A stretch of 64,000 nucleotides of DNA, taken from the NCBI RefSeq assembly GCF_004087915.1, contig NZ_CP035108.1, forward strand, positions 558,001 to 622,000, written 5' to 3'. Source of the DNA: Geovibrio thiophilus (GTDB lineage: Bacteria; Chrysiogenota; Deferribacteres; Deferribacterales; Geovibrionaceae). Below the pieces are notes generated by a model. The model saw nothing but the letters and a program-made list of their open reading frames with translations. It did no database searches and was not told the DNA's origin. The translations under genes and the position numbers were made by a program. Below, piece by piece: positions 1-64,000 of the stretch. Position 1 is the stretch's first letter. Each line of letters starts with the position of its first letter.

Positions 1-376
1 GGTAGAGAATCTCCTCCACATTGGAGTGCAGGCGGTGGATTTCATCTATAAAGAGAACATCCCCCTCCTGAAGATTGGTGAGAATGGCTGCGAGATCGCC
101 CGCCTTTTCTATAACGGGACCCGAGGTGGAGTTTATGTTTACGCCCAGCTCACTGGCGATTATGTATGCGAGGGTGGTTTTGCCCAGCCCGGGAGGACCG
201 TAAAAAAGGCAGTGGTCAAGGCTCTGTCCTCTCTGCTTGGCAGCCTGAACGAAGATCCGCAGGTTTTCCTTAACCTTGTGCTGACCTATGTAGTCGTCCA
301 GCCTCTGCGGGCGTATGTGGCTTGTGAGTACGTCCTCATCGAATTTATCTTTGGAAAAAATGTTGTCTGAATCCAT
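1..376 (-). CDS. ruvB: Holliday junction branch-migration helicase RuvB (N-terminal part, cut by window edge)
   Basis: The minus strand reads [17 protein letters not shown] and continues through [11 protein letters not shown], Walker A ([11 protein letters not shown]) and Walker B (LFIDEIHRL), the usual order in RuvB. RuvB is the hexameric AAA+ motor that drives RuvA-bound Holliday junctions during recombinational repair. Only about 125 of roughly 340 residues lie inside the window. The start ATG at 376 was chosen because it gives the typical short acidic N-terminus before the RPxxLxDYIGQ block; no strong ribosome-binding site is visible upstream. Family identity is very secure. Confidence 0.96.
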
Positions 377-528
377 CGGAAAAGAATATCAGCAAAGGGA
401 TTAAAAAGCAACAAGCCAGCAGATGCCCGCTGAATAGCTATCTTTAGTGTAAGTATATGAGAAAAAATACAGTACTTGTTTTTTGATAAGAGGTATGTAT
501 TTTTTTATAAACAGAAGGAGGACAGCTT

Positions 529-1557
529 ATGGAATACAGAAAACTTGCAGGAACAGGCTTAAGTGTTCCGGTTTTCAGCTTCGGCACTGCGACTTTCGGC
601 GGGGAAGGCGATTTTTTCAAAGCATGGGGTAATACCGATGTTCAGGGAGCAAAACGCCTTGTGGATATATGCCTTGAGCACGGGATCAATTTCTTTGACA
701 CGGCGAACACTTACTCCCGCGGAGCATCGGAAAGAATCCTCGGCGATGCGGTGAAGGGCAGGCGCGGCGGGCTTATTCTTTCCACCAAGTCCACTTTTCC
801 TATGGGAGACGGACCGAATGACTGCGGTTCCTTCCGCGCGAATATAATTAAGGAGTTGGAAGGTTCTCTGAAAAGGCTGGGCACTGATTATGTGGATATA
901 TACTTCATGCACGGGTTCGATGCAACGACTCCGGTTGAAGAAACCCTGAGAACTCTTGATGATATGATTACCGCCGGAAAAATCCGCTGCATAGGCTGCT
1001 CGAACTTCTCCGGCTGGCATCTTATGAAGTCACTCTCCGCATCGGAGAAGCACGGCTGGTCAAGGTATATATTCCATCAGGTTTACTACTCCCTCGTTGG
1101 GCGTGAATATGAATGGGAGCTCATGCCCCTCGCGCTGGATCAGAAGGTTTCTGCGATGGTGTGGAGCCCTCTGGCGGGCGGCGCACTCTCCGGCAAAATC
1201 AACAGAAAGACCCCTCCGAAGGAGGGTTCAAGGTCTGCGGCGATGGACTTTGTGATCTCCTCTGAGTCAGAGTACCTTTTTAAAGCCGTGGACGCTCTTT
1301 ATGAAGTGGCTGAGGAAACAGGCAGAACTGTTCCGCAGGTGGCGCTTAACTGGGTTATAAACAGACCCTCGGTGGCGAACGTTATAATCGGAGCCCGCAA
1401 TGAACAGCAGCTTCTGGACAACTTAGGAGCAGCGGGCTGGAAGCTCACCGATGAGCAGGTTGCCAAGCTGGACGCCGCCACAAATACGAAGCCCGTCTAT
1501 CCTTACTGGCATCAGAACCAGTTTCCGATGCTTGTTCCTTCACCTCTGAAAAAATAA
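529..1557 (+). CDS. Aldo/keto reductase
   Basis: A 342-residue NADPH-dependent aldo/keto reductase with a TIM-barrel fold. The catalytic tetrad is visible as Asp57 and Tyr62 (FFDTANTYSRG), Lys87 (STKSTF) and His128 (YFMHGF). The C-terminal GARNEQQL segment is the usual NADP-phosphate-binding helix. The start follows a strong ribosome-binding site (AAGGAGG, 514-520). It is a single-gene unit closed by an intrinsic terminator and not obviously tied to the branched-chain operon downstream. The substrate cannot be read from sequence; related proteins reduce small aldehydes and ketones such as methylglyoxal. Confidence 0.93.
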   Translation: MEYRKLAGTGLSVPVFSFGTATFGGEGDFFKAWGNTDVQGAKRLVDICLEHGINFFDTANTYSRGASERILGDAVKGRRGGLILSTKSTFPMGDGPNDCGSFRANIIKELEGSLKRLGTDYVDIYFMHGFDATTPVEETLRTLDDMITAGKIRCIGCSNFSGWHLMKSLSASEKHGWSRYIFHQVYYSLVGREYEWELMPLALDQKVSAMVWSPLAGGALSGKINRKTPPKEGSRSAAMDFVISSESEYLFKAVDALYEVAEETGRTVPQVALNWVINRPSVANVIIGARNEQQLLDNLGAAGWKLTDEQVAKLDAATNTKPVYPYWHQNQFPMLVPSPLKK

Positions 1558-1570
1558 TAAACAACATAGC

Positions 1571-1593
1571 AGGGCGGTTCCGACCGCCCTTTT
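1571..1593 (+). terminator. Intrinsic terminator after the aldo/keto reductase
   Basis: Eight-base-pair GC-rich stem AGGGCGGT/ACCGCCCT with a TCCG loop, followed by a short T run, 13 bases after the stop codon. Confidence 0.85.
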
Positions 1594-1619
1594 GTGATCA
1601 CATTGACCGTTATTTTGTA

Positions 1620-1648
1620 TTGTATTCAGTCCGGTTCAGACTTATTAT
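1620..1648 (+). promoter_or_regulatory. Candidate sigma-70 promoter for ilvD
   Basis: TTGTAT (1620-1625), a 17-base spacer and TATTAT (1643-1648). This would start transcription near 1655 and leave a leader of about 160 nt before ilvD. The leader contains a CTTGATCAAG palindrome around 1679-1688. Predicted from consensus only. Confidence 0.4.
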
Positions 1649-1763
1649 CTTTAAAACTGCATAAACAGTGTTTTACACCTTGATCAAGGGTGGGTGTTGT
1701 GCTATGTTTGCAACTTAACAATGTTTAGCCTCCCTGAAGTAAGGGCTGGCGCAAATCTTTCTC

Positions 1764-1799
1764 AAAGCCTTGAAACCGCAGGGTTTTTAAGGCTTTTTT
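1764..1799 (+). terminator. Terminator-like hairpin in the ilvD leader (candidate attenuator)
   Basis: AAAGCCTT (1764-1771) pairs with AAGGCTTT (1789-1796); inner bases extend the stem and a run of six T (1794-1799) follows. It lies only 18 bases before the ilvD start, and the upstream gene already has its own terminator, so its natural role is to attenuate ilvD transcription. AGGCT at 1790-1794 can alternatively pair with AGCCT at 1811-1815, enclosing the ilvD ribosome-binding site. No convincing Ile/Leu/Val-rich leader peptide and no T-box were seen in this leader, so the sensed signal is unknown. Confidence 0.55.
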
Positions 1800-1817
1800 C
1801 TACATAAGGAGAGCCTA

Positions 1818-3473
1818 ATGCGCAGCGACAGAGTGAAAAAAGGTCTGGACAGAGCACCGGCGCGTGCGCTTATGTACGGCGCGGGCGTACCCAAAAGCAG
1901 CATGGACAGACCCCACATCGGCATCTGCTCCAGTTTCACCGACCTTATACCCGGACACACGGGCATGAGGGATCTTGAACGTTTCATTGACAAAGGCGTG
2001 CACACAGGCGGCGGACACGGATTTATTTTCTGTGTGCCGGGCATTTGCGACGGCATCTCAATGGGACACTCAGGAATGCACTACAGTCTGCCCTCCAGAG
2101 ACGCAATCGCAGACATGATCGAATGTGTGGTGGAAGCTCACGCTCTGGACGGAGTGGTTTTTCTCTCCAACTGCGATAAAATCACCCCCGGTATGCTTAT
2201 GGCTGCCGCACGGCTTAATGTTCCTTCTGTAATCGTTACTGCGGGACCCATGCTCGGCGGAAGCTGGCGCATGAAGAGACGCTCCTTCATCACGGACAGT
2301 TTTGAGGCTATGGCTCAGTGCCGCGCGGGAAAAATCAGCGCGGAGGAGATGGAAGGGCTTGAAATGAACGCATGCCCCGGTCAGGGCGCCTGTCAGGGGC
2401 TCTTCACCGCAAATACCATGGCGTGTCTCACCGAAGCTATGGGGATGAGCCTTCCCGGATGCGGAACAGGGATCGCCGGTTCCGGCAATAAACGCAGAAT
2501 CGCCTTTGAATCAGGCGTCCAGATCTGCGAACTCGTCCGTCAGGACATCAAACCCAGAGACATAATGAACGAGAAAGCGTTCAACAACGCAGTGAAGATG
2601 GATCTCGCCCTCGGCGGTTCCACTAACACGACTCTTCACCTTCCCGCCATCGCTTACGAAGCGGGTGTTGCGCTCAATCTCGACACTTTTGATAAATTCA
2701 GCAAATCCACGCCGCACATCACAAGCATCAACCCCGGCGGCGAATTTTATATGGAAGATGTTGACGCCGCAGGCGGAATCCCCGCTTTCCAGAAACGCCT
2801 TAAGCCTCTGCTTGAGGACAATATAACGGTAAGCGGCAGCACGATATACGAAATTGCGGACAAAGCCCGCATTTTTGACGAAGACATAGTCCGCCCGCTG
2901 GATAACCCCTACCACAAGGAAGGGGGCATCGCCGTGCTGAAGGGGAATATCGCCCCTAGCGGCTGCGTTGTGAAGCAGTCAGCGGTTAATGACGATATGC
3001 TTGTTTTCAGCGGAAAGGCAAAGGTATTCGACAGTGAGGAAGCGGCAATGGCTGCCATCCACGCTGATAAAATAGCTAACGGTGACGTAGTTGTGATCCG
3101 TTACGAAGGTCCCAAGGGCGGGCCGGGCATGCGTGAAATGCTTGCCCCCACCGCCGCCATCATGGGAATGGGGCTTAACAAAGTCGCGCTTATTACAGAC
3201 GGACGCTTCTCCGGCGGCACAAGGGGACCCTGCATAGGGCACATTTCCCCCGAGGCTGCGGAAGGCGGCATGATAGCGTTAGTAGAGGACGGGGATGTGA
3301 TAAACATCAATATCCCGGAGAGAGGTATCGGTCTCGCCGTTTCCGAAGATGAACTTAGGAGACGGCAGGCCCGTTGGGTCAAACCCGAGCCTAAGGTTAA
3401 GCACGGCTACCTATTGAAATACGCCAAGGGTGTTTCAAGCGCGGCAGACGGCGCCATCTTCAAAAGGGACTGA
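1818..3473 (+). CDS. ilvD: Dihydroxy-acid dehydratase
   Basis: 551 residues, the normal IlvD length. It dehydrates 2,3-dihydroxy-acids to 2-keto acids in Ile and Val (and indirectly Leu) synthesis, using a labile Fe-S cluster. Motifs seen: ICDGISMGH (Cys77), NCDKITPGM (Cys119), [10 protein letters not shown] (Cys186, Cys192) and the C-terminal [14 protein letters not shown]. The first motif reads [10 protein letters not shown] where many [2Fe-2S] enzymes have SWNEITPC, so a Cys is missing there; this resembles the other IlvD clade, probably with a [4Fe-4S] cluster (inference). The start follows AAGGAG at 1806-1811. It is first of ilvD-ilvB-ilvN. Confidence 0.97.
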
Positions 3474-3523
3474 ACCGTTTATCTTACCTTTTTAGTAGTT
3501 TGTAATATTCAGGAGAGTTTAAA

Positions 3524-5215
3524 ATGCCCATCACCGGAGCGGAAATATTAGTTAAAGCCCTGCATGAGGAAGGAGCCGATCTCATCTTCGGCTATCCCGG
3601 CGGAGTGCTTTTAGGGATATACGACACACTTTTTGACGCGGATTTGCTCCACGTTCTTCCCCGCCACGAGCAGGGGGGGATCCACGCAGCGGAAGGCTTC
3701 GCCAGAGCCACGGGAAAAGTCGGCGTATGCTTCGGGACATCTGGTCCCGGCGCCACGAACCTTGTTACCGGCATAGCCAACGCCTATATGGACTCCATCC
3801 CTCTGGTTGTTTTCACGGGGCAGGTGTCCACAAACCTCATCGGCGGAGACGCCTTTCAGGAAGCGGACATAGTGGGCATTACCAGACCGATCGTCAAGCA
3901 CAGCTATCTGGTTAACGATGTCAGGGAAATGGCATCCACCATAAAAGAGGCGTTCTATATAGCCAGAACAGGCAGACCGGGTCCCGTTGTGGTTGACCTG
4001 CCTAAGGATGTTGTGAATACCAAGGCGGACTTCAACTGGGATAAGGAAATAACCCTTTCAGGTTACAGCCCCAACACCAAAGGGCACCCCGGGCAGATAC
4101 GCAAAATGCTCAGGCTGCTTGAGGGCGCTAAAAAGCCTGTAATCCTTTCCGGCGGCGGCGTTACACTGGCGAATGCGTCCGAAGAACTTAAAAAGCTGGT
4201 GGAGATAACGGGCGTGCCTGTGATCACCACTTTTCTCGGACTCGGCTCATTCCCGGGAACAGATCCTAAATGCGTTGGCTGGCTGGGGATGCACGGAAAC
4301 AAGGCATCAAACATGGCGATTACCGAGGCGGACTACATAATCGCTGTGGGCACGAGATTCTCCGACCGCTCAACAGGCAAGCTCAGCGGCTTCGCTCCCC
4401 ATGCGAAGATAGCCCATATTGATGTTGATCCCGCTTCCATAAGCAAAAACGTTCCGGTTGAGATCCCCATAGTAGGGGACTGCAAAATCGTTCTTGAACA
4501 GGCTCTGGAAGAAGTGAAAAACTTCAGCTGGGACAAGCATCAGGCTGAAAGGGGCGAATGGCAGGCAAAAATCGACGAATGGAACAGGGAGCAGCCGTTT
4601 TCCTATACGTTCTCTGATAAAGTCATAAAGCCTCAATATGTTGTGGAGCAGATCTATAAGGTCACAGAAGGGGATGCGATCATCTGCACAGAGGTTGGAC
4701 AGCACCAGATGTGGGCGGGTCAGTTCTATAAGTTCGACCGTCCCCGTCAGTTCATCTCCTCCGGAGGTCTCGGCACAATGGGCTTCGGTTTCCCCGCGGC
4801 AATAGGCGCCAAGATGGGCATGCCCCACAAAGAGGTTTTCGACATAGCCGGTGACGGCAGCTTCCTCATGAACATACAGGAGATGACCACCGCCGTTCAG
4901 TACAGAGTGGGTGTGAAAGTCGCTATCCTCAATAACTTCTTTCTCGGAATGGTGCGGCAGTGGCAGCAGATGTTCTTCAACAAGCGCTACAGCAGCACAT
5001 GCCTTGAGTGCCAGCCGGATTTCGTGAAGCTGGCGGAAGCTTTCGGCTGCGTGGGTCTGCGTGCGGAAAAACCGTCGGAAGTTGAGGCGGTTCTCCGTGA
5101 ATCCCTCAAGATCAAGAATCTCCCGGTTATAATGGATTTCCGTGTGGACAGGGAGGAAAATGTTTTCCCCATGGTTCCCGCAGGCGCCGCAAACAACGAA
5201 ATGATCTTTAAGTAG
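3524..5215 (+). CDS. ilvB: Acetolactate synthase, catalytic (large) subunit
   Basis: 563-residue thiamine-diphosphate enzyme that condenses pyruvate with pyruvate or 2-ketobutyrate, the first common step to Val/Leu/Ile. The N-terminal Pyr domain carries the catalytic Glu in LPRHEQGGIHAAEG. The central FAD/DHAP-type domain follows. The C-terminal PP domain has the metal/ThDP motif starting GDGSFLMN and ending LNNFFLGMV. Start ATG 3524 has AGGAG upstream. The regulatory subunit ilvN begins 11 bases after the stop, the usual coupling of the two subunits. Confidence 0.97.
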   Translation: MPITGAEILVKALHEEGADLIFGYPGGVLLGIYDTLFDADLLHVLPRHEQGGIHAAEGFARATGKVGVCFGTSGPGATNLVTGIANAYMDSIPLVVFTGQVSTNLIGGDAFQEADIVGITRPIVKHSYLVNDVREMASTIKEAFYIARTGRPGPVVVDLPKDVVNTKADFNWDKEITLSGYSPNTKGHPGQIRKMLRLLEGAKKPVILSGGGVTLANASEELKKLVEITGVPVITTFLGLGSFPGTDPKCVGWLGMHGNKASNMAITEADYIIAVGTRFSDRSTGKLSGFAPHAKIAHIDVDPASISKNVPVEIPIVGDCKIVLEQALEEVKNFSWDKHQAERGEWQAKIDEWNREQPFSYTFSDKVIKPQYVVEQIYKVTEGDAIICTEVGQHQMWAGQFYKFDRPRQFISSGGLGTMGFGFPAAIGAKMGMPHKEVFDIAGDGSFLMNIQEMTTAVQYRVGVKVAILNNFFLGMVRQWQQMFFNKRYSSTCLECQPDFVKLAEAFGCVGLRAEKPSEVEAVLRESLKIKNLPVIMDFRVDREENVFPMVPAGAANNEMIFK

Positions 5216-5226
5216 GGGGCCGTGAC

Positions 5227-5721
5227 ATGAGACATATCATATCCGTTCTTGTTGAAAACAAATTCGGCGTCCTCTCCCGCATATCCGGTCTTTTCAGCGG
5301 CAGAGGCTACAACATAGAAAGTCTTTCAGTCGGCGAGACAGTGGAAGAAGGGCTCTCCATAATGACTATAGTCACCAGAGGCGATGACGCAGTGATCGAG
5401 CAGATCATCAAGCAGCTCCGCAAGCTGGTGAATGTTATAAAAGTGCGTGATGTTGTTTCCATGGATCACATAGAGCGTGAAATGCTCCTTGTGAAAGTCC
5501 ACGCCAACGGACGCACAAGACCCGAGGTCTTCAACATCGTCAGCACGTTCAGGGCGAAAACTATCGACCTTAACGGCGAGTCGCTTGTTATCGAAATCAC
5601 GGGCACAAAAGATAAGAACAGCGCTTTTCTGAAGGTGATGGAACCCTACGGAATAATAGAAGTCGTCCGCACCGGAAGCGTCGCTATCGCAAGGGGCAGC
5701 AAGGCTACCAGCGATAGATAG
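5227..5721 (+). CDS. ilvN: Acetolactate synthase, regulatory (small) subunit
   Basis: 164 residues. The N-terminal ACT domain (about 1-75, beginning HIISVLVENKFGVLSR) binds valine for feedback inhibition. The C-terminal ALS_ss_C domain (about 80-158) activates the large subunit. A GGGGGCC tract precedes the ATG. The last 26 bases of the gene (5695-5720) are repeated exactly at 5844-5869 after an inserted repeat element; the present stop TAG uses the first base of the insert, whereas the downstream copy would end TAA. The insertion therefore apparently preserved the protein sequence exactly. Confidence 0.96.
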   Translation: MRHIISVLVENKFGVLSRISGLFSGRGYNIESLSVGETVEEGLSIMTIVTRGDDAVIEQIIKQLRKLVNVIKVRDVVSMDHIEREMLLVKVHANGRTRPEVFNIVSTFRAKTIDLNGESLVIEITGTKDKNSAFLKVMEPYGIIEVVRTGSVAIARGSKATSDR

Positions 5722-5869
5722 GGCTTATTGCCTCCGGCAGTTCTATGGATGGAACTGCGCCGTGCGGAGCGAAGCCGTGTTTACCACGGCGCGAGCGTGT
5801 GCGGAAATTTTCAGGATGATAAATTTCCGCCGGTAAGTTAGACGGCAGCAAGGCTACCAGCGATAGATA
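5695..5869. repeat. Single copy of the structured repeat element, flanked by a 26-bp direct repeat
   Basis: The interval 5721-5843 is a member of the family that forms the 13.9-14.9 kb array: a GTTCTATGGATGGAAC arm, a CTGCGCCGTGCG...GCGAGCGTGTG middle arm with a CCGTG/CACGG stem, and a last arm GGAAATTT / AAATTTCC around the loop TCAGGATGAT. It is bounded by a perfect 26-bp direct repeat (5695-5720 and 5844-5869) made from the end of ilvN. No open reading frame for a transposase is present. It lies between ilvN and ilvC. Confidence 0.85.
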
Positions 5870-5896
5870 AGCGAAATTCGATTTTTTGGGAAGAGT

Positions 5897-5937
5897 GTGA
5901 GAAACCGTTTTTTTTTCGTGAAAAAAGGGTTTCTCAC
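5897..5937. other. Long hairpin between ilvN and ilvC
   Basis: GTGAGAAACC (5897-5906) pairs perfectly with GGTTTCTCAC (5928-5937), and an inner T-run/A-run extends the stem over a CGTG loop. The bases after it (TTTATAAAAAAG) are only a weak U tract. It may terminate ilvDBN transcripts, stabilise the upstream message, or be a separate repeat. ilvC starts 63 bases later with its own GGAGG ribosome-binding site. Confidence 0.6.
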
Positions 5938-5979
5938 TTTATAAAAAAGAATTAAAAAAGATTATAGATAAACAGCTAA

Positions 5980-7017
<1,038 letters not shown>

Positions 7018-7032
7018 TATATGCTAATTGTT

Positions 7033-7059
7033 CAGGGCGGTGTTTCCGCCCTGAAATAA
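7033..7059 (+). terminator. Intrinsic terminator after ilvC
   Basis: Perfect 8-bp stem CAGGGCGG/CCGCCCTG with a TGTTT loop, followed by AAATAATTTTTT. Confidence 0.9.
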
Positions 7060-7077
7060 TTTTTTCGGAGTTCTCCC

Positions 7078-7713
7078 TTGTTTGCAAAAGAAGGTTATCC
7101 GTTCATCCTTGTTGCGTTTGTCACATTTCTCATCATTTTCTTTTTGCCGAAAGGTCTGCTGACATTCCTTTCACTGGTTATTCTCGGTTTGTTTCTCTGG
7201 TTTTTCAGGGATCCGGAAAGAGACATACCTCCGTTTGATGAAATAGCCGTTTCGGCTGCGGACGGAAAGGTCATAGACATAGCGGAAACGGAATTTGAGG
7301 GAAGAACCTATAACAAAATCAGCGTTTTCATGAACGTGTTCAATGTCCATGTAAACAGGATGCCTGTTGCGGGAACAATCACCGGAATACGCCACAAGCC
7401 CGGCTCATTCATCCCCGCCGACAGACCTGACGCCGGGGAAAGAAACGAGCAGAACGTTATTTACGTGGATACGGAATACGGTCCAATGATCGTTAAACAG
7501 ATAGCCGGTCTGGTCGCGAGACGCACCGTGTGCTACTGGCAGAAAGGGGATAAAGTATGCTTCGGCGACAGGCTGGGTATAATCAAGTTCTCCTCCCGTG
7601 TTGATTTGTTCCTGCCTAAAAGCTTTGACATAATCGTCAAAAACGGCGATATTGTGAAAGCGGGCGAAACTGTTATAGCAAAATATAACGAAAAGCTTGA
7701 TACAGAAGACTAA
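7078..7713 (+). CDS. psd: Phosphatidylserine decarboxylase (short type)
   Basis: 211 residues with TTG as start (GGAG at 7067-7070). Two hydrophobic helices (about 8-43) anchor it to the inner membrane. Conserved SAADGKV (Asp62) and NVFNVHVNR (His91) match the short Psd family, which makes phosphatidylethanolamine. The self-cleavage site that yields the pyruvoyl cofactor is usually FGSRVD; here it reads FSSRVDLFLP (Ser172-Ser173), so the residue before the reactive serine is Ser instead of Gly. pssA follows 17 bases downstream, so the two genes make PE from CDP-diacylglycerol together. Confidence 0.93.
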   Translation: MFAKEGYPFILVAFVTFLIIFFLPKGLLTFLSLVILGLFLWFFRDPERDIPPFDEIAVSAADGKVIDIAETEFEGRTYNKISVFMNVFNVHVNRMPVAGTITGIRHKPGSFIPADRPDAGERNEQNVIYVDTEYGPMIVKQIAGLVARRTVCYWQKGDKVCFGDRLGIIKFSSRVDLFLPKSFDIIVKNGDIVKAGETVIAKYNEKLDTED

Positions 7714-7729
7714 TATTTAAGGCGAATCA

Positions 7730-8488
7730 GTGAAGATATTCAATAAAGAGGCAGAGTTGGTAAATAAGAACGCGATTTTTCCGAACTTCGTGACGCTTCT
7801 GGGGCTTTTCAGCGGTTTCTACTCCATAGTGGCTACCCTGAATGGCAACTACGTGATGGCAGCCTACGCCACTCTCATGGCGTTCGTTTTTGACGGGCTG
7901 GACGGCAAAATCGCGAGAATGCTCAACGCCTCAAGTGAGTTCGGCATTCAGCTCGACTCGCTGGCGGATCTCATCTCCTTCGGCGTGGCTCCGGCTCTGC
8001 TTGTTTACAAGTGGGCGCTTGAGCCCTACGGAAGGCTCGGCTGGATGGCGGCGTTCCTTTTTGTGGCGTGCGCAGCACTGCGGCTTGCCCGTTTTAATGT
8101 ACAGGCTAAGCGCATCTCAAACAAATTTTTTGTCGGTCTGCCCAGCCCTGCCGCTGCGGGAGTGGTGGTTACCAGCGTTCTGTTCGCCCGCCACTTCTTC
8201 GGTGATCCCACTGCAATTGAGGTTCCCCTTTGGTTCACGTTCATGATCTATATTCTGGCGTTCCTCATGGTCAGCAATGTGCCTTATTTCAGCTTTAAAA
8301 ATATTGAGTATTTCCACAGAAAGCCCTTTAACTCCATGGTGGCTTTCGTGCTTTTTATATTTGTTCTCGGTCTCTATCCCGAAGTTTTCCTCTTTCTTTT
8401 TGCTTCCGCATATGCGGCGAGCGGCGTAGTTGCGCTACTACTAAGGAAGCACAGGGTACATCTGGAGGAAGAGGCTCAGGAAATATAG
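7730..8488 (+). CDS. pssA: CDP-diacylglycerol-serine O-phosphatidyltransferase
   Basis: 252-residue integral membrane enzyme, GTG start, making phosphatidylserine, the substrate of the psd product immediately upstream. The CDP-alcohol phosphotransferase signature is complete: Asp55, Asp58-Gly59, Ala62-Arg63, Gly72, Asp76 and Asp80 within FDGLDGKIAR and GIQLDSLAD. Several hydrophobic segments follow (around 95-115, 137-155, 165-185, 203-240). The operon psd-pssA sits between ilvC and leuA, an order seen in other bacteria where Ile/Val/Leu and PE genes cluster. Confidence 0.95.
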   Translation: MKIFNKEAELVNKNAIFPNFVTLLGLFSGFYSIVATLNGNYVMAAYATLMAFVFDGLDGKIARMLNASSEFGIQLDSLADLISFGVAPALLVYKWALEPYGRLGWMAAFLFVACAALRLARFNVQAKRISNKFFVGLPSPAAAGVVVTSVLFARHFFGDPTAIEVPLWFTFMIYILAFLMVSNVPYFSFKNIEYFHRKPFNSMVAFVLFIFVLGLYPEVFLFLFASAYAASGVVALLLRKHRVHLEEEAQEI

Positions 8489-8526
8489 CCGTAAAATATC
8501 CTGTTACAGGATTGAGTTATATAAAG

Positions 8527-8563
8527 AGGTCTCACCCTTCAGAGGGATGAGACCTTTTTTTTT
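8527..8563 (+). terminator. Intrinsic terminator after pssA
   Basis: Stem AGGTCTCA (8527-8534) / TGAGACCT (8548-8555), extended inward by CC/GG, then nine T. This separates pssA from the leuA leader. Confidence 0.92.
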
Positions 8564-8601
8564 GCAGAAAACTGACAGAAAATTAACTAAGGAGGCGGAA
8601 A

Positions 8602-8673
8602 ATGATCGGGAAAAATCATCCGAAAAGAAAAACAACAGTGCTATGGAATCTTCGGCTTCCGCTCAGACTATGA
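8602..8673 (+). CDS. Candidate leucine-rich leader peptide of leuA
   Basis: A 23-codon open frame with a near-perfect ribosome-binding site (AAGGAGG, 8589-8595). Its product starts MIGKNHPKRKTT and ends VLWNLRLPLRL: five leucines in the last ten codons (CTA, CTT, CTT, CTC, CTA), directly before the stop and 40 bases upstream of leuA. A cluster of Leu codons ahead of 2-isopropylmalate synthase is the hallmark of ribosome-mediated attenuation. No clear terminator lies between it and leuA; only a weak ATCT/AGAT pairing around the leuA ribosome-binding site was found, so control may be at translation. Not a recognised family; assignment rests on composition, ribosome-binding site and position. 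Confidence 0.6.
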   Translation: MIGKNHPKRKTTVLWNLRLPLRL

Positions 8674-8713
8674 ACAGAAATTGATAAGTATCTAAAATTA
8701 AAGGAGATTTAAA

Positions 8714-10267
8714 ATGAGCAAAAAAAGAGTGATAATTTTCGACACAACATTGAGAGACGGAGAGCAGGCTCCCGGATTCAGCATGAACACGGAAGAGAAG
8801 ATCAAAATGGCGCTTCAGCTTGAGAAATTGGGCGTTGACGTTATGGAGGCGGGCTTCCCCATATCGTCCCCCGGTGATTTTGAAGCTGTGCAGAAAGTGG
8901 CTTCCGTGATCAAAAACGCCGGTGTAGCAGGACTCTGCCGTGCAAATCAGAAGGATATATCAGTCGGCTGGGATGCACTCAAAGGCGCTGTCCGCCCCAG
9001 AATCCATACATTCCTCGCCACAAGCGACATTCATTTGCAGTACAAGCTGAAAAAGAGCCGTGAGGAGGTTCTGGAGATAGCGACGAGTGCCGTTAAGTTC
9101 GCCCGCAACCTCTGTGACGATATTGAGTTCAGCGCTGAAGACGCCACAAGGAGCGATCTGGATTTCCTGTGTCAGATTGTTGAGGCAGTAATAGCGGCAG
9201 GCGCGTCCACGGTTAACCTGCCTGATACTGTCGGCTATACTGTTCCCTTTGAGTATGAAATGATCATCAGCACGATTATGAACAAGGTTCCGAACATAGA
9301 CAAGGCGAGAATCAGTGTTCATTGCCACAACGATCTCGGTCTTGCTTCCGCAAACTCTCTTGCCGCTATCCGTGCCGGCGCAACTCAGGTTGAATGCACC
9401 ATAAACGGCATAGGCGAAAGGGCGGGCAATGCGGCATTTGAAGAGGTAATCATGGCGCTCAATGTCCGCAAGGATCTGTTCGATGTGGAGACCAATGTCA
9501 ATACAAGGGAGATCTACCGTGCTAGCAAGCTCCTCACATCCATCACAGGTGTCGGTGTTCAGCCGAACAAGGCTGTTGTGGGCAAAAACGCATTTGCGCA
9601 CGAAGCGGGTATTCATCAGGACGGCATGCTGAAAAACAGAATGACATATGAGATAATGACTCCTGAAAGCGTGGGTTATCCGTCAAACGCTCTGGTTCTC
9701 GGCAAGCACTCAGGGCGTCACGCATTCATAAAAAGGCTTGAGACTCTGGGCTTCACCCTTGATGCTGAGCAGACGGAAACGGCCTTCAACAAGTTTAAGA
9801 TTCTGGCGGACAAGAAGAAGGAGGTTTTCGATGAGGATCTTGAAATGCTTGTGGAGCAGCAGCTTAATGAAACGGTTAAGCATTTCTCCGTGGGCACTGT
9901 GACCTTCGCCAGCGGAAACACAGGAATACCCACAGCGACAGTGGAGCTTAAGAACGAACAGGGTGAAGTAATTGTGGATGCCTCCATAGGCGATGGTCCG
10001 GTTGACGCGTGCCTCAAGGCTATTGAGCGCACAACAGGAATTGACGGAAGGCTGAAAAGCTACAAAATCAACGCTCTCACCGCCGGCAAGGACGCTCAGG
10101 GAGAGGTTGTGCTTACTGTTGAGTTCGAGAAATGCGGATACGATGTAACCGGAAGAGGCTCAAATACAGATGTTGTAGTCGCCAGCGCCGAGGCCTATGT
10201 TTACGCCATGAACAGATACCTCTCCAGAAAAGATCACAAAAAAGAGATGGAAGACAGAGGAATATAG
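8714..10267 (+). CDS. leuA: 2-isopropylmalate synthase
   Basis: 517 residues, typical LeuA. It condenses acetyl-CoA with 2-ketoisovalerate, the first committed step of leucine synthesis. The TIM-barrel domain begins with FDTTLRDGEQAPG and carries the metal-binding HCHNDLG. The GIHQDG segment follows, and a C-terminal LeuA dimer/regulatory domain (about 385-510) provides leucine feedback. Start has AAAGGAG upstream. A Leu-rich leader frame precedes it. It is a monocistronic unit ended by a terminator. Confidence 0.97.
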   Translation: MSKKRVIIFDTTLRDGEQAPGFSMNTEEKIKMALQLEKLGVDVMEAGFPISSPGDFEAVQKVASVIKNAGVAGLCRANQKDISVGWDALKGAVRPRIHTFLATSDIHLQYKLKKSREEVLEIATSAVKFARNLCDDIEFSAEDATRSDLDFLCQIVEAVIAAGASTVNLPDTVGYTVPFEYEMIISTIMNKVPNIDKARISVHCHNDLGLASANSLAAIRAGATQVECTINGIGERAGNAAFEEVIMALNVRKDLFDVETNVNTREIYRASKLLTSITGVGVQPNKAVVGKNAFAHEAGIHQDGMLKNRMTYEIMTPESVGYPSNALVLGKHSGRHAFIKRLETLGFTLDAEQTETAFNKFKILADKKKEVFDEDLEMLVEQQLNETVKHFSVGTVTFASGNTGIPTATVELKNEQGEVIVDASIGDGPVDACLKAIERTTGIDGRLKSYKINALTAGKDAQGEVVLTVEFEKCGYDVTGRGSNTDVVVASAEAYVYAMNRYLSRKDHKKEMEDRGI

Positions 10268-10294
10268 AAAATAAACCGTAATACAATATTTTTT

Positions 10295-10324
10295 AAGGCA
10301 GAGCCATTGCGCTCTGCCTTTTCT
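10295..10324 (+). terminator. Intrinsic terminator after leuA
   Basis: Perfect 9-bp stem AAGGCAGAG/CTCTGCCTT followed by TTCTGTTTT. Confidence 0.9.
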
Positions 10325-10420
10325 GTTTTGAACGTTTGCATTCTGTATCATTTGTAATATACGTTCGTCAGTGATATATTCAGAACAGAGGTAGGGACGG
10401 ATTATTCCTGAGGGGGCTCT

Positions 10421-12133
10421 ATGAAACTCAATACAATCATGGTGTTTATAATTTCATTGGTAGTTGCCTGCGGTATGGGGATAATCCTCGCCGTAAACTA
10501 CACCATCACAAAAAACCAGATGTTTGATTCAGAGTTTGAACGTGCCCGAAGCTTTATTCTCGCAGCGGAAGGTGTGCGGGAATGGGGTGCTCAGCAGCTT
10601 AAAGAAGGTGTTTTCGCCACTGAGGAAATTAAGGGCGATGTGCAGAAATTTCTGTACACTGTGCCGGTTATCGGAGCCATAAGGGTTATGGAATCCAAAT
10701 CCGAAGAGGCGGGTCTTAAATTTAAGGTTCCCAAATTTCAGCCCAGAAATCCCAAAAACCAGCCTGACGCAAAAGAAGCTGAAATCCTTGAGATGCTTAC
10801 CAAAAAGGACACAGGTTCGGGCAATACACCCGAACACATGTTTTATGATAAAGAGATGGGCATGCTCCGCTATTTTAAAGCGATCAGGCTCACCAAGGAA
10901 TGCGAGATGTGTCACGGTGATCCCGCCGCTTCTGCGGAATTGTGGGAAACCGCTGACGGCACGGATCCTACGGGCGTAAAGATGGAAAACTGGCGTGCAG
11001 GGGAGATCCACGGAGCGTTTGAGGTGTTTCTTCCGACTGATAAGGCGTTTGTAATGCTCCGCCGAGGGCTGTATACATATATCGGCATATTCATTCCCAT
11101 AACGCTGGCTCTGATCTTTATCATATATATGCTTAATAAAAAAATGATTTTCAGAAGGCTGGAAGACATGGAGCGTGTTTTCAGCACCATAGCTTCCGGC
11201 GACTATACCGTGCGGGTGCGGATAAAGCGTGACGATGAGGTCGGCAAGCTGGGTATAGCGGTAAATAAAATGGTGGACGGAACAAGTCAGGCTCTCTCAA
11301 GAGTTGTGGACAGCATTTCAAGCCTTGCCAGCACAGCAGCTCAGCTTGCAAGAAACTCCGAAACCATCGCAAAGAACGCGCAGAATCAGGCTGAGCAGGC
11401 GGCAAGCACAGCTACGGCTGTCGAGGAGATCAGCGGAACTGTGGCGGAGGTCGCAAACAATGCCGGATGTGTTTCCGAGAGCACAAATACTGCAAAAGTA
11501 AATGTTGTCCGCGGCTATTCCCTTGTTATGGAAACAAAAGATATGATGGAAAAAATCGCTTTCACTGTTGAGGAATCAGCCGCTACAGTCCGTAAGCTCG
11601 GTGAATCCAGCGAACAGATCGGAGCTATTATACAGGTTATTGATGATATAGCGGATCAGACAAACCTTCTGGCTCTGAACGCGGCGATTGAGGCGGCAAG
11701 GGCAGGAGAACACGGACGGGGCTTTGCCGTGGTGGCGGATGAGGTGCGCAAGCTTGCGGAAAAAACCGTGAAGGCAACCAAGGAAATAGCAGATATGATT
11801 CAGAATATTCAGGCAGATACAGGCGGGGCGGTGCTCGGTATGGCTGAAGGCGTTCAGCAGGTTGAAAACGGCAAAGTCAAGGCGGTTGAGGCAGGCGAAT
11901 CCCTCGGTGTTATCAAGTCAAATATGGAAGATGTTGCCGGAGGGGTGGGGCAGATTGCCCGCGCGACGGACGAGCAGGCGAACGCCATGGATCTCATGTC
12001 CGGAAGCATAGAGAATATCTCAGCTATTTCAGGTGAGAATTCCCATGCGGCTCATGAATCCGCAGAGGCAGTGGAACAGCTCAGCAGACTGGCATCGGAT
12101 TTACAGAATATAATCTCGAGATTTAAGCTTTAA
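10421..12133 (+). CDS. Methyl-accepting chemotaxis protein with a c-type heme sensor domain
   Basis: 570 residues. TM1 is about 6-26. An extracytoplasmic domain (about 27-215) contains one covalent heme site, CEMCH (Cys161, Cys164, His165), in the DUF3365/Tll0287-like fold. TM2 is about 220-238, then HAMP (about 239-292) and a full MCP signalling coiled coil (about 300-570) with the conserved tip [19 protein letters not shown]. The heme suggests chemotaxis to O2, NO or redox potential (inference from the family). It stands alone between leuA and the encapsulin genes; the flagellar genes it would feed are about 27 kb downstream. Confidence 0.93.
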
Positions 12134-12141
12134 GGAAAAAG

Positions 12142-12170
12142 AAGGGGAGCTTCAGGGCTCCCCTTTTATT
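12142..12170. terminator. Bidirectional terminator between the chemoreceptor and encapsulin genes
   Basis: Nine-bp stem AAGGGGAGC/GCTCCCCTT with TTTATT on the plus side and CTTTTTCC on the minus side. It serves both convergent genes. Confidence 0.88.
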
Positions 12171-12173
12171 TGT

Positions 12174-12974
12174 TTATTTTACTGAAAAGCCAACTACCGC
12201 TTCAGGTGTGATAACTCTGAAAGTGAAGGATTCCGTAAGGAACAGATGCACTTTTTCTGAGTCGTGGTTGTGGTATCCTACAGCGAAGTCCTGCCCTACT
12301 GTGAGTTCGAGGTCGCCTTCGCGGTCTGCGACAAGAAGAGCGCCTTCAACCGCTTCAGAGTATACGATGGAGCCCTTGATCTGCTCTTTGATCAGATCGC
12401 CAAGCGTTCCGCCGGGAAACAGGCGGGCGAGGTATTTCCACAGAGCAGGATTAACAACGAGGTTTGCGCCTCCTGTTATGCCTTCCTTCATCATACGTGT
12501 CTGAGCTTCGCTCACAGCATCCACGATGCTGTCCTTGTCCAGTGTCATGGCTATTTTTGACTTGGCTGTGAGCTGGTTTAAGCCCTCTATCCCGCTGTCC
12601 TTGAAGCCGTTGAAAACTGCGTTTTCCTCAAATGCGGCAAGCTTTCTGGCTGCTGCGGTGAGGGGTTCAAGTTCTAGGTCTTTTGCGCCTCTGTCTATGT
12701 TGTCAAGCTCCCAAATATCAAGCGAGAAATTGACTCTCGCCTCCACAAGGGGAAGAACCTTGTGTACGCCGAAGCATACTTCGCCCGCTTTCTGCTTTGC
12801 GGGGAGAGTAAGACGTCCAACGCTGACTGCCGTGTAATCTATGCCGTAAGGACCTTCAACATCCGCGAACTTTCTGGCTGAAAGGTTGGCTGAAAGGGTT
12901 TCTTTCGCAAGTGTGTTTATTTCTTTCCATGCCGCTGCGCTTATGGGCGCAAAATCTTTTCTGAGCAAATTCAT
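12174..12974 (-). CDS. Encapsulin shell protein
   Basis: 266 residues matching the family 1 encapsulin (linocin M18/CFP29-like, HK97 capsid fold): N-terminal NLLRKDFAPISAAAWKEI, GPYGIDYTAV, LPLVEARVNFSL, the E-loop region, and the C-terminal VGYHNHDSEKVHLFL and FRVITPEAVVGF blocks. Such proteins self-assemble into protein nanocompartments that package cargo by a short C-terminal peptide. The upstream partner (15 bases away, same strand) is an encapsulated ferritin-like protein with such a tail, so this pair forms an iron-storage compartment. A ribosome-binding site AGGAGG precedes the ATG. Confidence 0.95.
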   Translation of the reverse strand: MNLLRKDFAPISAAAWKEINTLAKETLSANLSARKFADVEGPYGIDYTAVSVGRLTLPAKQKAGEVCFGVHKVLPLVEARVNFSLDIWELDNIDRGAKDLELEPLTAAARKLAAFEENAVFNGFKDSGIEGLNQLTAKSKIAMTLDKDSIVDAVSEAQTRMMKEGITGGANLVVNPALWKYLARLFPGGTLGDLIKEQIKGSIVYSEAVEGALLVADREGDLELTVGQDFAVGYHNHDSEKVHLFLTESFTFRVITPEAVVGFSVK

Positions 12975-12989
12975 ACGTTCCTCCTTTAA

Positions 12990-13361
12990 TTATTTTTTCT
13001 TCAGGCTGCCTATGCCCAGTCCGCCGCTTTCTCCCGCTGCGGGTTCTGCGCCTTCTGCGGGAGCGCCTGAAAGGAATTCGTCTTCCACTTCTTTGTATCC
13101 CTGCTGGTAAAATTCTTCTTCCTGAGGATCAAGCTCCTTCAGCAGACGCAGAAACTCTCCCGCATGCACTTTTTCCTCATCGGCTATATCCATAAGAACC
13201 GCCTGAGCCAGCTTATTATCTGTGGATTCAGCAAGCTGCTGATAAAGCTGGATAGCCTCATACTCCGCCGCCACCATGAAACGGATGGCTCTGACAAGCT
13301 CCTGATCAGTAAGTTTGCGATCGTGCTTCAAACCGCTGAAAGGATTTCCAAAATCGGGCAT
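12990..13361 (-). CDS. Encapsulated ferritin-like protein (EncFtn), encapsulin cargo
   Basis: 123 residues. The helical part carries the ferroxidase ligands of the EncFtn family: Glu33 in AAEYEAI and the ExxH motif Glu63-His66 in ADEEKVHAGEF. After a low-complexity Ala/Glu/Pro/Gly linker (about 98-113) the protein ends with GLGIGSLKKK (114-123), a textbook encapsulin-loading peptide. EncFtn forms ring-shaped decamers that oxidise Fe(II); the mineral is stored in the shell encoded immediately downstream. Start is supported by AGGAGG. The promoter region (13362-13591) is AT-rich; no recognisable iron-regulator box was seen there. Confidence 0.95.
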   Translation of the reverse strand: MPDFGNPFSGLKHDRKLTDQELVRAIRFMVAAEYEAIQLYQQLAESTDNKLAQAVLMDIADEEKVHAGEFLRLLKELDPQEEEFYQQGYKEVEDEFLSGAPAEGAEPAAGESGGLGIGSLKKK

Positions 13362-13591
13362 TTTATCCTCCTGTGCTCCTTTTCTTTAATAATACAATAT
13401 AAATCGTGACATTTCTCAACGATTTTCTGTGATGAGAATTAATATAGTTTAATTTTTAAAAAATACAAAGGATAATTTTTATTATTTAGCTTATTTTTTA
13501 GGATGTAAATAAAGTCTGATGTGAAAAGTGTTGAAAATAAAGCCGATGCCGAATAATATCTTAGTGCTCTTAAAAACCTGCGAGGTGTTTC

Positions 13592-13768
13592 ATGAAACTT
13601 AGCGCTCCGAAATTTATAACATGGCTTTTGGGAACATTTTTAGGTGTTCTAGGGCTTCTCATCTACTTCGGTGTGGTAAGCATCAGTGTGATGACCTTCA
13701 GTCCGTTCTGGCTTATCGTGGCGGGCTTCGGAATACTCGCTGTTGCGCCCCTCTTTGCAGGGCTGTAA
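13592..13768 (+). CDS. Small two-helix membrane protein
   Basis: 58 residues starting MKLSAPKFITWLLG, with two hydrophobic segments (about 9-33 and 37-57) joined by a short turn FSPFW. The upstream sequence GCGAGGTGTTTC gives a moderate ribosome-binding site. It has no family I recognise and stands alone between the encapsulin operon and the repeat array. Codon use resembles neighbouring genes, which together with the ribosome-binding site is the reason for calling it. Confidence 0.6.
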   Translation: MKLSAPKFITWLLGTFLGVLGLLIYFGVVSISVMTFSPFWLIVAGFGILAVAPLFAGL

Positions 13769-13796
13769 AGCTGTCATCTATCCTTCATGTTTTCTT

Positions 13797-13840
13797 AAAA
13801 TCCCCCTCAGTCCCCCTTTATTAAAGGGGGAAGTTATTGC
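13797..13840. repeat. Intergenic C-rich palindromic repeat, copy 1
   Basis: AAAATCCCCCTCAGTCCCCC followed by TTTATTAAAGGGGGAAG forms a hairpin (CCCCCTTTA/TAAAGGGGG). A close copy lies at 38730-38770 and the first 13 bases recur at 63247-63259. It sits just after the small membrane protein gene and may also act as a terminator. Similar C-rich repeats are scattered in many bacterial genomes. Confidence 0.75.
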
Positions 13841-13910
13841 CGCCAAGAGTAAAATACTTTCTATGGACGCGAGAGAAACATTATTGTGATTATCGTAAGC
13901 GTTGAGGCAT

Positions 13911-14907
13911 AAACAGTTCCATGGATGGAACTGCGCCGCGCGAAGCGAAGCCGTGTTTACCACGGCGCGAGCGTGTGCGTAAAAAACACAGGATGTAGTT
14001 TTTGGAGCGGTAAGACAGATACTGCGCCGTGCGCAGCGAAGCCGTGTTTACCACGGGGCGAGCGTGTGCGTAAAAAACACAGGATGTAGTTTTTGGAGCG
14101 GTAAGACAGACACTGCGCCGTGCGAAGCGAAGCCGAACAGGTTCGGCGCGAGCGTGTGAGGAAACGGACAGGATGTACCGTTTCTGAACTATCATAAAAC
14201 AGAGAGATTGCTTTACTTCCGTTCGCAATGACGCAAACAGTTCCATGGATGGAACTGCGCCGTGCGAAGCGAAGCCGAACAGGTTCGGCGCGAGCGTGTG
14301 AGGAAACGGACAGGATGTACCGTTTCTGAACTATCATAAAACAGAGAGATTGCTTTACTTCCGTTCGCAATGACGCAAACAGTTCCATGGATGGAACTGC
14401 GCCGTGCGAAGCGAAGCCGAACAGGTTCGGCGCGAGCGTGTGAGGAAACGGACAGGATGTACCGTTTCTGAACTATCATAAAACAGAGAGATTGCTTTAC
14501 TTCCGTTCGCAATGACGCAAACAGTTCCATGGATGGAACTGCGCCGTGCGAAGCGAAGCCGAACAGGTTCGGCGCGAGCGTGTGAGGAAACGGACAGGAT
14601 GTACCGTTTCTGAACTATCATAAAACAGAGAGATTGCTTTACTTCCGTTCGCAATGACGCAAACAGTTCCATGGATGGAACTGCGCCGTGCGAAGCGAAG
14701 CCGAACAGGTTCGGCGCGAGCGTGTGAGGAAACGGACAGGATGTACCGTTTCTGAACTATCATAAAACAGAGAGATTGCTTTACTTCCGTTCGCAATGAC
14801 GCAAACAGTTCCATGGATGGAACTGCGCCGTGCGAAGCGAAGCCGAACAGGTTCGGCGCGAGCGTGTGAGGAAACGGACAGGATGTACCGTTTCTGAACT
14901 ATCATAA
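13911..14907. repeat. Array of eight structured repeat elements (91-bp then 142-bp period)
   Basis: The core word CTGCGCCG begins at 13931, 14022, 14113, 14255, 14397, 14539, 14681 and 14823: two 91-bp steps, then five exactly 142-bp steps. The 142-bp units appear identical. Each core has a middle hairpin (GCCGAA/TTCGGC, or GCCGTG/CACGGC in the first two) and a last hairpin with loop ACAGGATGTA (stem GAAACGG/CCGTTTC, or AAAAAC/GTTTTT in the first two). The 142-bp units add a CAGTTCC/GGAACTG arm and the segment AGAGATTGCTTTACTTCCG. Open frames crossing the array are by-products of the repeat. No transposase or spacer structure is present. Confidence 0.93.
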
Positions 14908-14912
14908 ATAAG

Positions 14913-14946
14913 AAAGGCGGCTCCCTTTTCAGGAAAGCCGCCTTTT
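14913..14946. terminator. Terminator downstream of the multiheme cytochrome gene
   Basis: Perfect 10-bp stem AAAGGCGGCT/AGCCGCCTTT. On the minus strand it is followed by CTTATTTAT and lies 24 bases beyond the cytochrome stop codon. Confidence 0.88.
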
Positions 14947-14969
14947 GTATTTTGAAAATATCGTTTAAT

Positions 14970-16466
14970 TTACTTGTGGCATGTGTTGCATGTCTTTTTC
15001 ACACGCTGTTTCGTGTGGCAGTCTATGCAGAGTTTTTCGTGGAAATCGTTTTTCATGCCTTTGATTTCGCCGACTTCAAACTTGAGAACGCCTGATTCAG
15101 GGTCAGAGTGGCATTCTGTGCATGCCATCTTCTGAGCGTGCGCAAGGTGCTCAAAGTTTACTGCGGGCTTTGTGGGCTCGGGAACATATTTCTCTGCTAT
15201 GTTGATTATCTCCATAGCTGAGGCTATTTCCATGAGCTCTGCCGGGTTGCCGGCAAACGCAGGCGCAGCGGGAGCTTCCTCCGCAGCGGCTTTTTGTACC
15301 ATAGGCGCCGCTGCTTCCTCAGCAACGGGCGCTGTCCATGTGTCTATAGCCTCTGTCAGCTCAAGTGCTCTTGTGAAGAGGGCATCAAGGTAGTCGGGGT
15401 TATGAACGCCTTTGGAGCCGTCCATTTCCGCGATTCTGATTATACGCGCATATTCATTGAAGAGAGCACGTTTGCCCATGGGCATGTCTTCTCTTTCGCT
15501 GAAAAGCTGTGCGTATTTGCCTTTAACTTCAGCAAGTCTCTCAGCGAAAGCTTCCTGAGTGTCTGTCATGATCGATGCGTATGAATCATCATGGCACATT
15601 ACGCATTTATCGCTGTTGGGGCGCTCAAAGGCTGAGTCGTGGCAGTCGGAGCAGGAGAGGTCAGCCATGTACCATCTCATCTCGTCCACACCTTTCACAT
15701 ATGTGCCTTCCTGAAGACCCTTCTGCATTGTATGGCAAGCAGCGCAGTCCTCGTTTGCGGGAACTGTCTGCACTTTTTCTCTTACTGTGTCGTGGCAGTC
15801 AAAGCATGTCTGCATTTTGGGCTTGTTGTAAAGCTCGCCGCCGTGGGCAACCCCAATGTGGCAGTTTGTGCAGAGAAGACCTGCGCTTATGTGTTTTGCG
15901 TGGTTAGGCTCAACACCTTTGGTTACAGGTTCGCCTGTGATACTGGCGAGTCCGTATGATGTTCTGTAGGTGGGGTTCTTAACCTCGTCTATGTTCCTGA
16001 AGTGGATGCCGACGGAGATAAGCTTCTCTCTGCGGAGCTTCTGGTTGACATCGTCCGAGTGGCAGAAAAGACATGCCGAATCGGGCGCCGCGTGCTCAGC
16101 CGCCACAGGATCTGTAGCCGCATGAGTGAGGAGTTCAACAATTTTCTCCTCTGAAACGAATATCTGATATAAAAGACTTTTTGTACCGGCGATGACATGC
16201 GCGTCAAGATAGCCGATGATGCCGGGATCTCCGTGACAGTCAAGACAGCTTACGTCCGCCTTGCTGTGGATGTTCTTGTCCCATGTGAAGTGTTCGCCCC
16301 GTACGCCGACTCTCTGTTCTGCATGACACGTTTTACAGAATGTGTCCGTACTGGTCATGTGCATAGCCTCAAGACCGCCAAACGTGGCTCCCACAACAAT
16401 AACAATTATGGCAAGTACGAAGATGAGAGGGTCTTTACGGCTGAAGTTTTTGAGTTTCTGCCACAT
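14970..16466 (-). CDS. Undecaheme c-type cytochrome (NapC/NrfH-like N-terminus, c7-like C-terminus)
   Basis: 498 residues with one N-terminal membrane helix (about 13-31) and eleven CxxCH heme sites in order: CKTCH, CLDCH, CLFCH, CTNCH, CFDCH, CAACH, CSDCH, CVMCH, CTECH, CIDCH, CNTCH. The first part resembles NapC/NirT membrane quinol oxidases. After a helical region and an Ala/Glu/Pro-rich linker (about 375-410) comes a three-heme module of cytochrome c7 type, ending CHK. It probably takes electrons from menaquinol and passes them through the periplasm; the terminal reductase is not in the window. Not an assigned named cytochrome. Confidence 0.92.
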   Translation of the reverse strand: MWQKLKNFSRKDPLIFVLAIIVIVVGATFGGLEAMHMTSTDTFCKTCHAEQRVGVRGEHFTWDKNIHSKADVSCLDCHGDPGIIGYLDAHVIAGTKSLLYQIFVSEEKIVELLTHAATDPVAAEHAAPDSACLFCHSDDVNQKLRREKLISVGIHFRNIDEVKNPTYRTSYGLASITGEPVTKGVEPNHAKHISAGLLCTNCHIGVAHGGELYNKPKMQTCFDCHDTVREKVQTVPANEDCAACHTMQKGLQEGTYVKGVDEMRWYMADLSCSDCHDSAFERPNSDKCVMCHDDSYASIMTDTQEAFAERLAEVKGKYAQLFSEREDMPMGKRALFNEYARIIRIAEMDGSKGVHNPDYLDALFTRALELTEAIDTWTAPVAEEAAAPMVQKAAAEEAPAAPAFAGNPAELMEIASAMEIINIAEKYVPEPTKPAVNFEHLAHAQKMACTECHSDPESGVLKFEVGEIKGMKNDFHEKLCIDCHTKQRVKKTCNTCHK

Positions 16467-16545
16467 TATAAAGCCTCCGTTATGGTGAAAGAAGGGCAGG
16501 AATACCCCTTGCGGAAGCTCCTGCCCTTTTATTAGTGCCTGTTAA

Positions 16546-16860
16546 TTAAACAACAAGAAGAAGGATAAGCGCAACTACGAGTGCGTAGATTGCGATTGAT
16601 TCGATAAGCGCAAGACCGATGATCATGGTAGTGGATATTTTGCCTGATGCGCTGGGGTTTCTGGAGATACCTTCAACGGCGCCGCGGATAGCGTTACCCT
16701 GACCCATACCTGTACCGAGAGCGGCTATACCCATACCGAAGCCTGCTGCTATGTAGTGTGCCCATTTGTAAGTTTCGCCGCCTTCCGCCGCGAATGCGCT
16801 TACTGAAAATACAGCCATTATTGCTGCTACGTTGAAAAGAATTTTTGCTGCTTTAGACAT
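16546..16860 (-). CDS. atpE: ATP synthase F0 subunit c
   Basis: 104 residues, longer than the usual 75-85 because of a signal-peptide-like N-terminus (1-25, ending SAFA). Two transmembrane helices flank the polar loop [11 protein letters not shown]. The ion-carrying carboxylate is Glu87 in [11 protein letters not shown]. Gln54 (GMGQG), Ser88 and Tyr92 are also present; these match part of the Na+-binding ligand set of c-rings, but the Thr after the Ser is replaced by Ile and similar sequences occur in H+ enzymes, so the coupling ion is unresolved. Last gene of the minus-strand F0 operon; F1 genes are elsewhere. Confidence 0.95.
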
Positions 16861-16888
16861 TTAAGTCCTCCTGATATTAGTTTATCTT

Positions 16889-17560
16889 TTAGTGTGCTTC
16901 TTCAAGTGCACCACTGATATAGATCATAGAAAGCATCATGAACACATACGCCTGAAGAGCGCCGGTGAACATGCCGAGCATAACCATGGGCAGAGGTATA
17001 AGAAAAGGAACGAGCATGAAAAGGATAACTATAACAAGCTCCTCACCGAAAACGTTGCCGAAAAGCCTCATGGAGAGAGACATGGGTCTCGCGAGGTGAC
17101 CGATGACCTCAATTACAAACATAAGAGGGGCAAGAAAAGCCACGGGTCCGAGGAAATGCTTAATGTAGTGCGCGCCGTGTTTTTTAATGCCTATCGCCTG
17201 ATAAGTGAAGAAAACTACCAGAGCGGGCGCTATGGTGGAGTTCAGGTTTGATGTGGGCGCGAGAAAGCCGGGTATGAGCCCCATCCAGTTGGAAAAAAGG
17301 ACATAAACGCCTATACCGAAAATAAGGGGTATATAGGGTTTGCCCTCTTCGCCCATGAGTTCAACGCCCATGTTGTAAACAGCTCCGACAGCAGTCTCGA
17401 AAGCGCCCTGCGCTCTGCCGGGGATTTCGCTGCCCTGTCTGGAGGCTATGCTTCCGAGGAAAAGGGTGAACAGCATTACTACGAAGGTCATCATGACATG
17501 CCAGTAAGTGTGCCCGATATCCGCGGGAAAAAGCATGGAAATATTAAGCGGGTGTTCCAT
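16889..17560 (-). CDS. atpB: ATP synthase F0 subunit a
   Basis: 223 residues with five to six hydrophobic helices. The essential arginine is Arg165 in SLSMRLFGNVFGEE, which faces the c-ring glutamate and drives ion translocation. The conserved NLNSTIAPAL and GALQAYVFMMLS segments are also present. The ATG has AGAACTTAAAG upstream. It lies 28 bases before atpE and about 50 bases after the atpI-like gene, a standard order for a split ATP synthase operon. Confidence 0.96.
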   Translation of the reverse strand: MEHPLNISMLFPADIGHTYWHVMMTFVVMLFTLFLGSIASRQGSEIPGRAQGAFETAVGAVYNMGVELMGEEGKPYIPLIFGIGVYVLFSNWMGLIPGFLAPTSNLNSTIAPALVVFFTYQAIGIKKHGAHYIKHFLGPVAFLAPLMFVIEVIGHLARPMSLSMRLFGNVFGEELVIVILFMLVPFLIPLPMVMLGMFTGALQAYVFMMLSMIYISGALEEAH

Positions 17561-17610
17561 CTTTAAGTTCTCCGTAAAAACAATTTAAAACTTTCAAGGT
17601 CAGGCGAAAG

Positions 17611-17994
17611 TCAAGCCGACCCTCCGCATCCGTCTGATGTATCATCATTTTCGGAGCGGTAATGATAAACAGCGACCAGAAGTATACACAGGGGTACAAC
17701 AGAGATCCCTACAAGTATGCCTATCATGCCGGCATGGAGATATTCATAAGCAGCCCAGACAGCGGCTCCGGTTCCCAGAAGCCTCACTTGCGTGTTAAAG
17801 GCTACCGCGCGGAAAATCTGTCCTTCAAATGCGTTTCTGATATTCCTTGAGAGCATGAAAAAATTCAGCACGGCAAGTAAATAACCGCACAGAACCCCGA
17901 TCGTGAAACTTTTATCAAAAAAGATCGTGCATACTGTATACAAGATAGCGGAAAAGATCAATGAAAGAATGATGATTTTATTTGTTATCTTCAT
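17611..17994 (-). CDS. ATP synthase subunit I-like protein
   Basis: 127 residues with four hydrophobic segments (about 7-25, 33-50, 68-86, 90-110), matching the AtpI/ATP-synthase I family in size, topology and position directly ahead of atpB. AtpI proteins assist c-ring assembly. ATG at 17994 is preferred to the TTG one codon earlier. It overlaps the preceding atpZ-like gene by 17 bases, indicating translational coupling. The tail after the last helix is hydrophilic (YHYRSENDDTSD). Confidence 0.8.
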   Translation of the reverse strand: MKITNKIIILSLIFSAILYTVCTIFFDKSFTIGVLCGYLLAVLNFFMLSRNIRNAFEGQIFRAVAFNTQVRLLGTGAAVWAAYEYLHAGMIGILVGISVVPLCILLVAVYHYRSENDDTSDGCGGSA

Positions 17995-18232
17995 CAAAAA
18001 CGCCGGCTTTTTTCATAAAATAAATCATGTTTTTAAATCCGGCAGCTATTCCCAACAGCATGAAGATAAAGGTCAGCACGGGTTTTGTGCCGAAATATTT
18101 ATCAAGCCACCAGCCCATGCCTGTTCCTATAAGTATGCTGAATACGAACGACATGCCTATTGAGCTTGCGTGCATAAGTTTGTCGGCTTTTTTGAGTTTT
18201 GACTCAACCTTGTTTTTTTCTTCGCTGTTCAT
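17978..18232 (-). CDS. AtpZ/AtpI-family small membrane protein
   Basis: 84 residues. A charged N-terminus (NSEEKNKVESKLKKADK) is followed by two transmembrane helices with the family-typical GTGMGWWLDKYFGTKP turn between them. AtpZ-type proteins head F0 operons and act in Mg2+/ion handling or c-ring assembly. The second of two adjacent ATGs was chosen because it is better spaced from GGAG. It is the first gene of the operon, with its promoter in 18236-18374, divergent from the antiporter gene. Confidence 0.85.
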   Translation of the reverse strand: MNSEEKNKVESKLKKADKLMHASSIGMSFVFSILIGTGMGWWLDKYFGTKPVLTFIFMLLGIAAGFKNMIYFMKKAGVFDEDNK

Positions 18233-18374
18233 CATACACTCCGTCAGAAGCGGAGATTAGCACAGGGTGCTGTTTTTCTCAAGAAATTCCGAAAATACAT
18301 AATCAGCAGATGAAAAAAGATGTATTGAACGGCAGGGGTTACATGATATAGATATTAAGCAGCCGGAGGAACCT

Positions 18375-20069
18375 ATGACGCTCAGCCCTAACGAACTTGC
18401 AGTGATGTTTCTTTCGCTGGGTATTCTGCTTTTCACCGCCAAGCTTTTCGGCGAGATAGCAAAGAAGTACGGGCAGCCCTCCGTTCTCGGCGAAATTCTG
18501 GCGGGGATAATTCTCGGTCCCACTGTGCTCGGTTTCTTTGCGCCTTCGGTTACTGATTTCCTTTTCCCCGCCGAAGGTCTCAGAAAAGTTGTCATGGACA
18601 GCATAGCCACTATCTCCATTGTTCTTTTCCTCCTTGTCGCCGGTATGGAAGCGGATATAGGCACGATCCGCAAACAGGGCAGACAGGTTTTCAGCATAGG
18701 TGTTTCAGGAATTGCCGCTCCCTTCATAATGGGCTTTGCCGCCGCATATTTTTTCCCGGGGCTTTTAGGCATGGAAGCGGGGGGAGAGGTGCTGTTCTTT
18801 GCCCTCTTCATAGCTACCGCTCTTGCCATATCCGCTCTGCCTGTTATCGCCAAAACTCTGATGGATCTTAATTATTACAAAAGCGAGCTGGGCATGCTCA
18901 TAGTAGCCTCGGCAATTTTCAACGACATTGTCGGCTGGATGATGTTCGCCGCAGTGCTGAGTCTTGCGGGCAAGGGCGATGTGAGCCATATGCCGATTTA
19001 CGCTACCATAGCTCTGACACTGCTTTTCACTCTTTTTATGATAACAGTGATGCGCAGACTGATTCATAAAATACTCCCGTGGGTTCAGGCGCATTTCAGC
19101 TGGCCGGAGGGGATTCTGGCGTTTTCGCTGGCGCTTACCATGGTCGGCGCCGCAGCCACCGAGATGATAGGGATCCATGCTATCTTCGGCGCTTTTCTGG
19201 TGGGGCTTGCGCTGGGCGACACTCACCATTTCAGGGAAAAAACCAGAACAATAATAGAACAGTTCGTATCGTCATTCTTCGCGCCGCTTTTCTTCGCCAG
19301 CATAGGTCTGAATGTCAACTTCATCACCAATTTTGATTTTACGGTAACGGCACTGTTTCTTGTGATAGGAACAATCGGCAAAGTCGCCGGATGCAGCGCC
19401 GCCGCCCGTTTCTCCGGACAGGGCAAAAGGGAGTCTTTCGCCATCGGCTTTGCCATGAACGCCCGGGGAGCCATGGAGATAATTCTCGGGCTTGTTGCGC
19501 TTAATTTCGGGCTGATAAGCGAGAAGGTTTTTGTGGCGCTGGTTGTGCTGGCGATAGTTACTTCGGTTATCAGCGGTCCCGCTATTAAGATGCTTCTGAA
19601 ACTGAAGAAAAGCTTTAACTTCAGGGATTATCTGGAACCGAAGGCATTCGTTCTGATAAATAATCCTGTTGATAAATACAGGGCTATCGAGATGCTTTGC
19701 GCGCCTCTTTCGACAGTGACAGGAATCCGTTACGACACAATACGGGCGGCTGTTATGGACAGAGAGAGTATTATGCCTACCGGACTCAAAAACGGTGTTG
19801 CCATACCCCACGCGAGGCTGAGAGATTTGAAAAAACCTGTGATCGCAGCGGGAATCACCTCCCACGGAATAGACTTCGGCTCAACGGACGGACATCCCGC
19901 TCACTGTGTGTTTCTGATCCTCACCCCGACGGAGGACAACATGGCGCAGCTTGAAATTCTCTCCGGTATAGCAAGGACCTTCAAGGAGCAGGAGTTCGAT
20001 TCCAAAACCGTGAGACCGAACAACTTCACGGAGTTCATCTCAATGATAAAAAGCAACGGCAGCGCATAA
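18375..20069 (+). CDS. CPA2-family cation/H+ antiporter fused to a PTS EIIA domain
   Basis: 564 residues. Residues 1-410 form a KefB/NapA-type Na+(K+)/H+ exchanger with about 12 helices; the ion-site acid is probably Asp184 in IFNDIVGW. Residues about 420-560 form a PTS EIIA-2 (fructose/nitrogen type) domain with its phosphohistidine, His479, in GVAIPHARL. The fusion suggests antiport activity tuned by phosphotransferase phosphorylation, though no PTS genes are in the window. The start has CCGGAGG upstream and an intrinsic terminator follows. Confidence 0.92.
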   Translation: MTLSPNELAVMFLSLGILLFTAKLFGEIAKKYGQPSVLGEILAGIILGPTVLGFFAPSVTDFLFPAEGLRKVVMDSIATISIVLFLLVAGMEADIGTIRKQGRQVFSIGVSGIAAPFIMGFAAAYFFPGLLGMEAGGEVLFFALFIATALAISALPVIAKTLMDLNYYKSELGMLIVASAIFNDIVGWMMFAAVLSLAGKGDVSHMPIYATIALTLLFTLFMITVMRRLIHKILPWVQAHFSWPEGILAFSLALTMVGAAATEMIGIHAIFGAFLVGLALGDTHHFREKTRTIIEQFVSSFFAPLFFASIGLNVNFITNFDFTVTALFLVIGTIGKVAGCSAAARFSGQGKRESFAIGFAMNARGAMEIILGLVALNFGLISEKVFVALVVLAIVTSVISGPAIKMLLKLKKSFNFRDYLEPKAFVLINNPVDKYRAIEMLCAPLSTVTGIRYDTIRAAVMDRESIMPTGLKNGVAIPHARLRDLKKPVIAAGITSHGIDFGSTDGHPAHCVFLILTPTEDNMAQLEILSGIARTFKEQEFDSKTVRPNNFTEFISMIKSNGSA

Positions 20070-20071
20070 AA

Positions 20072-20091
20072 AAGGAGCCGGAAGGCTCCTT
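20072..20091. terminator. Terminator after the antiporter gene
   Basis: Stem AAGGAGCC/GGCTCCTT with a short GGAA loop right after the stop codon. The U tract is short, so strength is uncertain. Confidence 0.6.
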
Positions 20092-20137
20092 AGTTTGTTG
20101 GCAAACTCCTGTCGCTATGCGGCAGTCTCTGTTTTTT

Positions 20138-21406
20138 CTATCCGATCTCTTTTAAACTGTCATAATGAGCAGCGATTGTCTTAGCCAGATCCTCTTCCGT
20201 GTGAGCCGCTGAGACAAACATGCACTCAAACTGCGCCGGAGCAAGGTTCACGCCTCTTTTCAGCATAGCGTGGAAGAAGGAGGCGTATTTCTTGGTGTCT
20301 GATTTAATTGCCTGAGCGAAGGACTTTACTTCGCCTTCGGTGAAGAACATGCAGCCGAGGGATTCAACACTGTTAAACGCGTATTTGAGTCCGAGCTTTT
20401 CGCAGTTACCCTTAAAACCGTCCCAGAGAATATCGGATTTTGCTTTCAGAGCTTCATAGAAACCGGGCTGGTTGAGCTTTTTCAGCGTCGCGAGCCCTGC
20501 CGCGGTGGCAAGAGGGTTCCCCGAAAGTGTCCCCGCCTGATAAACAGCGCCCACGGGGGAAATGAGATCCATGATCTCCTTTCTTGCGCCGTATGCCCCC
20601 ACAGGGAGCCCGCCGCCGATGATTTTGCCCATGGTGGTGAGGTCCGGCTGGATGCCGTAGTATTTCTGCGCGCCGCCCGAGCTCATGCGGAAGCCTGTGA
20701 TGACTTCGTCAAAAAGAAGGAGTGCGCCTTCCTCCGCGCAGAGGTTTTTAAGGCTTTCGAGGAAGCCCCTCTCAGGGAGTACCAGACCCATGTTCCCCGC
20801 TGCGGGTTCAACGAGTACGCAGGCTATTTTATCTTTGTTCTCTTTGAAAAGCGCCTTAACGCTGTCAATGTCATTGTACTGGGCTATGAGGGTGTGCTTC
20901 GCGAAATCTTCGGGCACGCCGGGACTTGAGGGCTGGTTGAAGGTGAGCAGACCGCTCCCCGCTTTAACGAGCAGGCTGTCTGAGTGTCCATGGTAGCAGC
21001 CTTCAAACTTAACAATGGTGTCTCTCTTTGTGTATGCTCTGGCGAGGCGGATGGCGCTCATAAGAGCTTCCGTGCCGGAGCTCACGAGGCGCACCATTTC
21101 CACTGAGGGAACCATCTCCGTGATGAGCTTCGCCATATTCAGTTCATTAACGGTGGGAGCGCCGAAGCTTGCGCCTTTTTCCGCCGCGTCCTTGATTGCT
21201 TTGAGCACATCTTCGTCAGTGTGCCCGAGGATCATCGGACCCCATGAGCATACGTAATCTATGTATTCCTTTCCGTTAACATCGTATATTTTGGAACCCT
21301 TAGCCCTGTCTACGAAAACGGGTTCGCCGCCGACAGAGCCGAATGCTCTCACCGGGCTGTTGACGCCGCCGGGCATATATTTGCATGATTCCTGAAAATA
21401 ATTCAT
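20138..21406 (-). CDS. hemL: Glutamate-1-semialdehyde 2,1-aminomutase
   Basis: 422-residue PLP enzyme of the class III aminotransferase fold, converting glutamate-1-semialdehyde to 5-aminolevulinate for heme and cobamide synthesis. It begins MNYFQESCKYMPGGVNSPVR. The PLP lysine is Lys261 in TTMGKIIGGGLPVGAYG and the cofactor Asp is in LFDEVITGFR. The ATG at 21406 is chosen because GGAGGATGCG precedes it; a longer frame reading MAYFYYDSAWKF upstream has no ribosome-binding site or homology-like sequence. Heme demand here is high given the multiheme cytochromes. Confidence 0.96.
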   Translation of the reverse strand: MNYFQESCKYMPGGVNSPVRAFGSVGGEPVFVDRAKGSKIYDVNGKEYIDYVCSWGPMILGHTDEDVLKAIKDAAEKGASFGAPTVNELNMAKLITEMVPSVEMVRLVSSGTEALMSAIRLARAYTKRDTIVKFEGCYHGHSDSLLVKAGSGLLTFNQPSSPGVPEDFAKHTLIAQYNDIDSVKALFKENKDKIACVLVEPAAGNMGLVLPERGFLESLKNLCAEEGALLLFDEVITGFRMSSGGAQKYYGIQPDLTTMGKIIGGGLPVGAYGARKEIMDLISPVGAVYQAGTLSGNPLATAAGLATLKKLNQPGFYEALKAKSDILWDGFKGNCEKLGLKYAFNSVESLGCMFFTEGEVKSFAQAIKSDTKKYASFFHAMLKRGVNLAPAQFECMFVSAAHTEEDLAKTIAAHYDSLKEIG

Positions 21407-21549
21407 CGCATCCTCCGAAAAAATGAATTTCCAAGCTGAATCATAATAGAAATAAGCCAAACGTACAAGAGAATATGCCTCCCTGCCGCCTCTGCTTTTT
21501 TGTATAATTTATGTATTTCCTAAAGCTTATATTATGCTAATATAGCTTC

Positions 21550-22608
21550 ATGAACATGGCTTTTATTAACTTCAACAAAAGATGGGCAGGGGTAAAAACC
21601 TGGACTGTGGACTACGGACGGGAGCTTGTTAAGCTTGGTCATAATGTTATTATGATTATCAGAAAAGGAACCGGTCACAGAGACATATACGAGTCGGCAG
21701 GGTTTACTGTGTATGAAATCCGCGCCGGAATGAAATACAACCCCTCCACCATCTATAAACTTTCCAAGATACTTATAAAAAATGATATAGATATTTCCGT
21801 GGTGAATATTTCCAAGGATCTGAATATAGGCGCCACTGCCTCAAAGCTTTCAGGGATTCCGGTCATACATCGTGTCGGGCTTATTAACGATGTTAAAAAC
21901 AGGTTTGAGGACAGGGCGCTGCACAAAACCATAATCGACGCTGTAATTGTGCCCAGCTATTTCCTTAAAGCCGAGCTTGCGGACATTAAATGGTTTAACA
22001 CTTCTAAAATCAACGTAATCCCTAACAGCAAAATAGCGGACAATTACCCTATTTCCGAAAGAAGAAGTGATGGGAAAATTTTCGGCATAACAAGCAGACT
22101 GGACGCCTCCAAAGGGCATGATCTCCTCATAGAAGCCTTTGAAAAAGTGAAGCGGGAGATACCCGATGCGCAGCTTTACATAGCCGGAACAGGCAAAAGG
22201 GAAGGCTTAATCAGGGAGCGTATAAGGGAGCTCGGTCTTGAGGACAGCGTGAAGCTTTACGGCTTTATCAAGGATGTTCCCGCTTTTCTGGCGGAGCTTG
22301 ATGTCTATGTGCTTACAAGCCTTGAGGAGAGCTTCGGGAATACGGTTCTTGAGGCGATGTTCGCAGCCCTGCCCATAGTCTCCTTTGAGACAGGGGGAGT
22401 ACCCGAGGTTCTGGGGGGAACGGGAATCCTTGTCCCTGCCGGTGATACGGACGCTCTGGCGGAGAAGATGATTCTCGCAGCCCGTGATCCGGAACTCCGG
22501 ATGGAGAAAGGCACTGCCGCAAGAAAAAGAGCGGAAGAGGTTTACGATCTTAAAAAGAATACCTGCAAGCTCATAAAGCTTATTGAAGAGGTTATCAGCT
22601 CTCGCTGA
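21550..22608 (+). CDS. GT4-type glycosyltransferase
   Basis: 352 residues, GT-B fold. The N-terminal half includes the acceptor-side sequence RRWAG-like FNKRWAGVKTW. The C-terminal half carries the donor-binding signature of family 4: GITSRLDASKGHDLLIEAF, the AGTGKREG segment and the EX7E motif in SLEESFGNTVLEAM. It likely adds a hexose to LPS or another surface glycan; donor and acceptor are not readable. It converges with, and overlaps by 14 bases, the minus-strand ABC exporter gene. Confidence 0.88.
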   Translation: MNMAFINFNKRWAGVKTWTVDYGRELVKLGHNVIMIIRKGTGHRDIYESAGFTVYEIRAGMKYNPSTIYKLSKILIKNDIDISVVNISKDLNIGATASKLSGIPVIHRVGLINDVKNRFEDRALHKTIIDAVIVPSYFLKAELADIKWFNTSKINVIPNSKIADNYPISERRSDGKIFGITSRLDASKGHDLLIEAFEKVKREIPDAQLYIAGTGKREGLIRERIRELGLEDSVKLYGFIKDVPAFLAELDVYVLTSLEESFGNTVLEAMFAALPIVSFETGGVPEVLGGTGILVPAGDTDALAEKMILAARDPELRMEKGTAARKRAEEVYDLKKNTCKLIKLIEEVISSR

Positions 22609-24319
22609 ACTGCATATTGTAAAGTCTGGTGTATATCTCTGATCTACCTATAAGTTCGTCATGCTTTCCGATGGACTCTATTCTCCCTTTATCCATCACC
22701 ACTATCATATCAGCGCTTAATATGGTGGACAGCCTGTGGGCTATAACGAAGCTTGTGCGCCCCTTCATGAGGTTTGCCAGCGCCTGCTGAACTATGCGCT
22801 CGGATTCGGTGTCCAGCGAGCTTGTCGCCTCATCCAAAATGAGGATCGGAGGGTTTATGAGAAGCGCGCGGGCTATGGTGATCCGCTGCCTCTGTCCGCC
22901 GGAGAGTCTGTCACCCCGTTCGCCTATCATCGTCTCAAAGCCTTCGGGAAGCTTCATTATAAAGTCCGTGGCGTAGGCGGAATCAGCGGCGGCTTTTATG
23001 GTTTCATCGGTTATGCCGGACGCCCCGTAGGCTATGTTGTTTTTGATAGTGTCATTGAAGAGGTAAGGTTCCTGCGAGACAATGCCTATGTTCCGCCTGA
23101 GCGAGTATACGTCAAATTCCCGCACATCTGTTCCGCCTATGGTGAGGCTGCCGCCGGTGACATCGTAAAATCTGGGTATGAGACTTGCGATGGTGGTTTT
23201 CCCCGCCCCGCTGGAGCCCACAAAGGCGACTGTCTGCCCGGGCTGAACCTTCAGGCTGAAACCGTCTATGACTTTTTCATCATGACCCTTGTAATTGAAC
23301 ACAACATTCCTGAACTCTATATCTTTTCCGTCGGCACTGCACGGCAGGGTTCCGTTCCTGTCGAGAATTTCGTTGTCCAGATCAATAATATTGAAGAATC
23401 TTTCCGCCGCCGTTATGGAGTTCTGAATAGTGTAGTTTTCCTGATTGATCTTCTTGAACGGCTCAAACATCATGGCAAAAGCCGCTATGAACGAGAAGAA
23501 GGTTCCCGGGGTGGATTCCCCGCTGATTACCTTTGAGCCGCCGTAGTAAATAATCACCGCAAGCGCCAGACCGGAGATAATATCCATCAGCGGCGAGCCT
23601 ATGGCTGCGACCTTCGCGCGTTTTATCTGGTAGCGTGTTTCCTGATCGTTTTCACGGGCGAATTTGCCTGATTCAAACCTTTCCATCACGAAAGCCTTCA
23701 CAACCTTTATCCCTGCGAAGGATTCCTGAAGGGCAGCGGAAAGGGTTCCCATCTTCTCATGCCCTTTGGAGCTGTATTTCTTTGTCTTTTTGCTGGTTTT
23801 CCTGATGAGGATCATCATGAAGGGTATTGCCGCCAGTCCGTAAAGCCCCAGATCAAAGTCCTGATAAAATACAACGCCTATCAGGAAAATGACAGTGAAG
23901 CTGTCCTTCATCACGTTTATAAAAGAGGGGATGGCGGATTTCACCTGATTAATGTCGTTGACAATTCTGGACATCATATCCCCTGTGCTGTTGTTGTCGT
24001 AATAGCTCATGGGCAGGCGGATCATTTTTGAATAAAGGTCAAAACGCATCTCCTGCACAACTTTCAGACCGATTGTTCTCAGCAGATAAAGCTGAAGGAA
24101 GCGGAAAACCCCTCTCAGCAGGAAAATGCCGGACACAGCGGCGGGGATTATAATAAGCATTTCCTTGTTCTGCTTGATGAAAATGTCATCCAGAACATGC
24201 TTGAGAATATATGCGGAAGCTCCGTCAGTTCCCGCTACGAAAAGCGAGGAAGCGATTGCCAGAGAAAGCAGGAGCAGATGCTTTTTGAAATATGACCAGA
24301 TTTTTTTTATAATGCCCAT
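22595..24319 (-). CDS. MsbA-type ABC exporter (fused permease-ATPase)
   Basis: 574 residues. Six transmembrane helices (about 1-310) precede an ATPase domain with Walker A GSSGAGKTT, signature LSGGQRQR, Walker B ILILDEATSSLD and the H-loop IAHRLST. Half-transporters of this type dimerise; MsbA flips lipid A-core, and neighbouring glycosyltransferase and lpxB in the window make that role plausible, but drug or peptide export cannot be excluded. Start ATG 24319 has AAGAGGTG upstream; an extension reading MRQMPFPIIITPLRG is possible but less likely. Confidence 0.9.
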   Translation of the reverse strand: MGIIKKIWSYFKKHLLLLSLAIASSLFVAGTDGASAYILKHVLDDIFIKQNKEMLIIIPAAVSGIFLLRGVFRFLQLYLLRTIGLKVVQEMRFDLYSKMIRLPMSYYDNNSTGDMMSRIVNDINQVKSAIPSFINVMKDSFTVIFLIGVVFYQDFDLGLYGLAAIPFMMILIRKTSKKTKKYSSKGHEKMGTLSAALQESFAGIKVVKAFVMERFESGKFARENDQETRYQIKRAKVAAIGSPLMDIISGLALAVIIYYGGSKVISGESTPGTFFSFIAAFAMMFEPFKKINQENYTIQNSITAAERFFNIIDLDNEILDRNGTLPCSADGKDIEFRNVVFNYKGHDEKVIDGFSLKVQPGQTVAFVGSSGAGKTTIASLIPRFYDVTGGSLTIGGTDVREFDVYSLRRNIGIVSQEPYLFNDTIKNNIAYGASGITDETIKAAADSAYATDFIMKLPEGFETMIGERGDRLSGGQRQRITIARALLINPPILILDEATSSLDTESERIVQQALANLMKGRTSFVIAHRLSTILSADMIVVMDKGRIESIGKHDELIGRSEIYTRLYNMQFSES

Positions 24320-24449
24320 AACACCTCTTAAAGGGGTTATGATAATAGGAAACGGCATCTGCCGCAATGAGATATTTTCGTTAAGAAGCCGACCCCCTGT
24401 CGTCTTTTGCCGGCAGGCAGGGGGACAGTTGTGAAATCAGTCCGTCAGG

Positions 24450-24875
24450 TTAGTGAGTGCAGCCGCAGCCGTTCCCTTCGCCGTGTCCATGTCCGTGGTC
24501 ATGCTCATGCTGACCGTGGCTATGTCCGGTTGTGCACGATGCAGAGCCGAGTTCGGTCAGAGTTCCGTTTCTGAATGCCTCAAGGTTGTCCTTCACTGTG
24601 CCGCCTACTGCCTGATAAACCTTTGTGCTCAGGCTGTTGAGCTTTGAGATTGCTCCGGCGCCTATGCCGCCTACCACTACAGCGTCAATGCTTTTTCCGG
24701 CGAGAGCCAGTGCGGGGTTGCATGCGCCGTGTACATGCTGGGAATCAGCATTATTCACCATGCTTACCGTGTTTGTCTCGCTGTCAGCCACTATGAAAGC
24801 GGGTGCGGAACCGAAATGGCCGTATACCCTGCTTTCGAGCCCTTTGTCCTGTGATACGGGGAAACAAATTTTCAT
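24450..24875 (-). CDS. NifX/NifB-C-like dinitrogenase Fe-Mo cofactor family protein with His-rich tail
   Basis: 141 residues. The first 110 form the ribonuclease-H-like fold of the Fe-Mo-cofactor-binding family (MKICFPVSQDKGLESRVYGHFG, and VVGGIGAGAISKL). The last 25 residues are a metal-binding tail rich in His and Gly with CGC near the end (GHSHGQHEHDHGHGHG). In organisms without nitrogenase these proteins are usually linked to metal or Fe-S cofactor handling. ATG 24875 is supported by GGAGG; an upstream TTG lies inside that ribosome-binding site. The function of this copy is unknown. Confidence 0.85.
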   Translation of the reverse strand: MKICFPVSQDKGLESRVYGHFGSAPAFIVADSETNTVSMVNNADSQHVHGACNPALALAGKSIDAVVVGGIGAGAISKLNSLSTKVYQAVGGTVKDNLEAFRNGTLTELGSASCTTGHSHGQHEHDHGHGHGEGNGCGCTH

Positions 24876-25045
24876 ATCCTTTACCTCCAATATTTTGAAA
24901 GGAACGTTATGAACATATGATAATATATCCTAGGTAAAAAGAAAGTAAAAAATAAGAATTTACTTTAAAAAAATTTGTCTATTTATTACTTTATATGCTC
25001 TGACGAGTATTAAGCCGAATATAAAACGTAAGGCAGGTATGAAAT

Positions 25046-25717
25046 TTGTTTTTTCCTATAAAGGATAATGTACCCTCAAGAACATTTCCGTTTGTCAACT
25101 GGCTGATCATCCTTGCAAATGTTGCTGTGTTTGTTTATCAGCTAGGTCTGGGGTATGAGCTCAACTGGTTTGTGTATGAATACGGGCTTGTGCCGAAGAG
25201 AGTTACGCATTATGAATCACTGCTGAGTGACAGCATTGTCCCTTTCTTCACACATATGTTTATGCACGGCGGTTTTTTTCATATTTTCAGCAACATGTAC
25301 ATTCTCTTCATCTTCGGGGATAATGTTGAGGACAGGCTGGGGCATGCCAGATATTTTCTTATGTATGTGCTCTTCGGTCTGTTTGCCGGAGTGAGTCAGT
25401 TTCTGCTCTCGTACGATTCGCTTATTCCTATGGTAGGGGCGAGCGGAGCTGTGGCCGGCGTTATGGGCGCTTACATGGTATTTTACCCGAGAGCTAAGGT
25501 TAAGTCACTATTGGTTATAATAATATTTATAACATTTGTTGACATTCCCGCGGTGTTCTACCTGCTGTTCTGGTTTTTCATACAGTTTGTAAACGGAGCG
25601 GCATCCGCAGGCTATGACGGCGGCGGGGTCGCATGGTGGGCGCATGTGGGCGGGTTCATATTCGGACTGCTGTACGCAGTGCGGTTTAAAACGCAGGAAA
25701 AGGAAGTTTATATATAA
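25046..25717 (+). CDS. Rhomboid-family intramembrane serine protease
   Basis: 223 residues, TTG start with AAGGCAGG upstream. Six to seven hydrophobic segments. The catalytic dyad is Ser133 in GASGAVAGVMGAYM and His200 in WWAHVGGFIFG; the HxxxHxxFHIFSN motif of TM2 is also present as HMFMHGGFFHIFSN. Rhomboids cleave membrane helices near the outer face. hypC starts 13 bases downstream, so it may be cotranscribed with hypCD, although no functional link to hydrogenase is known. Confidence 0.92.
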   Translation: MFFPIKDNVPSRTFPFVNWLIILANVAVFVYQLGLGYELNWFVYEYGLVPKRVTHYESLLSDSIVPFFTHMFMHGGFFHIFSNMYILFIFGDNVEDRLGHARYFLMYVLFGLFAGVSQFLLSYDSLIPMVGASGAVAGVMGAYMVFYPRAKVKSLLVIIIFITFVDIPAVFYLLFWFFIQFVNGAASAGYDGGGVAWWAHVGGFIFGLLYAVRFKTQEKEVYI

Positions 25718-25730
25718 ACAGGAGCAATAT

Positions 25731-25970
25731 ATGTGTTTGGGTTTTCCCGGAAAACTTATTGAAATGGATGATTTTAAAGCCGTTGTGGACATTGACGGCA
25801 CAAGAAGAGAGGTTTCACTCATGATGCTTCCCGATGAGGTGGTGCTGGGTGATTATGTTATGGTTCACGCCGGATTCGCCATCGCCAAAATGGATCCGGA
25901 CGAGGCTCAGAAGACCCTTGAAGCACTGAGAGAGTTTGCGGATCTTCTCGATGAGGAAGGACAATTGTGA
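25731..25970 (+). CDS. hypC: [NiFe]-hydrogenase maturation chaperone HypC
   Basis: 79 residues starting MCLGFPGKLIEM. The N-terminal Cys2 is the catalytic cysteine that, with HypD, holds the Fe(CN)2CO group during hydrogenase cofactor assembly. The ATG at 25731 is required to expose Cys2 and has AGGAG upstream; a longer frame upstream is a read-back into the rhomboid gene. The stop overlaps the GTG of hypD (GTGA), typical of the hypCD pair. Confidence 0.95.
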   Translation: MCLGFPGKLIEMDDFKAVVDIDGTRREVSLMMLPDEVVLGDYVMVHAGFAIAKMDPDEAQKTLEALREFADLLDEEGQL

Positions 25971-27052
25971 AATTCGTAAAAGATTTCAGGGACAGAGAGC
26001 TTGCGGAAAAGCTGCTCGCAGCAATCAGCCGTGAGGCGGATACATCCCGCGTATACAGATTTATGGAGGTCTGCGGCAGTCACACCATGGCTGTTTCAAG
26101 ATTCGGTCTGCGCAGTCTTCTGCCGAAGAATATTGAGCTTGTCTCGGGTCCGGGCTGTCCGGTGTGCGTGACTCCTCAGTGGGAGATTGACGCTATATTT
26201 GAAATAGCCTCACGGGAGGATGTCACCATAGTTACCTTCGGGGATATGATACGTGTTCCCGGCAGCAGGGGCGAAAGCCTCCAGAAACTCAGGGCGGACG
26301 GAGCGGATATACGCATAGTATTTTCGCCGCTTGATACGCTGAAAATAGCGGAAGAGACGGGGAAAAACACGGTGTTTATCGGCATAGGGTTTGAAACCAC
26401 GGCACCCACGGCGGCGGCTCTGGCGAAAACAGCGAAGGAGCTCGGAACTGCAAATGTATTTGTCGCGCCGTTCTGTAAGACTGTGCCGGAGGTTATGGAT
26501 GTTCTCCTTGCGGATGAAACGCTGGAGATAGACGGCTTCCTTTGCCCCGGGCATGTTTCTGTGGTTACAGGGCTTGACATATACAAGGCTGTGACGGCGC
26601 AGAAACGAAGCGCAGTGGTCACAGGCTTTGAGCCGCTTGATATACTTTCGTCAGTGCTTGAGATGGTGCGCCAGCACAACAAAGGCGAGTACGAGGTGAA
26701 AAACTTCTACACCAGAGCGGTTAAGAACGAAGGGAATCTCAAGGCGCAGGCTCTTCTGAAAGAGGTCTTTTATCAGGCGGACACCGACTGGCGCGGTCTG
26801 GGGCGGATTCCGAAAAGCGGTCTTCGTTTCAGGGATGAGTATCAGTCTGTGGACGCTCTTGCCAAATTCGGCATACAGGAAACCGGAGTCACCGATCTGA
26901 AAGGCTGCAAATGCGGCGATGTGCTCAAGGGGAAGATGAAGCCCTCAGCCTGTCCGATGTTTGACAACGGCTGTACTCCGCAGAACCCATACGGTCCCTG
27001 TATGGTTTCTTCAGAGGGTTCCTGCTCGGCATACTATAAATACGAAAGATAA
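25967..27052 (+). CDS. hypD: [NiFe]-hydrogenase maturation protein HypD
   Basis: 361 residues, GTG start. HypD is a [4Fe-4S] protein that carries the Fe(CN)2CO moiety with HypC. Visible motifs: EVCGSHTMA with the conserved Cys, GPGCPVCVTP, TFGDMIRVPGS, GFETTAPTAA, and the C-terminal cysteine-rich cluster region ending CTPQNPYGPCMVSSEGSC. It is translationally coupled to hypC. Other maturation genes hypA, hypB and hypF are not in the window; hypE lies 3.8 kb downstream. Confidence 0.96.
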   Translation: MKFVKDFRDRELAEKLLAAISREADTSRVYRFMEVCGSHTMAVSRFGLRSLLPKNIELVSGPGCPVCVTPQWEIDAIFEIASREDVTIVTFGDMIRVPGSRGESLQKLRADGADIRIVFSPLDTLKIAEETGKNTVFIGIGFETTAPTAAALAKTAKELGTANVFVAPFCKTVPEVMDVLLADETLEIDGFLCPGHVSVVTGLDIYKAVTAQKRSAVVTGFEPLDILSSVLEMVRQHNKGEYEVKNFYTRAVKNEGNLKAQALLKEVFYQADTDWRGLGRIPKSGLRFRDEYQSVDALAKFGIQETGVTDLKGCKCGDVLKGKMKPSACPMFDNGCTPQNPYGPCMVSSEGSCSAYYKYER

Positions 27053-27058
27053 AATAAA

Positions 27059-27078
27059 GGCGGGGTTTTTGCCCCGCC
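27059..27078. terminator. Bidirectional terminator between hypD and the lipoprotein gene
   Basis: Seven-bp GC stem GGCGGGG/CCCCGCC with a TTTTTG loop; on the minus strand it is followed by TTTATTTT. Confidence 0.8.
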
Positions 27079-27084
27079 CTGCTG

Positions 27085-29574
27085 TTATTCCTGTTCTTTT
27101 CTTCTTCTCATTATTACCTTGGCAATTCCCGCAAGGGCGAAAAGAGCTATGGGGAGGTTGGAGTTTCCGCCTGCGGAGCACCCGCCGCTGGGTTCGCCGT
27201 CATCATCGTCATCTGTTCCGCCGTCTCCTCCGCCTGTTCCGTTGTCATCGCCATCATTGGATGATGATATGCCTCTTCCTGTCACATTGAAGCTGGTGGA
27301 TATTCCTGCGTCAGTGCTGATTGTGACTGTTCGGGTTACTGAACCCGCGGCAGTCGGATTAAAGTTAAGATAGAAGACAGCTTCGCTTCCCGCATTCAGG
27401 GTGTATGGAAGTGTGGGGCTGCCTGCCGTATCAATTACAAACGGAGAACCGGACTGTATGCTGATAGTGTAGCTTACCTGTCCGTTATTCCTTATTCTGA
27501 ATGACATGGCGGATGAGCTGTCAACTGTAGTATCTGCAAAGCTTAAGGTATTATTCGTGAGGTTGGGCACTTCTATTGAAGCCTGCTGAGCTGTGCCGGT
27601 GAGGTATATTGTCCTGTAGCCTGCGTTGGAAACAATTTCAAAGCTTGTATTGAATGTTCCGTTCACAGTGGGGGAGAAGGTAACATTGTATGTCTGCTCT
27701 GTGTTGGGGTTGATCTCCTGATAGTTATTGTCGCATGCGGCAATTTCAGCAGGGAGATTAATATAGGAAAAAGGGGTGTTAAGAGAGCTGAAACATTTCA
27801 GCCTGAGAACATCATCGCCCGTATTCTTTATTTTGAAGCTTTTCTGAAGAGTGCTTGCAGTATTTATGCTGCCGAAGTTTATCTGCGCCGGATTCAGGAT
27901 AGAACCTGTTTCATTATAAAGAGTTATCTGCGGCTGACCGAGAGCGTAGCGTATAGCGTATATATCAGAGCCGCAGGGCCGGGTGCCCGAACCGCATGTG
28001 CTTGAACTGAGGTTCCTCGCATCAGCCCAGACCGAAATGAATCTCTGGCTGAACGCATTGTATGCCGTTGAGGGGCTCTGCTGATTGTACTGGTTCGTGG
28101 TAAGCGGGAAATTGCTTCCACTCAGTGAACCCGCTCCATTAACAAACTGACCGAAGACGTCAATGTTTTCAAGTGATGTTGCGCCGGTTCTGGCATCAGC
28201 CCATGTGACAAGAAAACGTCCGTTTGTGCTGTCATACGCAATATTCGGGTTTGTCTGACCGTGTTCAACGGATTCGTAGTCAAAGCCTATCTGAAAGTTA
28301 CCTGAATAGTAGCTGCCGCTGGGTGAAAGAAGCTGACCGTATATTTTCGGCTTAACGGACGCAGCATGTCTTTCCCATGCGATAAGATAACGCTGGGCGA
28401 CACTGTCAAATCTTATTATCGGAGCATGGTTTGATACGTTAAGGACAACACTGTTCACCCTGCGGTAGCCAGTGTTGTCTGTGAGCTCCGGCAGCATGAA
28501 AGCGTATATATTCGCACTTTCATCAACTTCCGTATCTTCCCAAGGTATGGGGGATATTACTCCGCTGCGGTCTTCACATCCGAATGTGTGTTCACTTCTT
28601 ATTGCCTCAAAAATAACCATGCACAGCCCTGAGTTGGAGCAGTCAATGCTGGGGTTTTCAATGCTTGAGTATCTTTCCACGATGAAGTTTTCTTCATCGG
28701 CTCCGTATTCTGCTTCGAGAACTTTTATTGTAGTGTTGCCGCTTTTAAGGGTGGTCGATGTATCTGCCGTGTGCATGAAGCTTGCGGGAAAGGGTGAAGG
28801 ATTGGAGAGATTAGCCGTAGTTACGGTTGCGAATCCGAGATAAGAATGGTCAGAAATAGTGTTGCCTGCCCATACTTCGTTCGGAGGGGTGGTATTCATG
28901 CACAAGTGGGTTACGGTGTGTGCCTGTGCTCTCTGTTCAAGCCACACAAAATAGAAGGTTCCATCATGGAATTTTATAAAAGGTGACTCTCTTACGATTA
29001 GTCCGTCATCCGCAGTGCTGTTTGTGAAACCGAAATATTTTTCACTTCCCAATGTTACAGCGCATGTTGATGCGTCTGTTAACGTGAGTGTTTTAAAATA
29101 AATTTTCCCGCTTGAAGCATCACCTCTGGAGTCCTGCCATGTGATAACTGCGGTATTGTTAACGTCATCAAATGCCACTTTAGGGGCAACTTCCATACTG
29201 TTTGTGGATGAAACTATGATTTCAGAGCCGCATGTTGTTCCGTCGGAATTAATGTAACGGGCATATATATCATTTTGCAGACCGGGTGTGCCTGCGTTTC
29301 TTTCATCTTCCCAGACAGCCAGCCAGAGATTGTGACCGTTTAGATAGATAACTTCCGGCTCGTTCTGGTTCAGTTCAGCGTTTGAAACAGGTATTCCGTC
29401 GCCGTCCTCTTCAAAGGTGCCTAGGGTATGTGATATGCCGTCCTCGGTGAAGCCTGCGACACTGCGCATACTTCCGTCGGTAAAGTCGGCTTTTGCGGTT
29501 GTTTCGCCGCCGGAGCCGCAGGAAGCTGTTATGAAAACTGAAAGAATAAGCAGAAAAAATTTAAAATGACGCAT
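27085..29574 (-). CDS. Large surface lipoprotein with Hydin-like domains and a Cys-type C-terminal sorting signal
   Basis: 829 residues. The N-terminus is a lipoprotein signal (lipobox ITASC, Cys19). Residues about 60-540 hold diverged repeats carrying WxDxR motifs (VWEDERN, TWQDSRG, TWADART, VWADARN), resembling a beta-propeller. Residues about 560-770 hold two ASPM-SPD2-Hydin/choice-of-anchor-D type Ig-like modules (for example INFGSINTAS, FKIKNTGDDVL). A Gly/Asp-rich linker then leads to SGGCSAGG, a hydrophobic helix and RRRKEQE, the layout of Cys-containing CTERM sorting tails. It is probably exported and displayed on the surface. No enzymatic motif was seen. Confidence 0.8.
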   Translation of the reverse strand: MRHFKFFLLILSVFITASCGSGGETTAKADFTDGSMRSVAGFTEDGISHTLGTFEEDGDGIPVSNAELNQNEPEVIYLNGHNLWLAVWEDERNAGTPGLQNDIYARYINSDGTTCGSEIIVSSTNSMEVAPKVAFDDVNNTAVITWQDSRGDASSGKIYFKTLTLTDASTCAVTLGSEKYFGFTNSTADDGLIVRESPFIKFHDGTFYFVWLEQRAQAHTVTHLCMNTTPPNEVWAGNTISDHSYLGFATVTTANLSNPSPFPASFMHTADTSTTLKSGNTTIKVLEAEYGADEENFIVERYSSIENPSIDCSNSGLCMVIFEAIRSEHTFGCEDRSGVISPIPWEDTEVDESANIYAFMLPELTDNTGYRRVNSVVLNVSNHAPIIRFDSVAQRYLIAWERHAASVKPKIYGQLLSPSGSYYSGNFQIGFDYESVEHGQTNPNIAYDSTNGRFLVTWADARTGATSLENIDVFGQFVNGAGSLSGSNFPLTTNQYNQQSPSTAYNAFSQRFISVWADARNLSSSTCGSGTRPCGSDIYAIRYALGQPQITLYNETGSILNPAQINFGSINTASTLQKSFKIKNTGDDVLRLKCFSSLNTPFSYINLPAEIAACDNNYQEINPNTEQTYNVTFSPTVNGTFNTSFEIVSNAGYRTIYLTGTAQQASIEVPNLTNNTLSFADTTVDSSSAMSFRIRNNGQVSYTISIQSGSPFVIDTAGSPTLPYTLNAGSEAVFYLNFNPTAAGSVTRTVTISTDAGISTSFNVTGRGISSSNDGDDNGTGGGDGGTDDDDDGEPSGGCSAGGNSNLPIALFALAGIAKVIMRRRKEQE

Positions 29575-29670
29575 ATATACAACCTCGCAGGGAGTTTTAT
29601 TCCTTATCTGTATCGGCGGACGGGAGAAAATATAAACATGAAATACCCGTAAAAAAGCCGCTGATATATT

Positions 29671-30780
29671 TTATTTGATCTCATACGGATAAACAACACG
29701 GAATACTGTTCCGAGAGTTTCGGATGAAGAAAAGCCCGCCCGTCCCTTGAGATACTTTTCGCTCAGGAGCTTCACGCTGTGAGTTCCGAGCCCTCTTCCG
29801 GCGCCTTTTGTGCTGACGTTTCTGTGGAAAAGCCGCGCCTGAATATCTCTGTGGATGAATCCTTTGTTGTATACCCTGAACTCCACTCCGTCCTCAGCCG
29901 GATAGGAGCCGATTTTTACTGTTCCGCCTGATTCGACTGCTTCAAGGGCGTTTTTCAGCAGATTACCAAGAACCCGCTTAAGTATTGTTTTATCAGTTAT
30001 GAAGCGTATGTCCTCTCCTGCCGGATCTGCGGCTATGTTTTTGCCGATGCAGACTGTTCCGGCGGAATACAGCGCTTTAAGCTCATTTATTATTTCTGCG
30101 GATGAAACTTCTTCCGGTCTGGTGCTGAGCTCGCCGTTTTCAGCCTCGAATATCAGCTTGTGGGAGCGTATCTCGTCTGTGAGGCTGACAGAGGTCATGC
30201 GCATTATGTCCGCCAACTCTTTTATCTCTTCAACGCTTTCGGCGGACTCAAGAATGTCCGAAGCAGCGCTTATGCCTGAGAGCATGTTCATGATGTCATG
30301 AAAGAAAAGCCGCTCAAGTATTGCCTTCCGTTTAGAGTCGCTGAGGTCTTTTATATAAACGAACAGATAAAGCAGACCGTTCATTTTCATAGGCGTGGAT
30401 GTAACCCGAAGCTCCATCACATCGCCGTCTTTTTTCAGGATGCTGCATTCTCTGGCGGATTTTACCTCTTTGAGGCTTTCGGCTATAGCCCTGTTTGCTC
30501 CGCAGTGCTTGCAGAATTCCATTGTTCCGCACTGATCGTGTGAAGACACAGCGTGGGAGCAGCCTAGAATTTCCCCCGGAAGCCTGCCGATCAGTTCATC
30601 CGTTTGTCCCAGAACAAAGGCGGCAGCGGAGTTGAATGTGACGAGTCTTCTCTCGTGGTTGAGCATGATCACCGGCTCCGGTACGGCGTTTGCGATGAAT
30701 TTAACCGCATGTTCGCAGCCGGAGAGATCGTCCGTGTCAGTCTTTAAGTTTTCAGGATAAATATCGGTTATCGGTTTCAT
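29671..30780 (-). CDS. PAS-domain sensor histidine kinase
   Basis: 369 residues, no membrane helix, so a cytoplasmic sensor. A PAS domain (about 25-150) contains a Cys group (Cys74, Cys84, Cys90, Cys93; motif CGTMEFCKHCGANRAI) that could bind metal or respond to redox. The kinase part has the phospho-acceptor His161 in FFHDIMNMLSG, the N box NLLKNALEA and the G box GRGLGTHSVKLLSE. No response regulator is adjacent; the gene is divergent from hypE. Confidence 0.87.
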   Translation of the reverse strand: MKPITDIYPENLKTDTDDLSGCEHAVKFIANAVPEPVIMLNHERRLVTFNSAAAFVLGQTDELIGRLPGEILGCSHAVSSHDQCGTMEFCKHCGANRAIAESLKEVKSARECSILKKDGDVMELRVTSTPMKMNGLLYLFVYIKDLSDSKRKAILERLFFHDIMNMLSGISAASDILESAESVEEIKELADIMRMTSVSLTDEIRSHKLIFEAENGELSTRPEEVSSAEIINELKALYSAGTVCIGKNIAADPAGEDIRFITDKTILKRVLGNLLKNALEAVESGGTVKIGSYPAEDGVEFRVYNKGFIHRDIQARLFHRNVSTKGAGRGLGTHSVKLLSEKYLKGRAGFSSSETLGTVFRVVYPYEIK

Positions 30781-30886
30781 TTATATGAAGCCTACCATAT
30801 GAATCTGTTTTTTGTATCAAGAAAGTTGCAAATCTCAGCAAAAACTAATAATCTTCTGAACATAAATAAAACGGCGGGAAACTGGA

Positions 30887-31873
30887 ATGAAAAAAATAGG
30901 ATTGGCTGAAGGCGGCGGCGGAAGCGCCACCAATAAATTTATAAAAGAGCTTTTTATCTCCCGTTTGGGGAATGACGCATCGGAAAAAATGCCCGATGCG
31001 GCGCATGTTGAAACAGACGGCAGAACGGCATTCACAACTGACGGCTTTGTGGTGCGCCCCGAGTTTTTCCCCGGCGGAAACATAGGCAAGCTTGCCGTAT
31101 GCGGCACAGTGAACGACCTTGCCGTGAGCGGTGCGAAGGCGGAATATCTCTCTCTCGGAGTCATCATTCCCGAAGGATATGAGGCGGAAAGACTGGAAAA
31201 AATCGTGGACGCCATAGCGGAAACTGCGAAAAGGGCTGGGGTCAAAATCGTCTGCGGCGATACGAAGGTTGTGGAAAAAGGTGCCGTGGACGGGCTTTTT
31301 ATAAACACCGCAGGCATAGGAAGAGTGGTTAATGACTGGACAGTCTTTGAGAATATAAAGGACGGCGACGCTGTGATCCTCACCTCGGATATGGCGCGTC
31401 ACGGCATGAGCGTGCTTCTCGCCAGAGGAGAGCTTGGTTTTGAGGGGAATATAGAGTCAGACTGCGCACCGCTGAACAAAATGCTTGAGGCGCTTCATGA
31501 ATATGATGTTCATTTTTGCAGAGACGCCACAAGAGGCGGTGTCGCCGCTGTTCTGAACGAGATAGCCGATGGAGCGAAAAAGGGCTTCCTCATACATGAG
31601 GCAGACCTTCCGCTGAGGCAGGATGTTGGAAATTTGTGTGAAATTCTCGGTTTCGATCCTCTGTCTGTTGCTAATGAAGGATTAGCTGTTATACTTGTAT
31701 CAGCTTCGGACGCTTCTCATGTTATTGAGAAGCTGAAAAATTTTGAGGAAGGCAGGAATGCCTGCGTTGTCGGTTTTGTAAATGGAGCAGGGCGTGTTAT
31801 ACTTGAGACGGCGGTCGGCGGCAGACGTGTGGTGGATATGCCTGCGGGCGAGCTTCTTCCCCGTATTTGTTAG
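30887..31873 (+). CDS. hypE: [NiFe]-hydrogenase maturation protein HypE
   Basis: 328 residues of the PurM/AIR-synthase-like fold. HypE dehydrates its C-terminal thiocarboxamide to a thiocyanate that donates CN to the active-site iron. The conserved C-terminus PRIC is intact (LLPRIC, Cys328). Other motifs: GGGGSATNKFI, FTTDGFVVRPEFFPGG, VNDLAVSGA and DATRGGVAAVLNE. GGCGGGAAACTGGA precedes the start. It is separated from hypCD by two minus-strand genes. Confidence 0.96.
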   Translation: MKKIGLAEGGGGSATNKFIKELFISRLGNDASEKMPDAAHVETDGRTAFTTDGFVVRPEFFPGGNIGKLAVCGTVNDLAVSGAKAEYLSLGVIIPEGYEAERLEKIVDAIAETAKRAGVKIVCGDTKVVEKGAVDGLFINTAGIGRVVNDWTVFENIKDGDAVILTSDMARHGMSVLLARGELGFEGNIESDCAPLNKMLEALHEYDVHFCRDATRGGVAAVLNEIADGAKKGFLIHEADLPLRQDVGNLCEILGFDPLSVANEGLAVILVSASDASHVIEKLKNFEEGRNACVVGFVNGAGRVILETAVGGRRVVDMPAGELLPRIC

Positions 31874-32093
31874 CCTGATTTTTGCCTGTTCGCAGGGAGA
31901 GAAGACCTTTCCGATAATTGAACAGAAATGCGGCAAATGCCACAGAGCTTCTGTTGTGTACCAGAAAGACCGCACAGAGGAGGACTGGAAAAGGGTTCTC
32001 CACGGCATGAAAATGCGGGGTCTTGTCATCACCGGACAGGAAGAAAAAGAAGTTATGAAGGTTCTGACCGAAAACTTTCTGTTAAAGAATTAG
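31782..32093 (+). CDS. Small monoheme c-type cytochrome lipoprotein overlapping the end of hypE
   Basis: The frame encodes up to 103 residues. Its clear part begins with a lipoprotein-like signal ([15 protein letters not shown], Cys36 of the longest form) and has one heme site, CGKCH, followed by a helical region with Met residues (MKMRG) that could ligate the heme. The real start is uncertain: ATG 31782, TTG 31803 or GTG 31827 all lie inside hypE, and none has a strong ribosome-binding site, so translation is probably coupled to hypE. Function unknown; its position suggests periplasmic electron transfer. Confidence 0.7.
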
Positions 32094-32127
32094 AATAATC
32101 TGCCGAAATTTGACTCAGGGTAGTGAT

Positions 32128-32451
32128 ATGATTGAAATAGATTGGGGAAAGCAGGCGGGTCTTCTTCCTGTTGTTGTGCAGGATGAGGAAACAAAAGACG
32201 TGCTGATGCTTGCTTATGCAAATAAAGAAGCGCTTGAGCTTACAAAGGAAACAGGATACGCCCACTATTTTTCCAGAAGCAGGAACTCGCTGTGGAAAAA
32301 GGGCGAAACTTCGGGAAACCTCCAGAAAGTTGTTTCGGTGAAGCTTGACTGCGACGGGGATACCCTGCTTTACATCGTAAATCAGACCGGCGCCGCCTGC
32401 CACACCGGAGAAAGAACCTGTTTTTTTACTGAGCTTTACCGGGGAGTATAG
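32128..32451 (+). CDS. hisI: Phosphoribosyl-AMP cyclohydrolase
   Basis: 107 residues, a stand-alone HisI without a fused HisE. It opens the adenine ring of phosphoribosyl-AMP in histidine synthesis. The zinc/magnesium-binding motifs [10 protein letters not shown] and [16 protein letters not shown] are present. ATG 32128 is favoured over a TTG six codons earlier. The stop codon is directly followed by the pilM ATG, so the two are translationally linked although functionally unrelated. Confidence 0.95.
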
Positions 32452-33492
32452 ATGTTGGGCGGAAAACAGCAGCTTATCGGTGTTGATATAGGGAGCAGTT
32501 CGGTAAAAATAGTCGAACTGAAGCCCAAAAAGAAAGGATATGTGGTTAAAAGCGCCGTTGAGGTTGCTCTTACCCCCGATGTTATAGTCGAAGGCGCTAT
32601 AATGGACTACGGCGAAGTCGCCGGAGCCGTCTCGGAAGCCTTTAAAGCGGGTAAATTCTCTTCAAGAAACGTTGCCGCGGGTCTCAAAGGAAGCGCGGTG
32701 ATAGCCAAAAGACTCTCCGTTCCCATAACTGATCAGGATGAACTGCGTGAAACCTTCATGTGGGAAGCCGAGCAGTACATCCAGATGGATATTGAGGACG
32801 TAAGCATAGATTACGAAACAGTGGAGATCGACGAAGCCAAGGGCGAAACCGACCTTGTGCTCGCCGTTGCCAGAAAAGATCTTATCGTGGACTTCAAGTC
32901 GGTGCTGGAGGCGGCAAAGCTTAAACCCCTTGTGGTTGACCTTGAGGTTTTCGCCATGATGAACGCTTTTACCGCTAACTATGAAACGGATGACGAGGCG
33001 GCGGTTCTTGTAAATATAGGTCATTCCACAACCTTAATCACTATCACCAGAAACGGAAGCTACGAATTTTCCAGAGAGGTCTTAAAGGGCGGCAAAAACC
33101 TCTGCGAGATGATAAGCCAGTCCCTCTCCATTCCGTATGACGAGGCGGAAAGGATGATGAAGAACACCTCCGCTATTGAGTCCGACGAAAACCTGAAAGA
33201 AACCGTAGACACCTTTAACTCCCAGATAGCGATGGAAATTAAAAACTCCATAGAAATGTTTGACACCGCAAGCCAGTCAAAGCCTGCACGCTGCTTCATC
33301 TGCGGCGGCGCTGCTGTTCTGCCCGGACTGCGGGAAAGGATTGAGAAAGCCGTGGAGGCGGACGTCTCCCTCTTTGATCCTTTTGCCAGAATGGAAATAG
33401 CAGGCTCGGCGGACAAAAGGCTGATAGAGGAAAAGCTTCACTCTTTTGCCGTTGCGGCGGGGCTTGCTCTCAGGAGCGCGGGGGAAAAATGA
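32452..33492 (+). CDS. pilM: Type IV pilus assembly ATPase-fold protein PilM
   Basis: 346 residues with the actin-like fold. The start is LIGVDIGSSSVKIVEL (phosphate-1 motif), with later VLVNIGHSTTLI and FICGGAAVLPGL. PilM sits on the cytoplasmic face, binds the N-terminus of PilN and links the pilus motor to the envelope complex. First of pilMNOPQ, with overlaps of 1-4 bases between most genes. Confidence 0.95.
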   Translation: MLGGKQQLIGVDIGSSSVKIVELKPKKKGYVVKSAVEVALTPDVIVEGAIMDYGEVAGAVSEAFKAGKFSSRNVAAGLKGSAVIAKRLSVPITDQDELRETFMWEAEQYIQMDIEDVSIDYETVEIDEAKGETDLVLAVARKDLIVDFKSVLEAAKLKPLVVDLEVFAMMNAFTANYETDDEAAVLVNIGHSTTLITITRNGSYEFSREVLKGGKNLCEMISQSLSIPYDEAERMMKNTSAIESDENLKETVDTFNSQIAMEIKNSIEMFDTASQSKPARCFICGGAAVLPGLRERIEKAVEADVSLFDPFARMEIAGSADKRLIEEKLHSFAVAAGLALRSAGEK

Positions 33493-34031
33493 TAAGGGTT
33501 AACCTGCTCGGCAGGAAGCGTAAAAAGAAGGTCAAACCGATACAGATTGAGTTAAGCGCTTTTGTTCTGGCGGTTGCCGCAGTTTTCGCCGGCATTATGC
33601 TGTTCAATATGACGGTGAACGCAAAAATCGCGTATCTTGAGGATCAGGTTAACAAAAAACAGACGGAACTCCGCAAGCTTCAGAGCGTCAAGCAGGAAGT
33701 GGAGAGATTCCGCACCCAGATGGATGAGATTCAGAAGAAAATCGAGATAGTCCGCAAGCTTAAGGAAGGGCAGAAAGGCTATTATAAAATACTTACAAAT
33801 ATAGAGAAGTCCATGCCGGACGATGTTTGGACAAGCAGCCTCAGCTTCGAGGGCGGCAAAATAGTTCTCGGCTGCTCCTCACTCAGGGTTTCATCGGTGA
33901 ACAGATTTGTGATGAACCTGTACGAAACGAATATGTTTTCCACAATAGACCTTGAGAAAGCAGACAAAAAGGATGAGGACACGGTTGAAATAAACAACTT
34001 TGTAATTACCGCCGGAGTGAGGTTGGACTGA
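33489..34031 (+). CDS. pilN: Type IV pilus inner-membrane protein PilN
   Basis: 180 residues. The start MIRVNLLGRKRKKK contains the conserved INLLP-like PilM-binding motif (here VNLLG). One transmembrane helix (about 26-46) is followed by a periplasmic coiled coil and a ferredoxin-like domain. It overlaps pilM by 4 bases and pilO by 1 base (TGATG). Forms the inner-membrane alignment complex with PilO. Confidence 0.93.
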   Translation: MIRVNLLGRKRKKKVKPIQIELSAFVLAVAAVFAGIMLFNMTVNAKIAYLEDQVNKKQTELRKLQSVKQEVERFRTQMDEIQKKIEIVRKLKEGQKGYYKILTNIEKSMPDDVWTSSLSFEGGKIVLGCSSLRVSSVNRFVMNLYETNMFSTIDLEKADKKDEDTVEINNFVITAGVRLD

Positions 34032-34663
34032 TGCTGAAAAAATTTGCCTCCATACCGTTCCGTTTCCGGCTGCTGATTGAGATAGCGCTTATCGCCGTCA
34101 TTATCGGCGGGTACTATTATCTGTTTCTCATGCCTCTTCAGGAGAAGATGGAAAGGCTGGAGAAGGAATATGACGACCTTGTGTATAAGATAAACGACGT
34201 TAAGCCCTATGCCCTTGCCTATGACGATTTCAAGAAGCAGCTCGCCATGATGGAGGAGCAGTTTCAGATAGTTCTCAAGGTGCTCCCCGATGAAAAAGGC
34301 TATTACCTGCTCTATGATGAGGCGGTGGGGCTTGCCGAGAAGGACGGCGTGAAGGTCACGCTGTTTCAGCCCGGCGGCGAGAAAAAAATAGATAACTTCC
34401 ACTCCAGCGTAAACTTTAATGTGAAGATGGAGACCCCGTACCAGAATCTTGTCAGGTATCTTTACGACATAAATTATCTCAACAAAATAATAAACCTCCA
34501 GAACATGCAGATAAATGTGCTTAAGTCCAAAACCGGAGAAAGATTTCTGGATGTGACGGCAAGCCTCAATTCATACAAATTCAACTCAGGCGGAGCGCCG
34601 GAAACCGCGGCTAAGGGCAAGAACGCCAAACCCGTAAGAGCTGTGAAGAAGGGAGGAAAATAA
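34031..34663 (+). CDS. pilO: Type IV pilus inner-membrane protein PilO
   Basis: 210 residues. One transmembrane helix (about 14-34), a coiled coil (about 38-75, EKMERLEKEYDDLVYKI) and a C-terminal ferredoxin-like domain (about 85-190), followed by a basic tail (KGKNAKPVRAVKKGGK). PilO heterodimerises with PilN and binds PilP. Only one base separates it from pilP. Confidence 0.93.
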   Translation: MLKKFASIPFRFRLLIEIALIAVIIGGYYYLFLMPLQEKMERLEKEYDDLVYKINDVKPYALAYDDFKKQLAMMEEQFQIVLKVLPDEKGYYLLYDEAVGLAEKDGVKVTLFQPGGEKKIDNFHSSVNFNVKMETPYQNLVRYLYDINYLNKIINLQNMQINVLKSKTGERFLDVTASLNSYKFNSGGAPETAAKGKNAKPVRAVKKGGK

Positions 34664-34664
34664 G

Positions 34665-35210
34665 ATGAAAAAGCTTACACTCCTTTTCACGGCGGTTTTT
34701 CTCTTCGGCTGCACAGAAATAGACCGTGAGGAACTGATGAAAAACAGGGCAGAGGTCAAGCCCGTCAAGCCCATTGAGGTTAATTTTGAAAGGCTTGAGA
34801 AACAGAAGGAGGAGCTGATAGAGCTTTTCAGCACTGTCTATGTGGCTCCCGAATACGCCTTTACCAAAGACCCGTTCACAAGCGTGGTTGATATTTATAA
34901 ACTGGCTCAGGCGGAGGAGGAGGCGACTCTAAACCCTGTTCTGATACACAAGTTTGACGAGTTCAAGCTTGTGGGCATACTCACTGGAGAGATCGGAAAC
35001 ATTGCCGTTCTCGCTGTGGCTGATGATAGCTTCTATCTGAAAACCGGAGATGTCTTCAGTGCCAACCGCAGCACGATCATATTCATCGGTCAGGACTTAA
35101 TAAAAGTCAGGGACAACAGCAAGGATATATTCGGCAACACCAAGACCGAGATAAAGGACATAAAGCTCGACTATCTTAAAGACGATTCCTCAAAGGAGAA
35201 GACCTCATGA
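34665..35210 (+). CDS. pilP: Type IV pilus lipoprotein PilP
   Basis: 181 residues. The N-terminal lipoprotein signal has lipobox LFGC (Cys17). The C-terminal part (about 90-165) is the beta-sandwich homology-region domain (FKLVGILTGEIGN, FYLKTGDVF) that contacts the secretin. It connects the PilNO inner-membrane complex to PilQ. It overlaps pilQ by 4 bases. Confidence 0.92.
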   Translation: MKKLTLLFTAVFLFGCTEIDREELMKNRAEVKPVKPIEVNFERLEKQKEELIELFSTVYVAPEYAFTKDPFTSVVDIYKLAQAEEEATLNPVLIHKFDEFKLVGILTGEIGNIAVLAVADDSFYLKTGDVFSANRSTIIFIGQDLIKVRDNSKDIFGNTKTEIKDIKLDYLKDDSSKEKTS

Positions 35211-37573
35211 GCAGATACAGAATATTAGTATTGGTACTGACGCTTTTTGCCGTGCTGTCCTGCGCGGGGAAACAGCCTGTGGAGGAAGCCTCTGTTAAGG
35301 GCAACCTGCTTTCAGGAATCAGGATAGTCGATCTCGGCGACGGAGAATACGCCATGACCCTGCGCTCCGCCGAGGAAACTCAGTTTAAGGTTCTGTACTC
35401 GAAAAGCCCATACAAGCTTGTGATATTCGCTCCCTCCACAGTGATGAACGATGAGGTTCTCAAGTACAACTTCTCAGACGAGGTGGTGGAGGGGCTGGCT
35501 TTTATGCCCGGTAAGGACGCAAGCCAGATAGAGATACTCCTCACCGAAAATGTGGATTACGATTACTCTCAGGATAAAAGCATGCTGAGCCTCACCTTCC
35601 GTGTGTACAGCGGCGGGGCTGCCGCTCTGGAGAAATACGGGATGGATGTTGGGGCTGTGGCTCCGGAAAAGGCAGGGCTCGCTTCAGCAGTGCGCAGCTT
35701 CAGGAACCTTTCCGACAGCTCGATGCTTAAGCTCGAATTCGGGCTGGACGGCATAGCCAGATACGACTACGGCTACCTTGACGACAGCACAATGTATATT
35801 GATCTGTTTGATGTGACAAGCTCGCTCAATAAGAAAAGATATTCCGGACAGGGCATAATTTCCGATGTAAAGGTCGGCGAGTATTATCCGCCCAAAAAAG
35901 TGCGCTTCCTCATGAAGGTTTCCTCCCGCATGCCCCTGTTTGCGGGACAGGACGGGGATAAGCTCACTGTCGCCAGCGACATGGGCGCTGTTCCCTCTGA
36001 CAGCAGATATATAGCCGCCATTGACGCCCTGCATTATAAAAACGTGCAGAGTGTTATAATCAGGTTCATAGGCAGAATCAGCTATACAAAAAAGATCGTG
36101 AACAACGCTCTTCATCTTGAGTTTGATCAGGATGTGAAGATGCTCGGCACTGTTCAGAACAGGTTTAACTTCGCGGGGCTTCCTTTCAGAAACGTGGAAG
36201 TTCTTAAGATAGACGGCAAGCCGGTCATAGTCTTCACGCCGGAAAAAGATATATACGCCAGAGTGGATGAAACTCAGGACGGAATACTGGTGAGCGCCAG
36301 CTTCGATGAATTCGCGCGGGCTAACATGGAGCTTTCCGAACCGGCTTCCGCCGGATCAGCGGGTGCGGTTCAGGCTCCGAAGCCTCAGGATCTTGTAACC
36401 CTCAACATGAAGGATATGGATCTGAGAGAAGCGATCCGCCTCATCTACTTCGGCAGGGCTAAGAACGTAATCTTCGGTGAGGAGGTTGCGGGCAAGGTCA
36501 CTCTTTACCTCAGAGAGGTTGACTACGAAACAGCCCTGAGGCTGATTCTTCGCGACAGAAACCTTACTAAGATAGAAGAGAACGGCATAGTCTGGATAAC
36601 CTCAAGCCAGAAATATGAGGAAAGGCAGAACGCTGAAACCGCTAAACTACGTGCGGCGGAACAGGCAAAAGAGCTTGCCCCGCTGAAAACAGAGATAGTG
36701 CCGGTAAACTTTTCAGACGCTTCGTCTCTTTCGGGGATAGTTAAGTCTGTCCTCTCCAAGAGAGGCAGCGTTGAGGTGGAGGCGAGGACAAACAGCTTCG
36801 TGGTGCGTGATATGCCGGAAGTTATAACAGAAGTTAAGCGCCTGATGAAGACGGTTGACAAGCGTACTCCGCAGGTGACCATAGAAGCCAGAATAGTTGA
36901 GGTCTCCGATATTAACAGCCTCAACTTCGGTGTTCAGTGGGGAGCCACGGTTCAGGATACCACAAAGGTGCATTTTCCCAATACCGTCAACATCGGCGGA
37001 GATTCCAGCGGATACATGGTGAATATCCCTGCCGCGGAATCGGTGGGCACATTCGCTCTGGGTATAATGAACAGAACAGGCACATTCGGGCTCGACCTCG
37101 CACTGAGCGCGCTGGAAAGCCAGAACAAGGCGAAAACAATCTCCAGTCCAAGAGTAACTACTCTGGACAATATGGAAGCCACAATAAAAAGCGGCAGCAA
37201 GGCGCTGATCGTTCCATCCGGTGATGACACCAAGACGGAAGAGATAGACACGGGTATTATCCTTACCGTTAAGCCGCATATCACTTCAAATGACATGGTT
37301 TTCCTTGATATTCTTGTGGAAAAAAGTACACTCGGCGAAATAACAGCCACAACGGCGACCGCTGACGAAAAGAAAGCGGAGACCAAGGTTCTTCTCGCCA
37401 ACGGAGAAACAACTGTCATAGGCGGTCTTTACGAAGATGAGGAAATCAACTACGTTCAGGGAGTGCCGGGGCTCAGCAAGCTCCCCATACTCGGGCATAT
37501 GTTTAAAGGAACTCAGAAGAGAAGCACAAGAAAAGAGCTGCTGGTATTTCTGACGCCATATGTTGAAAAATAA
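35207..37573 (+). CDS. pilQ: Type IV pilus secretin PilQ
   Basis: 788 residues. AMIN-type peptidoglycan-binding domains occupy about 35-390. The STN/secretin-N region (about 400-460, beginning VTLNMKDMDLREAIRL), an N1 domain (about 490-555) and the C-terminal secretin beta-barrel (about 600-788) follow, the last with the signature VPGLSKLPILGHMFKG. It forms the outer-membrane pore for the pilus. Unusually, its signal ends FAVLSCAGKQ, a plausible lipobox with Cys19, so PilQ may be a lipoprotein. It overlaps lpxB by 14 bases. Confidence 0.95.
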   Translation: MSRYRILVLVLTLFAVLSCAGKQPVEEASVKGNLLSGIRIVDLGDGEYAMTLRSAEETQFKVLYSKSPYKLVIFAPSTVMNDEVLKYNFSDEVVEGLAFMPGKDASQIEILLTENVDYDYSQDKSMLSLTFRVYSGGAAALEKYGMDVGAVAPEKAGLASAVRSFRNLSDSSMLKLEFGLDGIARYDYGYLDDSTMYIDLFDVTSSLNKKRYSGQGIISDVKVGEYYPPKKVRFLMKVSSRMPLFAGQDGDKLTVASDMGAVPSDSRYIAAIDALHYKNVQSVIIRFIGRISYTKKIVNNALHLEFDQDVKMLGTVQNRFNFAGLPFRNVEVLKIDGKPVIVFTPEKDIYARVDETQDGILVSASFDEFARANMELSEPASAGSAGAVQAPKPQDLVTLNMKDMDLREAIRLIYFGRAKNVIFGEEVAGKVTLYLREVDYETALRLILRDRNLTKIEENGIVWITSSQKYEERQNAETAKLRAAEQAKELAPLKTEIVPVNFSDASSLSGIVKSVLSKRGSVEVEARTNSFVVRDMPEVITEVKRLMKTVDKRTPQVTIEARIVEVSDINSLNFGVQWGATVQDTTKVHFPNTVNIGGDSSGYMVNIPAAESVGTFALGIMNRTGTFGLDLALSALESQNKAKTISSPRVTTLDNMEATIKSGSKALIVPSGDDTKTEEIDTGIILTVKPHITSNDMVFLDILVEKSTLGEITATTATADEKKAETKVLLANGETTVIGGLYEDEEINYVQGVPGLSKLPILGHMFKGTQKRSTRKELLVFLTPYVEK

Positions 37574-38681
37574 AAAACTCTTTATCATCGCCGGAGAACA
37601 GTCCGGCGATACCCATGCTGCCAATCTGCTGAAAGAACTTTCTGCCCACGGTGAAATTAAGCTGTACGGAACCGGCGGCGCCCATCTGCGTGCTTTGGGG
37701 CAGGAACAGTACTACGACATAAATGACTTAAGCGTCATCGGATTTGACGGTATCATAAAAAAACTTCCTTTTTTCTTCAAAGTCAGGGATGTTCTCCTTA
37801 AAAAAATCGAAGAAATCAAGCCGGATGCGGTGATTCTTGCGGATTACCCCGGGTTTAATCTCCGTTTTGCGCAAAAGCTTGAAAATTCAGGTATTCCTGT
37901 AATCTATTTTGTCGCTCCGCAGGTCTGGGCATGGAACTACAAGAGAGTAAAAGTCATAAAAAGATGTGTTGACCTTCTCCTCTGCATCCTCCCTTTTGAG
38001 GAGGATATTTTCAGAAAAGAGGGAATAAACGCGCACTTCATCGGTAATCCGGTTGTGGATCATCTTGAGAATAAATATGCCGACCGTGCGTCATTCTTCA
38101 GGGCGGCAGGTCTCGATCCTGATAAAAAGACAATAGGCATACTCCCCGGCAGCAGACGCAGGGAGGTGGAAACTCTTCTGCCTGTGATGCTTGACGCCGC
38201 GGATGCGCTCAGGGGGCAGTACCAGTTCATTATATCAAAGGCGGAATCTGTAAGTGATGAGCTGCTGGCGGGGGTACTCAAAAAGCGGGATTACAGGATC
38301 GCCACACTCACTGCGGATATAATGAAGCATACAGACCTTGTCTGGGTCTGTTCCGGAACGGCGAGCCTCGAAACTGCGGTGAGCGGAACCCCCATGGTTA
38401 TTTTATACAAAGTCGGCGGACTGACAGCGCTTATCGGCAGGCTGCTTCTGAAGATAAAATTCATCGGTCTGCCTAATCTGGTTGCGGGCAGAGCAATAGT
38501 TCCCGAAGCTGTGCAGGATGACGTCAACCCCGCCAAGCTTATCGATTATACGGAGAAAATTTTCAGTTCCTACGAATCTGTTAAAGCAGATGTTGAGAGA
38601 GTTGGCAGCCTCTTCCGCGGACTTAGCCCTTCCAAAAAAGGCGCTGAACTCGTAGCCGGTTTCCTGAAAAGCACGGAGTAA
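37560..38681 (+). CDS. lpxB: Lipid-A-disaccharide synthase
   Basis: 373 residues, GT19 family. It joins UDP-diacylglucosamine and lipid X to give the lipid A disaccharide. Motifs: IIAGEQSGDTHAANLL at the N-terminus, YFVAPQVWAWNYKRVK, and GSRRREVETLLPVML, plus the C-terminal GTASLETAVSGTPMV. It starts inside the end of pilQ (14-base overlap) and so shares its transcript. Its presence shows an LPS-bearing outer membrane. Confidence 0.96.
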   Translation: MLKNKKLFIIAGEQSGDTHAANLLKELSAHGEIKLYGTGGAHLRALGQEQYYDINDLSVIGFDGIIKKLPFFFKVRDVLLKKIEEIKPDAVILADYPGFNLRFAQKLENSGIPVIYFVAPQVWAWNYKRVKVIKRCVDLLLCILPFEEDIFRKEGINAHFIGNPVVDHLENKYADRASFFRAAGLDPDKKTIGILPGSRRREVETLLPVMLDAADALRGQYQFIISKAESVSDELLAGVLKKRDYRIATLTADIMKHTDLVWVCSGTASLETAVSGTPMVILYKVGGLTALIGRLLLKIKFIGLPNLVAGRAIVPEAVQDDVNPAKLIDYTEKIFSSYESVKADVERVGSLFRGLSPSKKGAELVAGFLKSTE

Positions 38682-38729
38682 GCGGCAGGCTTTTTTCCGT
38701 TTTTTATCAATCCTTGTTAAAACTTCTTT

Positions 38730-38770
38730 AAAATCCCCCTCAGTCCCCCTTTGCAAAGAGGGAAGCTATT
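38730..38770. repeat. Intergenic C-rich palindromic repeat, copy 2
   Basis: AAAATCCCCCTCAGTCCCCC followed by TTTGCAAAGAGGGAAGC and a related tail (TATTGC). It matches copy 1 at 13797-13840 in sequence and in having a short central hairpin (here CCCTTTGCAAAGaGGG). Located just after lpxB, where it may help end transcription. Confidence 0.75.
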
Positions 38771-38849
38771 GCTGAAAAGGATAAAACACCCCAATTCATA
38801 AAGAAGGGCAGTTCAAAGAAATCATACTTTTTTCTGATAGCCGTGCGGT

Positions 38850-38945
38850 GCGGGCGTGTGTAAAAATTGTCAGCAGGTTTTGAGCAGAAACCGCCGGGAT
38901 CTAAACGGCGATTTTCCATGGAGGGAAATTTTTACGTAAACAGGG
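38850..38945. other. Nested inverted repeats between lpxB and fliK
   Basis: GTAAAAATT (38860-38868) pairs perfectly with AATTTTTAC (38927-38935). Inside lies a second hairpin CGCCG (38892-38896) / CGGCG (38906-38910). Words such as GCCGTGCGGTGCGGGCGTGTG just upstream resemble the repeat-element family, so this may be a decayed member. The remaining bases of the 450-base gap hold the C-rich repeat, a sigma-54-like promoter and no convincing gene. Confidence 0.5.
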
Positions 38946-39092
38946 AAAATAGTTACAGATCTCTTCAGGAATAAAGTTCCTGATCGTACATCGGCATATT
39001 TATAAAAAACTTTAGCCTGATCACAATCAAACCCTTGATTCATATAGATCCTTTTTCTCTAAAACCCTGATCAACAGCGCCTTAAAACAACT

Positions 39093-39108
39093 TGGCACGG
39101 ACTTTTCT
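39093..39108 (+). promoter_or_regulatory. Candidate sigma-54 promoter of the fliK-flgD-flgE operon
   Basis: TTGGCAC (39092-39098), then five bases and TTTCT (39104-39108). The -24 element is perfect; the -12 GC is replaced by TC. It lies 24 bases before the fliK start. Many flagellar hook operons use RpoN, and a sigma-54 activator is encoded at 51.3 kb. Confidence 0.45.
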
Positions 39109-39131
39109 ATATACACGGCGGAGGTGTGTCA

Positions 39132-40265
39132 ATGGATTTGATGTCATTCATCACGCCGGGCACGGGGAATGTACCTGCATTCGGCACCGCCATCTCCGCA
39201 CAGAACGGTTCTCAGGCTTCTAAGAGCTCATTTGAGGATTTCCTCAAGGACAGACTCTCAGGAACCGGAGTCAACACAGTTTCTGAAAAGGCATCGGCAA
39301 AGAGCGGAACCGAAGTTAAGTCCGACTCTAAGACCAAAGCCGGAAAAGTAATTGATGAGCTTGATATTCCCTCGGAACAGAAGGAGCAGTTAAAGAAGGA
39401 ACTTGACTCTCTGGAAACTGAGGAGGATGCGGTGGAATTCCTTGAGAATCTTGAGGAAATATTGATGCTGAACGGAATCGGCGTTGAGGAAACCGTGGCA
39501 AGGCTCACAGAAGCATTCGTTGCGGAAGATGCACAGAACGCAGCGGGGAGTACGGCTATTGATTCCGCAATGCTGAAAGCCCTCAAAGCAAGGGGTTACA
39601 CTCAGGCGGAACAAAACCTTACAGACAGCGAACAGCAGGCGGCGAATGAGGCCTTTGAAAAACTTATGCTTCCCAAAGAGGCGAAGATAAGCGGCACAGA
39701 GGTCAAAATAGCCGAAATTGTAAAACCGCTGACCGCTGAAACTGTTCCCGAAGAGGAGCAGATTATTAAAACTACAACAACGGACATACCCGACACGGAA
39801 GTTGGGGAAACCGCACTTAAATCGGGGCAGAGCGTTTTAACCGAACAGGAACAGCCTGAGGTTAAGATTGTTACACCCAGAGATATTAATAAGATCGCCG
39901 ACTTCATACAGTATTCTAAGTCAGGCGATCAGAAAAAGCTTACCATACAGCTTATGCCGAAAGAATTGGGTAAGCTGAATATCGAGCTGGTGGAACACGC
40001 CGGTAAGATAAGCGCCCGAATCACTATGGAGAGTGATCAGGCGAGAAACCTGCTTGTCAACAACGCGGAAAGCGTAAGGCAGCAGTTGGAAGCAAAAGGG
40101 ATTGTGCTTGAAAAAATGGAATTTTTCTTTGCCGAAAAAGACTCCAAGGATGGAACCGACCAGCAGTTTTTCAGGAAGAAAGGCTCTGGAAACGGAAAAA
40201 ATGAATTTGCGGTAGGGGACATCTCTGAGGATGAGACTGATCCCTCAAAGGGTCTCTACGCGTAA
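39132..40265 (+). CDS. fliK: Flagellar hook-length control protein FliK
   Basis: 377 residues. The N-terminal two-thirds are low-complexity, rich in Ser/Thr/Glu/Lys, as in the molecular-ruler region. The C-terminal Flg_hook domain (about 245-330) contains KKLTIQLMPKELGKLNIEL and ARNLLVNNAESVRQQL. FliK measures hook length and switches export specificity. ATG 39132 with GGCGGAGG upstream is preferred over a GTG two codons earlier. First gene of fliK-flgD-flgE. Confidence 0.9.
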   Translation: MDLMSFITPGTGNVPAFGTAISAQNGSQASKSSFEDFLKDRLSGTGVNTVSEKASAKSGTEVKSDSKTKAGKVIDELDIPSEQKEQLKKELDSLETEEDAVEFLENLEEILMLNGIGVEETVARLTEAFVAEDAQNAAGSTAIDSAMLKALKARGYTQAEQNLTDSEQQAANEAFEKLMLPKEAKISGTEVKIAEIVKPLTAETVPEEEQIIKTTTTDIPDTEVGETALKSGQSVLTEQEQPEVKIVTPRDINKIADFIQYSKSGDQKKLTIQLMPKELGKLNIELVEHAGKISARITMESDQARNLLVNNAESVRQQLEAKGIVLEKMEFFFAEKDSKDGTDQQFFRKKGSGNGKNEFAVGDISEDETDPSKGLYA

Positions 40266-40279
40266 GTCCGGAGGTTGCT

Positions 40280-40969
40280 ATGACCACAATATCTGACTCG
40301 GTTCAGAATATTCTTAACGGCGGAAGCTCCACAACAACGACTACGAAGGAAACAGGAACCACCGAAATGGACATGATGGATTTCCTGAATCTCTTTATCA
40401 GCCAGCTTAAGAATCAGGATCCCCTTGAGCCGATGGACAACAACCAGCTTACAAGTCAGACCAGCCAGTTTTCAATGGTTGAGCAGCTTGTCAGCATCAA
40501 CGAGGCAGTGGAAAAACTTGTAGACGGCGGTTCAACATCAAACGATATAGACTCCCTGTTCAGCGCCTCAAGCTTCATCGGTAAAATGGTGGAGTATGAA
40601 GGCAACAGCTTTGTCTTTGACGGTGAAAGCGCTGTTATGGATTTTGATCTCGATACGGCAAGCTACTCAACGGAGATCTATGTTTATGATACGGATGGAA
40701 ATCTGATAAACGCAGTTAACGCAGGTCAGCTTGATTCCGGCAGGAACAGCATTGCTTGGGACGGAACGGACTCCGAAGGCGAAGCTGTGGAAGCCGGACA
40801 GTACAAATATGTGGTAAAGGCTTACGACTCCACAGGAGCGGAAGTTAGTGTCACAACGTACGGAAACGGGTATGTCTCCGGCGTTTCTCAAGAGGACGGT
40901 AAAATTGTTTTTGACCTTTTCGGAGAGGAACTCGACGCTGATAAAGTTATTGCAGTAAGAAGTTACTAA
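40280..40969 (+). CDS. flgD: Flagellar hook-capping protein FlgD
   Basis: 229 residues. The N-terminal FlgD region (about 25-90, with FLNLFISQLKNQDPLEPMDN) is export and hook-assembly specific. FlgD Ig-like and Tudor-like domains follow (about 95-225, including DGRN-like LDSGRNSIAWDG). FlgD caps the growing hook. RBS GGAGG precedes the ATG 14 bases after fliK. Confidence 0.94.
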   Translation: MTTISDSVQNILNGGSSTTTTTKETGTTEMDMMDFLNLFISQLKNQDPLEPMDNNQLTSQTSQFSMVEQLVSINEAVEKLVDGGSTSNDIDSLFSASSFIGKMVEYEGNSFVFDGESAVMDFDLDTASYSTEIYVYDTDGNLINAVNAGQLDSGRNSIAWDGTDSEGEAVEAGQYKYVVKAYDSTGAEVSVTTYGNGYVSGVSQEDGKIVFDLFGEELDADKVIAVRSY

Positions 40970-41025
40970 GGCTGTAGGGGAGATTTGTTCTCCCCTTTTC
41001 AATCAGCGGATTAAGGAGTGCGCTT

Positions 41026-43857
41026 ATGATGCGTTCACTGTACTCGGCCATCAGCGGTCTGAACACGAATCAGAAAGCTATGGACGTTATAGGCAACAAT
41101 ATAGCAAACGTTAACACCACGGGTTTCAAGGCAGGTCGTGCTGTTTTTCAGGATCTGTTCAGTCAGACTCTCGTGGGAGGTAAAACCCCCACAGATGCCA
41201 GAGGCGGTGTAAACCCCCGTCAGGTAGGTCTGGGCGGATACCTCGCTGCCGTTGACAACATATTTGAAGCCGGTACACCGACCACAACAAGCAAAACCAC
41301 GGACCTTGCCATACAGGGTGAAGGTTTTTTTGTTGTCAGAGGTGAAGGGCTCAATGAATATTACTATACCAGAGCGGGAGATTTTAACTTTGACCGCTAC
41401 GGCACTTTCGTTAATGCTGCCGGCTATCCTGTGCAGGGATGGATGGCAGACCCCCTCACCGGAGAGTTGATTGATAACGGGGAAGTGGGCGACATAGTTG
41501 TCGGTTCCGCTTTCCAGACGATTCAGGCAAAGGCTACCACTGAGGTTTCCATGAATGCGGTGCTCAACACTGTTGCCAATGCTTCGGTTCTTGAGTACCC
41601 CACGCTCCTTCACACTGCCGGCAGCTCAGACGATCTTTTATCCGTTTTTTCAACTAACGGCGTTAAGATGGATCTTGCCGAAAATGAGCCTATAGTCATT
41701 AAGGCGCATGCCACGGAAATAACCGATATGCTTTACGCATACAGCGATTCGGATGTTAATCTTAATCTGGATTCCGAATCGGTTCTGAGAGTTTATATCA
41801 ACAATAACCCGTATACTTTTACCTACGGCGTTGACTTCAGAACCATGGGTGAGCTCGCCACTGCCATCGAGAACAAGCTTGAGGATTCAGTGGGCAACGG
41901 CGCTGTGGCGAATAACTTCGTGGAAACATCCGTAAACGGTATTTTCGATGAGACTCTGGTCACCCCCAATGCTTCTTATGCCACCACTGAGAGCTGGACA
42001 GTGACCATCGATCCCACGAACCCCGCGAGATTCAATGTCGTCGGTTCAGTATCCGGCGCAGTAAACAGCGGTGTTGTGGGACAGACATACACGGCGACTG
42101 ATCCTGTTACGGGGGACGCTCTTTTTACAATACCTTCCACCGCGTGGAACGGCTCATGGGCAGCAGGCGAAACCGTTACATTTGACACTGCCGCCGCTCC
42201 GGCGTCCGATTTCAGTGTCAATATAGTAAACGGAAAAATACAGATAACAAGGGACACCGACAACGGAATAGACGTGCAGGTAAACTCCTTCAGCGGCACA
42301 CCTTACCTTGCTGTTATAATGCAGTCTCTCTCCGGTACATATAACGAGGCTTCCACATCAAGAAGCAGTGATGAGATTCTTTTTGAGGAGACAAAATACG
42401 CAGGAAGAGACTTCGACACACTTGCGGAGCTGGCTTCTATAATCGAGCAGGCAATAGACGGAAACGTTCTTCAGGCGGACAAGTTCAGCGTCAACTTCGA
42501 TGAAGCCACAGGCAGATTTCAATTCATGAACACAGGCGAATATGATACTGCGACAGGAACCACCGAAGGACTCATTCTTTCGAGCTTTATGGTGGATAAA
42601 GCCTACAGCGGCACAGTTTTTGAAAGCAATATAACTCCTGCCGGTTCGCTCACAATACGACCGGTGGATCCCGATGACGATCCGGCGTTTGTCGCCTCAG
42701 CGGACTACGGCTACTCTGAGCAGTTCCTCAGATATGCGGAAGGCTCCGACCTTCTCACAGAGCTTTATACAAGCTCAGGCGAGAGCATGGGGCTGGATGA
42801 TACGGCAATACTTCAGTTCAGCGGTGCAGTGGGCGGTGAGGATCTTCAGGGAACCGGAACGATTCCCGCGCTCGGTTCCACAGTGGACGATCTCAGAGCC
42901 ATGATGGCGGGATACCTCGGCTTTGAAAACTCCACGGAAAGCCAGATTGCGGAGCACATCAGCGACATAGAGGATAACAGCGGCAAGATCAAGGTAACCG
43001 GTGAAAAGGGTCTTTCAAACGCCGTGGACTTTCTTAAGTTTGAAGTCGTGGGTGCGGGAACCTATCAGAACTTCTATGACTACTTTGAGTATCAGACAAC
43101 CCAGACAGCAAGCGGCGGTCAGATGGCAACCACTCAGACCATCTATGATGCTCAGGGTAATGCGCACACGCTGAAATATACTTATGACATGGTGAATGCG
43201 ACAGGCAACATCTGGAAGCTGACTCTCAGCACAACAGATGAGAACACAAGCGTGTCCTTCAACCAGACGGGCGGGAACGAAATCCTTCTGCACTTCAATA
43301 ATGACGGTTCGTTCAACTATCTCTCTTCTCCGGAAGGAACAAGAGTCGCTGATCTCAGCTTTAACTTTGATCCGGCGAACGGAGCAGGGGTGATAAGCGA
43401 TGTTTCCATGTTCCTCGGAACTCCGGCAAGCTATGACGGGGTCTACATCTCCGCCAAGGAATCATCCAAAAACAGCGCAGAGCAGGACGGTTACGCAGTG
43501 GGCTCTCTTGAAGAGGTAATGTTCAACCCCGCTGGAGAGATTGTAGGCTACTACACCAACGGTGAGGTGATGACCATAGCTCAGGTTGCCCTTGCCACAT
43601 TCACAAACAATCAGGGTCTTCTGAAAGTAGGCGATACCCTTTTCGCGGAAACGGGCAACTCCGGCACCGCAGCGATAGGCAAGCCGCAGACAGGCTCCAG
43701 AGGGGAAATACTATCAGGAGCACTTGAAAACTCCAACGTTGACCTCTCAAATGAATTTGTGACCATGATTACCACTCAGAGAGGCTTTCAGGCAAACTCA
43801 AGGGTTATCACAACCAGTGACGAAATGCTTCAGGAGCTTCTGACCCTCAAACGTTAA
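41026..43857 (+). CDS. flgE: Flagellar hook protein FlgE (long form)
   Basis: 943 residues, more than twice the enterobacterial hook protein. The N-terminal flagellar rod/hook motif is MRSLYSAISGLNTNQKAMD with NNIANVNTTGFK. The C-terminal region (about 850-943) has the matching GALENSNVDLSNEFVTMI helix ending in ITTSDEMLQELLTLKR. The large middle is beta-rich, Thr/Gly/Ser/Asp-rich surface sequence (D2/D3-like insertions). FlgE polymerises into the hook joining motor and filament. Followed by a strong terminator. Confidence 0.94.
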   Translation: MMRSLYSAISGLNTNQKAMDVIGNNIANVNTTGFKAGRAVFQDLFSQTLVGGKTPTDARGGVNPRQVGLGGYLAAVDNIFEAGTPTTTSKTTDLAIQGEGFFVVRGEGLNEYYYTRAGDFNFDRYGTFVNAAGYPVQGWMADPLTGELIDNGEVGDIVVGSAFQTIQAKATTEVSMNAVLNTVANASVLEYPTLLHTAGSSDDLLSVFSTNGVKMDLAENEPIVIKAHATEITDMLYAYSDSDVNLNLDSESVLRVYINNNPYTFTYGVDFRTMGELATAIENKLEDSVGNGAVANNFVETSVNGIFDETLVTPNASYATTESWTVTIDPTNPARFNVVGSVSGAVNSGVVGQTYTATDPVTGDALFTIPSTAWNGSWAAGETVTFDTAAAPASDFSVNIVNGKIQITRDTDNGIDVQVNSFSGTPYLAVIMQSLSGTYNEASTSRSSDEILFEETKYAGRDFDTLAELASIIEQAIDGNVLQADKFSVNFDEATGRFQFMNTGEYDTATGTTEGLILSSFMVDKAYSGTVFESNITPAGSLTIRPVDPDDDPAFVASADYGYSEQFLRYAEGSDLLTELYTSSGESMGLDDTAILQFSGAVGGEDLQGTGTIPALGSTVDDLRAMMAGYLGFENSTESQIAEHISDIEDNSGKIKVTGEKGLSNAVDFLKFEVVGAGTYQNFYDYFEYQTTQTASGGQMATTQTIYDAQGNAHTLKYTYDMVNATGNIWKLTLSTTDENTSVSFNQTGGNEILLHFNNDGSFNYLSSPEGTRVADLSFNFDPANGAGVISDVSMFLGTPASYDGVYISAKESSKNSAEQDGYAVGSLEEVMFNPAGEIVGYYTNGEVMTIAQVALATFTNNQGLLKVGDTLFAETGNSGTAAIGKPQTGSRGEILSGALENSNVDLSNEFVTMITTQRGFQANSRVITTSDEMLQELLTLKR

Positions 43858-43884
43858 TAACCGTTTTAACGGTCGGCTTTTATC

Positions 43885-43913
43885 AAAAGGGCGTCTTCGG
43901 GCGCCCTTTTTTT
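43885..43913 (+). terminator. Intrinsic terminator after flgE
   Basis: Nine-bp stem AAAAGGGCG/CGCCCTTTT followed by a continuous T run. It divides hook genes from motor genes. Confidence 0.92.
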
Positions 43914-44025
43914 ATTAATTAAAAAGCAAAAACTGACGATTTATTCATAGATTCTCCTTAAAAGAGAGAGCGTAAGGCGGTAAAACGACTGCCTCACGCC
44001 GCAGAGAAGGCATTTTAAAATAAGC

Positions 44026-44055
44026 TTGACTCTTTTGCTGGCGTTCCTGTATCTT
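44026..44055 (+). promoter_or_regulatory. Candidate promoter of the motA operon
   Basis: TTGACT (44026-44031), 18-base spacer, TATCTT (44050-44055). It follows an imperfect hairpin at 43969-43998 (GCGTAAGGCGG / CTGCCTCACGC, one mismatch) of unknown role. The start codon is 71 bases further on. Confidence 0.4.
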
Positions 44056-44126
44056 TTAAGGGTAGAATAGTACAAAATGTTTATATCAAAGTTTATTCTT
44101 TGAATAATGCAGTCGGACGGGAACGT

Positions 44127-44891
44127 ATGGATTTAGCAACGATTATCGGGTTTCTATTGTCATATATTCTTCTTATCGTTGCGCTTGTAATAGGCGCGGG
44201 GGTCGGGGTTTATGTCGATTACCCTTCGGTGCTTATCGTTATCGGCGGTACTCTGGGCATTGTGCTGATCAACTACCCGCTGGACAGGATAACAGGTCTC
44301 ACCAAAGTAATGATGAAGGCTTTCTTCAACAAGTCCGCTGACACGGCAGAGCTTATACAGCAGCTTGTCGGTTTCGCCGTAAAAGCGAGAAGAGACGGCA
44401 TTCTCTCTCTTGAATCCGCTGAAGACGAAGTTTCGGACGAGTTCCTGAAAAAAGGGATACGCCTCGCTGTTGACGGAACCGAGCCTGAGGTTATCAAAAC
44501 GATTCTTGAAACCGAACTGGAATACATGCAGGAAAGGCATAAAGAGGGCGCTGGTATTTTCACCTCTATTGCGGATTTCGCGCCCGCAATGGGTATGATC
44601 GGTACGCTTGTGGGGCTTGTCGCGATGCTTCAGAGTCTCAGCGATCCTTCGGCGATAGGTCCTGCGATGGCTGTCGCTCTTATCACCACTTTTTACGGTT
44701 CTATTATAATGAACATGTTCGCGACACCTATTTCAGGCAAGCTTAAGGTGCGTTCCGGAGAGGAAGTTCTCCAGAGACAGATTATGATCGGCGGCATAAT
44801 GGCTATTCAGGCGGGGGACAACCCTAGGATAGTCGAACAGAAGCTCAACGCTTATCTTTCGCCTAACAAACGTAAATCTCAGTTTGACTGA
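44127..44891 (+). CDS. motA: Flagellar motor stator protein MotA
   Basis: 254 residues, the common length. Four transmembrane helices; the conserved GGTLGIVLINYP, the cytoplasmic loop EYMQERHKEGAGIF, and FAPAMGMIGTLVGLVAML with the channel proline. MotA5-MotB2 forms the ion channel that powers rotation. ATG 44127 is preferred to a TTG nine codons upstream because it gives the family N-terminus. motB follows by 52 bases. Confidence 0.95.
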   Translation: MDLATIIGFLLSYILLIVALVIGAGVGVYVDYPSVLIVIGGTLGIVLINYPLDRITGLTKVMMKAFFNKSADTAELIQQLVGFAVKARRDGILSLESAEDEVSDEFLKKGIRLAVDGTEPEVIKTILETELEYMQERHKEGAGIFTSIADFAPAMGMIGTLVGLVAMLQSLSDPSAIGPAMAVALITTFYGSIIMNMFATPISGKLKVRSGEEVLQRQIMIGGIMAIQAGDNPRIVEQKLNAYLSPNKRKSQFD

Positions 44892-44943
44892 TTCCTGCCC
44901 GTTCCGGCTGAGAGCGGGCTCATAAAAAGGCAGGTTTGATCTA

Positions 44944-45690
44944 ATGTCCGAAAAGAAAAAGTCCTGCGACTGTGAAAAGGGCTCCCCTAAGTGGATGACC
45001 ACTTTCACTGACATGAACATGCTTCTGCTTACATTCTTCGTTCTGCTTGTTTCCATGTCGACGCTGGATAAAAAGAAAATTCTCGAATCCCTCGGTTCGT
45101 TTCAGGGTTCATCCGGTCTCCTAAGCGGAAGCCGCAATGAAGTGAGCGCTCAGAACATAATGACCCGAATCAACGTAATTGACCAGACAGGGAGTTCAAA
45201 CGCACAGACAGCGGAAACCCTTCGTGATTATGTCAAATCCGCAAACCTCTCCGATGTTGTCAGCGTCATAGAAACCAAAAAGGGTGTCTCCATAAGAGTT
45301 CTGGATTCTCTGCTTTTTGCCCCGGGCAGTGCGGATGTTCAGGGTGAAGCAATACCATTTCTAAGAAAAGTGGGAACAGTTATAGTTGACTCTCCGTATT
45401 ACACTCATGTAGAAGGGCATACGGATGACACGCCTTCCCGTTCGGCACGATTTCCTTCCAACTGGGAACTTTCGACAGCCAGATCAGTCTCTGTGGTGCG
45501 CTTTCTGATTACCGAAGGAGTCAACCCTCAGAGCCTTTCGGCGGGAGGGTTCGGAGAGTTTCATCCTCTTCTGCCCAATATCACTGATGAGAACAGGGCA
45601 AGAAACCGCAGGGTTGAGATAAACCTTGTGAGCCCCGAATTTGCGGAAACCAATAAAAATATTTTTGAAGAAGACAACGGAGGACAGTAA
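44944..45690 (+). CDS. motB: Flagellar motor stator protein MotB
   Basis: 248 residues. A short basic N-terminus is followed by one transmembrane helix carrying the ion-binding aspartate, Asp23, in TFTDMNMLLLTFFVLLVS. A C-terminal OmpA-like peptidoglycan-binding domain (about 120-235) has VEGHTDDTPS and NRRVEINLV. The stop overlaps the fliL start (TAATG). Coupling ion (H+ or Na+) cannot be decided here. Confidence 0.95.
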   Translation: MSEKKKSCDCEKGSPKWMTTFTDMNMLLLTFFVLLVSMSTLDKKKILESLGSFQGSSGLLSGSRNEVSAQNIMTRINVIDQTGSSNAQTAETLRDYVKSANLSDVVSVIETKKGVSIRVLDSLLFAPGSADVQGEAIPFLRKVGTVIVDSPYYTHVEGHTDDTPSRSARFPSNWELSTARSVSVVRFLITEGVNPQSLSAGGFGEFHPLLPNITDENRARNRRVEINLVSPEFAETNKNIFEEDNGGQ

Positions 45691-46211
45691 TGGCGGCAGA
45701 CGAAAAAGACACCCAACCGGAGCAGGGAGGGAAGAAAAAGTCTAAACTCAAACTGATCATTATTATTCTCCTTCTGCTTGTGCTTCTCGGCGGAGGCGGA
45801 GCGGCTTATTTCCTTTTCCTTAAGCCTAATCCCAATCAGGCAGCCCAGCCTGCGGCGGCTGCTTCTGCCGCTCCTGAAGCGGCTCCGAGCGAAGCAATCG
45901 CTCAGATAGGCGAGCTTTACCCTCTGGAATCCTTTGTGGTCAACCTTGCAGACCCCGGAGGAACCAGATACCTGCGCGTCACTCTTCAGATTGAGCTTAC
46001 CGCCGTAAAAGGTCTTAAAGAAGAAATAGATAAGCGTGTTCCTCAGATCAGGGACGCGATAATAACCATACTTTCATCCAAGCGATATGAGGAGATAAAC
46101 TCCGCGCAGGGCAAGATGATAATGAAACAGCAGATTATGAGGAGAATAAATTCTCTCCTCGCCGCAGGGCAGATCGCCAATGTTTATGTTACCGAATTTG
46201 TTATCCAGTAA
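45690..46211 (+). CDS. fliL: Flagellar basal-body protein FliL
   Basis: 173 residues. One transmembrane helix (about 24-45, LIIIILLLLVLLGGGGAAYF) follows a Lys-rich cytoplasmic tail. An Ala/Pro linker comes next, then the periplasmic FliL domain (about 70-173, YPLESFVVNLADPGGTRYL). FliL rings the stators and supports torque. Translationally coupled to motB by a one-base overlap. Confidence 0.93.
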   Translation: MAADEKDTQPEQGGKKKSKLKLIIIILLLLVLLGGGGAAYFLFLKPNPNQAAQPAAAASAAPEAAPSEAIAQIGELYPLESFVVNLADPGGTRYLRVTLQIELTAVKGLKEEIDKRVPQIRDAIITILSSKRYEEINSAQGKMIMKQQIMRRINSLLAAGQIANVYVTEFVIQ

Positions 46212-46221
46212 GAGGGCTTTG

Positions 46222-46503
46222 ATGATAGAGCATGCGAGAAACCAGTTCGGTGAGGTTCTTTTTGACATAAGAGTCGAGCTGGGGCGTAAAAAAGTGTCCG
46301 TAAGGGAAATGCTGAACTGGGAGAAGGGAACTATCCTCAAGTTCAACAAGACCTCCGGCGAACCGGTGGATTTCCTTGTGAATAACAAGCCCCTCGCCCT
46401 CGGTGAAGTGATGGTTCTTGATGACAGGTTTGCTATACGTATCACAGAGATATTGGACAAGGAAAAACTCACCGAAATGTACAAAGACGGAATCTATGGC
46501 TAA
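46222..46503 (+). CDS. fliN: Flagellar motor switch protein FliN (short)
   Basis: 93 residues, essentially the SpoA (type III secretion C-ring) domain alone: LFDIRVELGRKKVSVREML, GEPVDFLVNNKPLALGEV and DDRFAIRITEIL. FliN builds the cytoplasmic switch ring with FliM (not seen here). ATG 46222 has AGAGGG upstream; a longer frame starting in fliL is unlikely. It overlaps fliO by 8 bases. Confidence 0.93.
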   Translation: MIEHARNQFGEVLFDIRVELGRKKVSVREMLNWEKGTILKFNKTSGEPVDFLVNNKPLALGEVMVLDDRFAIRITEILDKEKLTEMYKDGIYG

Positions 46504-47281
46504 AATCCGGCTCTTAACCGCCGCTTTTTTGTTTTTTTTATGCTCATTCTCCGCTAATGCGGCGGCAGTCAAATCGGAGCTCACGGACAACTCCCTGAGG
46601 ATCAGTATTCAGTTTGAAAAAGGCTATTCCGATGTAAACATCATAAAGCTTGATAAATCATACATAATCAGCTTCCAGACCGTGGAGGAGGCTGTTTATT
46701 CAGAGGAGTTCTGGGATTCTCCCGCCTCTCAGGCATACATACATTCCGAAGGTGACAGGAAAAAGCTCATAGTGGATTTTGAAACAGCCGCTGAGGAGCC
46801 GAAGGTGGAAACAGCGGAGAAGGGGCTTGATGTCACCTTCTCCTTCGCAGCCGCTCCCGCAGTCCCTTCCGCCACCGGACCCGGAGCCTACGTCAGGATG
46901 GTGACGGGGCTTGCCGTTGTTGTTGTGATAATTCTCGTCATATACTGGCTTACCCGCAGGATGCTTTCCCGCAGGGTGCTCTCGGAGCTGCCGGGCTCGG
47001 GCAGGCTTCTCGGCAAGGTTGACCTTGAGATACGCAAGAGCCTGTTTTTTTATGAGCTGGGGGACGCGGTCTACATTTTCGGCGTTACGGATATGTCTGT
47101 TAATTTAATTGAAAAAGTCACGGACGAAGCGGAAGTGCATAAGATAAAATCAGGCTTCGCGAGGAAGGGCGAGTTCGGTTCATACCTGAACTTCTTCTCC
47201 AAGGGTTCTGATGTTAAGACTGATCTTGACGCCTCAAGAAACATAATCAGGGAGAAACTGAAATCAATAAAAAAACGCTGA
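46496..47281 (+). CDS. fliO: Flagellar export apparatus protein FliO
   Basis: 261 residues. A signal peptide (MAKIRLLTAAFLFFLCSF, cleaved near ANAA) precedes a periplasmic beta-rich AMIN-like segment (about 25-125). One transmembrane helix (about 140-160, VTGLAVVVVIILVIYWL) leads to the cytoplasmic FliO domain (LSRRVLSELPGSGRLLGKV). FliO helps assemble the FliP ring. The gene ends with a seven-A run just before its stop, where the fliP frame begins. Confidence 0.85.
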   Translation: MAKIRLLTAAFLFFLCSFSANAAAVKSELTDNSLRISIQFEKGYSDVNIIKLDKSYIISFQTVEEAVYSEEFWDSPASQAYIHSEGDRKKLIVDFETAAEEPKVETAEKGLDVTFSFAAAPAVPSATGPGAYVRMVTGLAVVVVIILVIYWLTRRMLSRRVLSELPGSGRLLGKVDLEIRKSLFFYELGDAVYIFGVTDMSVNLIEKVTDEAEVHKIKSGFARKGEFGSYLNFFSKGSDVKTDLDASRNIIREKLKSIKKR

Positions 47282-47295
47282 TTTTCACCCTTTTC

Positions 47296-48012
47296 ATGCT
47301 TCTGGCTCCTCTTGGCGCCATAGCCGCAGATCCGATCCCGTTCCCCGCTTTCCGGTTCGGGCTTGAGGCGGCGCAGAATCCTGATGACGTCGCAATTACG
47401 CTTCAGATCATCTTCTTTATAACCATAGTTACCCTTGCACCCTCAATTCTCATACTCATGACCTCTTTTACGAGGATACTAATAGTATTCTCTTTTCTCA
47501 GAACAGCAATGGGTACGCAGCAGATGCCCCCTAATCAGGTTCTGGTGGGGCTTGCGCTGTTTCTTACCTTTTTCATAATGACTCCTGTTTTCAATCAGGC
47601 GTATGAGAAGGGGCTCCAGCCCTATTTCGCGGAGGAGATGGGGTTCGCGGAAATGCTCACCGAAGCGAAAAAGCCCTTCCGCGAATTTATGCTTAAAAAC
47701 ACTCGCAAGAAAGATATGCGCATGTTTATAGATATAGCAGGCGGTGAAAAGCCGAAAACAGTAGATGATATTCCCGATTTCGTTCTGCTTTCCTCATTTG
47801 TTGTCAGTGAGCTGCAAACCGCTTTCCAGATGGGCTTCCTGCTGTTTCTGCCGTTTCTTATCATTGATTTTGTGGTGGCGAGCGTGCTTCTGTCAATGGG
47901 TATGATGATGCTGCCGCCTGTGATGATCTCCGTTCCGTTCAAGATACTTCTGTTCGTTCTTGTGGACGGCTGGGGGCTGATAGTCTCATCACTTATAAAA
48001 AGTTTTATGTAG
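47296..48012 (+). CDS. fliP: Flagellar export gate protein FliP
   Basis: 238 residues from ATG 47296. Signatures ILMTSFTRILIVFSFLRTAMG, in part, and MLPPVMISVPFKILLFVLVDGW identify FliP, a core part of the FliPQR export gate. The ATG removes the positively charged start of an expected signal peptide and has no ribosome-binding site. In the same frame upstream, NKKTLIFTLFMLLAPLGAIA would form a perfect signal sequence and AGGGAG (47249-47254) lies 8 bases before an ATC codon at 47263. The true start may therefore be 47263 (AUC) or entry may occur by a -1 shift from fliO. Confidence 0.9.
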   Translation: MLLAPLGAIAADPIPFPAFRFGLEAAQNPDDVAITLQIIFFITIVTLAPSILILMTSFTRILIVFSFLRTAMGTQQMPPNQVLVGLALFLTFFIMTPVFNQAYEKGLQPYFAEEMGFAEMLTEAKKPFREFMLKNTRKKDMRMFIDIAGGEKPKTVDDIPDFVLLSSFVVSELQTAFQMGFLLFLPFLIIDFVVASVLLSMGMMMLPPVMISVPFKILLFVLVDGWGLIVSSLIKSFM

Positions 48013-48036
48013 TGCTTGAGCCAAGGCTGGTGAAAA

Positions 48037-48309
48037 ATGACTTCTGATACTGTAATAGCTCTTCTTTCCGATGCTCTTAAGATGGCGCTGCTCATAGCTT
48101 CGCCCATGCTTATTTTCGGTCTTGCAGTCGGGCTTGTCGTCAGTATATTCCAGTCTGTAACGCAGATTCAGGAAATGACCCTTTCATTCATTCCGAAAAT
48201 AGTCGCGGTGGTTGTGGCTGTGATAGTTTTTGCCCCGTGGATGCTTCAGAAAATGGTTTCCTACAGCGCCTCTATCTTCGGCAATCTCCATATGTATATC
48301 GGAAAATAA
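48037..48309 (+). CDS. fliQ: Flagellar export gate protein FliQ
   Basis: 90 residues, two long transmembrane helices with the conserved ASPMLIFGLAVGLVVSIFQS and TQIQEMTLSFIPKIV segments. It assembles with FliP and FliR. The flagellar run ends here: murI follows tail-to-tail after a single base, so fliR, flhB and flhA must be elsewhere. Confidence 0.96.
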   Translation: MTSDTVIALLSDALKMALLIASPMLIFGLAVGLVVSIFQSVTQIQEMTLSFIPKIVAVVVAVIVFAPWMLQKMVSYSASIFGNLHMYIGK

Positions 48310-48310
48310 C

Positions 48311-49081
48311 TCAGCCGAGGCTTATTATCTCCGCAGGCGCACCTGAGGCGAGTTCGTTCCGCAGTATTTCCATCGCCGGCGATTCGTCAGTGAAGAACAG
48401 CTTTCTCACGCTTTTTCCCGATGTATTCAGACCGCTTCTTATCAGATGCTCTATTATTACTTCCGATGAATCCACAATGCTGAACTGAGGATAAAGTCTG
48501 GTTATGGTATTTTTGAGGAGAGGATAGTGGGTGCAGCCCAGAACGAGTGTGTCTATCCCTTTTTTGCTGAGTTCCTCCAGATACATCTTCACGGCGAGCT
48601 CCGCTATAGGGCTTTCCGTCATCATTTCCTCAACAATGGGAACAAACAGCGGACAGGCGTTTTCGTATATATCGAGCTCAATTTCAGACATGGTTTCCAG
48701 TGCCGCGCGGTATGAGCCGCTGCGTATGGTTGCTCTGGTGCCTATAACGCCTATTTTCCCTTTTTTGGAGACTCTCAGAGCCTGCTCCGCACCGGGAAGC
48801 ACAACACCTGTGACGGGAACATGAAATTTTTCGGAAATTATGTCAACAGCGTAGGATGAGGCTGTGTTGCAGGCTATTACGATAGCTTCGGCGCCGCATT
48901 TTGTAATGAGGTATTCGGCGCATTCCAGACTGTAGCTGATTATGGTTTCCCGGGATTTGCCGCCGTAGGGCACTCTGGCTGTGTCGCCGAGGTAGTAGAT
49001 GTCCAGTGCGGGAAAATGCTCCGCAATGGATTTAAAAACCGTGAGTCCGCCGATTCCTGAGTCAAAAACGCCTATAGCCAT
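48311..49081 (-). CDS. murI: Glutamate racemase
   Basis: 256 residues. It makes D-glutamate for peptidoglycan. The two catalytic cysteines are Cys71 in VIACNTASS and Cys183 in VLGCTHYPLL; the N-terminal GVFDSGIGGLTV is typical. ATG 49081 was preferred to an upstream TTG (MRYKVRMAIG). It is convergent with fliQ, one base apart, with no terminator between them. Confidence 0.96.
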   Translation of the reverse strand: MAIGVFDSGIGGLTVFKSIAEHFPALDIYYLGDTARVPYGGKSRETIISYSLECAEYLITKCGAEAIVIACNTASSYAVDIISEKFHVPVTGVVLPGAEQALRVSKKGKIGVIGTRATIRSGSYRAALETMSEIELDIYENACPLFVPIVEEMMTESPIAELAVKMYLEELSKKGIDTLVLGCTHYPLLKNTITRLYPQFSIVDSSEVIIEHLIRSGLNTSGKSVRKLFFTDESPAMEILRNELASGAPAEIISLG

Positions 49082-49280
49082 TCGGACTTTATACCTCAAA
49101 GATTTATGTTCGGCAATAGACGCTTTGGGAGCGCTTAACTTATTTTTGCATCCGTCAGTAAGTAATCCGGTATGATTAAAACAACAAAATAATTTATTTG
49201 ATTTAACCTTTTCTCATCTCAGGATATTATAGATTAAGTATTAAAATTACACAGAAAGAAGTATTTTTTTCTGATTTATT

Positions 49281-49308
49281 TTTACCTTCGCTTGTCTTAT
49301 GATATAAT
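49281..49308 (+). promoter_or_regulatory. Candidate promoter of the 100-residue orphan gene
   Basis: TTTACC (49281-49286), 16-base spacer and a perfect TATAAT (49303-49308) in the AT-rich gap 49082-49408. Nothing else is recognisable in that 327-base gap. Confidence 0.5.
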
Positions 49309-49408
49309 ATGAAATACGCAGCGGAGAGTCGCTTTATTTAAACTGCTGATATTTAGCTGGTTTATTCAGTTTACATACAGGCGCTAATTTTATTACGGAG
49401 TTGACTTG

Positions 49409-49708
49409 ATGTATATCAAGCTGTTTTTAGGTGAAAAAACGGCTCCGGGAGTTTTCAGTTTTGATTATACCAAAGAGTTTATCCGATCCTGCGGAAAGGA
49501 TGAGTTTGAAGAGAAACTGAAATTTGCAGATCTTTCATTTGTGGATTCTCCCGAAGCTTTTATGAAGGCTGTTTCCGATGCTGTGGACGAGGCTATGGAT
49601 AACGAGTTTAAGGCAAGCGAGGTTTACAGGGCAGGCAGATGCCCTGAGACGGGCAAGGTTTGCTATATTTGTGTGAATATTGAGGATTACGAAGAAAAAA
49701 CTGCCTGA
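49409..49708 (+). CDS. Conserved-looking small protein of unknown function
   Basis: 99 residues, soluble and acidic, with no signal peptide. It begins MYIKLFLGEKTAPGVF. A helical middle rich in Asp/Glu is followed by two cysteines spaced CPETGKVC, and then YICVNIEDY. GGAG lies 9 bases upstream of the ATG and a good promoter precedes it, so it is a real gene. I recognise no family. It is convergent with the HD-GYP gene. Confidence 0.65.
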   Translation: MYIKLFLGEKTAPGVFSFDYTKEFIRSCGKDEFEEKLKFADLSFVDSPEAFMKAVSDAVDEAMDNEFKASEVYRAGRCPETGKVCYICVNIEDYEEKTA

Positions 49709-49731
49709 GACCGCATTTTCGGTAAAAGCGG

Positions 49732-50988
49732 TCAGGCTTCCATGACAGCGTTTTTAAAACGTTTAGCGAACCTGTCAAGCTCCTGCTCGCTGTTTATTGC
49801 GTGCTGTTTCGGGTTAATGGACGAAACTATGGTTTTCAGAGGCTTCATTGTCTTCAGATCATAGCGGGCAAGATCAAATATATGTGATTTTTCGAGCTTT
49901 TCTCTTTTTTCATCTGTAACTACCAGAACCTTCGGACGGGTCAGATCTTTTCTGTTCGGTTCAAGTATTACGGCTATTTCGCCGGAATCAAGCATCACGA
50001 GGGTTCCCACCGGATATATGCCGATTGTGTTGATGAAGAACTTTACCAGTGTCTCATTAAAATGCTTGCCAGACCAGCTGAAAAGGATTTTCAGCGCTTC
50101 TGACGGCGTTCTTTCGTGGTTGTAGGTCTTCTTGCTGGTGATGGCATCATAAACATCGGCGATGGAGACGATCTTTGTGATATTGCTTATCTGTCTCTCG
50201 GATAAGCCCAGCGGGTAGCCGCTTCCGTCCGATTTTTCGTGATGCTGGAGAGCTGTCATCGCTGTCTCGGAGGGGAGGCGGTCGTTTGCGGTAAGCATTT
50301 TATAGCCGTATTCCGGATGCCTTTTTATCTCGGTATATTCATCGTCAGTGAGCTTCCCGGGCTTGTGTATGATGCTGCCGCTGATTCTCGCCATGCCGAC
50401 ATCATGCAGAAGTCCGCTGAGACATATGGTTTTGAGCTCATCAGCGGATTTTCCGAGCCGCTTCCCCAGAGCAAGGGAAATCACAGCGACATTCAGAGAG
50501 TGGCTGTAGGTGTAGTCGTCCTGATTTTTCAGATGAGTCATGGCTGTGAAAATGCCGGGCTTGTGGCTGCTGACCTCTACCAGTTCAGAGGTTATTTCCT
50601 CTGCCGTGCGGGAATCGATTTTTCCGCTCTGTCTGAGACCTTCGAGGAGTTCCCGCGCCTTGCAGCGTATGTTTTCAAATATCGCGCGCGCCTGAATTAT
50701 GTCGCTGATTGCAGGGGAGGAATCGATGAGAAAGTAGTCTGAGGTTTCAACGGAGCTGTCCATCATCGCTGTGAGTCTGTCGGTGAGTTCGCCTTCTTTA
50801 TCTTCCTCAGCGTCCTTTTCTTCCAGAATGTATATGTATGATACACCGGAGTTTTTGAGAACATTAACGGAGCGCGGGTCTGTAAGTTCTTTATCAAAGA
50901 AAGGGAAATGCAGCCCGTCCTTTTCGGTGCGGGTCACTGTCATCCCTGTTTTAAGTTCGGAAATATGTATCCTGCGTTCAATTTTCAT
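49732..50988 (-). CDS. HD-GYP cyclic-di-GMP phosphodiesterase
   Basis: 418 residues. An N-terminal DUF3391-type segment (about 1-90) precedes the HD-GYP domain (about 145-320) with the metal motif His195-Asp196 in LLHDVGMARI and the diagnostic HHEKSDGSGYPLGL (249-262). A C-terminal beta-rich extension (about 325-418) follows. The protein should hydrolyse c-di-GMP in the cytoplasm and so promote motility over attachment; pilus and flagellar genes surround it. All catalytic residues are present. Confidence 0.93.
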   Translation of the reverse strand: MKIERRIHISELKTGMTVTRTEKDGLHFPFFDKELTDPRSVNVLKNSGVSYIYILEEKDAEEDKEGELTDRLTAMMDSSVETSDYFLIDSSPAISDIIQARAIFENIRCKARELLEGLRQSGKIDSRTAEEITSELVEVSSHKPGIFTAMTHLKNQDDYTYSHSLNVAVISLALGKRLGKSADELKTICLSGLLHDVGMARISGSIIHKPGKLTDDEYTEIKRHPEYGYKMLTANDRLPSETAMTALQHHEKSDGSGYPLGLSERQISNITKIVSIADVYDAITSKKTYNHERTPSEALKILFSWSGKHFNETLVKFFINTIGIYPVGTLVMLDSGEIAVILEPNRKDLTRPKVLVVTDEKREKLEKSHIFDLARYDLKTMKPLKTIVSSINPKQHAINSEQELDRFAKRFKNAVMEA

Positions 50989-51293
50989 TCTGTGTTTCCG
51001 TGTGTGTATTACCGAATGATAACTTTAATTAATGAATAACACAATATAAACCATATGATTATTAACAAAAGGAATAATTAGCATTGTAGTGGTCATTTAT
51101 ATGTATTCGGGCGTCTCTGCGGTTTCTGCCTGTTAAGGCTGTACAGGTTCTCTTTTATGCGGGAAACAAATAAAAAGTCTGTTTTCTGTAGTAAATGCTG
51201 GCGTAACTGCGGCTAATTGGGTAAATTATAAGGATGTATAATAAATAGGCAGATGTTTAAGTTTCAGGCTATGCCTCTCTTTAGGAAACCCTC
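50989..51293. other. 305-base intergenic region with weak promoter-like sequences
   Basis: AT-rich spacer between the divergent HD-GYP and response-regulator genes. A TATAAT-like box lies at about 51236-51241, without a well-placed -35. CTGGC...GGCT around 51199-51215 has sigma-54 GG-N10-GC spacing but a poor -12. No gene, RNA or repeat recognised. Confidence 0.3.
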
Positions 51294-52685
51294 ATGAAGG
51301 ACAGAATCAGAATTTTAGTAATTGACGATGAAGAAAACATTTTATGGCTCTTCAAGGAAGGGCTGGAAGACGATAAAATAAGCGTGACAACAACCGGCAG
51401 CCACAAGGACGGCGAGATCATCCTCTCCGCCGGAGGGGTAAGCATCTGCTTTGTGGATCTTTTTCTCGGCGACAGCAACGGTATAGCCCTTGTCAGGGAG
51501 TGGTCAAAGATTTACCCCCATGTGCATTTCATCATAATGACAGCTCAGGATACTGGCTCCAACGTTATAGAAAGCATAAAATCCGGCGCGACAGACTTTT
51601 TTCCGAAACCGTTCGACCTTGCGGAGCTGAGAGCCAAGATCCTCAATCTTGCAGGTGATCACGGCGAAACCGAGGAAACCGAAAGCGCAAGCTACGACTT
51701 TGAGACCAAGAACCGTAAGATGCTTGAGATCTACAAGCTCATAGGCAAGATCTCCGGCGCTAATATAAATGTTCTTATATGCGGCGAATCCGGCACCGGC
51801 AAAGAAGTCATAGCCCACATGATTCACGAGATGAGCAACCGCAGCGGCAAGCCCTTTGTGCCGATCAATATGGCGGCTATCCCCTCTGATCTCATGGAGA
51901 GCGAGCTCTTCGGTCACTCCAAGGGCTCATTCACCGGCGCCGTTACGGACAAAAAGGGCAAGTTTGAGGAAGCCAACGGCGGAACAATCTTCCTTGATGA
52001 AATTTCCGAGATGGATTTCTCTCTTCAGTCCAAGCTGCTGAGAGTTATTCAGGAGAAAGAGATAAACCCTGTGGGTTCAAGCCGCACCGTAAAGCTGGAC
52101 ACCAGAATCATCGCCGCGTCAAACAAAAACCTTGAAGGGCTTGTGGAGAACGGGAAGTTCCGTGAGGATCTTTTCTACAGGCTGAATGTAGTCTCCATAG
52201 AGCTGCCGCCGCTCAGGGACAGGAAAGAGGACATACCCTATCTTGCCAACCATTTCCTGAGGAAGTACAGGAACATCAAGAACAGGGTGCTCAAAATCAG
52301 CGGCGAGGCTCTGGGTGCCATGGCTAAATACCGCTGGCAGGGCAACATCAGGGAGCTGGAAAATATTATCCAGTATGCCATAGTAAATACAGACACTGAT
52401 GAGGTGACCAAGCAGAGTCTGCCTCAGAAGCTTTTCAGCACAGCGCAGGAGAAGGATGCCTCCTGTCTGTCCGATGAGCTTTTCAAACTCGCCTCAAGCA
52501 TAGTGGAGGCGGAAACCCTTTCAGAGAGCTATAACGCCTTTGAAGAATATATGAAAATTGTGGAATATCCCCTTATGAGAGCAGTTCTGGAAAGAACGGA
52601 CGGCAATAAGTCTGTCTCGGCTAAGTTATTGGGAATAAACAGAAACACTTTACGCAAAAAAGCGAAGGAACACGGATTTGACTGA
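51294..52685 (+). CDS. Sigma-54-dependent response regulator (NtrC family)
   Basis: 463 residues. A receiver domain (1-120) has phospho-acceptor Asp55 in ICFVDLFLGD. The AAA+ activator domain (about 140-375) shows Walker A GESGTGKEV, the sigma-54 contact loop GSFTGAV (usual GAFTGA with Ala to Ser) and GGTIFLDEISEMD. A Fis-type helix-turn-helix is at 420-463 (GNKSVSAKLLGINRNTLRKKAK). It activates RpoN promoters; the hook operon upstream has a candidate one, but the link is only inference. No kinase is adjacent. Its end overlaps the TTG start of rnr. Confidence 0.93.
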   Translation: MKDRIRILVIDDEENILWLFKEGLEDDKISVTTTGSHKDGEIILSAGGVSICFVDLFLGDSNGIALVREWSKIYPHVHFIIMTAQDTGSNVIESIKSGATDFFPKPFDLAELRAKILNLAGDHGETEETESASYDFETKNRKMLEIYKLIGKISGANINVLICGESGTGKEVIAHMIHEMSNRSGKPFVPINMAAIPSDLMESELFGHSKGSFTGAVTDKKGKFEEANGGTIFLDEISEMDFSLQSKLLRVIQEKEINPVGSSRTVKLDTRIIAASNKNLEGLVENGKFREDLFYRLNVVSIELPPLRDRKEDIPYLANHFLRKYRNIKNRVLKISGEALGAMAKYRWQGNIRELENIIQYAIVNTDTDEVTKQSLPQKLFSTAQEKDASCLSDELFKLASSIVEAETLSESYNAFEEYMKIVEYPLMRAVLERTDGNKSVSAKLLGINRNTLRKKAKEHGFD

Positions 52686-54753
52686 TTTAAAAAAAGAACT
52701 TCTTAAAGTATTTGAAAAAAACGACAACCCTCTCCCCTCCGGCGTTATCGCCAAGCAGATGGGAATAGATAAAAAACTGGTAAAAAAGATAATAAACGAA
52801 CTCACCCGCACGGGGGAGCTGATTAAGCTGAAATCCGGCAGGTACGCCCCTGCAAAGGAAATAAACCTTATCACAGGCAAAATAGACTTTCACCCCGAGG
52901 GCTACGCCTTCCTCAGCCCGCTTTCCGGCGGCGGGAGCGATTACTTTGTACCATCTATGAAGACCGGAAATGCTCTGAACGGCGATATTGTGGCGGTCAG
53001 TCTGGAGAAATTCAGAGGCAAGACCGAGGCAAGGGTGGTGAAAATCATCAGCCGCAGCATGCAGAAGGTTGTGGGACGCATAGAAAAATCCCGATATGCC
53101 ATATACTGCATGCCGCTGGATAAAAAATTCCTTTACGACATTTTCATCCCCGAAGTCCACGCCAAAGGAGTCGAGGAGGGGGATATAGTCATAGTCGAGC
53201 TTACTGTCTATCCGGATAAGAAGCGCCGCCCCGAAGGGAAGATTGTAAAAAAACTCGGCACGATAGACGACAAGGGCATAGAAAACGAGATTGTCCTTGC
53301 CAAATACAACCTTGAGCGTGAATTCCCCAAACGGGTAATGCAGGAGGTTGAGGAGAGCGCGGAGAAGCTTAAGAAAAACGCTGGCAGGCGCACCGATTTC
53401 ACGGAGCTTTTCACCGTGACCATTGACGGCGAAACCGCCAGAGATTTTGACGATGCCATCTCCATAGAAAAAACGGAAAACGGTCACAGGCTGTATGTCC
53501 ATATTGCGGACGTGAGCCATTTCGTCCGCCCTGATACGTATCTGGATAAGGAAGCGCTCAAACGGGGAACCAGCACATATTTTCCCGAATTTGCCATCCC
53601 CATGCTGCCGGAGAAGCTTTCAAACGACCTTTGCAGCCTCCGCCCCGACACCAAGAGACTCACGCTGACTGCGGCAATGGAGTTTGACAGCAGCGGAAAG
53701 AGAACCGGACAGAAGTTCTACCGCTCCGTAATAAAAAGCGATAAGAGACTGACCTACACATATGTCTTTGATGTTCTGGAGGGCAGGGAGAAGACGAGGA
53801 GCAAGGATCTCAATTTCCTTATTTCCGCTTCCGCCGAGCTTGCCGGAAAAATCATGAAGCGCAGAAGCAGCGAAGGCATGCTGGATTTCGATCTGCCTGA
53901 ACCTGTATTTGAATTTGATGAAAACGGTGATCTGAAAGATGTTCATCCTCTTGAGAGAAATATCGCCCACAGACTCATAGAAAATTTTATGATCGAGGCA
54001 AACGAAGCGGTGTCTGAATATCTTGAGCAGCACGCGTCAGCATCGATCTACCGTGTGCACGACAAACCGGACAGACAGAAGCTTGAGGAGTACGAGAACA
54101 TGTGCGCATCCTTCGGCATACCGGTGAGTTTCGGGGATACGATCGACACCATTGCGGTGCGTGAGGTCTGCGACAGGGTGAATGATTCCAAATATGCCCA
54201 TGTACTCGGCGGACAGCTCGTTCGCGCCATGGCTAAAGCTGTTTACGCCACGGCCAATATAGGGCATTTCGGGCTGGCTTCGGAATCATACACACACTTC
54301 ACAAGCCCCATACGCCGTTACCCCGACCTTCTGGTGCACAGGCTTCTGGCAACCGTTCTGTTCAATGATCCGTATGAGATAGACGGGGGCAGGCTTGAAA
54401 CCTTAGCGGCTCTTTGCAGCACAGCCGAGCAAAACTCCGTTCAGGCTGAGAGAGACATACAGAAATTCAAAATTCTGAAATACCTTTACAGCCATTTTGA
54501 CGAGCCCTACAGCGCCTACATCAGCAGGGTCAACGCCAACGGCATGTTCGTGTTCCTTGATAAGCTCATGCTTCAGGGTTATGTGCACACATCTTCACTT
54601 GAGGGGGATTACTACGCGGTCAGTGATGACGGAAACGCTCTGGTGGGAAGAAGGAAAAAGAATATGTTCCGTGTAGGCGACTATGTGGAGGTCATGCCGG
54701 ACCGTATAAGCTATGACATGCTTGAGGCGGAGTTCGTGATAGCCAAAGGTTAG
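52678..54753 (+). CDS. rnr: Ribonuclease R
   Basis: 691 residues, TTG start overlapping the preceding gene by 8 bases. Domains: winged helix (about 1-60), cold-shock OB folds (about 60-210), the RNB catalytic domain (about 235-565) with the Mg-binding DGETARDFDDAISIE, and a C-terminal S1 domain (about 610-685). It is a 3'-to-5' exoribonuclease that degrades structured RNA. Slightly short of the E. coli enzyme because the basic C-terminal tail is missing. Confidence 0.95.
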   Translation: MTDLKKELLKVFEKNDNPLPSGVIAKQMGIDKKLVKKIINELTRTGELIKLKSGRYAPAKEINLITGKIDFHPEGYAFLSPLSGGGSDYFVPSMKTGNALNGDIVAVSLEKFRGKTEARVVKIISRSMQKVVGRIEKSRYAIYCMPLDKKFLYDIFIPEVHAKGVEEGDIVIVELTVYPDKKRRPEGKIVKKLGTIDDKGIENEIVLAKYNLEREFPKRVMQEVEESAEKLKKNAGRRTDFTELFTVTIDGETARDFDDAISIEKTENGHRLYVHIADVSHFVRPDTYLDKEALKRGTSTYFPEFAIPMLPEKLSNDLCSLRPDTKRLTLTAAMEFDSSGKRTGQKFYRSVIKSDKRLTYTYVFDVLEGREKTRSKDLNFLISASAELAGKIMKRRSSEGMLDFDLPEPVFEFDENGDLKDVHPLERNIAHRLIENFMIEANEAVSEYLEQHASASIYRVHDKPDRQKLEEYENMCASFGIPVSFGDTIDTIAVREVCDRVNDSKYAHVLGGQLVRAMAKAVYATANIGHFGLASESYTHFTSPIRRYPDLLVHRLLATVLFNDPYEIDGGRLETLAALCSTAEQNSVQAERDIQKFKILKYLYSHFDEPYSAYISRVNANGMFVFLDKLMLQGYVHTSSLEGDYYAVSDDGNALVGRRKKNMFRVGDYVEVMPDRISYDMLEAEFVIAKG

Positions 54754-54884
54754 GGTATGTCTTTCCGCGGGATGTTCTGGTTTTTAAATTTATGAAATAT
54801 TCTTGCTATGAAAACGAAAGGTCTCAGTAAATAAAAAGAGGCACAGCTAGCAGACCTTATGGGCAGTTATTTAATAAATAAACC

Positions 54885-54913
54885 TTGCTGAAAAAGTTAC
54901 ATGGTGATACTTT
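54885..54913 (+). promoter_or_regulatory. Candidate promoter of the mqsR-mqsA-secB module
   Basis: TTGCTG (54885-54890), 17-base spacer, TACTTT (54908-54913). An imperfect inverted repeat AACCTT...AAAGTT (54881-54898) overlaps the -35 and resembles the AACCT/AGGTT operators of MqsA, so autoregulation by the antitoxin is plausible. Confidence 0.4.
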
Positions 54914-54933
54914 TTAGTTAAGAAGAGGTACGA

Positions 54934-55263
54934 ATGTCCGATTCTAAAAAGACGAGCTATACAGAACCCCACTATCATCTCAATAAGCTCAAGGAAAACA
55001 TCAGGAATGAACGTTATCGTTTTACATTGAGAGCTAAAGAAGAGTTAGCTGATTCCGAAACTGATGAAGATACTGTCATAGAGGTAATTCTCAGTATCTA
55101 TGACAGTGAGTTTTATAAATCCATGGAATCAAAAGAAAGACAGGGAATCTATCAAGATGTGTACAAGGTTACATCGGAACTTGGGCGTATGTATATCAAA
55201 ATGCAAGAAAATCCTAAAGATTTCACAGTCATAATAAGTACGCATTATGGCTGGGAGGAGTAA
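54934..55263 (+). CDS. mqsR: MqsR-family toxin
   Basis: 109 residues. The core YDSEFYKSMESK, IYQDVYKV and MYIKMQEN blocks match MqsR, the RelE-fold mRNA interferase that cuts mainly at GC-containing sites when free of antitoxin. Lys/Tyr/Arg residues typical of the active face are in these blocks. It sits first, with AGAGGT upstream, then antitoxin one base after the stop, the usual toxin-first order of mqsRA. The region 54.9-56.2 kb is visibly more AT-rich than its neighbours, which suggests acquisition by transfer. Confidence 0.85.
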   Translation: MSDSKKTSYTEPHYHLNKLKENIRNERYRFTLRAKEELADSETDEDTVIEVILSIYDSEFYKSMESKERQGIYQDVYKVTSELGRMYIKMQENPKDFTVIISTHYGWEE

Positions 55264-55264
55264 C

Positions 55265-55780
55265 ATGAAAGCAGAATGCGGTTTATGCAATTCGACTATG
55301 ACAAAAATATTTGAAAAAGAACTGGTAGTTGGCAAAGAAGAGTACGCAACTAAACTTAATCTCAAGTACATTGAGTGCGATGAGTGCGGAGAGTCGTTTT
55401 ACACTAAAGAATCTGAAAGTGTAATTAACAAGACAGTCAGTGATATTAAAAGGAAAAAACAAGGACTGTTATTGGGTGAAGAAATAAAGGCATTCAGAAA
55501 AAGCCTAGGAGTAACTCAAGAGCAGCTTTCTATAATGTTGGGAATGGCTCCAAAAACCATTTCCAGATATGAAGGCGGTTTTGCAGTACAGAGCAAGCAG
55601 ACAGATGAACACTTGCGTCTCATGATCAGCAACAGGGACAGAGCCATAGAAAAAGCCATTGAATTAAACTTTTTGGAAGATTGTATAGAAATATTTCCTG
55701 TCAGGAAACATAAAAATATTTATAAAACTAAGACAAGAGAGAACCACTCAAATTGTGGTTCTCTTGCTTTTTGCGGGTAA
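55265..55780 (+). CDS. mqsA: MqsA-family antitoxin with C-terminal extension
   Basis: 171 residues. An N-terminal zinc-binding domain has two CxxC pairs (CGLCNS, and CDECGES) and a C-terminal XRE-type helix-turn-helix (about 77-115) contains TQEQLSIMLGMAPKTISRYEGG. A tail of about 40 residues extends beyond the helix-turn-helix, longer than classical MqsA. In toxin-antitoxin-chaperone systems such tails are chaperone-addiction sequences recognised by a dedicated SecB-like protein, encoded next here. A terminator-like hairpin lies within the last codons. Confidence 0.85.
   Translation: MKAECGLCNSTMTKIFEKELVVGKEEYATKLNLKYIECDECGESFYTKESESVINKTVSDIKRKKQGLLLGEEIKAFRKSLGVTQEQLSIMLGMAPKTISRYEGGFAVQSKQTDEHLRLMISNRDRAIEKAIELNFLEDCIEIFPVRKHKNIYKTKTRENHSNCGSLAFCG
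55738..55772 (+). terminator. Terminator-like hairpin inside the 3' end of the antitoxin gene
   Basis: Perfect 10-bp stem AGAGAACCAC (55738-55747) / GTGGTTCTCT (55755-55764) with a 7-base loop, followed by TGCTTTTTG. It overlaps the coding sequence for the last 14 residues of the antitoxin and stands ahead of the chaperone gene. It could lower chaperone expression relative to toxin and antitoxin. Confidence 0.6.
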
Positions 55781-55784
55781 CGAT

Positions 55785-56210
55785 ATGAAGCTTAAAATGG
55801 AAAACATTATCTTTCCGAATATCAGGATCATTGTCGCACCCGATGTTTATAAAAGGGTCTCAAAAGGGAAAAACCTAAATATCTCTATCAAATTAAAAAA
55901 TAACCACGTTCCGGTAAGCCAAAAAGGTAAAAATTACCAAGTTCAAATGGATTTAAGTATAGAAAATAAGGAAAAAGATCTGATAATTGAAGCTATCGGG
56001 GTGGCTTCATTTTTGTTGGATGAACTACAGGATGAAGAACAAAAAGAGTTTGCCCTGAATGTTAATTGTTGTGCAATAATGTTCCCTTACATCAGAGAAA
56101 AAATCACCTATCTCACTCAATCAGCAGGTCTTGAACCATTAATCTTGGAGTCGTTTAATTTCGTTGACAGGTACAACAAAAGCAAGCAACAAGAAGAATC
56201 AGATACTTAA
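55785..56210 (+). CDS. SecB-like chaperone of a toxin-antitoxin-chaperone module
   Basis: 141 residues. The C-terminal half carries the SecB signature as IMFPYIREKITYLTQSAGLEPLILESFNF, in separate blocks FPYIREKI and LEPLILESFNFVDRY. The N-terminal half is a beta-rich SecB-like fold (FPNIRIIVAPDVYK). It begins five bases after the antitoxin stop. Such solitary SecB homologues linked to mqsRA or higBA protect the antitoxin from aggregation and proteolysis. General secretion SecB function is less likely. A longer start within the hairpin region (TTG) is rejected. Confidence 0.83.
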   Translation: MKLKMENIIFPNIRIIVAPDVYKRVSKGKNLNISIKLKNNHVPVSQKGKNYQVQMDLSIENKEKDLIIEAIGVASFLLDELQDEEQKEFALNVNCCAIMFPYIREKITYLTQSAGLEPLILESFNFVDRYNKSKQQEESDT

Positions 56211-56236
56211 GCGAGAGCAGTTCCGGATTGCGATTG

Positions 56237-58396
56237 TTAATTTGACGGCACTTTTCCGATATTCCACTGCTTTAATTCAATGGTGAAGCTTGCTCCTGTG
56301 GCGCATTCATTGGCGTATATTCTGCCTTCCATATTGTTCTCAATGATTATTTTGGACATATACAGACCTATTCCGACTCCCTGTCCTTCCTCCTTTGTGG
56401 AGAAATAAGGTTCAAAGACCCTGTCCCTTATATCGTCAGGAATACCGCAGCCGTTATCCTCAAGGGTCATCTTAACAATATCCCCCTCCGGCTCCACTAT
56501 CAGCTTAACAAGCCCTGATTCCTGCGAGCCCGAGCTTCGGGATTCTATTATGGCGTCTCTGGCGTTTGAGATAAGGTTCAGAAGAACCTGTTTGAACTCA
56601 TTGGGGTATCCGTATGAGGTCACACATTTTATCTGGCTGGGCAGTTCGATCATGCCGGGTTTCAGTATCACCTGATGCTCGCCGTAGAATATTTTCAGTT
56701 CAATGTTATTGTTGATAAGCTGCGGATTGATCAGCGAGAGAACCTCCCGCATGATCTCGCATATGTCGAAGATTTCCTTCTCCTTGTCGGGTTTGAAGAA
56801 ATTTCGGAAGTCATCAATGGTTTTGGACATGTAGGCTATCTGCTCCATGCAGTGATCCCTGAACTGGCTGATGTAGTCCATATTCAGCTCGCCGTACTCA
56901 AAAGCATCCTCCACATCCTGAACGTAAAGACCGATTGTTGTGAGCGGCTGTCGCCACTGGTGGGCTATGGCGTTGATCATCTGTCCCATAGCCGCGAGCT
57001 TGGACTGCTGCATAAGCATCTGCTCCTGAATGCGGTTATGCTCAACCTCTTCCTGAACCCGTTTTTCGAGATCTTTTTTCTTCTGCGCCAGTATCTGCTG
57101 GGTCTTCTTGCGGACTGTTATATCCCTGATGATTATCTGGACGAACCTGTTGTCTCCCGCTGTGAATGAGTTTGTGGCGATTTCTGAGTCAAATTTGTCG
57201 CCGTTTTTGCGGTAGAGTTCTTTTTCAAAATGCTGTCTGTTCTCCTGAATAAGATTTGGCATATTTTCATCAAGCTCAAACTCGGGGAAGAGTGAGGTGA
57301 TTTTTCTGTTTTTCAGTTCATCGCAGGTATAGCCTATCTGCCTTTCCACCGCGTTGTTAGCGTCCTGAATAACCCCTTCGGAATCCATGATTATGATCGG
57401 ATCCGCTGAAGTCTGGAAAAGGCTGCTGTATTTTTCTTCGCTGTTTTTGAGTTTTTCCTCAGCCTGCTTTCTCTCCTCAATCTCTTTCATGAGAAGACCG
57501 TTTATTTCGCTGAGCTCTCCGGTTTTCCTTTTGATTTTTTTCTCAAGAAAAAGACTGATGAGGAAGAGAAAAACGAGAGGAACCCCCAGACCGACTGTTA
57601 TCAGTCTCAGAGTTGAGGAGAAGTCGTTCTTCTCCTTAACTCCCATCCATTTATCGAGTGATTTGTGATAGACGGAGTTCTTGTCGCTCTTCATTTCGGC
57701 TATGTGTGTATCGGTCATTACGGAGAGAACAAGGCTCTTCTGCTTGCCTTTCGGCATGGCGAAACGTATTTCTATCGGGTGTATGAGGATGGGTGTGCGT
57801 CTTACATTGTAGCTGTTTTCGTTAAGCTGCCCGAAGAGCCTGTTGATCAGCCCAGCGTCCGCTCTGCCGGAGTCCACCGCTTCGATAATTTCACGGTAGC
57901 TTTCGGCGTATACGAAGGTGACATCGATATTGAAGGCTTTGACAAGCCCTTTAAGCCCCTGATCGCTTTTGAAGTATATGTCTGATTCTATAACGGCTAT
58001 TTTTTTGCCTACAAGATCGGGTATTGAAGTGATTTTTTGCTTTTCGCCGGAGTATATCTGCCCCCAGTTGGTAAGCACTGTTTCGTCATTAAAATGGTAA
58101 AGCGCTGCCCTTTCCCGTGAGAAAGCTATGGGGAATATAATGTCCGCCCCGCCCGTTTCAAGCATGCCGAGACATCCGTCCCATGTGGAGATGATGTAGT
58201 TTATCCGCAGATTTTCCTTTTCGGCGACATAGTTTATAATGTCTGCGCCGATTCCGCCCACACTGTTTTTATTGCTGATTTTTATCATCGGAGGGTTGTC
58301 ATAGACACAGTAATTTACGGTCATCACATCTTCGGGCGCACCGAAAGACGCTGATGCCGAAAAGAGAATTAGAAATAATAAAAGAATTCTTTGCAT
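56237..58396 (-). CDS. Sensor histidine kinase with periplasmic solute-binding domain and PAS
   Basis: 719 residues. A signal peptide (1-18) precedes a periplasmic SBP_bac_3-like domain (about 22-250, beginning MTVNYCVYDNPPMIKI), a transmembrane helix (about 262-284), a PAS domain (about 320-435, FQTSADPIIIMDSEGVI), a coiled coil, and a HisKA-like domain with phospho-acceptor His in NAIAHQWRQPL. The HATPase has N box NLISNARDA and G box GVGIGLYMSKIIIENN. It likely senses an amino-acid-like ligand. No response regulator is next to it. Both large kinases in this region share the AHQWRQPL subtype. Confidence 0.9.
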   Translation of the reverse strand: MQRILLLFLILFSASASFGAPEDVMTVNYCVYDNPPMIKISNKNSVGGIGADIINYVAEKENLRINYIISTWDGCLGMLETGGADIIFPIAFSRERAALYHFNDETVLTNWGQIYSGEKQKITSIPDLVGKKIAVIESDIYFKSDQGLKGLVKAFNIDVTFVYAESYREIIEAVDSGRADAGLINRLFGQLNENSYNVRRTPILIHPIEIRFAMPKGKQKSLVLSVMTDTHIAEMKSDKNSVYHKSLDKWMGVKEKNDFSSTLRLITVGLGVPLVFLFLISLFLEKKIKRKTGELSEINGLLMKEIEERKQAEEKLKNSEEKYSSLFQTSADPIIIMDSEGVIQDANNAVERQIGYTCDELKNRKITSLFPEFELDENMPNLIQENRQHFEKELYRKNGDKFDSEIATNSFTAGDNRFVQIIIRDITVRKKTQQILAQKKKDLEKRVQEEVEHNRIQEQMLMQQSKLAAMGQMINAIAHQWRQPLTTIGLYVQDVEDAFEYGELNMDYISQFRDHCMEQIAYMSKTIDDFRNFFKPDKEKEIFDICEIMREVLSLINPQLINNNIELKIFYGEHQVILKPGMIELPSQIKCVTSYGYPNEFKQVLLNLISNARDAIIESRSSGSQESGLVKLIVEPEGDIVKMTLEDNGCGIPDDIRDRVFEPYFSTKEEGQGVGIGLYMSKIIIENNMEGRIYANECATGASFTIELKQWNIGKVPSN

Positions 58397-58517
58397 TGCG
58401 GAACTCTCACTGTTCAGTGCTTATTACACATCCTAATTTCAAAGAGTTTATTAAGCAAGAGGTAATAGCTATAAATGAGTATCTGTACGGGAACGAATCG
58501 GATAAGAATAAAAAAAT

Positions 58518-58553
58518 AACGCCGCTTTAAGGAGGCAGAGGAAAAGCGGCGTT
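58518..58553 (-). terminator. Intrinsic terminator of the DUF2325 gene
   Basis: Perfect 11-bp stem AACGCCGCTTT/AAAGCGGCGTT; on the minus strand it is followed by TTATTTTTTTATTC, 28 bases beyond the stop codon. Confidence 0.92.
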
Positions 58554-58580
58554 TACCTTTTTATATCAGTAAATTGTTTT

Positions 58581-58925
58581 TTAGACATTTTTGGCGTATT
58601 GGCTGCAGTTTATGCAGTCGCCCATACATTCTCCGTTATCAAAAAGTCTGAGGCATTTCTCAATGGTTCCCTCAACGCTTTTGACGCTACAGTTGTGAAT
58701 CTGAAACAGGGGCACATTTTTCTGTTTGGAAATGCTTCTTGCTTTGCTGGCAACTCCGTGTGCTATGTTTGAGGTAAGAAGAACTATAGCGTCGCTGTTT
58801 TCCAAAATGTCGGCTATGTGGGTCTGTTTCTTGAGAATGACCTTGGTCTTCACGCCGAGAACCTTGCCGGCGTTGATGTACTCTTTTTCGAGTCTGTCCA
58901 GCCCGCCTACTATTGATACAGTCAT
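58581..58925 (-). CDS. DUF2325 protein
   Basis: 114 residues. The DUF2325 fold is evident: VSIVGGLDRLEKEY, VLLTSNIAHGVASKAR, VPLFQIHNCSVKSV. The C-terminus carries a cysteine cluster (CMGDCINC) that could bind a metal or Fe-S cluster. The biochemical role of DUF2325 is not known. It is monocistronic, with AAGGAG before the ATG, its own terminator, and a consensus promoter overlapped by a metal-repressor-like operator, so metal-responsive expression is inferred. Confidence 0.85.
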   Translation of the reverse strand: MTVSIVGGLDRLEKEYINAGKVLGVKTKVILKKQTHIADILENSDAIVLLTSNIAHGVASKARSISKQKNVPLFQIHNCSVKSVEGTIEKCLRLFDNGECMGDCINCSQYAKNV

Positions 58926-58955
58926 GTTATGTCTCCTTATACACTGCTAAATAAG

Positions 58956-58997
58956 TTAGGTATGCCTAAATATACCCGGGCAGTAGGATTATGTCAA
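58956..58997 (-). promoter_or_regulatory. Consensus promoter with DtxR-family-like operator ahead of the DUF2325 gene
   Basis: On the minus strand: TTGACA (58997-58992), a 17-base spacer and TATATT (58974-58969), nearly ideal sigma-70. TTAGG-N4-CCTAA (58956-58969) abuts the -10 and would cover the start point. This inverted repeat has the form of DtxR/IdeR/MntR-type iron or manganese operators. Confidence 0.65.
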
Positions 58998-59100
58998 GCG
59001 GATCATTGAAAAATAATTGTCAGAAGTTCACTGAACCTGTGGTAGTAAAAATATAGATTTTATAGATTTATGTCAACGTTGTATTTTGAAAATAAGATTT

Positions 59101-61647
59101 TCAGGAGTCCTTGGTTTCATCCGATCCGGTTTCCTCAAGTTCAATAATGAATTCAGCGCCTCCCTCCTCTCTGTTCAGAGCGCAGAGTCTTCCTCCCATA
59201 TTGTTTTCGATGATGACCTTTGCCATATAAAGACCTATTCCCGTGCCCTTATCGGGGTTTTTTGTTGTGAAGTAAGGCTCAAAGATTCTGTCGATAAACT
59301 CCGGAGCTATACCGCCTCCGGTATCCTTGACGGATATGCGGACGAGTCCGTTTTCAGCGGTCACGGAGATGGTTATAAGTCCGTTTTTATTCTCCTTCTC
59401 TTTGGTTTTTATTATTTCATCCTTGGCGTTGTTGAGTATGTTCATTATCACATGCTTAAACTCGTTGGAGTAGCCGTTTATGTAGATTTCCGGATAAGCC
59501 GTTTTGCAGTCAGTGCCGTCTTCACTGCCTTTTGCGCTGCATGAGAAATCCACACTGATCGAATTATTTGAAATCTGCGATGCCATGAGAGCAATAACCT
59601 CAATCACGGCGGCGGGAACACTGATTTTTGTTTTCTCCTTGCTCGGTCTGAAAAAATTGCGGAAATCGTCAATCGTGACGGACATATGGTTTATCTGCTT
59701 CATGGCATCGGATACTGACGCTGTGATGTATTTGTCGGTTATCTCACCGCAGAAGTGCGCTTCCTCAATGTCCTGAATCAGCAGAGCAAGCGCGTTCAGC
59801 GGCTGGCGCCACTGGTGGGCTATTGAGCCGATCATTTCGCCCATAGCCGCCATTTTTGACTGCTGAACCAGAAGCTGCTCCTGAGTGCGGAGCTTTTTAG
59901 TTTCCTCATGAACTCTTTTTTCCAGATTTTTAGACAATTCCTCAAGGAGAACAGTCTTTTCCGTAAGCTGTGCAGTGCGATCCTGAACCTTGCGCTCCAT
60001 CTGGTCATAGGCTTTCTGAATGGAATCTTCCCACATAACTCTTTTCATTGCGCCGTCAAAAATATTCTTGAAAAGCCGGAGCGACGGGCGGAGGTTTTCA
60101 TATTCCTCAGCAGTGAGCGGTTCCGCGAATTCAAACAGGATTACCGTATCGTTCTCCTGCTCAACACTCATCGAGGAGGCGGCGGCGGAGACCGTGCGCC
60201 TGCTTTTAAGAAAGTGCATGGCGGACTGGTTTTCTCTGCTCTGCCAGACAGATTCTATGAAGAGCTCAGGTTGCTCCGCTGTGCGCTCAAACAGCCATCT
60301 GCTGAACGCACGGCACTCCTCTGTTCCCGAAGGCGAATCGGACGGATCATACCTGTACAGCATTCTGCATTTGTCTGGTGTTGTTTTATAAACAGCCGCT
60401 TTCGATGCCACGATGAGCATGCTGAATTTTATCAGTGAATTACGAAAAATTTCGTCGGTAGGCATGGAGGAGAAGTTGATGAATCCCGCGGAGATGTCGC
60501 TTACTGATTTTTCGGTTTCAAGGCTTTTTTTCAGGGCGTTTTCAGCTTTCAGTTTATCCTGTAAATCCTGCTCAAGTTTTTTTCTGTAGTCGTCAATAGT
60601 TTCCATATACCTGTTGAAATGGTCTATGAGCCTGCCGGTTTCGTCTGCGGTCTTCTTTACCAAGCGTATGTCCGTGCCGCCTTTTTCGATTGCTCTTGTC
60701 AGATATTTGATCGGTCCCGTTATGCTGGCGCTGAGCCACACGGTGAGCGGTATGACGGTGATGACGGATATGAGGAAAACCGCTGTGAGATAAACTTTCA
60801 GCCTGAAAAGCGGAGCGTATATCTCATCCAGATAGCTGGAGGAGGCCACTATCCAGTCAAGCTCGGGAATGTATCTGTGGCTCGCGACCTTTTCACGGAA
60901 AGACGCTTCCCCGGGATTCTTCCAAGGGTAGTAGGTCTCGCCGTTTTTCTTACTTATCATCTCTCTGATGAAGTATCTGCCGTTTATATCGGCTTCGTTA
61001 TATACATTGGTGTTTTCGATAACAGGATGAATGAGCACATTTCCGGAAGAGTCTATGACATAAGCGTAGCCGCTTTTGCCGAATTTTTTGGATAGGATCG
61101 CCTCCCGCACCTCCTCAACCTCAAGAATGTCCCTGAACGATGCGGACGGCACGGATACTGTGACACACCAGCCGGATGAAGGGATTGTGTATGTCCCTGA
61201 GGTGTAGTGGATGCTGTTTTTAACAAACCTTTCGGTTTCAAGGGATGTTTTTCCGCAGGAGGGCGCGTCACCGGTTATGCCGTAAATGAGGAGCCTCCCG
61301 TCTTTATCCCTTATGCTCACGGAGGCGTCCTTGAGAGGCGGCTTGGAGGCGATCTCAAGCATGTTTTCCCTGATCACCGTGCCTGAGGACATTGTTTCAA
61401 TGACGGAGGCACGTTCAAGAAGAACGCCCTTCAGGTATTGCTCGGAAGCGCTGTCCACGGAGATCTTCACCATCTCCGACAAGCTGTCGGCGTAGATATT
61501 CAGCTGTTCGGCTATCCTGTCCTGAAGCTCTGTTTTTATGATGAAATAAAGCGTAAAACTGCTTAGGGTAAGGATGCCGAAAAAAAGGAGAACAGCGTAA
61601 ACAAATATTTTCTGCTGTATGCTTGTAAAAATCACACGTGAACCCAT
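59101..61647 (-). CDS. Membrane sensor histidine kinase with dCache domain
   Basis: 848 residues. TM1 is about 13-36. A periplasmic double-Cache domain (about 37-285) shows FGKSGYAYVIDSSGNVLIHP and ELDWIVASSSYLDEIY. TM2 (about 290-312) and HAMP (about 313-365) follow, then a GAF-like region and coiled coil (about 380-610). The kinase core has SIAHQWRQPLNALAL (phospho-His), NILNNAKDE and GTGIGLYMAKVIIENN. Cache domains usually bind small organic acids or amino acids. It is the second AHQWRQPL kinase within 5 kb, without a linked response regulator. Confidence 0.92.
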   Translation of the reverse strand: MGSRVIFTSIQQKIFVYAVLLFFGILTLSSFTLYFIIKTELQDRIAEQLNIYADSLSEMVKISVDSASEQYLKGVLLERASVIETMSSGTVIRENMLEIASKPPLKDASVSIRDKDGRLLIYGITGDAPSCGKTSLETERFVKNSIHYTSGTYTIPSSGWCVTVSVPSASFRDILEVEEVREAILSKKFGKSGYAYVIDSSGNVLIHPVIENTNVYNEADINGRYFIREMISKKNGETYYPWKNPGEASFREKVASHRYIPELDWIVASSSYLDEIYAPLFRLKVYLTAVFLISVITVIPLTVWLSASITGPIKYLTRAIEKGGTDIRLVKKTADETGRLIDHFNRYMETIDDYRKKLEQDLQDKLKAENALKKSLETEKSVSDISAGFINFSSMPTDEIFRNSLIKFSMLIVASKAAVYKTTPDKCRMLYRYDPSDSPSGTEECRAFSRWLFERTAEQPELFIESVWQSRENQSAMHFLKSRRTVSAAASSMSVEQENDTVILFEFAEPLTAEEYENLRPSLRLFKNIFDGAMKRVMWEDSIQKAYDQMERKVQDRTAQLTEKTVLLEELSKNLEKRVHEETKKLRTQEQLLVQQSKMAAMGEMIGSIAHQWRQPLNALALLIQDIEEAHFCGEITDKYITASVSDAMKQINHMSVTIDDFRNFFRPSKEKTKISVPAAVIEVIALMASQISNNSISVDFSCSAKGSEDGTDCKTAYPEIYINGYSNEFKHVIMNILNNAKDEIIKTKEKENKNGLITISVTAENGLVRISVKDTGGGIAPEFIDRIFEPYFTTKNPDKGTGIGLYMAKVIIENNMGGRLCALNREEGGAEFIIELEETGSDETKDS

Positions 61648-61758
61648 TGTTTCTATACCGCCGCAAAAATTGCCCGTTAATTTAATGATAACCGATCTTT
61701 GTTAAAAAAACCCGAAAGAAGGCTGAAAAAGTATATTTTTCCCCGTAAAAAATGTCAT

Positions 61759-61778
61759 AAGCTTGTCAGGACAAGCTT
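61759..61778. promoter_or_regulatory. Perfect inverted repeat upstream of the FadL-type gene
   Basis: AAGCTTGTC (61759-61767) and GACAAGCTT (61770-61778), two-base centre. It lies between the divergent kinase and porin genes. It could be a repressor operator or a small terminator; no regulator family is recognised. Confidence 0.45.
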
Positions 61779-61917
61779 TTAGGAGCTCTCTCAGATTTCT
61801 GCTTGCATATTCTAAAACTTTGTCTTATCTATGTACGGGTTTCGCCGTTGTTAAATAACAATAAAGTTGTCAATTGTTTGCAAATGGCAAACCATAAGAA
61901 AAGTCAGGAGAATGTTT

Positions 61918-63171
61918 ATGTTCAGGCGTTTAATTTTAATTATTGCTGCTGCGTGTTTTATTTTACCTTCGGCGGCGTTTGCCAGCGGTTTTGCGATTAA
62001 CGAGCAGGGCGCAAAGGCACTGGGTATGGGGGGCGCATTCGCGGCTCAGGCTGACGATCCCACGGCGGTTTACTACAACCCCGCAGGCATTACCCAGCTT
62101 GAAGGAACTCAGGTTTCTTTGGGATTCTCTCTTATTCAGCCTTCCACTGAATTTGAAGGTCAGTATTTCGGAGGTTCTGTTTCCGGTGAAACAGAAGACA
62201 AGACTTTTGTCATCCCCAACCTTTATATAACAACAAAAATCAACGACAGGCTTTCATTCGGCTTCGGCTCCTTCATCAATTTCGGTCTCGGAATGGACTG
62301 GAAAGACGACTGGGCGGGCGCTTATCTTGTAGGCGGAAGAAACGCTGAAATAGCCACATACACTTTTAACCCCGTTCTTGCATACAGAGTCACAAATGAT
62401 CTCAGCCTCGCTGCCGGTCTTGTTTACCAGAGAATGGATGTGACTATAGAGTCTATGACCACCCCCGCTGCTCTTGCAAGCGGCATTCCTTCTTCCCCTC
62501 TCAAGCTTGAAGGCGACAGCGACGCGTGGGGATGGAACGTCGCCGCTCATTATAAGCTCGGCAAAAACTGGCGTTTCGGTCTCAGTTACAGACCCGAAAT
62601 GAAGCACGAAGTTGAAGGAACAAGTAAAACTGATTCTCCTCTTGCTGCCGTCTACGAAATCTCAGGAGACTTCAAAGCCGATATAACTCTGCCCGCGGTC
62701 ACGTACGTTGCCGCTGCATGGTCAAACGGCAAATGGACTTTTGAATTTGACGGACAGTATACACAGTGGTCGTCATACGATGAGCTTAACCCCGAAGGTC
62801 TCTCGGACATAGGCGTGAAGCCCAAAAACTGGGATGACGTGTGGGCACTCCGTTTCGGCGGTCAGTATAAGCTTAATGAAATGGTCGATCTCCGCGCGGG
62901 CATAATCAGAGACTACAGTCCCATCCCCGATGAGTGGGTAGACCCTATGCTCCCCTCCGGTGACCGCTGGCTTTACACTGTGGGTGCGGGCTTTCATTTC
63001 GGCAAAAGCTTTGACCTTGATCTTGCCTACAACTATCTTGATGACGAAAACAGAAAGTTCGATAACGAAGCGGGCAATATCGTAAAAAATACTGACGCAA
63101 CCAGACTTACCGGTGAGTTCAAAAACACAGACGCGCACATATTCGCAGTCAACCTTACCTACAAGTTCTAA
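61918..63171 (+). CDS. FadL/OmpP1-family outer-membrane transporter
   Basis: 417 residues. A signal peptide (1-22, MFRRLILIIAAACFILPS, cleaved after AFA) precedes the FadL N-terminal hatch SGFAINEQGAKALGMGGAF and the family motif DDPTAVYYNPAG. A 14-strand barrel follows, ending in a terminal aromatic (NLTYKF). Relatives import long-chain fatty acids or hydrocarbons. ATG 61918 was chosen for its 8-base spacing from AGGAGA; ATG 61912 is also possible. Confidence 0.92.
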   Translation: MFRRLILIIAAACFILPSAAFASGFAINEQGAKALGMGGAFAAQADDPTAVYYNPAGITQLEGTQVSLGFSLIQPSTEFEGQYFGGSVSGETEDKTFVIPNLYITTKINDRLSFGFGSFINFGLGMDWKDDWAGAYLVGGRNAEIATYTFNPVLAYRVTNDLSLAAGLVYQRMDVTIESMTTPAALASGIPSSPLKLEGDSDAWGWNVAAHYKLGKNWRFGLSYRPEMKHEVEGTSKTDSPLAAVYEISGDFKADITLPAVTYVAAAWSNGKWTFEFDGQYTQWSSYDELNPEGLSDIGVKPKNWDDVWALRFGGQYKLNEMVDLRAGIIRDYSPIPDEWVDPMLPSGDRWLYTVGAGFHFGKSFDLDLAYNYLDDENRKFDNEAGNIVKNTDATRLTGEFKNTDAHIFAVNLTYKF

Positions 63172-63180
63172 ATAATAAAC

Positions 63181-63209
63181 CTGAGGGAGCCCCGCGAGGG
63201 CTCTCTCAG
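63181..63209 (+). terminator. Hairpin terminator after the FadL-type gene
   Basis: Perfect 12-bp stem CTGAGGGAGCCC/GGGCTCTCTCAG with a very short loop. The U tract is poor, so part of the effect may be 3'-end protection. The following bases up to 63419 contain only a 13-base fragment of the C-rich repeat (63247-63259) and no gene. Confidence 0.7.
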
Positions 63210-63419
63210 ACTGATCAAAGACATTAGCAGGCTTGTTTATGTCTGTAAAATCCCCCTCAAGAGCTCCTTCTCCGGTTATGCTCATTTACATTATCTGTCC
63301 GCCTCTGTCAGGGATCGCACTGGAAGAGGGCAGCTGAACCGCCTGCTTTTTAATCAAGAGCTTTTTTATCTTCTTAATCCTAAATCAGGGTTGACTTATC
63401 CGTCTCTTCATAGCAGAAT

Positions 63420-63600
63420 AACTCATCGGGAATCAGGGAAGCGCGGTTAAAATCCGTCACTGCCCCCGCAACTGTGAGCCGGACGAAAGCTCCTTTTCTT
63501 TGCCACTGTCAGCCGTACGGGAAGGCGGAGCGATTAGGGTGACGGCGAGTCAGGATACCTGCCCCGTGGAATAAACTGCCCATCGGAGGGATGGATGAGA
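63420..63600 (+). ncRNA. Adenosylcobalamin (B12) riboswitch
   Basis: The conserved blocks of the cobalamin aptamer appear in order: GGGAAGCGCGGTTAAAATCC, CTGCCCCCGCAACTGTGAG, GCCACTG (63502), GGGAAGGCGG, and the B12 box AGTCAGGATACCTGCC (63549-63564). The closing P1 helix is CTCATC (63422-63427) with GATGAG (63594-63599). It controls the ribonucleotide reductase gene downstream. Binding of adenosylcobalamin normally lowers expression. Confidence 0.96.
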
Positions 63601-63652
63601 TTATTACACGCCATTAATATTTCAGCGCATATAATCTTAACATGCTAAACGT

Positions 63653-63684
63653 CCTCCGGCTGGAACTGTGCTTATTTTCGGAGG
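63653..63684 (+). promoter_or_regulatory. Shine-Dalgarno-sequestering hairpin (riboswitch expression platform)
   Basis: CCTCCG (63653-63658) is complementary to CGGAGG (63679-63684), which is the ribosome-binding site of the gene starting at 63694. No terminator U tract follows. The switch therefore most likely acts on translation. Confidence 0.75.
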
Positions 63685-63693
63685 ATTGATTAT

Positions 63694-64000
63694 ATGATTG
63701 AAAAAGTTATGAAACGTGACGGACGCTTTGTCCCCTTTGATCAGGAGCGCATAGCGAACGCCATCTTCAAGGCGGCGAAATCCGTCGGCGGAACGGACAG
63801 GAACAATGCCGCCGCCCTTTCCCTTATTGTAACCAGAAAGCTTACCGATGCCTGCGAACGCTACGGTTCCTGCTCCGTGGAGGAGATACAGGACTGCGTG
63901 GAAAAGGTGCTCATTGAACAGGGGCATGCCAAAACAGCCAAGGCATTTATAATATACAGGAAACAGCGTGCGGACATCCGCTCCATCACAGACAGCATGG
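63694..64000 (+). CDS. Ribonucleotide reductase, N-terminal ATP-cone (cut by window edge)
   Basis: The first 102 residues form an ATP-cone allosteric domain: VMKRDGRFVPFDQERIANAI, in blocks, then SVEEIQDCVEKVLIEQG and GHAKTAKAFIIYRKQRADIR. Such a cone heads class I (NrdA), class II (NrdJ) and class III (NrdD) enzymes, and the catalytic part is outside the window. A B12 riboswitch usually represses B12-independent enzymes, so class III (NrdD) or class I is the better guess. The RBS GGAGG is 9 bases before the ATG. Confidence 0.85.
   Translation, partial: MIEKVMKRDGRFVPFDQERIANAIFKAAKSVGGTDRNNAAALSLIVTRKLTDACERYGSCSVEEIQDCVEKVLIEQGHAKTAKAFIIYRKQRADIRSITDSM

Follow-up and report, generated by a model that had tools for sequence, protein, structure and literature searches.

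CsrA is antagonized by a few dedicated sRNAs, found largely in Gammaproteobacteria, or by proteins such as FliW. The consensus derived by SELEX for CsrA, RUACARGGAUGU, came from ligands that mostly had four or fewer contiguous pairs, and the CsrB RNA carries 22 GGA sequences (PMC7652899); a second consensus, A/UCANGGANGU/A, was derived from RsmE (PMC6849547). The TwoAYGGAY RNA (RF01731), made of two hairpins with AYGGAY-type loops and a tandem G-A in the stem, is predicted to bind CsrA (PMC4333381), while RsmU of Xanthomonas is an RsmA-sequestering RNA with GGA motifs that is processed from the 3′UTR of an mRNA (PMC7694677). A review of the field regards it as undecided whether any species uses FliW and sRNAs in combination (PMC7652899). 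It is against this background that we describe an array of hairpins in Geovibrio thiophilus, and the family to which it belongs, which looks like a CsrA sponge of a kind not recognized before, scattered among genes.

An array and its family

The window, that is, the whole stretch of 64 000 nucleotides that was analysed, contains, as assembled, eight units spanning 13909–14899 (Table 1), as delineated with a covariance model (R1) built from 37 aligned units. An earlier note on this DNA had proposed eight structured elements with periods of 91 and then 142 bp, and this is borne out by the model and by TRF, which reports a 91-bp period ×2.3 at 13930–14135 and a 142-bp period ×5.6, with 100% match, at 14112–14908. 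Its two 91-bp steps hold at the left anchor ACTGCGCC (13930, 14021, 14112) and not at the GGA loop (13989, 14080, 14169), where the second step is 89, because unit 3 is a hybrid that joins a 5′ part of the 91-bp type to a core and a 3′ hairpin of the 142-bp type. The 142-bp units are indeed identical, without a single mismatch at lag 142 from 14254 to 14908, and this exact identity upholds the proposal of recent amplification or homogenization. As for the idea that two repeat types were fused before amplification, a second type does lie inside the 142-bp unit, AGAGATTGCTT..CGCAATGACG, with a dispersed family of its own that is present also in order mates devoid of the hairpin element; the fusion is, however, only one case of a general pattern, since the spacer of many arrays is duplicated local DNA.

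Table 1. Features of the window, with positions counted from its first nucleotide
Feature	Positions	Strand	Evidence or remark
Left copy of 26-bp direct repeat (end of ilvN)	5695..5720	+	One copy in G002 empty site
Single copy of the element between ilvN and ilvC	5733..5832	+	R1 95.6 bits; neighbours by Pfam
Right copy of 26-bp direct repeat	5844..5869	+	G002 alignment resumes at 5844
58-aa membrane-protein-like ORF upstream of the array, same strand, candidate host transcript	13592..13768	+	Sequence; orthologous frame in genus mate G001
Unit 1, complete: H1 (loop CCATGGATGG), H2, H3 (loop ACAGGATGT)	13909..14009	+	R1 107.1 bits; fold
Unit 2, 91-bp type, without H1 5′ arm; H2 and H3 present	14011..14100	+	R1 69.3 bits; GGA loop at 14080
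Unit 3, hybrid: 5′ part of 91-bp type, core and H3 of 142-bp type	14102..14189	+	R1 71.4 bits; lag analysis
Dispersed repeat of a second, unrelated kind (CAGAGAGATTGCTT..TTCGCAATGACG), which takes up most of the 142-bp spacer and is present in each spacer	14200..14233	+	Sequence; separate distribution in relatives
Unit 4, complete, first of five identical copies spaced by 142 bp	14233..14331	+	R1 101.1 bits
Unit 5	14375..14473	+	R1 101.1 bits
Unit 6	14517..14615	+	R1 101.1 bits
Unit 7	14659..14757	+	R1 101.1 bits
Unit 8	14801..14899	+	R1 101.1 bits
13-bp stem resembling an intrinsic terminator, immediately behind the array, with T-rich flanks	14913..14945	.	Called on − strand; + strand reads GCCGCCTTTTGTATTTTG

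The second dispersed repeat, AGAGATTGCTTCACCCTTTCAGGGTTCGCAATGACG (14200–14233 and the other spacers), often adjoins the hairpin element; it occurs without it in three order mates that lack csrA, and forms an array with a 116-bp period in a further genome (G005).

The minus-strand frames of the array have no credible Pfam domain (best E 0.12, below the cut-off), the periods of arrays elsewhere are mostly not multiples of three, and the stems covary; the view that the region is non-coding and its frames artefactual therefore stands. Promoter-like sites are absent from the array and three lie upstream at 13456–13559, about as many as in shuffles. The array is probably the 3′UTR of the 58-aa ORF, a frame with no Pfam match, and would end at the stem that follows. 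The units themselves were rejected as terminators: no T run follows H3, and the terminator-like stem after the array is separate. Elsewhere in the window, a cobalamin riboswitch is found at 63371–63580 (86.7 bits).

The array is not a local oddity. In the window's genome (3.0 Mb), R1 finds at least 150 copies, all at E 1.2e-10 or better, and no fewer than 79 per genome in two genus mates, these counts resting on searches and targeted stretches; BLAST with the element gives 77 matches in many places of the same genome, and 31 and 23 in the genus mates. The mapped set comprises 192 units at 79 sites, 23 of them single and 56 arrays of two to eight units, so that genome-wide dispersal, proposed as a check on the first observation, is found at 78 further mapped sites; the array by itself is far beyond chance. 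Five perfect 142-bp copies are easily mis-assembled, and one might wonder whether the length of the array is an artefact built from a single element; this is scarcely credible, as the assembly is one contig and the 56 arrays, often with imperfect copies, have differing periods, which also makes an artefact unlikely for the family.

A known RNA family, which the earlier note had envisaged as another way to explain the unit, did not emerge: Rfam scans, at gathering and at permissive thresholds, gave nothing convincing over the units, the models of the CsrB, RsmX/Y/Z and TwoAYGGAY families did not match the element, and RF01731 had no match genome-wide at E up to 10. A plasmid or phage origin was likewise discarded, since blastn with one unit matched nothing in a plasmid or a phage collection, and a search of one open-access library retrieved no dispersed CsrA-binding repeats.

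Conserved loops on variable stems

Each unit, of about 100 nt, is a succession of three hairpins. H1 and H2 are separated by the conserved linker GCGCCGTGCGnAGCGAAG, H2 and H3 by the likewise conserved CGCGAGCGTGT, and in H3 a base bulges out 3′ of the two pairs that close the loop. That these are structured elements, as first suggested, is visible in the covariation of their arms, with a score of 0.511 against 0.149 in shuffled and at most 0.107 in slid alignments, in the 93.7% of cells that pair, against 73.9% in shuffles, and in two-sided changes at 19 of 27 pairs, so that the hairpins are kept by compensatory change. We regard both the family and its structure as firmly established. G-U pairs account for only about 1.4% of the paired cells, and covariation alone therefore leaves room for upkeep of a palindrome at the DNA level: the stems could be kept there, or perfected by palindrome-correcting replication, instead of being selected in RNA. 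Together with the dispersed, extragenic nature of the palindromes, this rarity of G-U pairs would fit REP/REPIN-like DNA hairpins, mobilized or recognized by a DNA-binding protein, for instance a RAYT transposase. Yet REP/RAYT systems depend for recognition on their stems, which are conserved, and on a tetranucleotide at the foot, whereas here the arms vary and the loops are conserved; the units show a strand bias relative to genes, and Y1_Tnp has no match in the genome or in two genus mates, all of which makes such DNA hairpins a very improbable explanation.

What is conserved is the pair of outer loops: both stay CA(N)GGA(N)G, as in the consensus published for CsrA/RsmA. H1 loops read CCA(T/C/A)GGA(T/C/A)GG, and H3 loops fall into two subtypes, ACAGGA(T/C)GT or CCA(T/A)GGATGG, both of the CsrA type. 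In the 37-unit alignment the GGA of the loops never varies, and it is present in at least 80–87% of H1 and H3 loops by an automated count that miscalls truncated units; it sits in a hairpin loop within a CANGGANG or ACARGGAUGU context. The loops CCATGGATGG and ACAGGATGT match the SELEX (PMC7652899) as well as the RsmE-derived consensus (PMC6849547), and the window's array counts 14 such hairpins. Two observations argue in the other direction: H3 stems are often longer than those favoured among SELEX ligands, and in RsmU, the one characterized 3′UTR RNA found to sequester RsmA, neither binding nor function was abolished when GGA was changed to AAU (PMC7694677).

The genome has one csrA, adjoining fliW, with the RNA-binding residues L4 and R44 kept. 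Weaker R1 matches extend to other genera of the same family and to one further family of the order; divergent elements of other genera keep the two outer GGA hairpins while linkers and arms differ. R1 matched nothing in nine relatives with no csrA match, against elements in 14 of the 31 relatives that have it (P = 0.016, phylogenetically uncorrected). Evenly spaced 400-kb samples were drawn from four relatives, of which two have csrA and two lack it, and were listed for perfect hairpins with stems of 8 bp or more (a 400-kb sample of the window's own genome was left out of the test as not unbiased, since it happened to fall outside the mapped sites). Loops of the form CA(N)GGA(N)G were carried by 18/64 and 8/125 strong hairpins in the csrA-bearing pair (26/189; none in the reversed-loop control) and by 0/86 and 1/78 in the csrA-lacking pair (1/164), a difference with a pooled P of 7e-7, phylogenetically uncorrected and with only two genomes on the csrA-lacking side. 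With the loop consensus, this co-occurrence, and divergence with retention of the loops, CsrA is well supported as the predicted ligand.

Two side observations were made within the order. Another genus (G003) has its own GGA-hairpin repeat family, with 117 TCCANGGANGGA sites against three in the reversed control. In a different family of this order, four loci have divergent GGA elements that lie directly upstream of start codons, not after stop codons; around one of them a Shine-Dalgarno-like sequence is repeated.

Placement, spread and function

In the window's genome the elements mostly follow genes, in sense orientation. At 62 of 79 sites they share the strand of the gene upstream (P = 4e-7), sense outnumbers the opposite orientation by 31 to 12 at tandem-gene sites, and convergent gaps outnumber divergent ones by 31 to 5, on the basis of simple ORF calls that miss short genes and scored the window's array as having an opposite-strand neighbour despite the sense 58-aa ORF. 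As many as 25 units start 5 nt or less from the upstream stop codon. This placement would suit a role in cis, hairpin-bound CsrA stabilizing or tuning the mRNA that carries it, with no global sink. Such a local role is, nevertheless, improbable: one message would hardly seem to need an array of as many as eight units, and in the genus mate G002 the element is absent from both window sites, so that the two host genes concerned can do without it there.

At the position of the single copy (5733–5832), G002 has an empty site with one copy of the 26 bp, an observation made at this one site; at that of the large array its flanking matches are 20 bp apart, and the other genus mate, G001, has other DNA. 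Direct repeats of local DNA (score of at least 18) flank 10 of the 79 sites, against 0.5% in a site-swapped control, and at some sites they are 18–53 bp long; in 18 of the 56 arrays the spacer repeats the DNA that immediately precedes unit 1, in many cases the last part of the adjacent gene. We infer that insertion duplicates local DNA and that the array then grows by recombination between the direct repeats; the family is apparently mobile. REP/RAYT elements and retroelements were set aside as a source, Y1_Tnp (PF01797) and RVT_1 (PF00078) having no match in the genome.

This apparent mobility raises the possibility that the family is simply selfish and MITE-like, in which case CsrA binding, if any, would guard its own RNA or limit harm to the host without regulating it, and the 3′ positions would reflect selection against insertions elsewhere. 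High copy number, the local direct repeats, the empty site in G002, recent identical arrays and species-specific families all fit this picture. We nevertheless hold it to be unlikely, although the least improbable of the alternatives: the two enzyme families just named are absent, no conserved terminal ends were found, and selfishness alone leaves unexplained why the CsrA consensus is kept in the loops across unrelated linkers and across phyla.

The explanation that we favour, and that we consider probable, is that of a dispersed family of three-hairpin elements with outer loops of the CsrA type, mainly borne by 3′UTRs, which would bind CsrA dimers and form a sink coupled to gene expression. 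Copies would be transcribed mainly as 3′ untranslated regions, the array behind the 58-aa ORF with transcription stopping at the 14913–14945 terminator; H1 and H3 would then present the CsrA/RsmA recognition loop, unit copies would bind CsrA dimers, and hundreds of UTR sites would jointly do what CsrB or RsmZ do from single sRNAs. Titration of CsrA from UTRs is, judging from sequence, the most likely function. The first interpretation of the array is partly supported, having missed the CsrA/RsmA consensus of the outer loops and the large family.

Occurrence in other phyla and relation to known systems

A pattern with two CsrA-type loops matched 53 stretches in public genomes, some of them chance or coding. 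Many of the others are clear multi-hairpin elements, among them those in Psychrosphaera, Rhodanobacter, Stenotrophomonas, Thiotrichaceae and Brevinematales; TCCATGGAYGGA occurs 1 to 40 times in each of 15 such genomes, against one control match in all, and csrA is present in 14 of the 14 distant genomes tested that have similar elements. As these genomes were picked by a related pattern, wide occurrence is demonstrated and frequency is not. In Gammaproteobacteria, as seen at six loci, elements often start right behind an intrinsic terminator, where its T run ends. Transcription of such post-terminator elements, outside the phylum, would need read-through or another promoter, which counts against the general scheme. 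We may tentatively suggest, with rather less confidence than for G. thiophilus, that csrA-bearing bacteria of several phyla carry independent families of mobile, dispersed CsrA-binding hairpins, which would spread a CsrA sponge over hundreds of mRNA UTRs, acting throughout the genome as a layer of decoys that differs from CsrB-type sRNAs and exists alongside FliW. Should the explanation favoured above hold, ordinary mRNAs would jointly set CsrA activity by way of a repeat family that spreads through the genome, and the biology of mobile elements would be linked with global post-transcriptional control. With csrA adjoining fliW and at least 150 units with CsrA-type hairpins in one genome, the question of joint action of FliW and RNA becomes directly testable.

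Compared with REP/REPIN and MITE-type repeats, the element is likewise a dispersed extragenic palindrome that forms arrays; it differs from them in its conserved loops and variable arms, in the lack of a RAYT and in the long locus-specific direct repeats of some sites. With CsrB/CsrC and the RsmX/Y/Z sRNAs it shares several GGA-loop hairpins per RNA, and the 14 of the array are comparable to the 22 GGA sequences of CsrB (PMC7652899). Yet each of those is one sRNA gene, whereas the element, which has no Rfam match, is scattered in at least 150 copies, most of them downstream of genes, over a genome that has fliW. Its GCGA/GCGA internal loop could also form tandem G-A pairs, as in TwoAYGGAY. RsmU is a single locus, for which the part of the report considered here describes no repeat (PMC7694677). 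While matching no known family in the searches run, the element appears to work in the manner of sRNAs of the CsrB/RsmZ type, of TwoAYGGAY and of the 3′UTR-derived RsmU.
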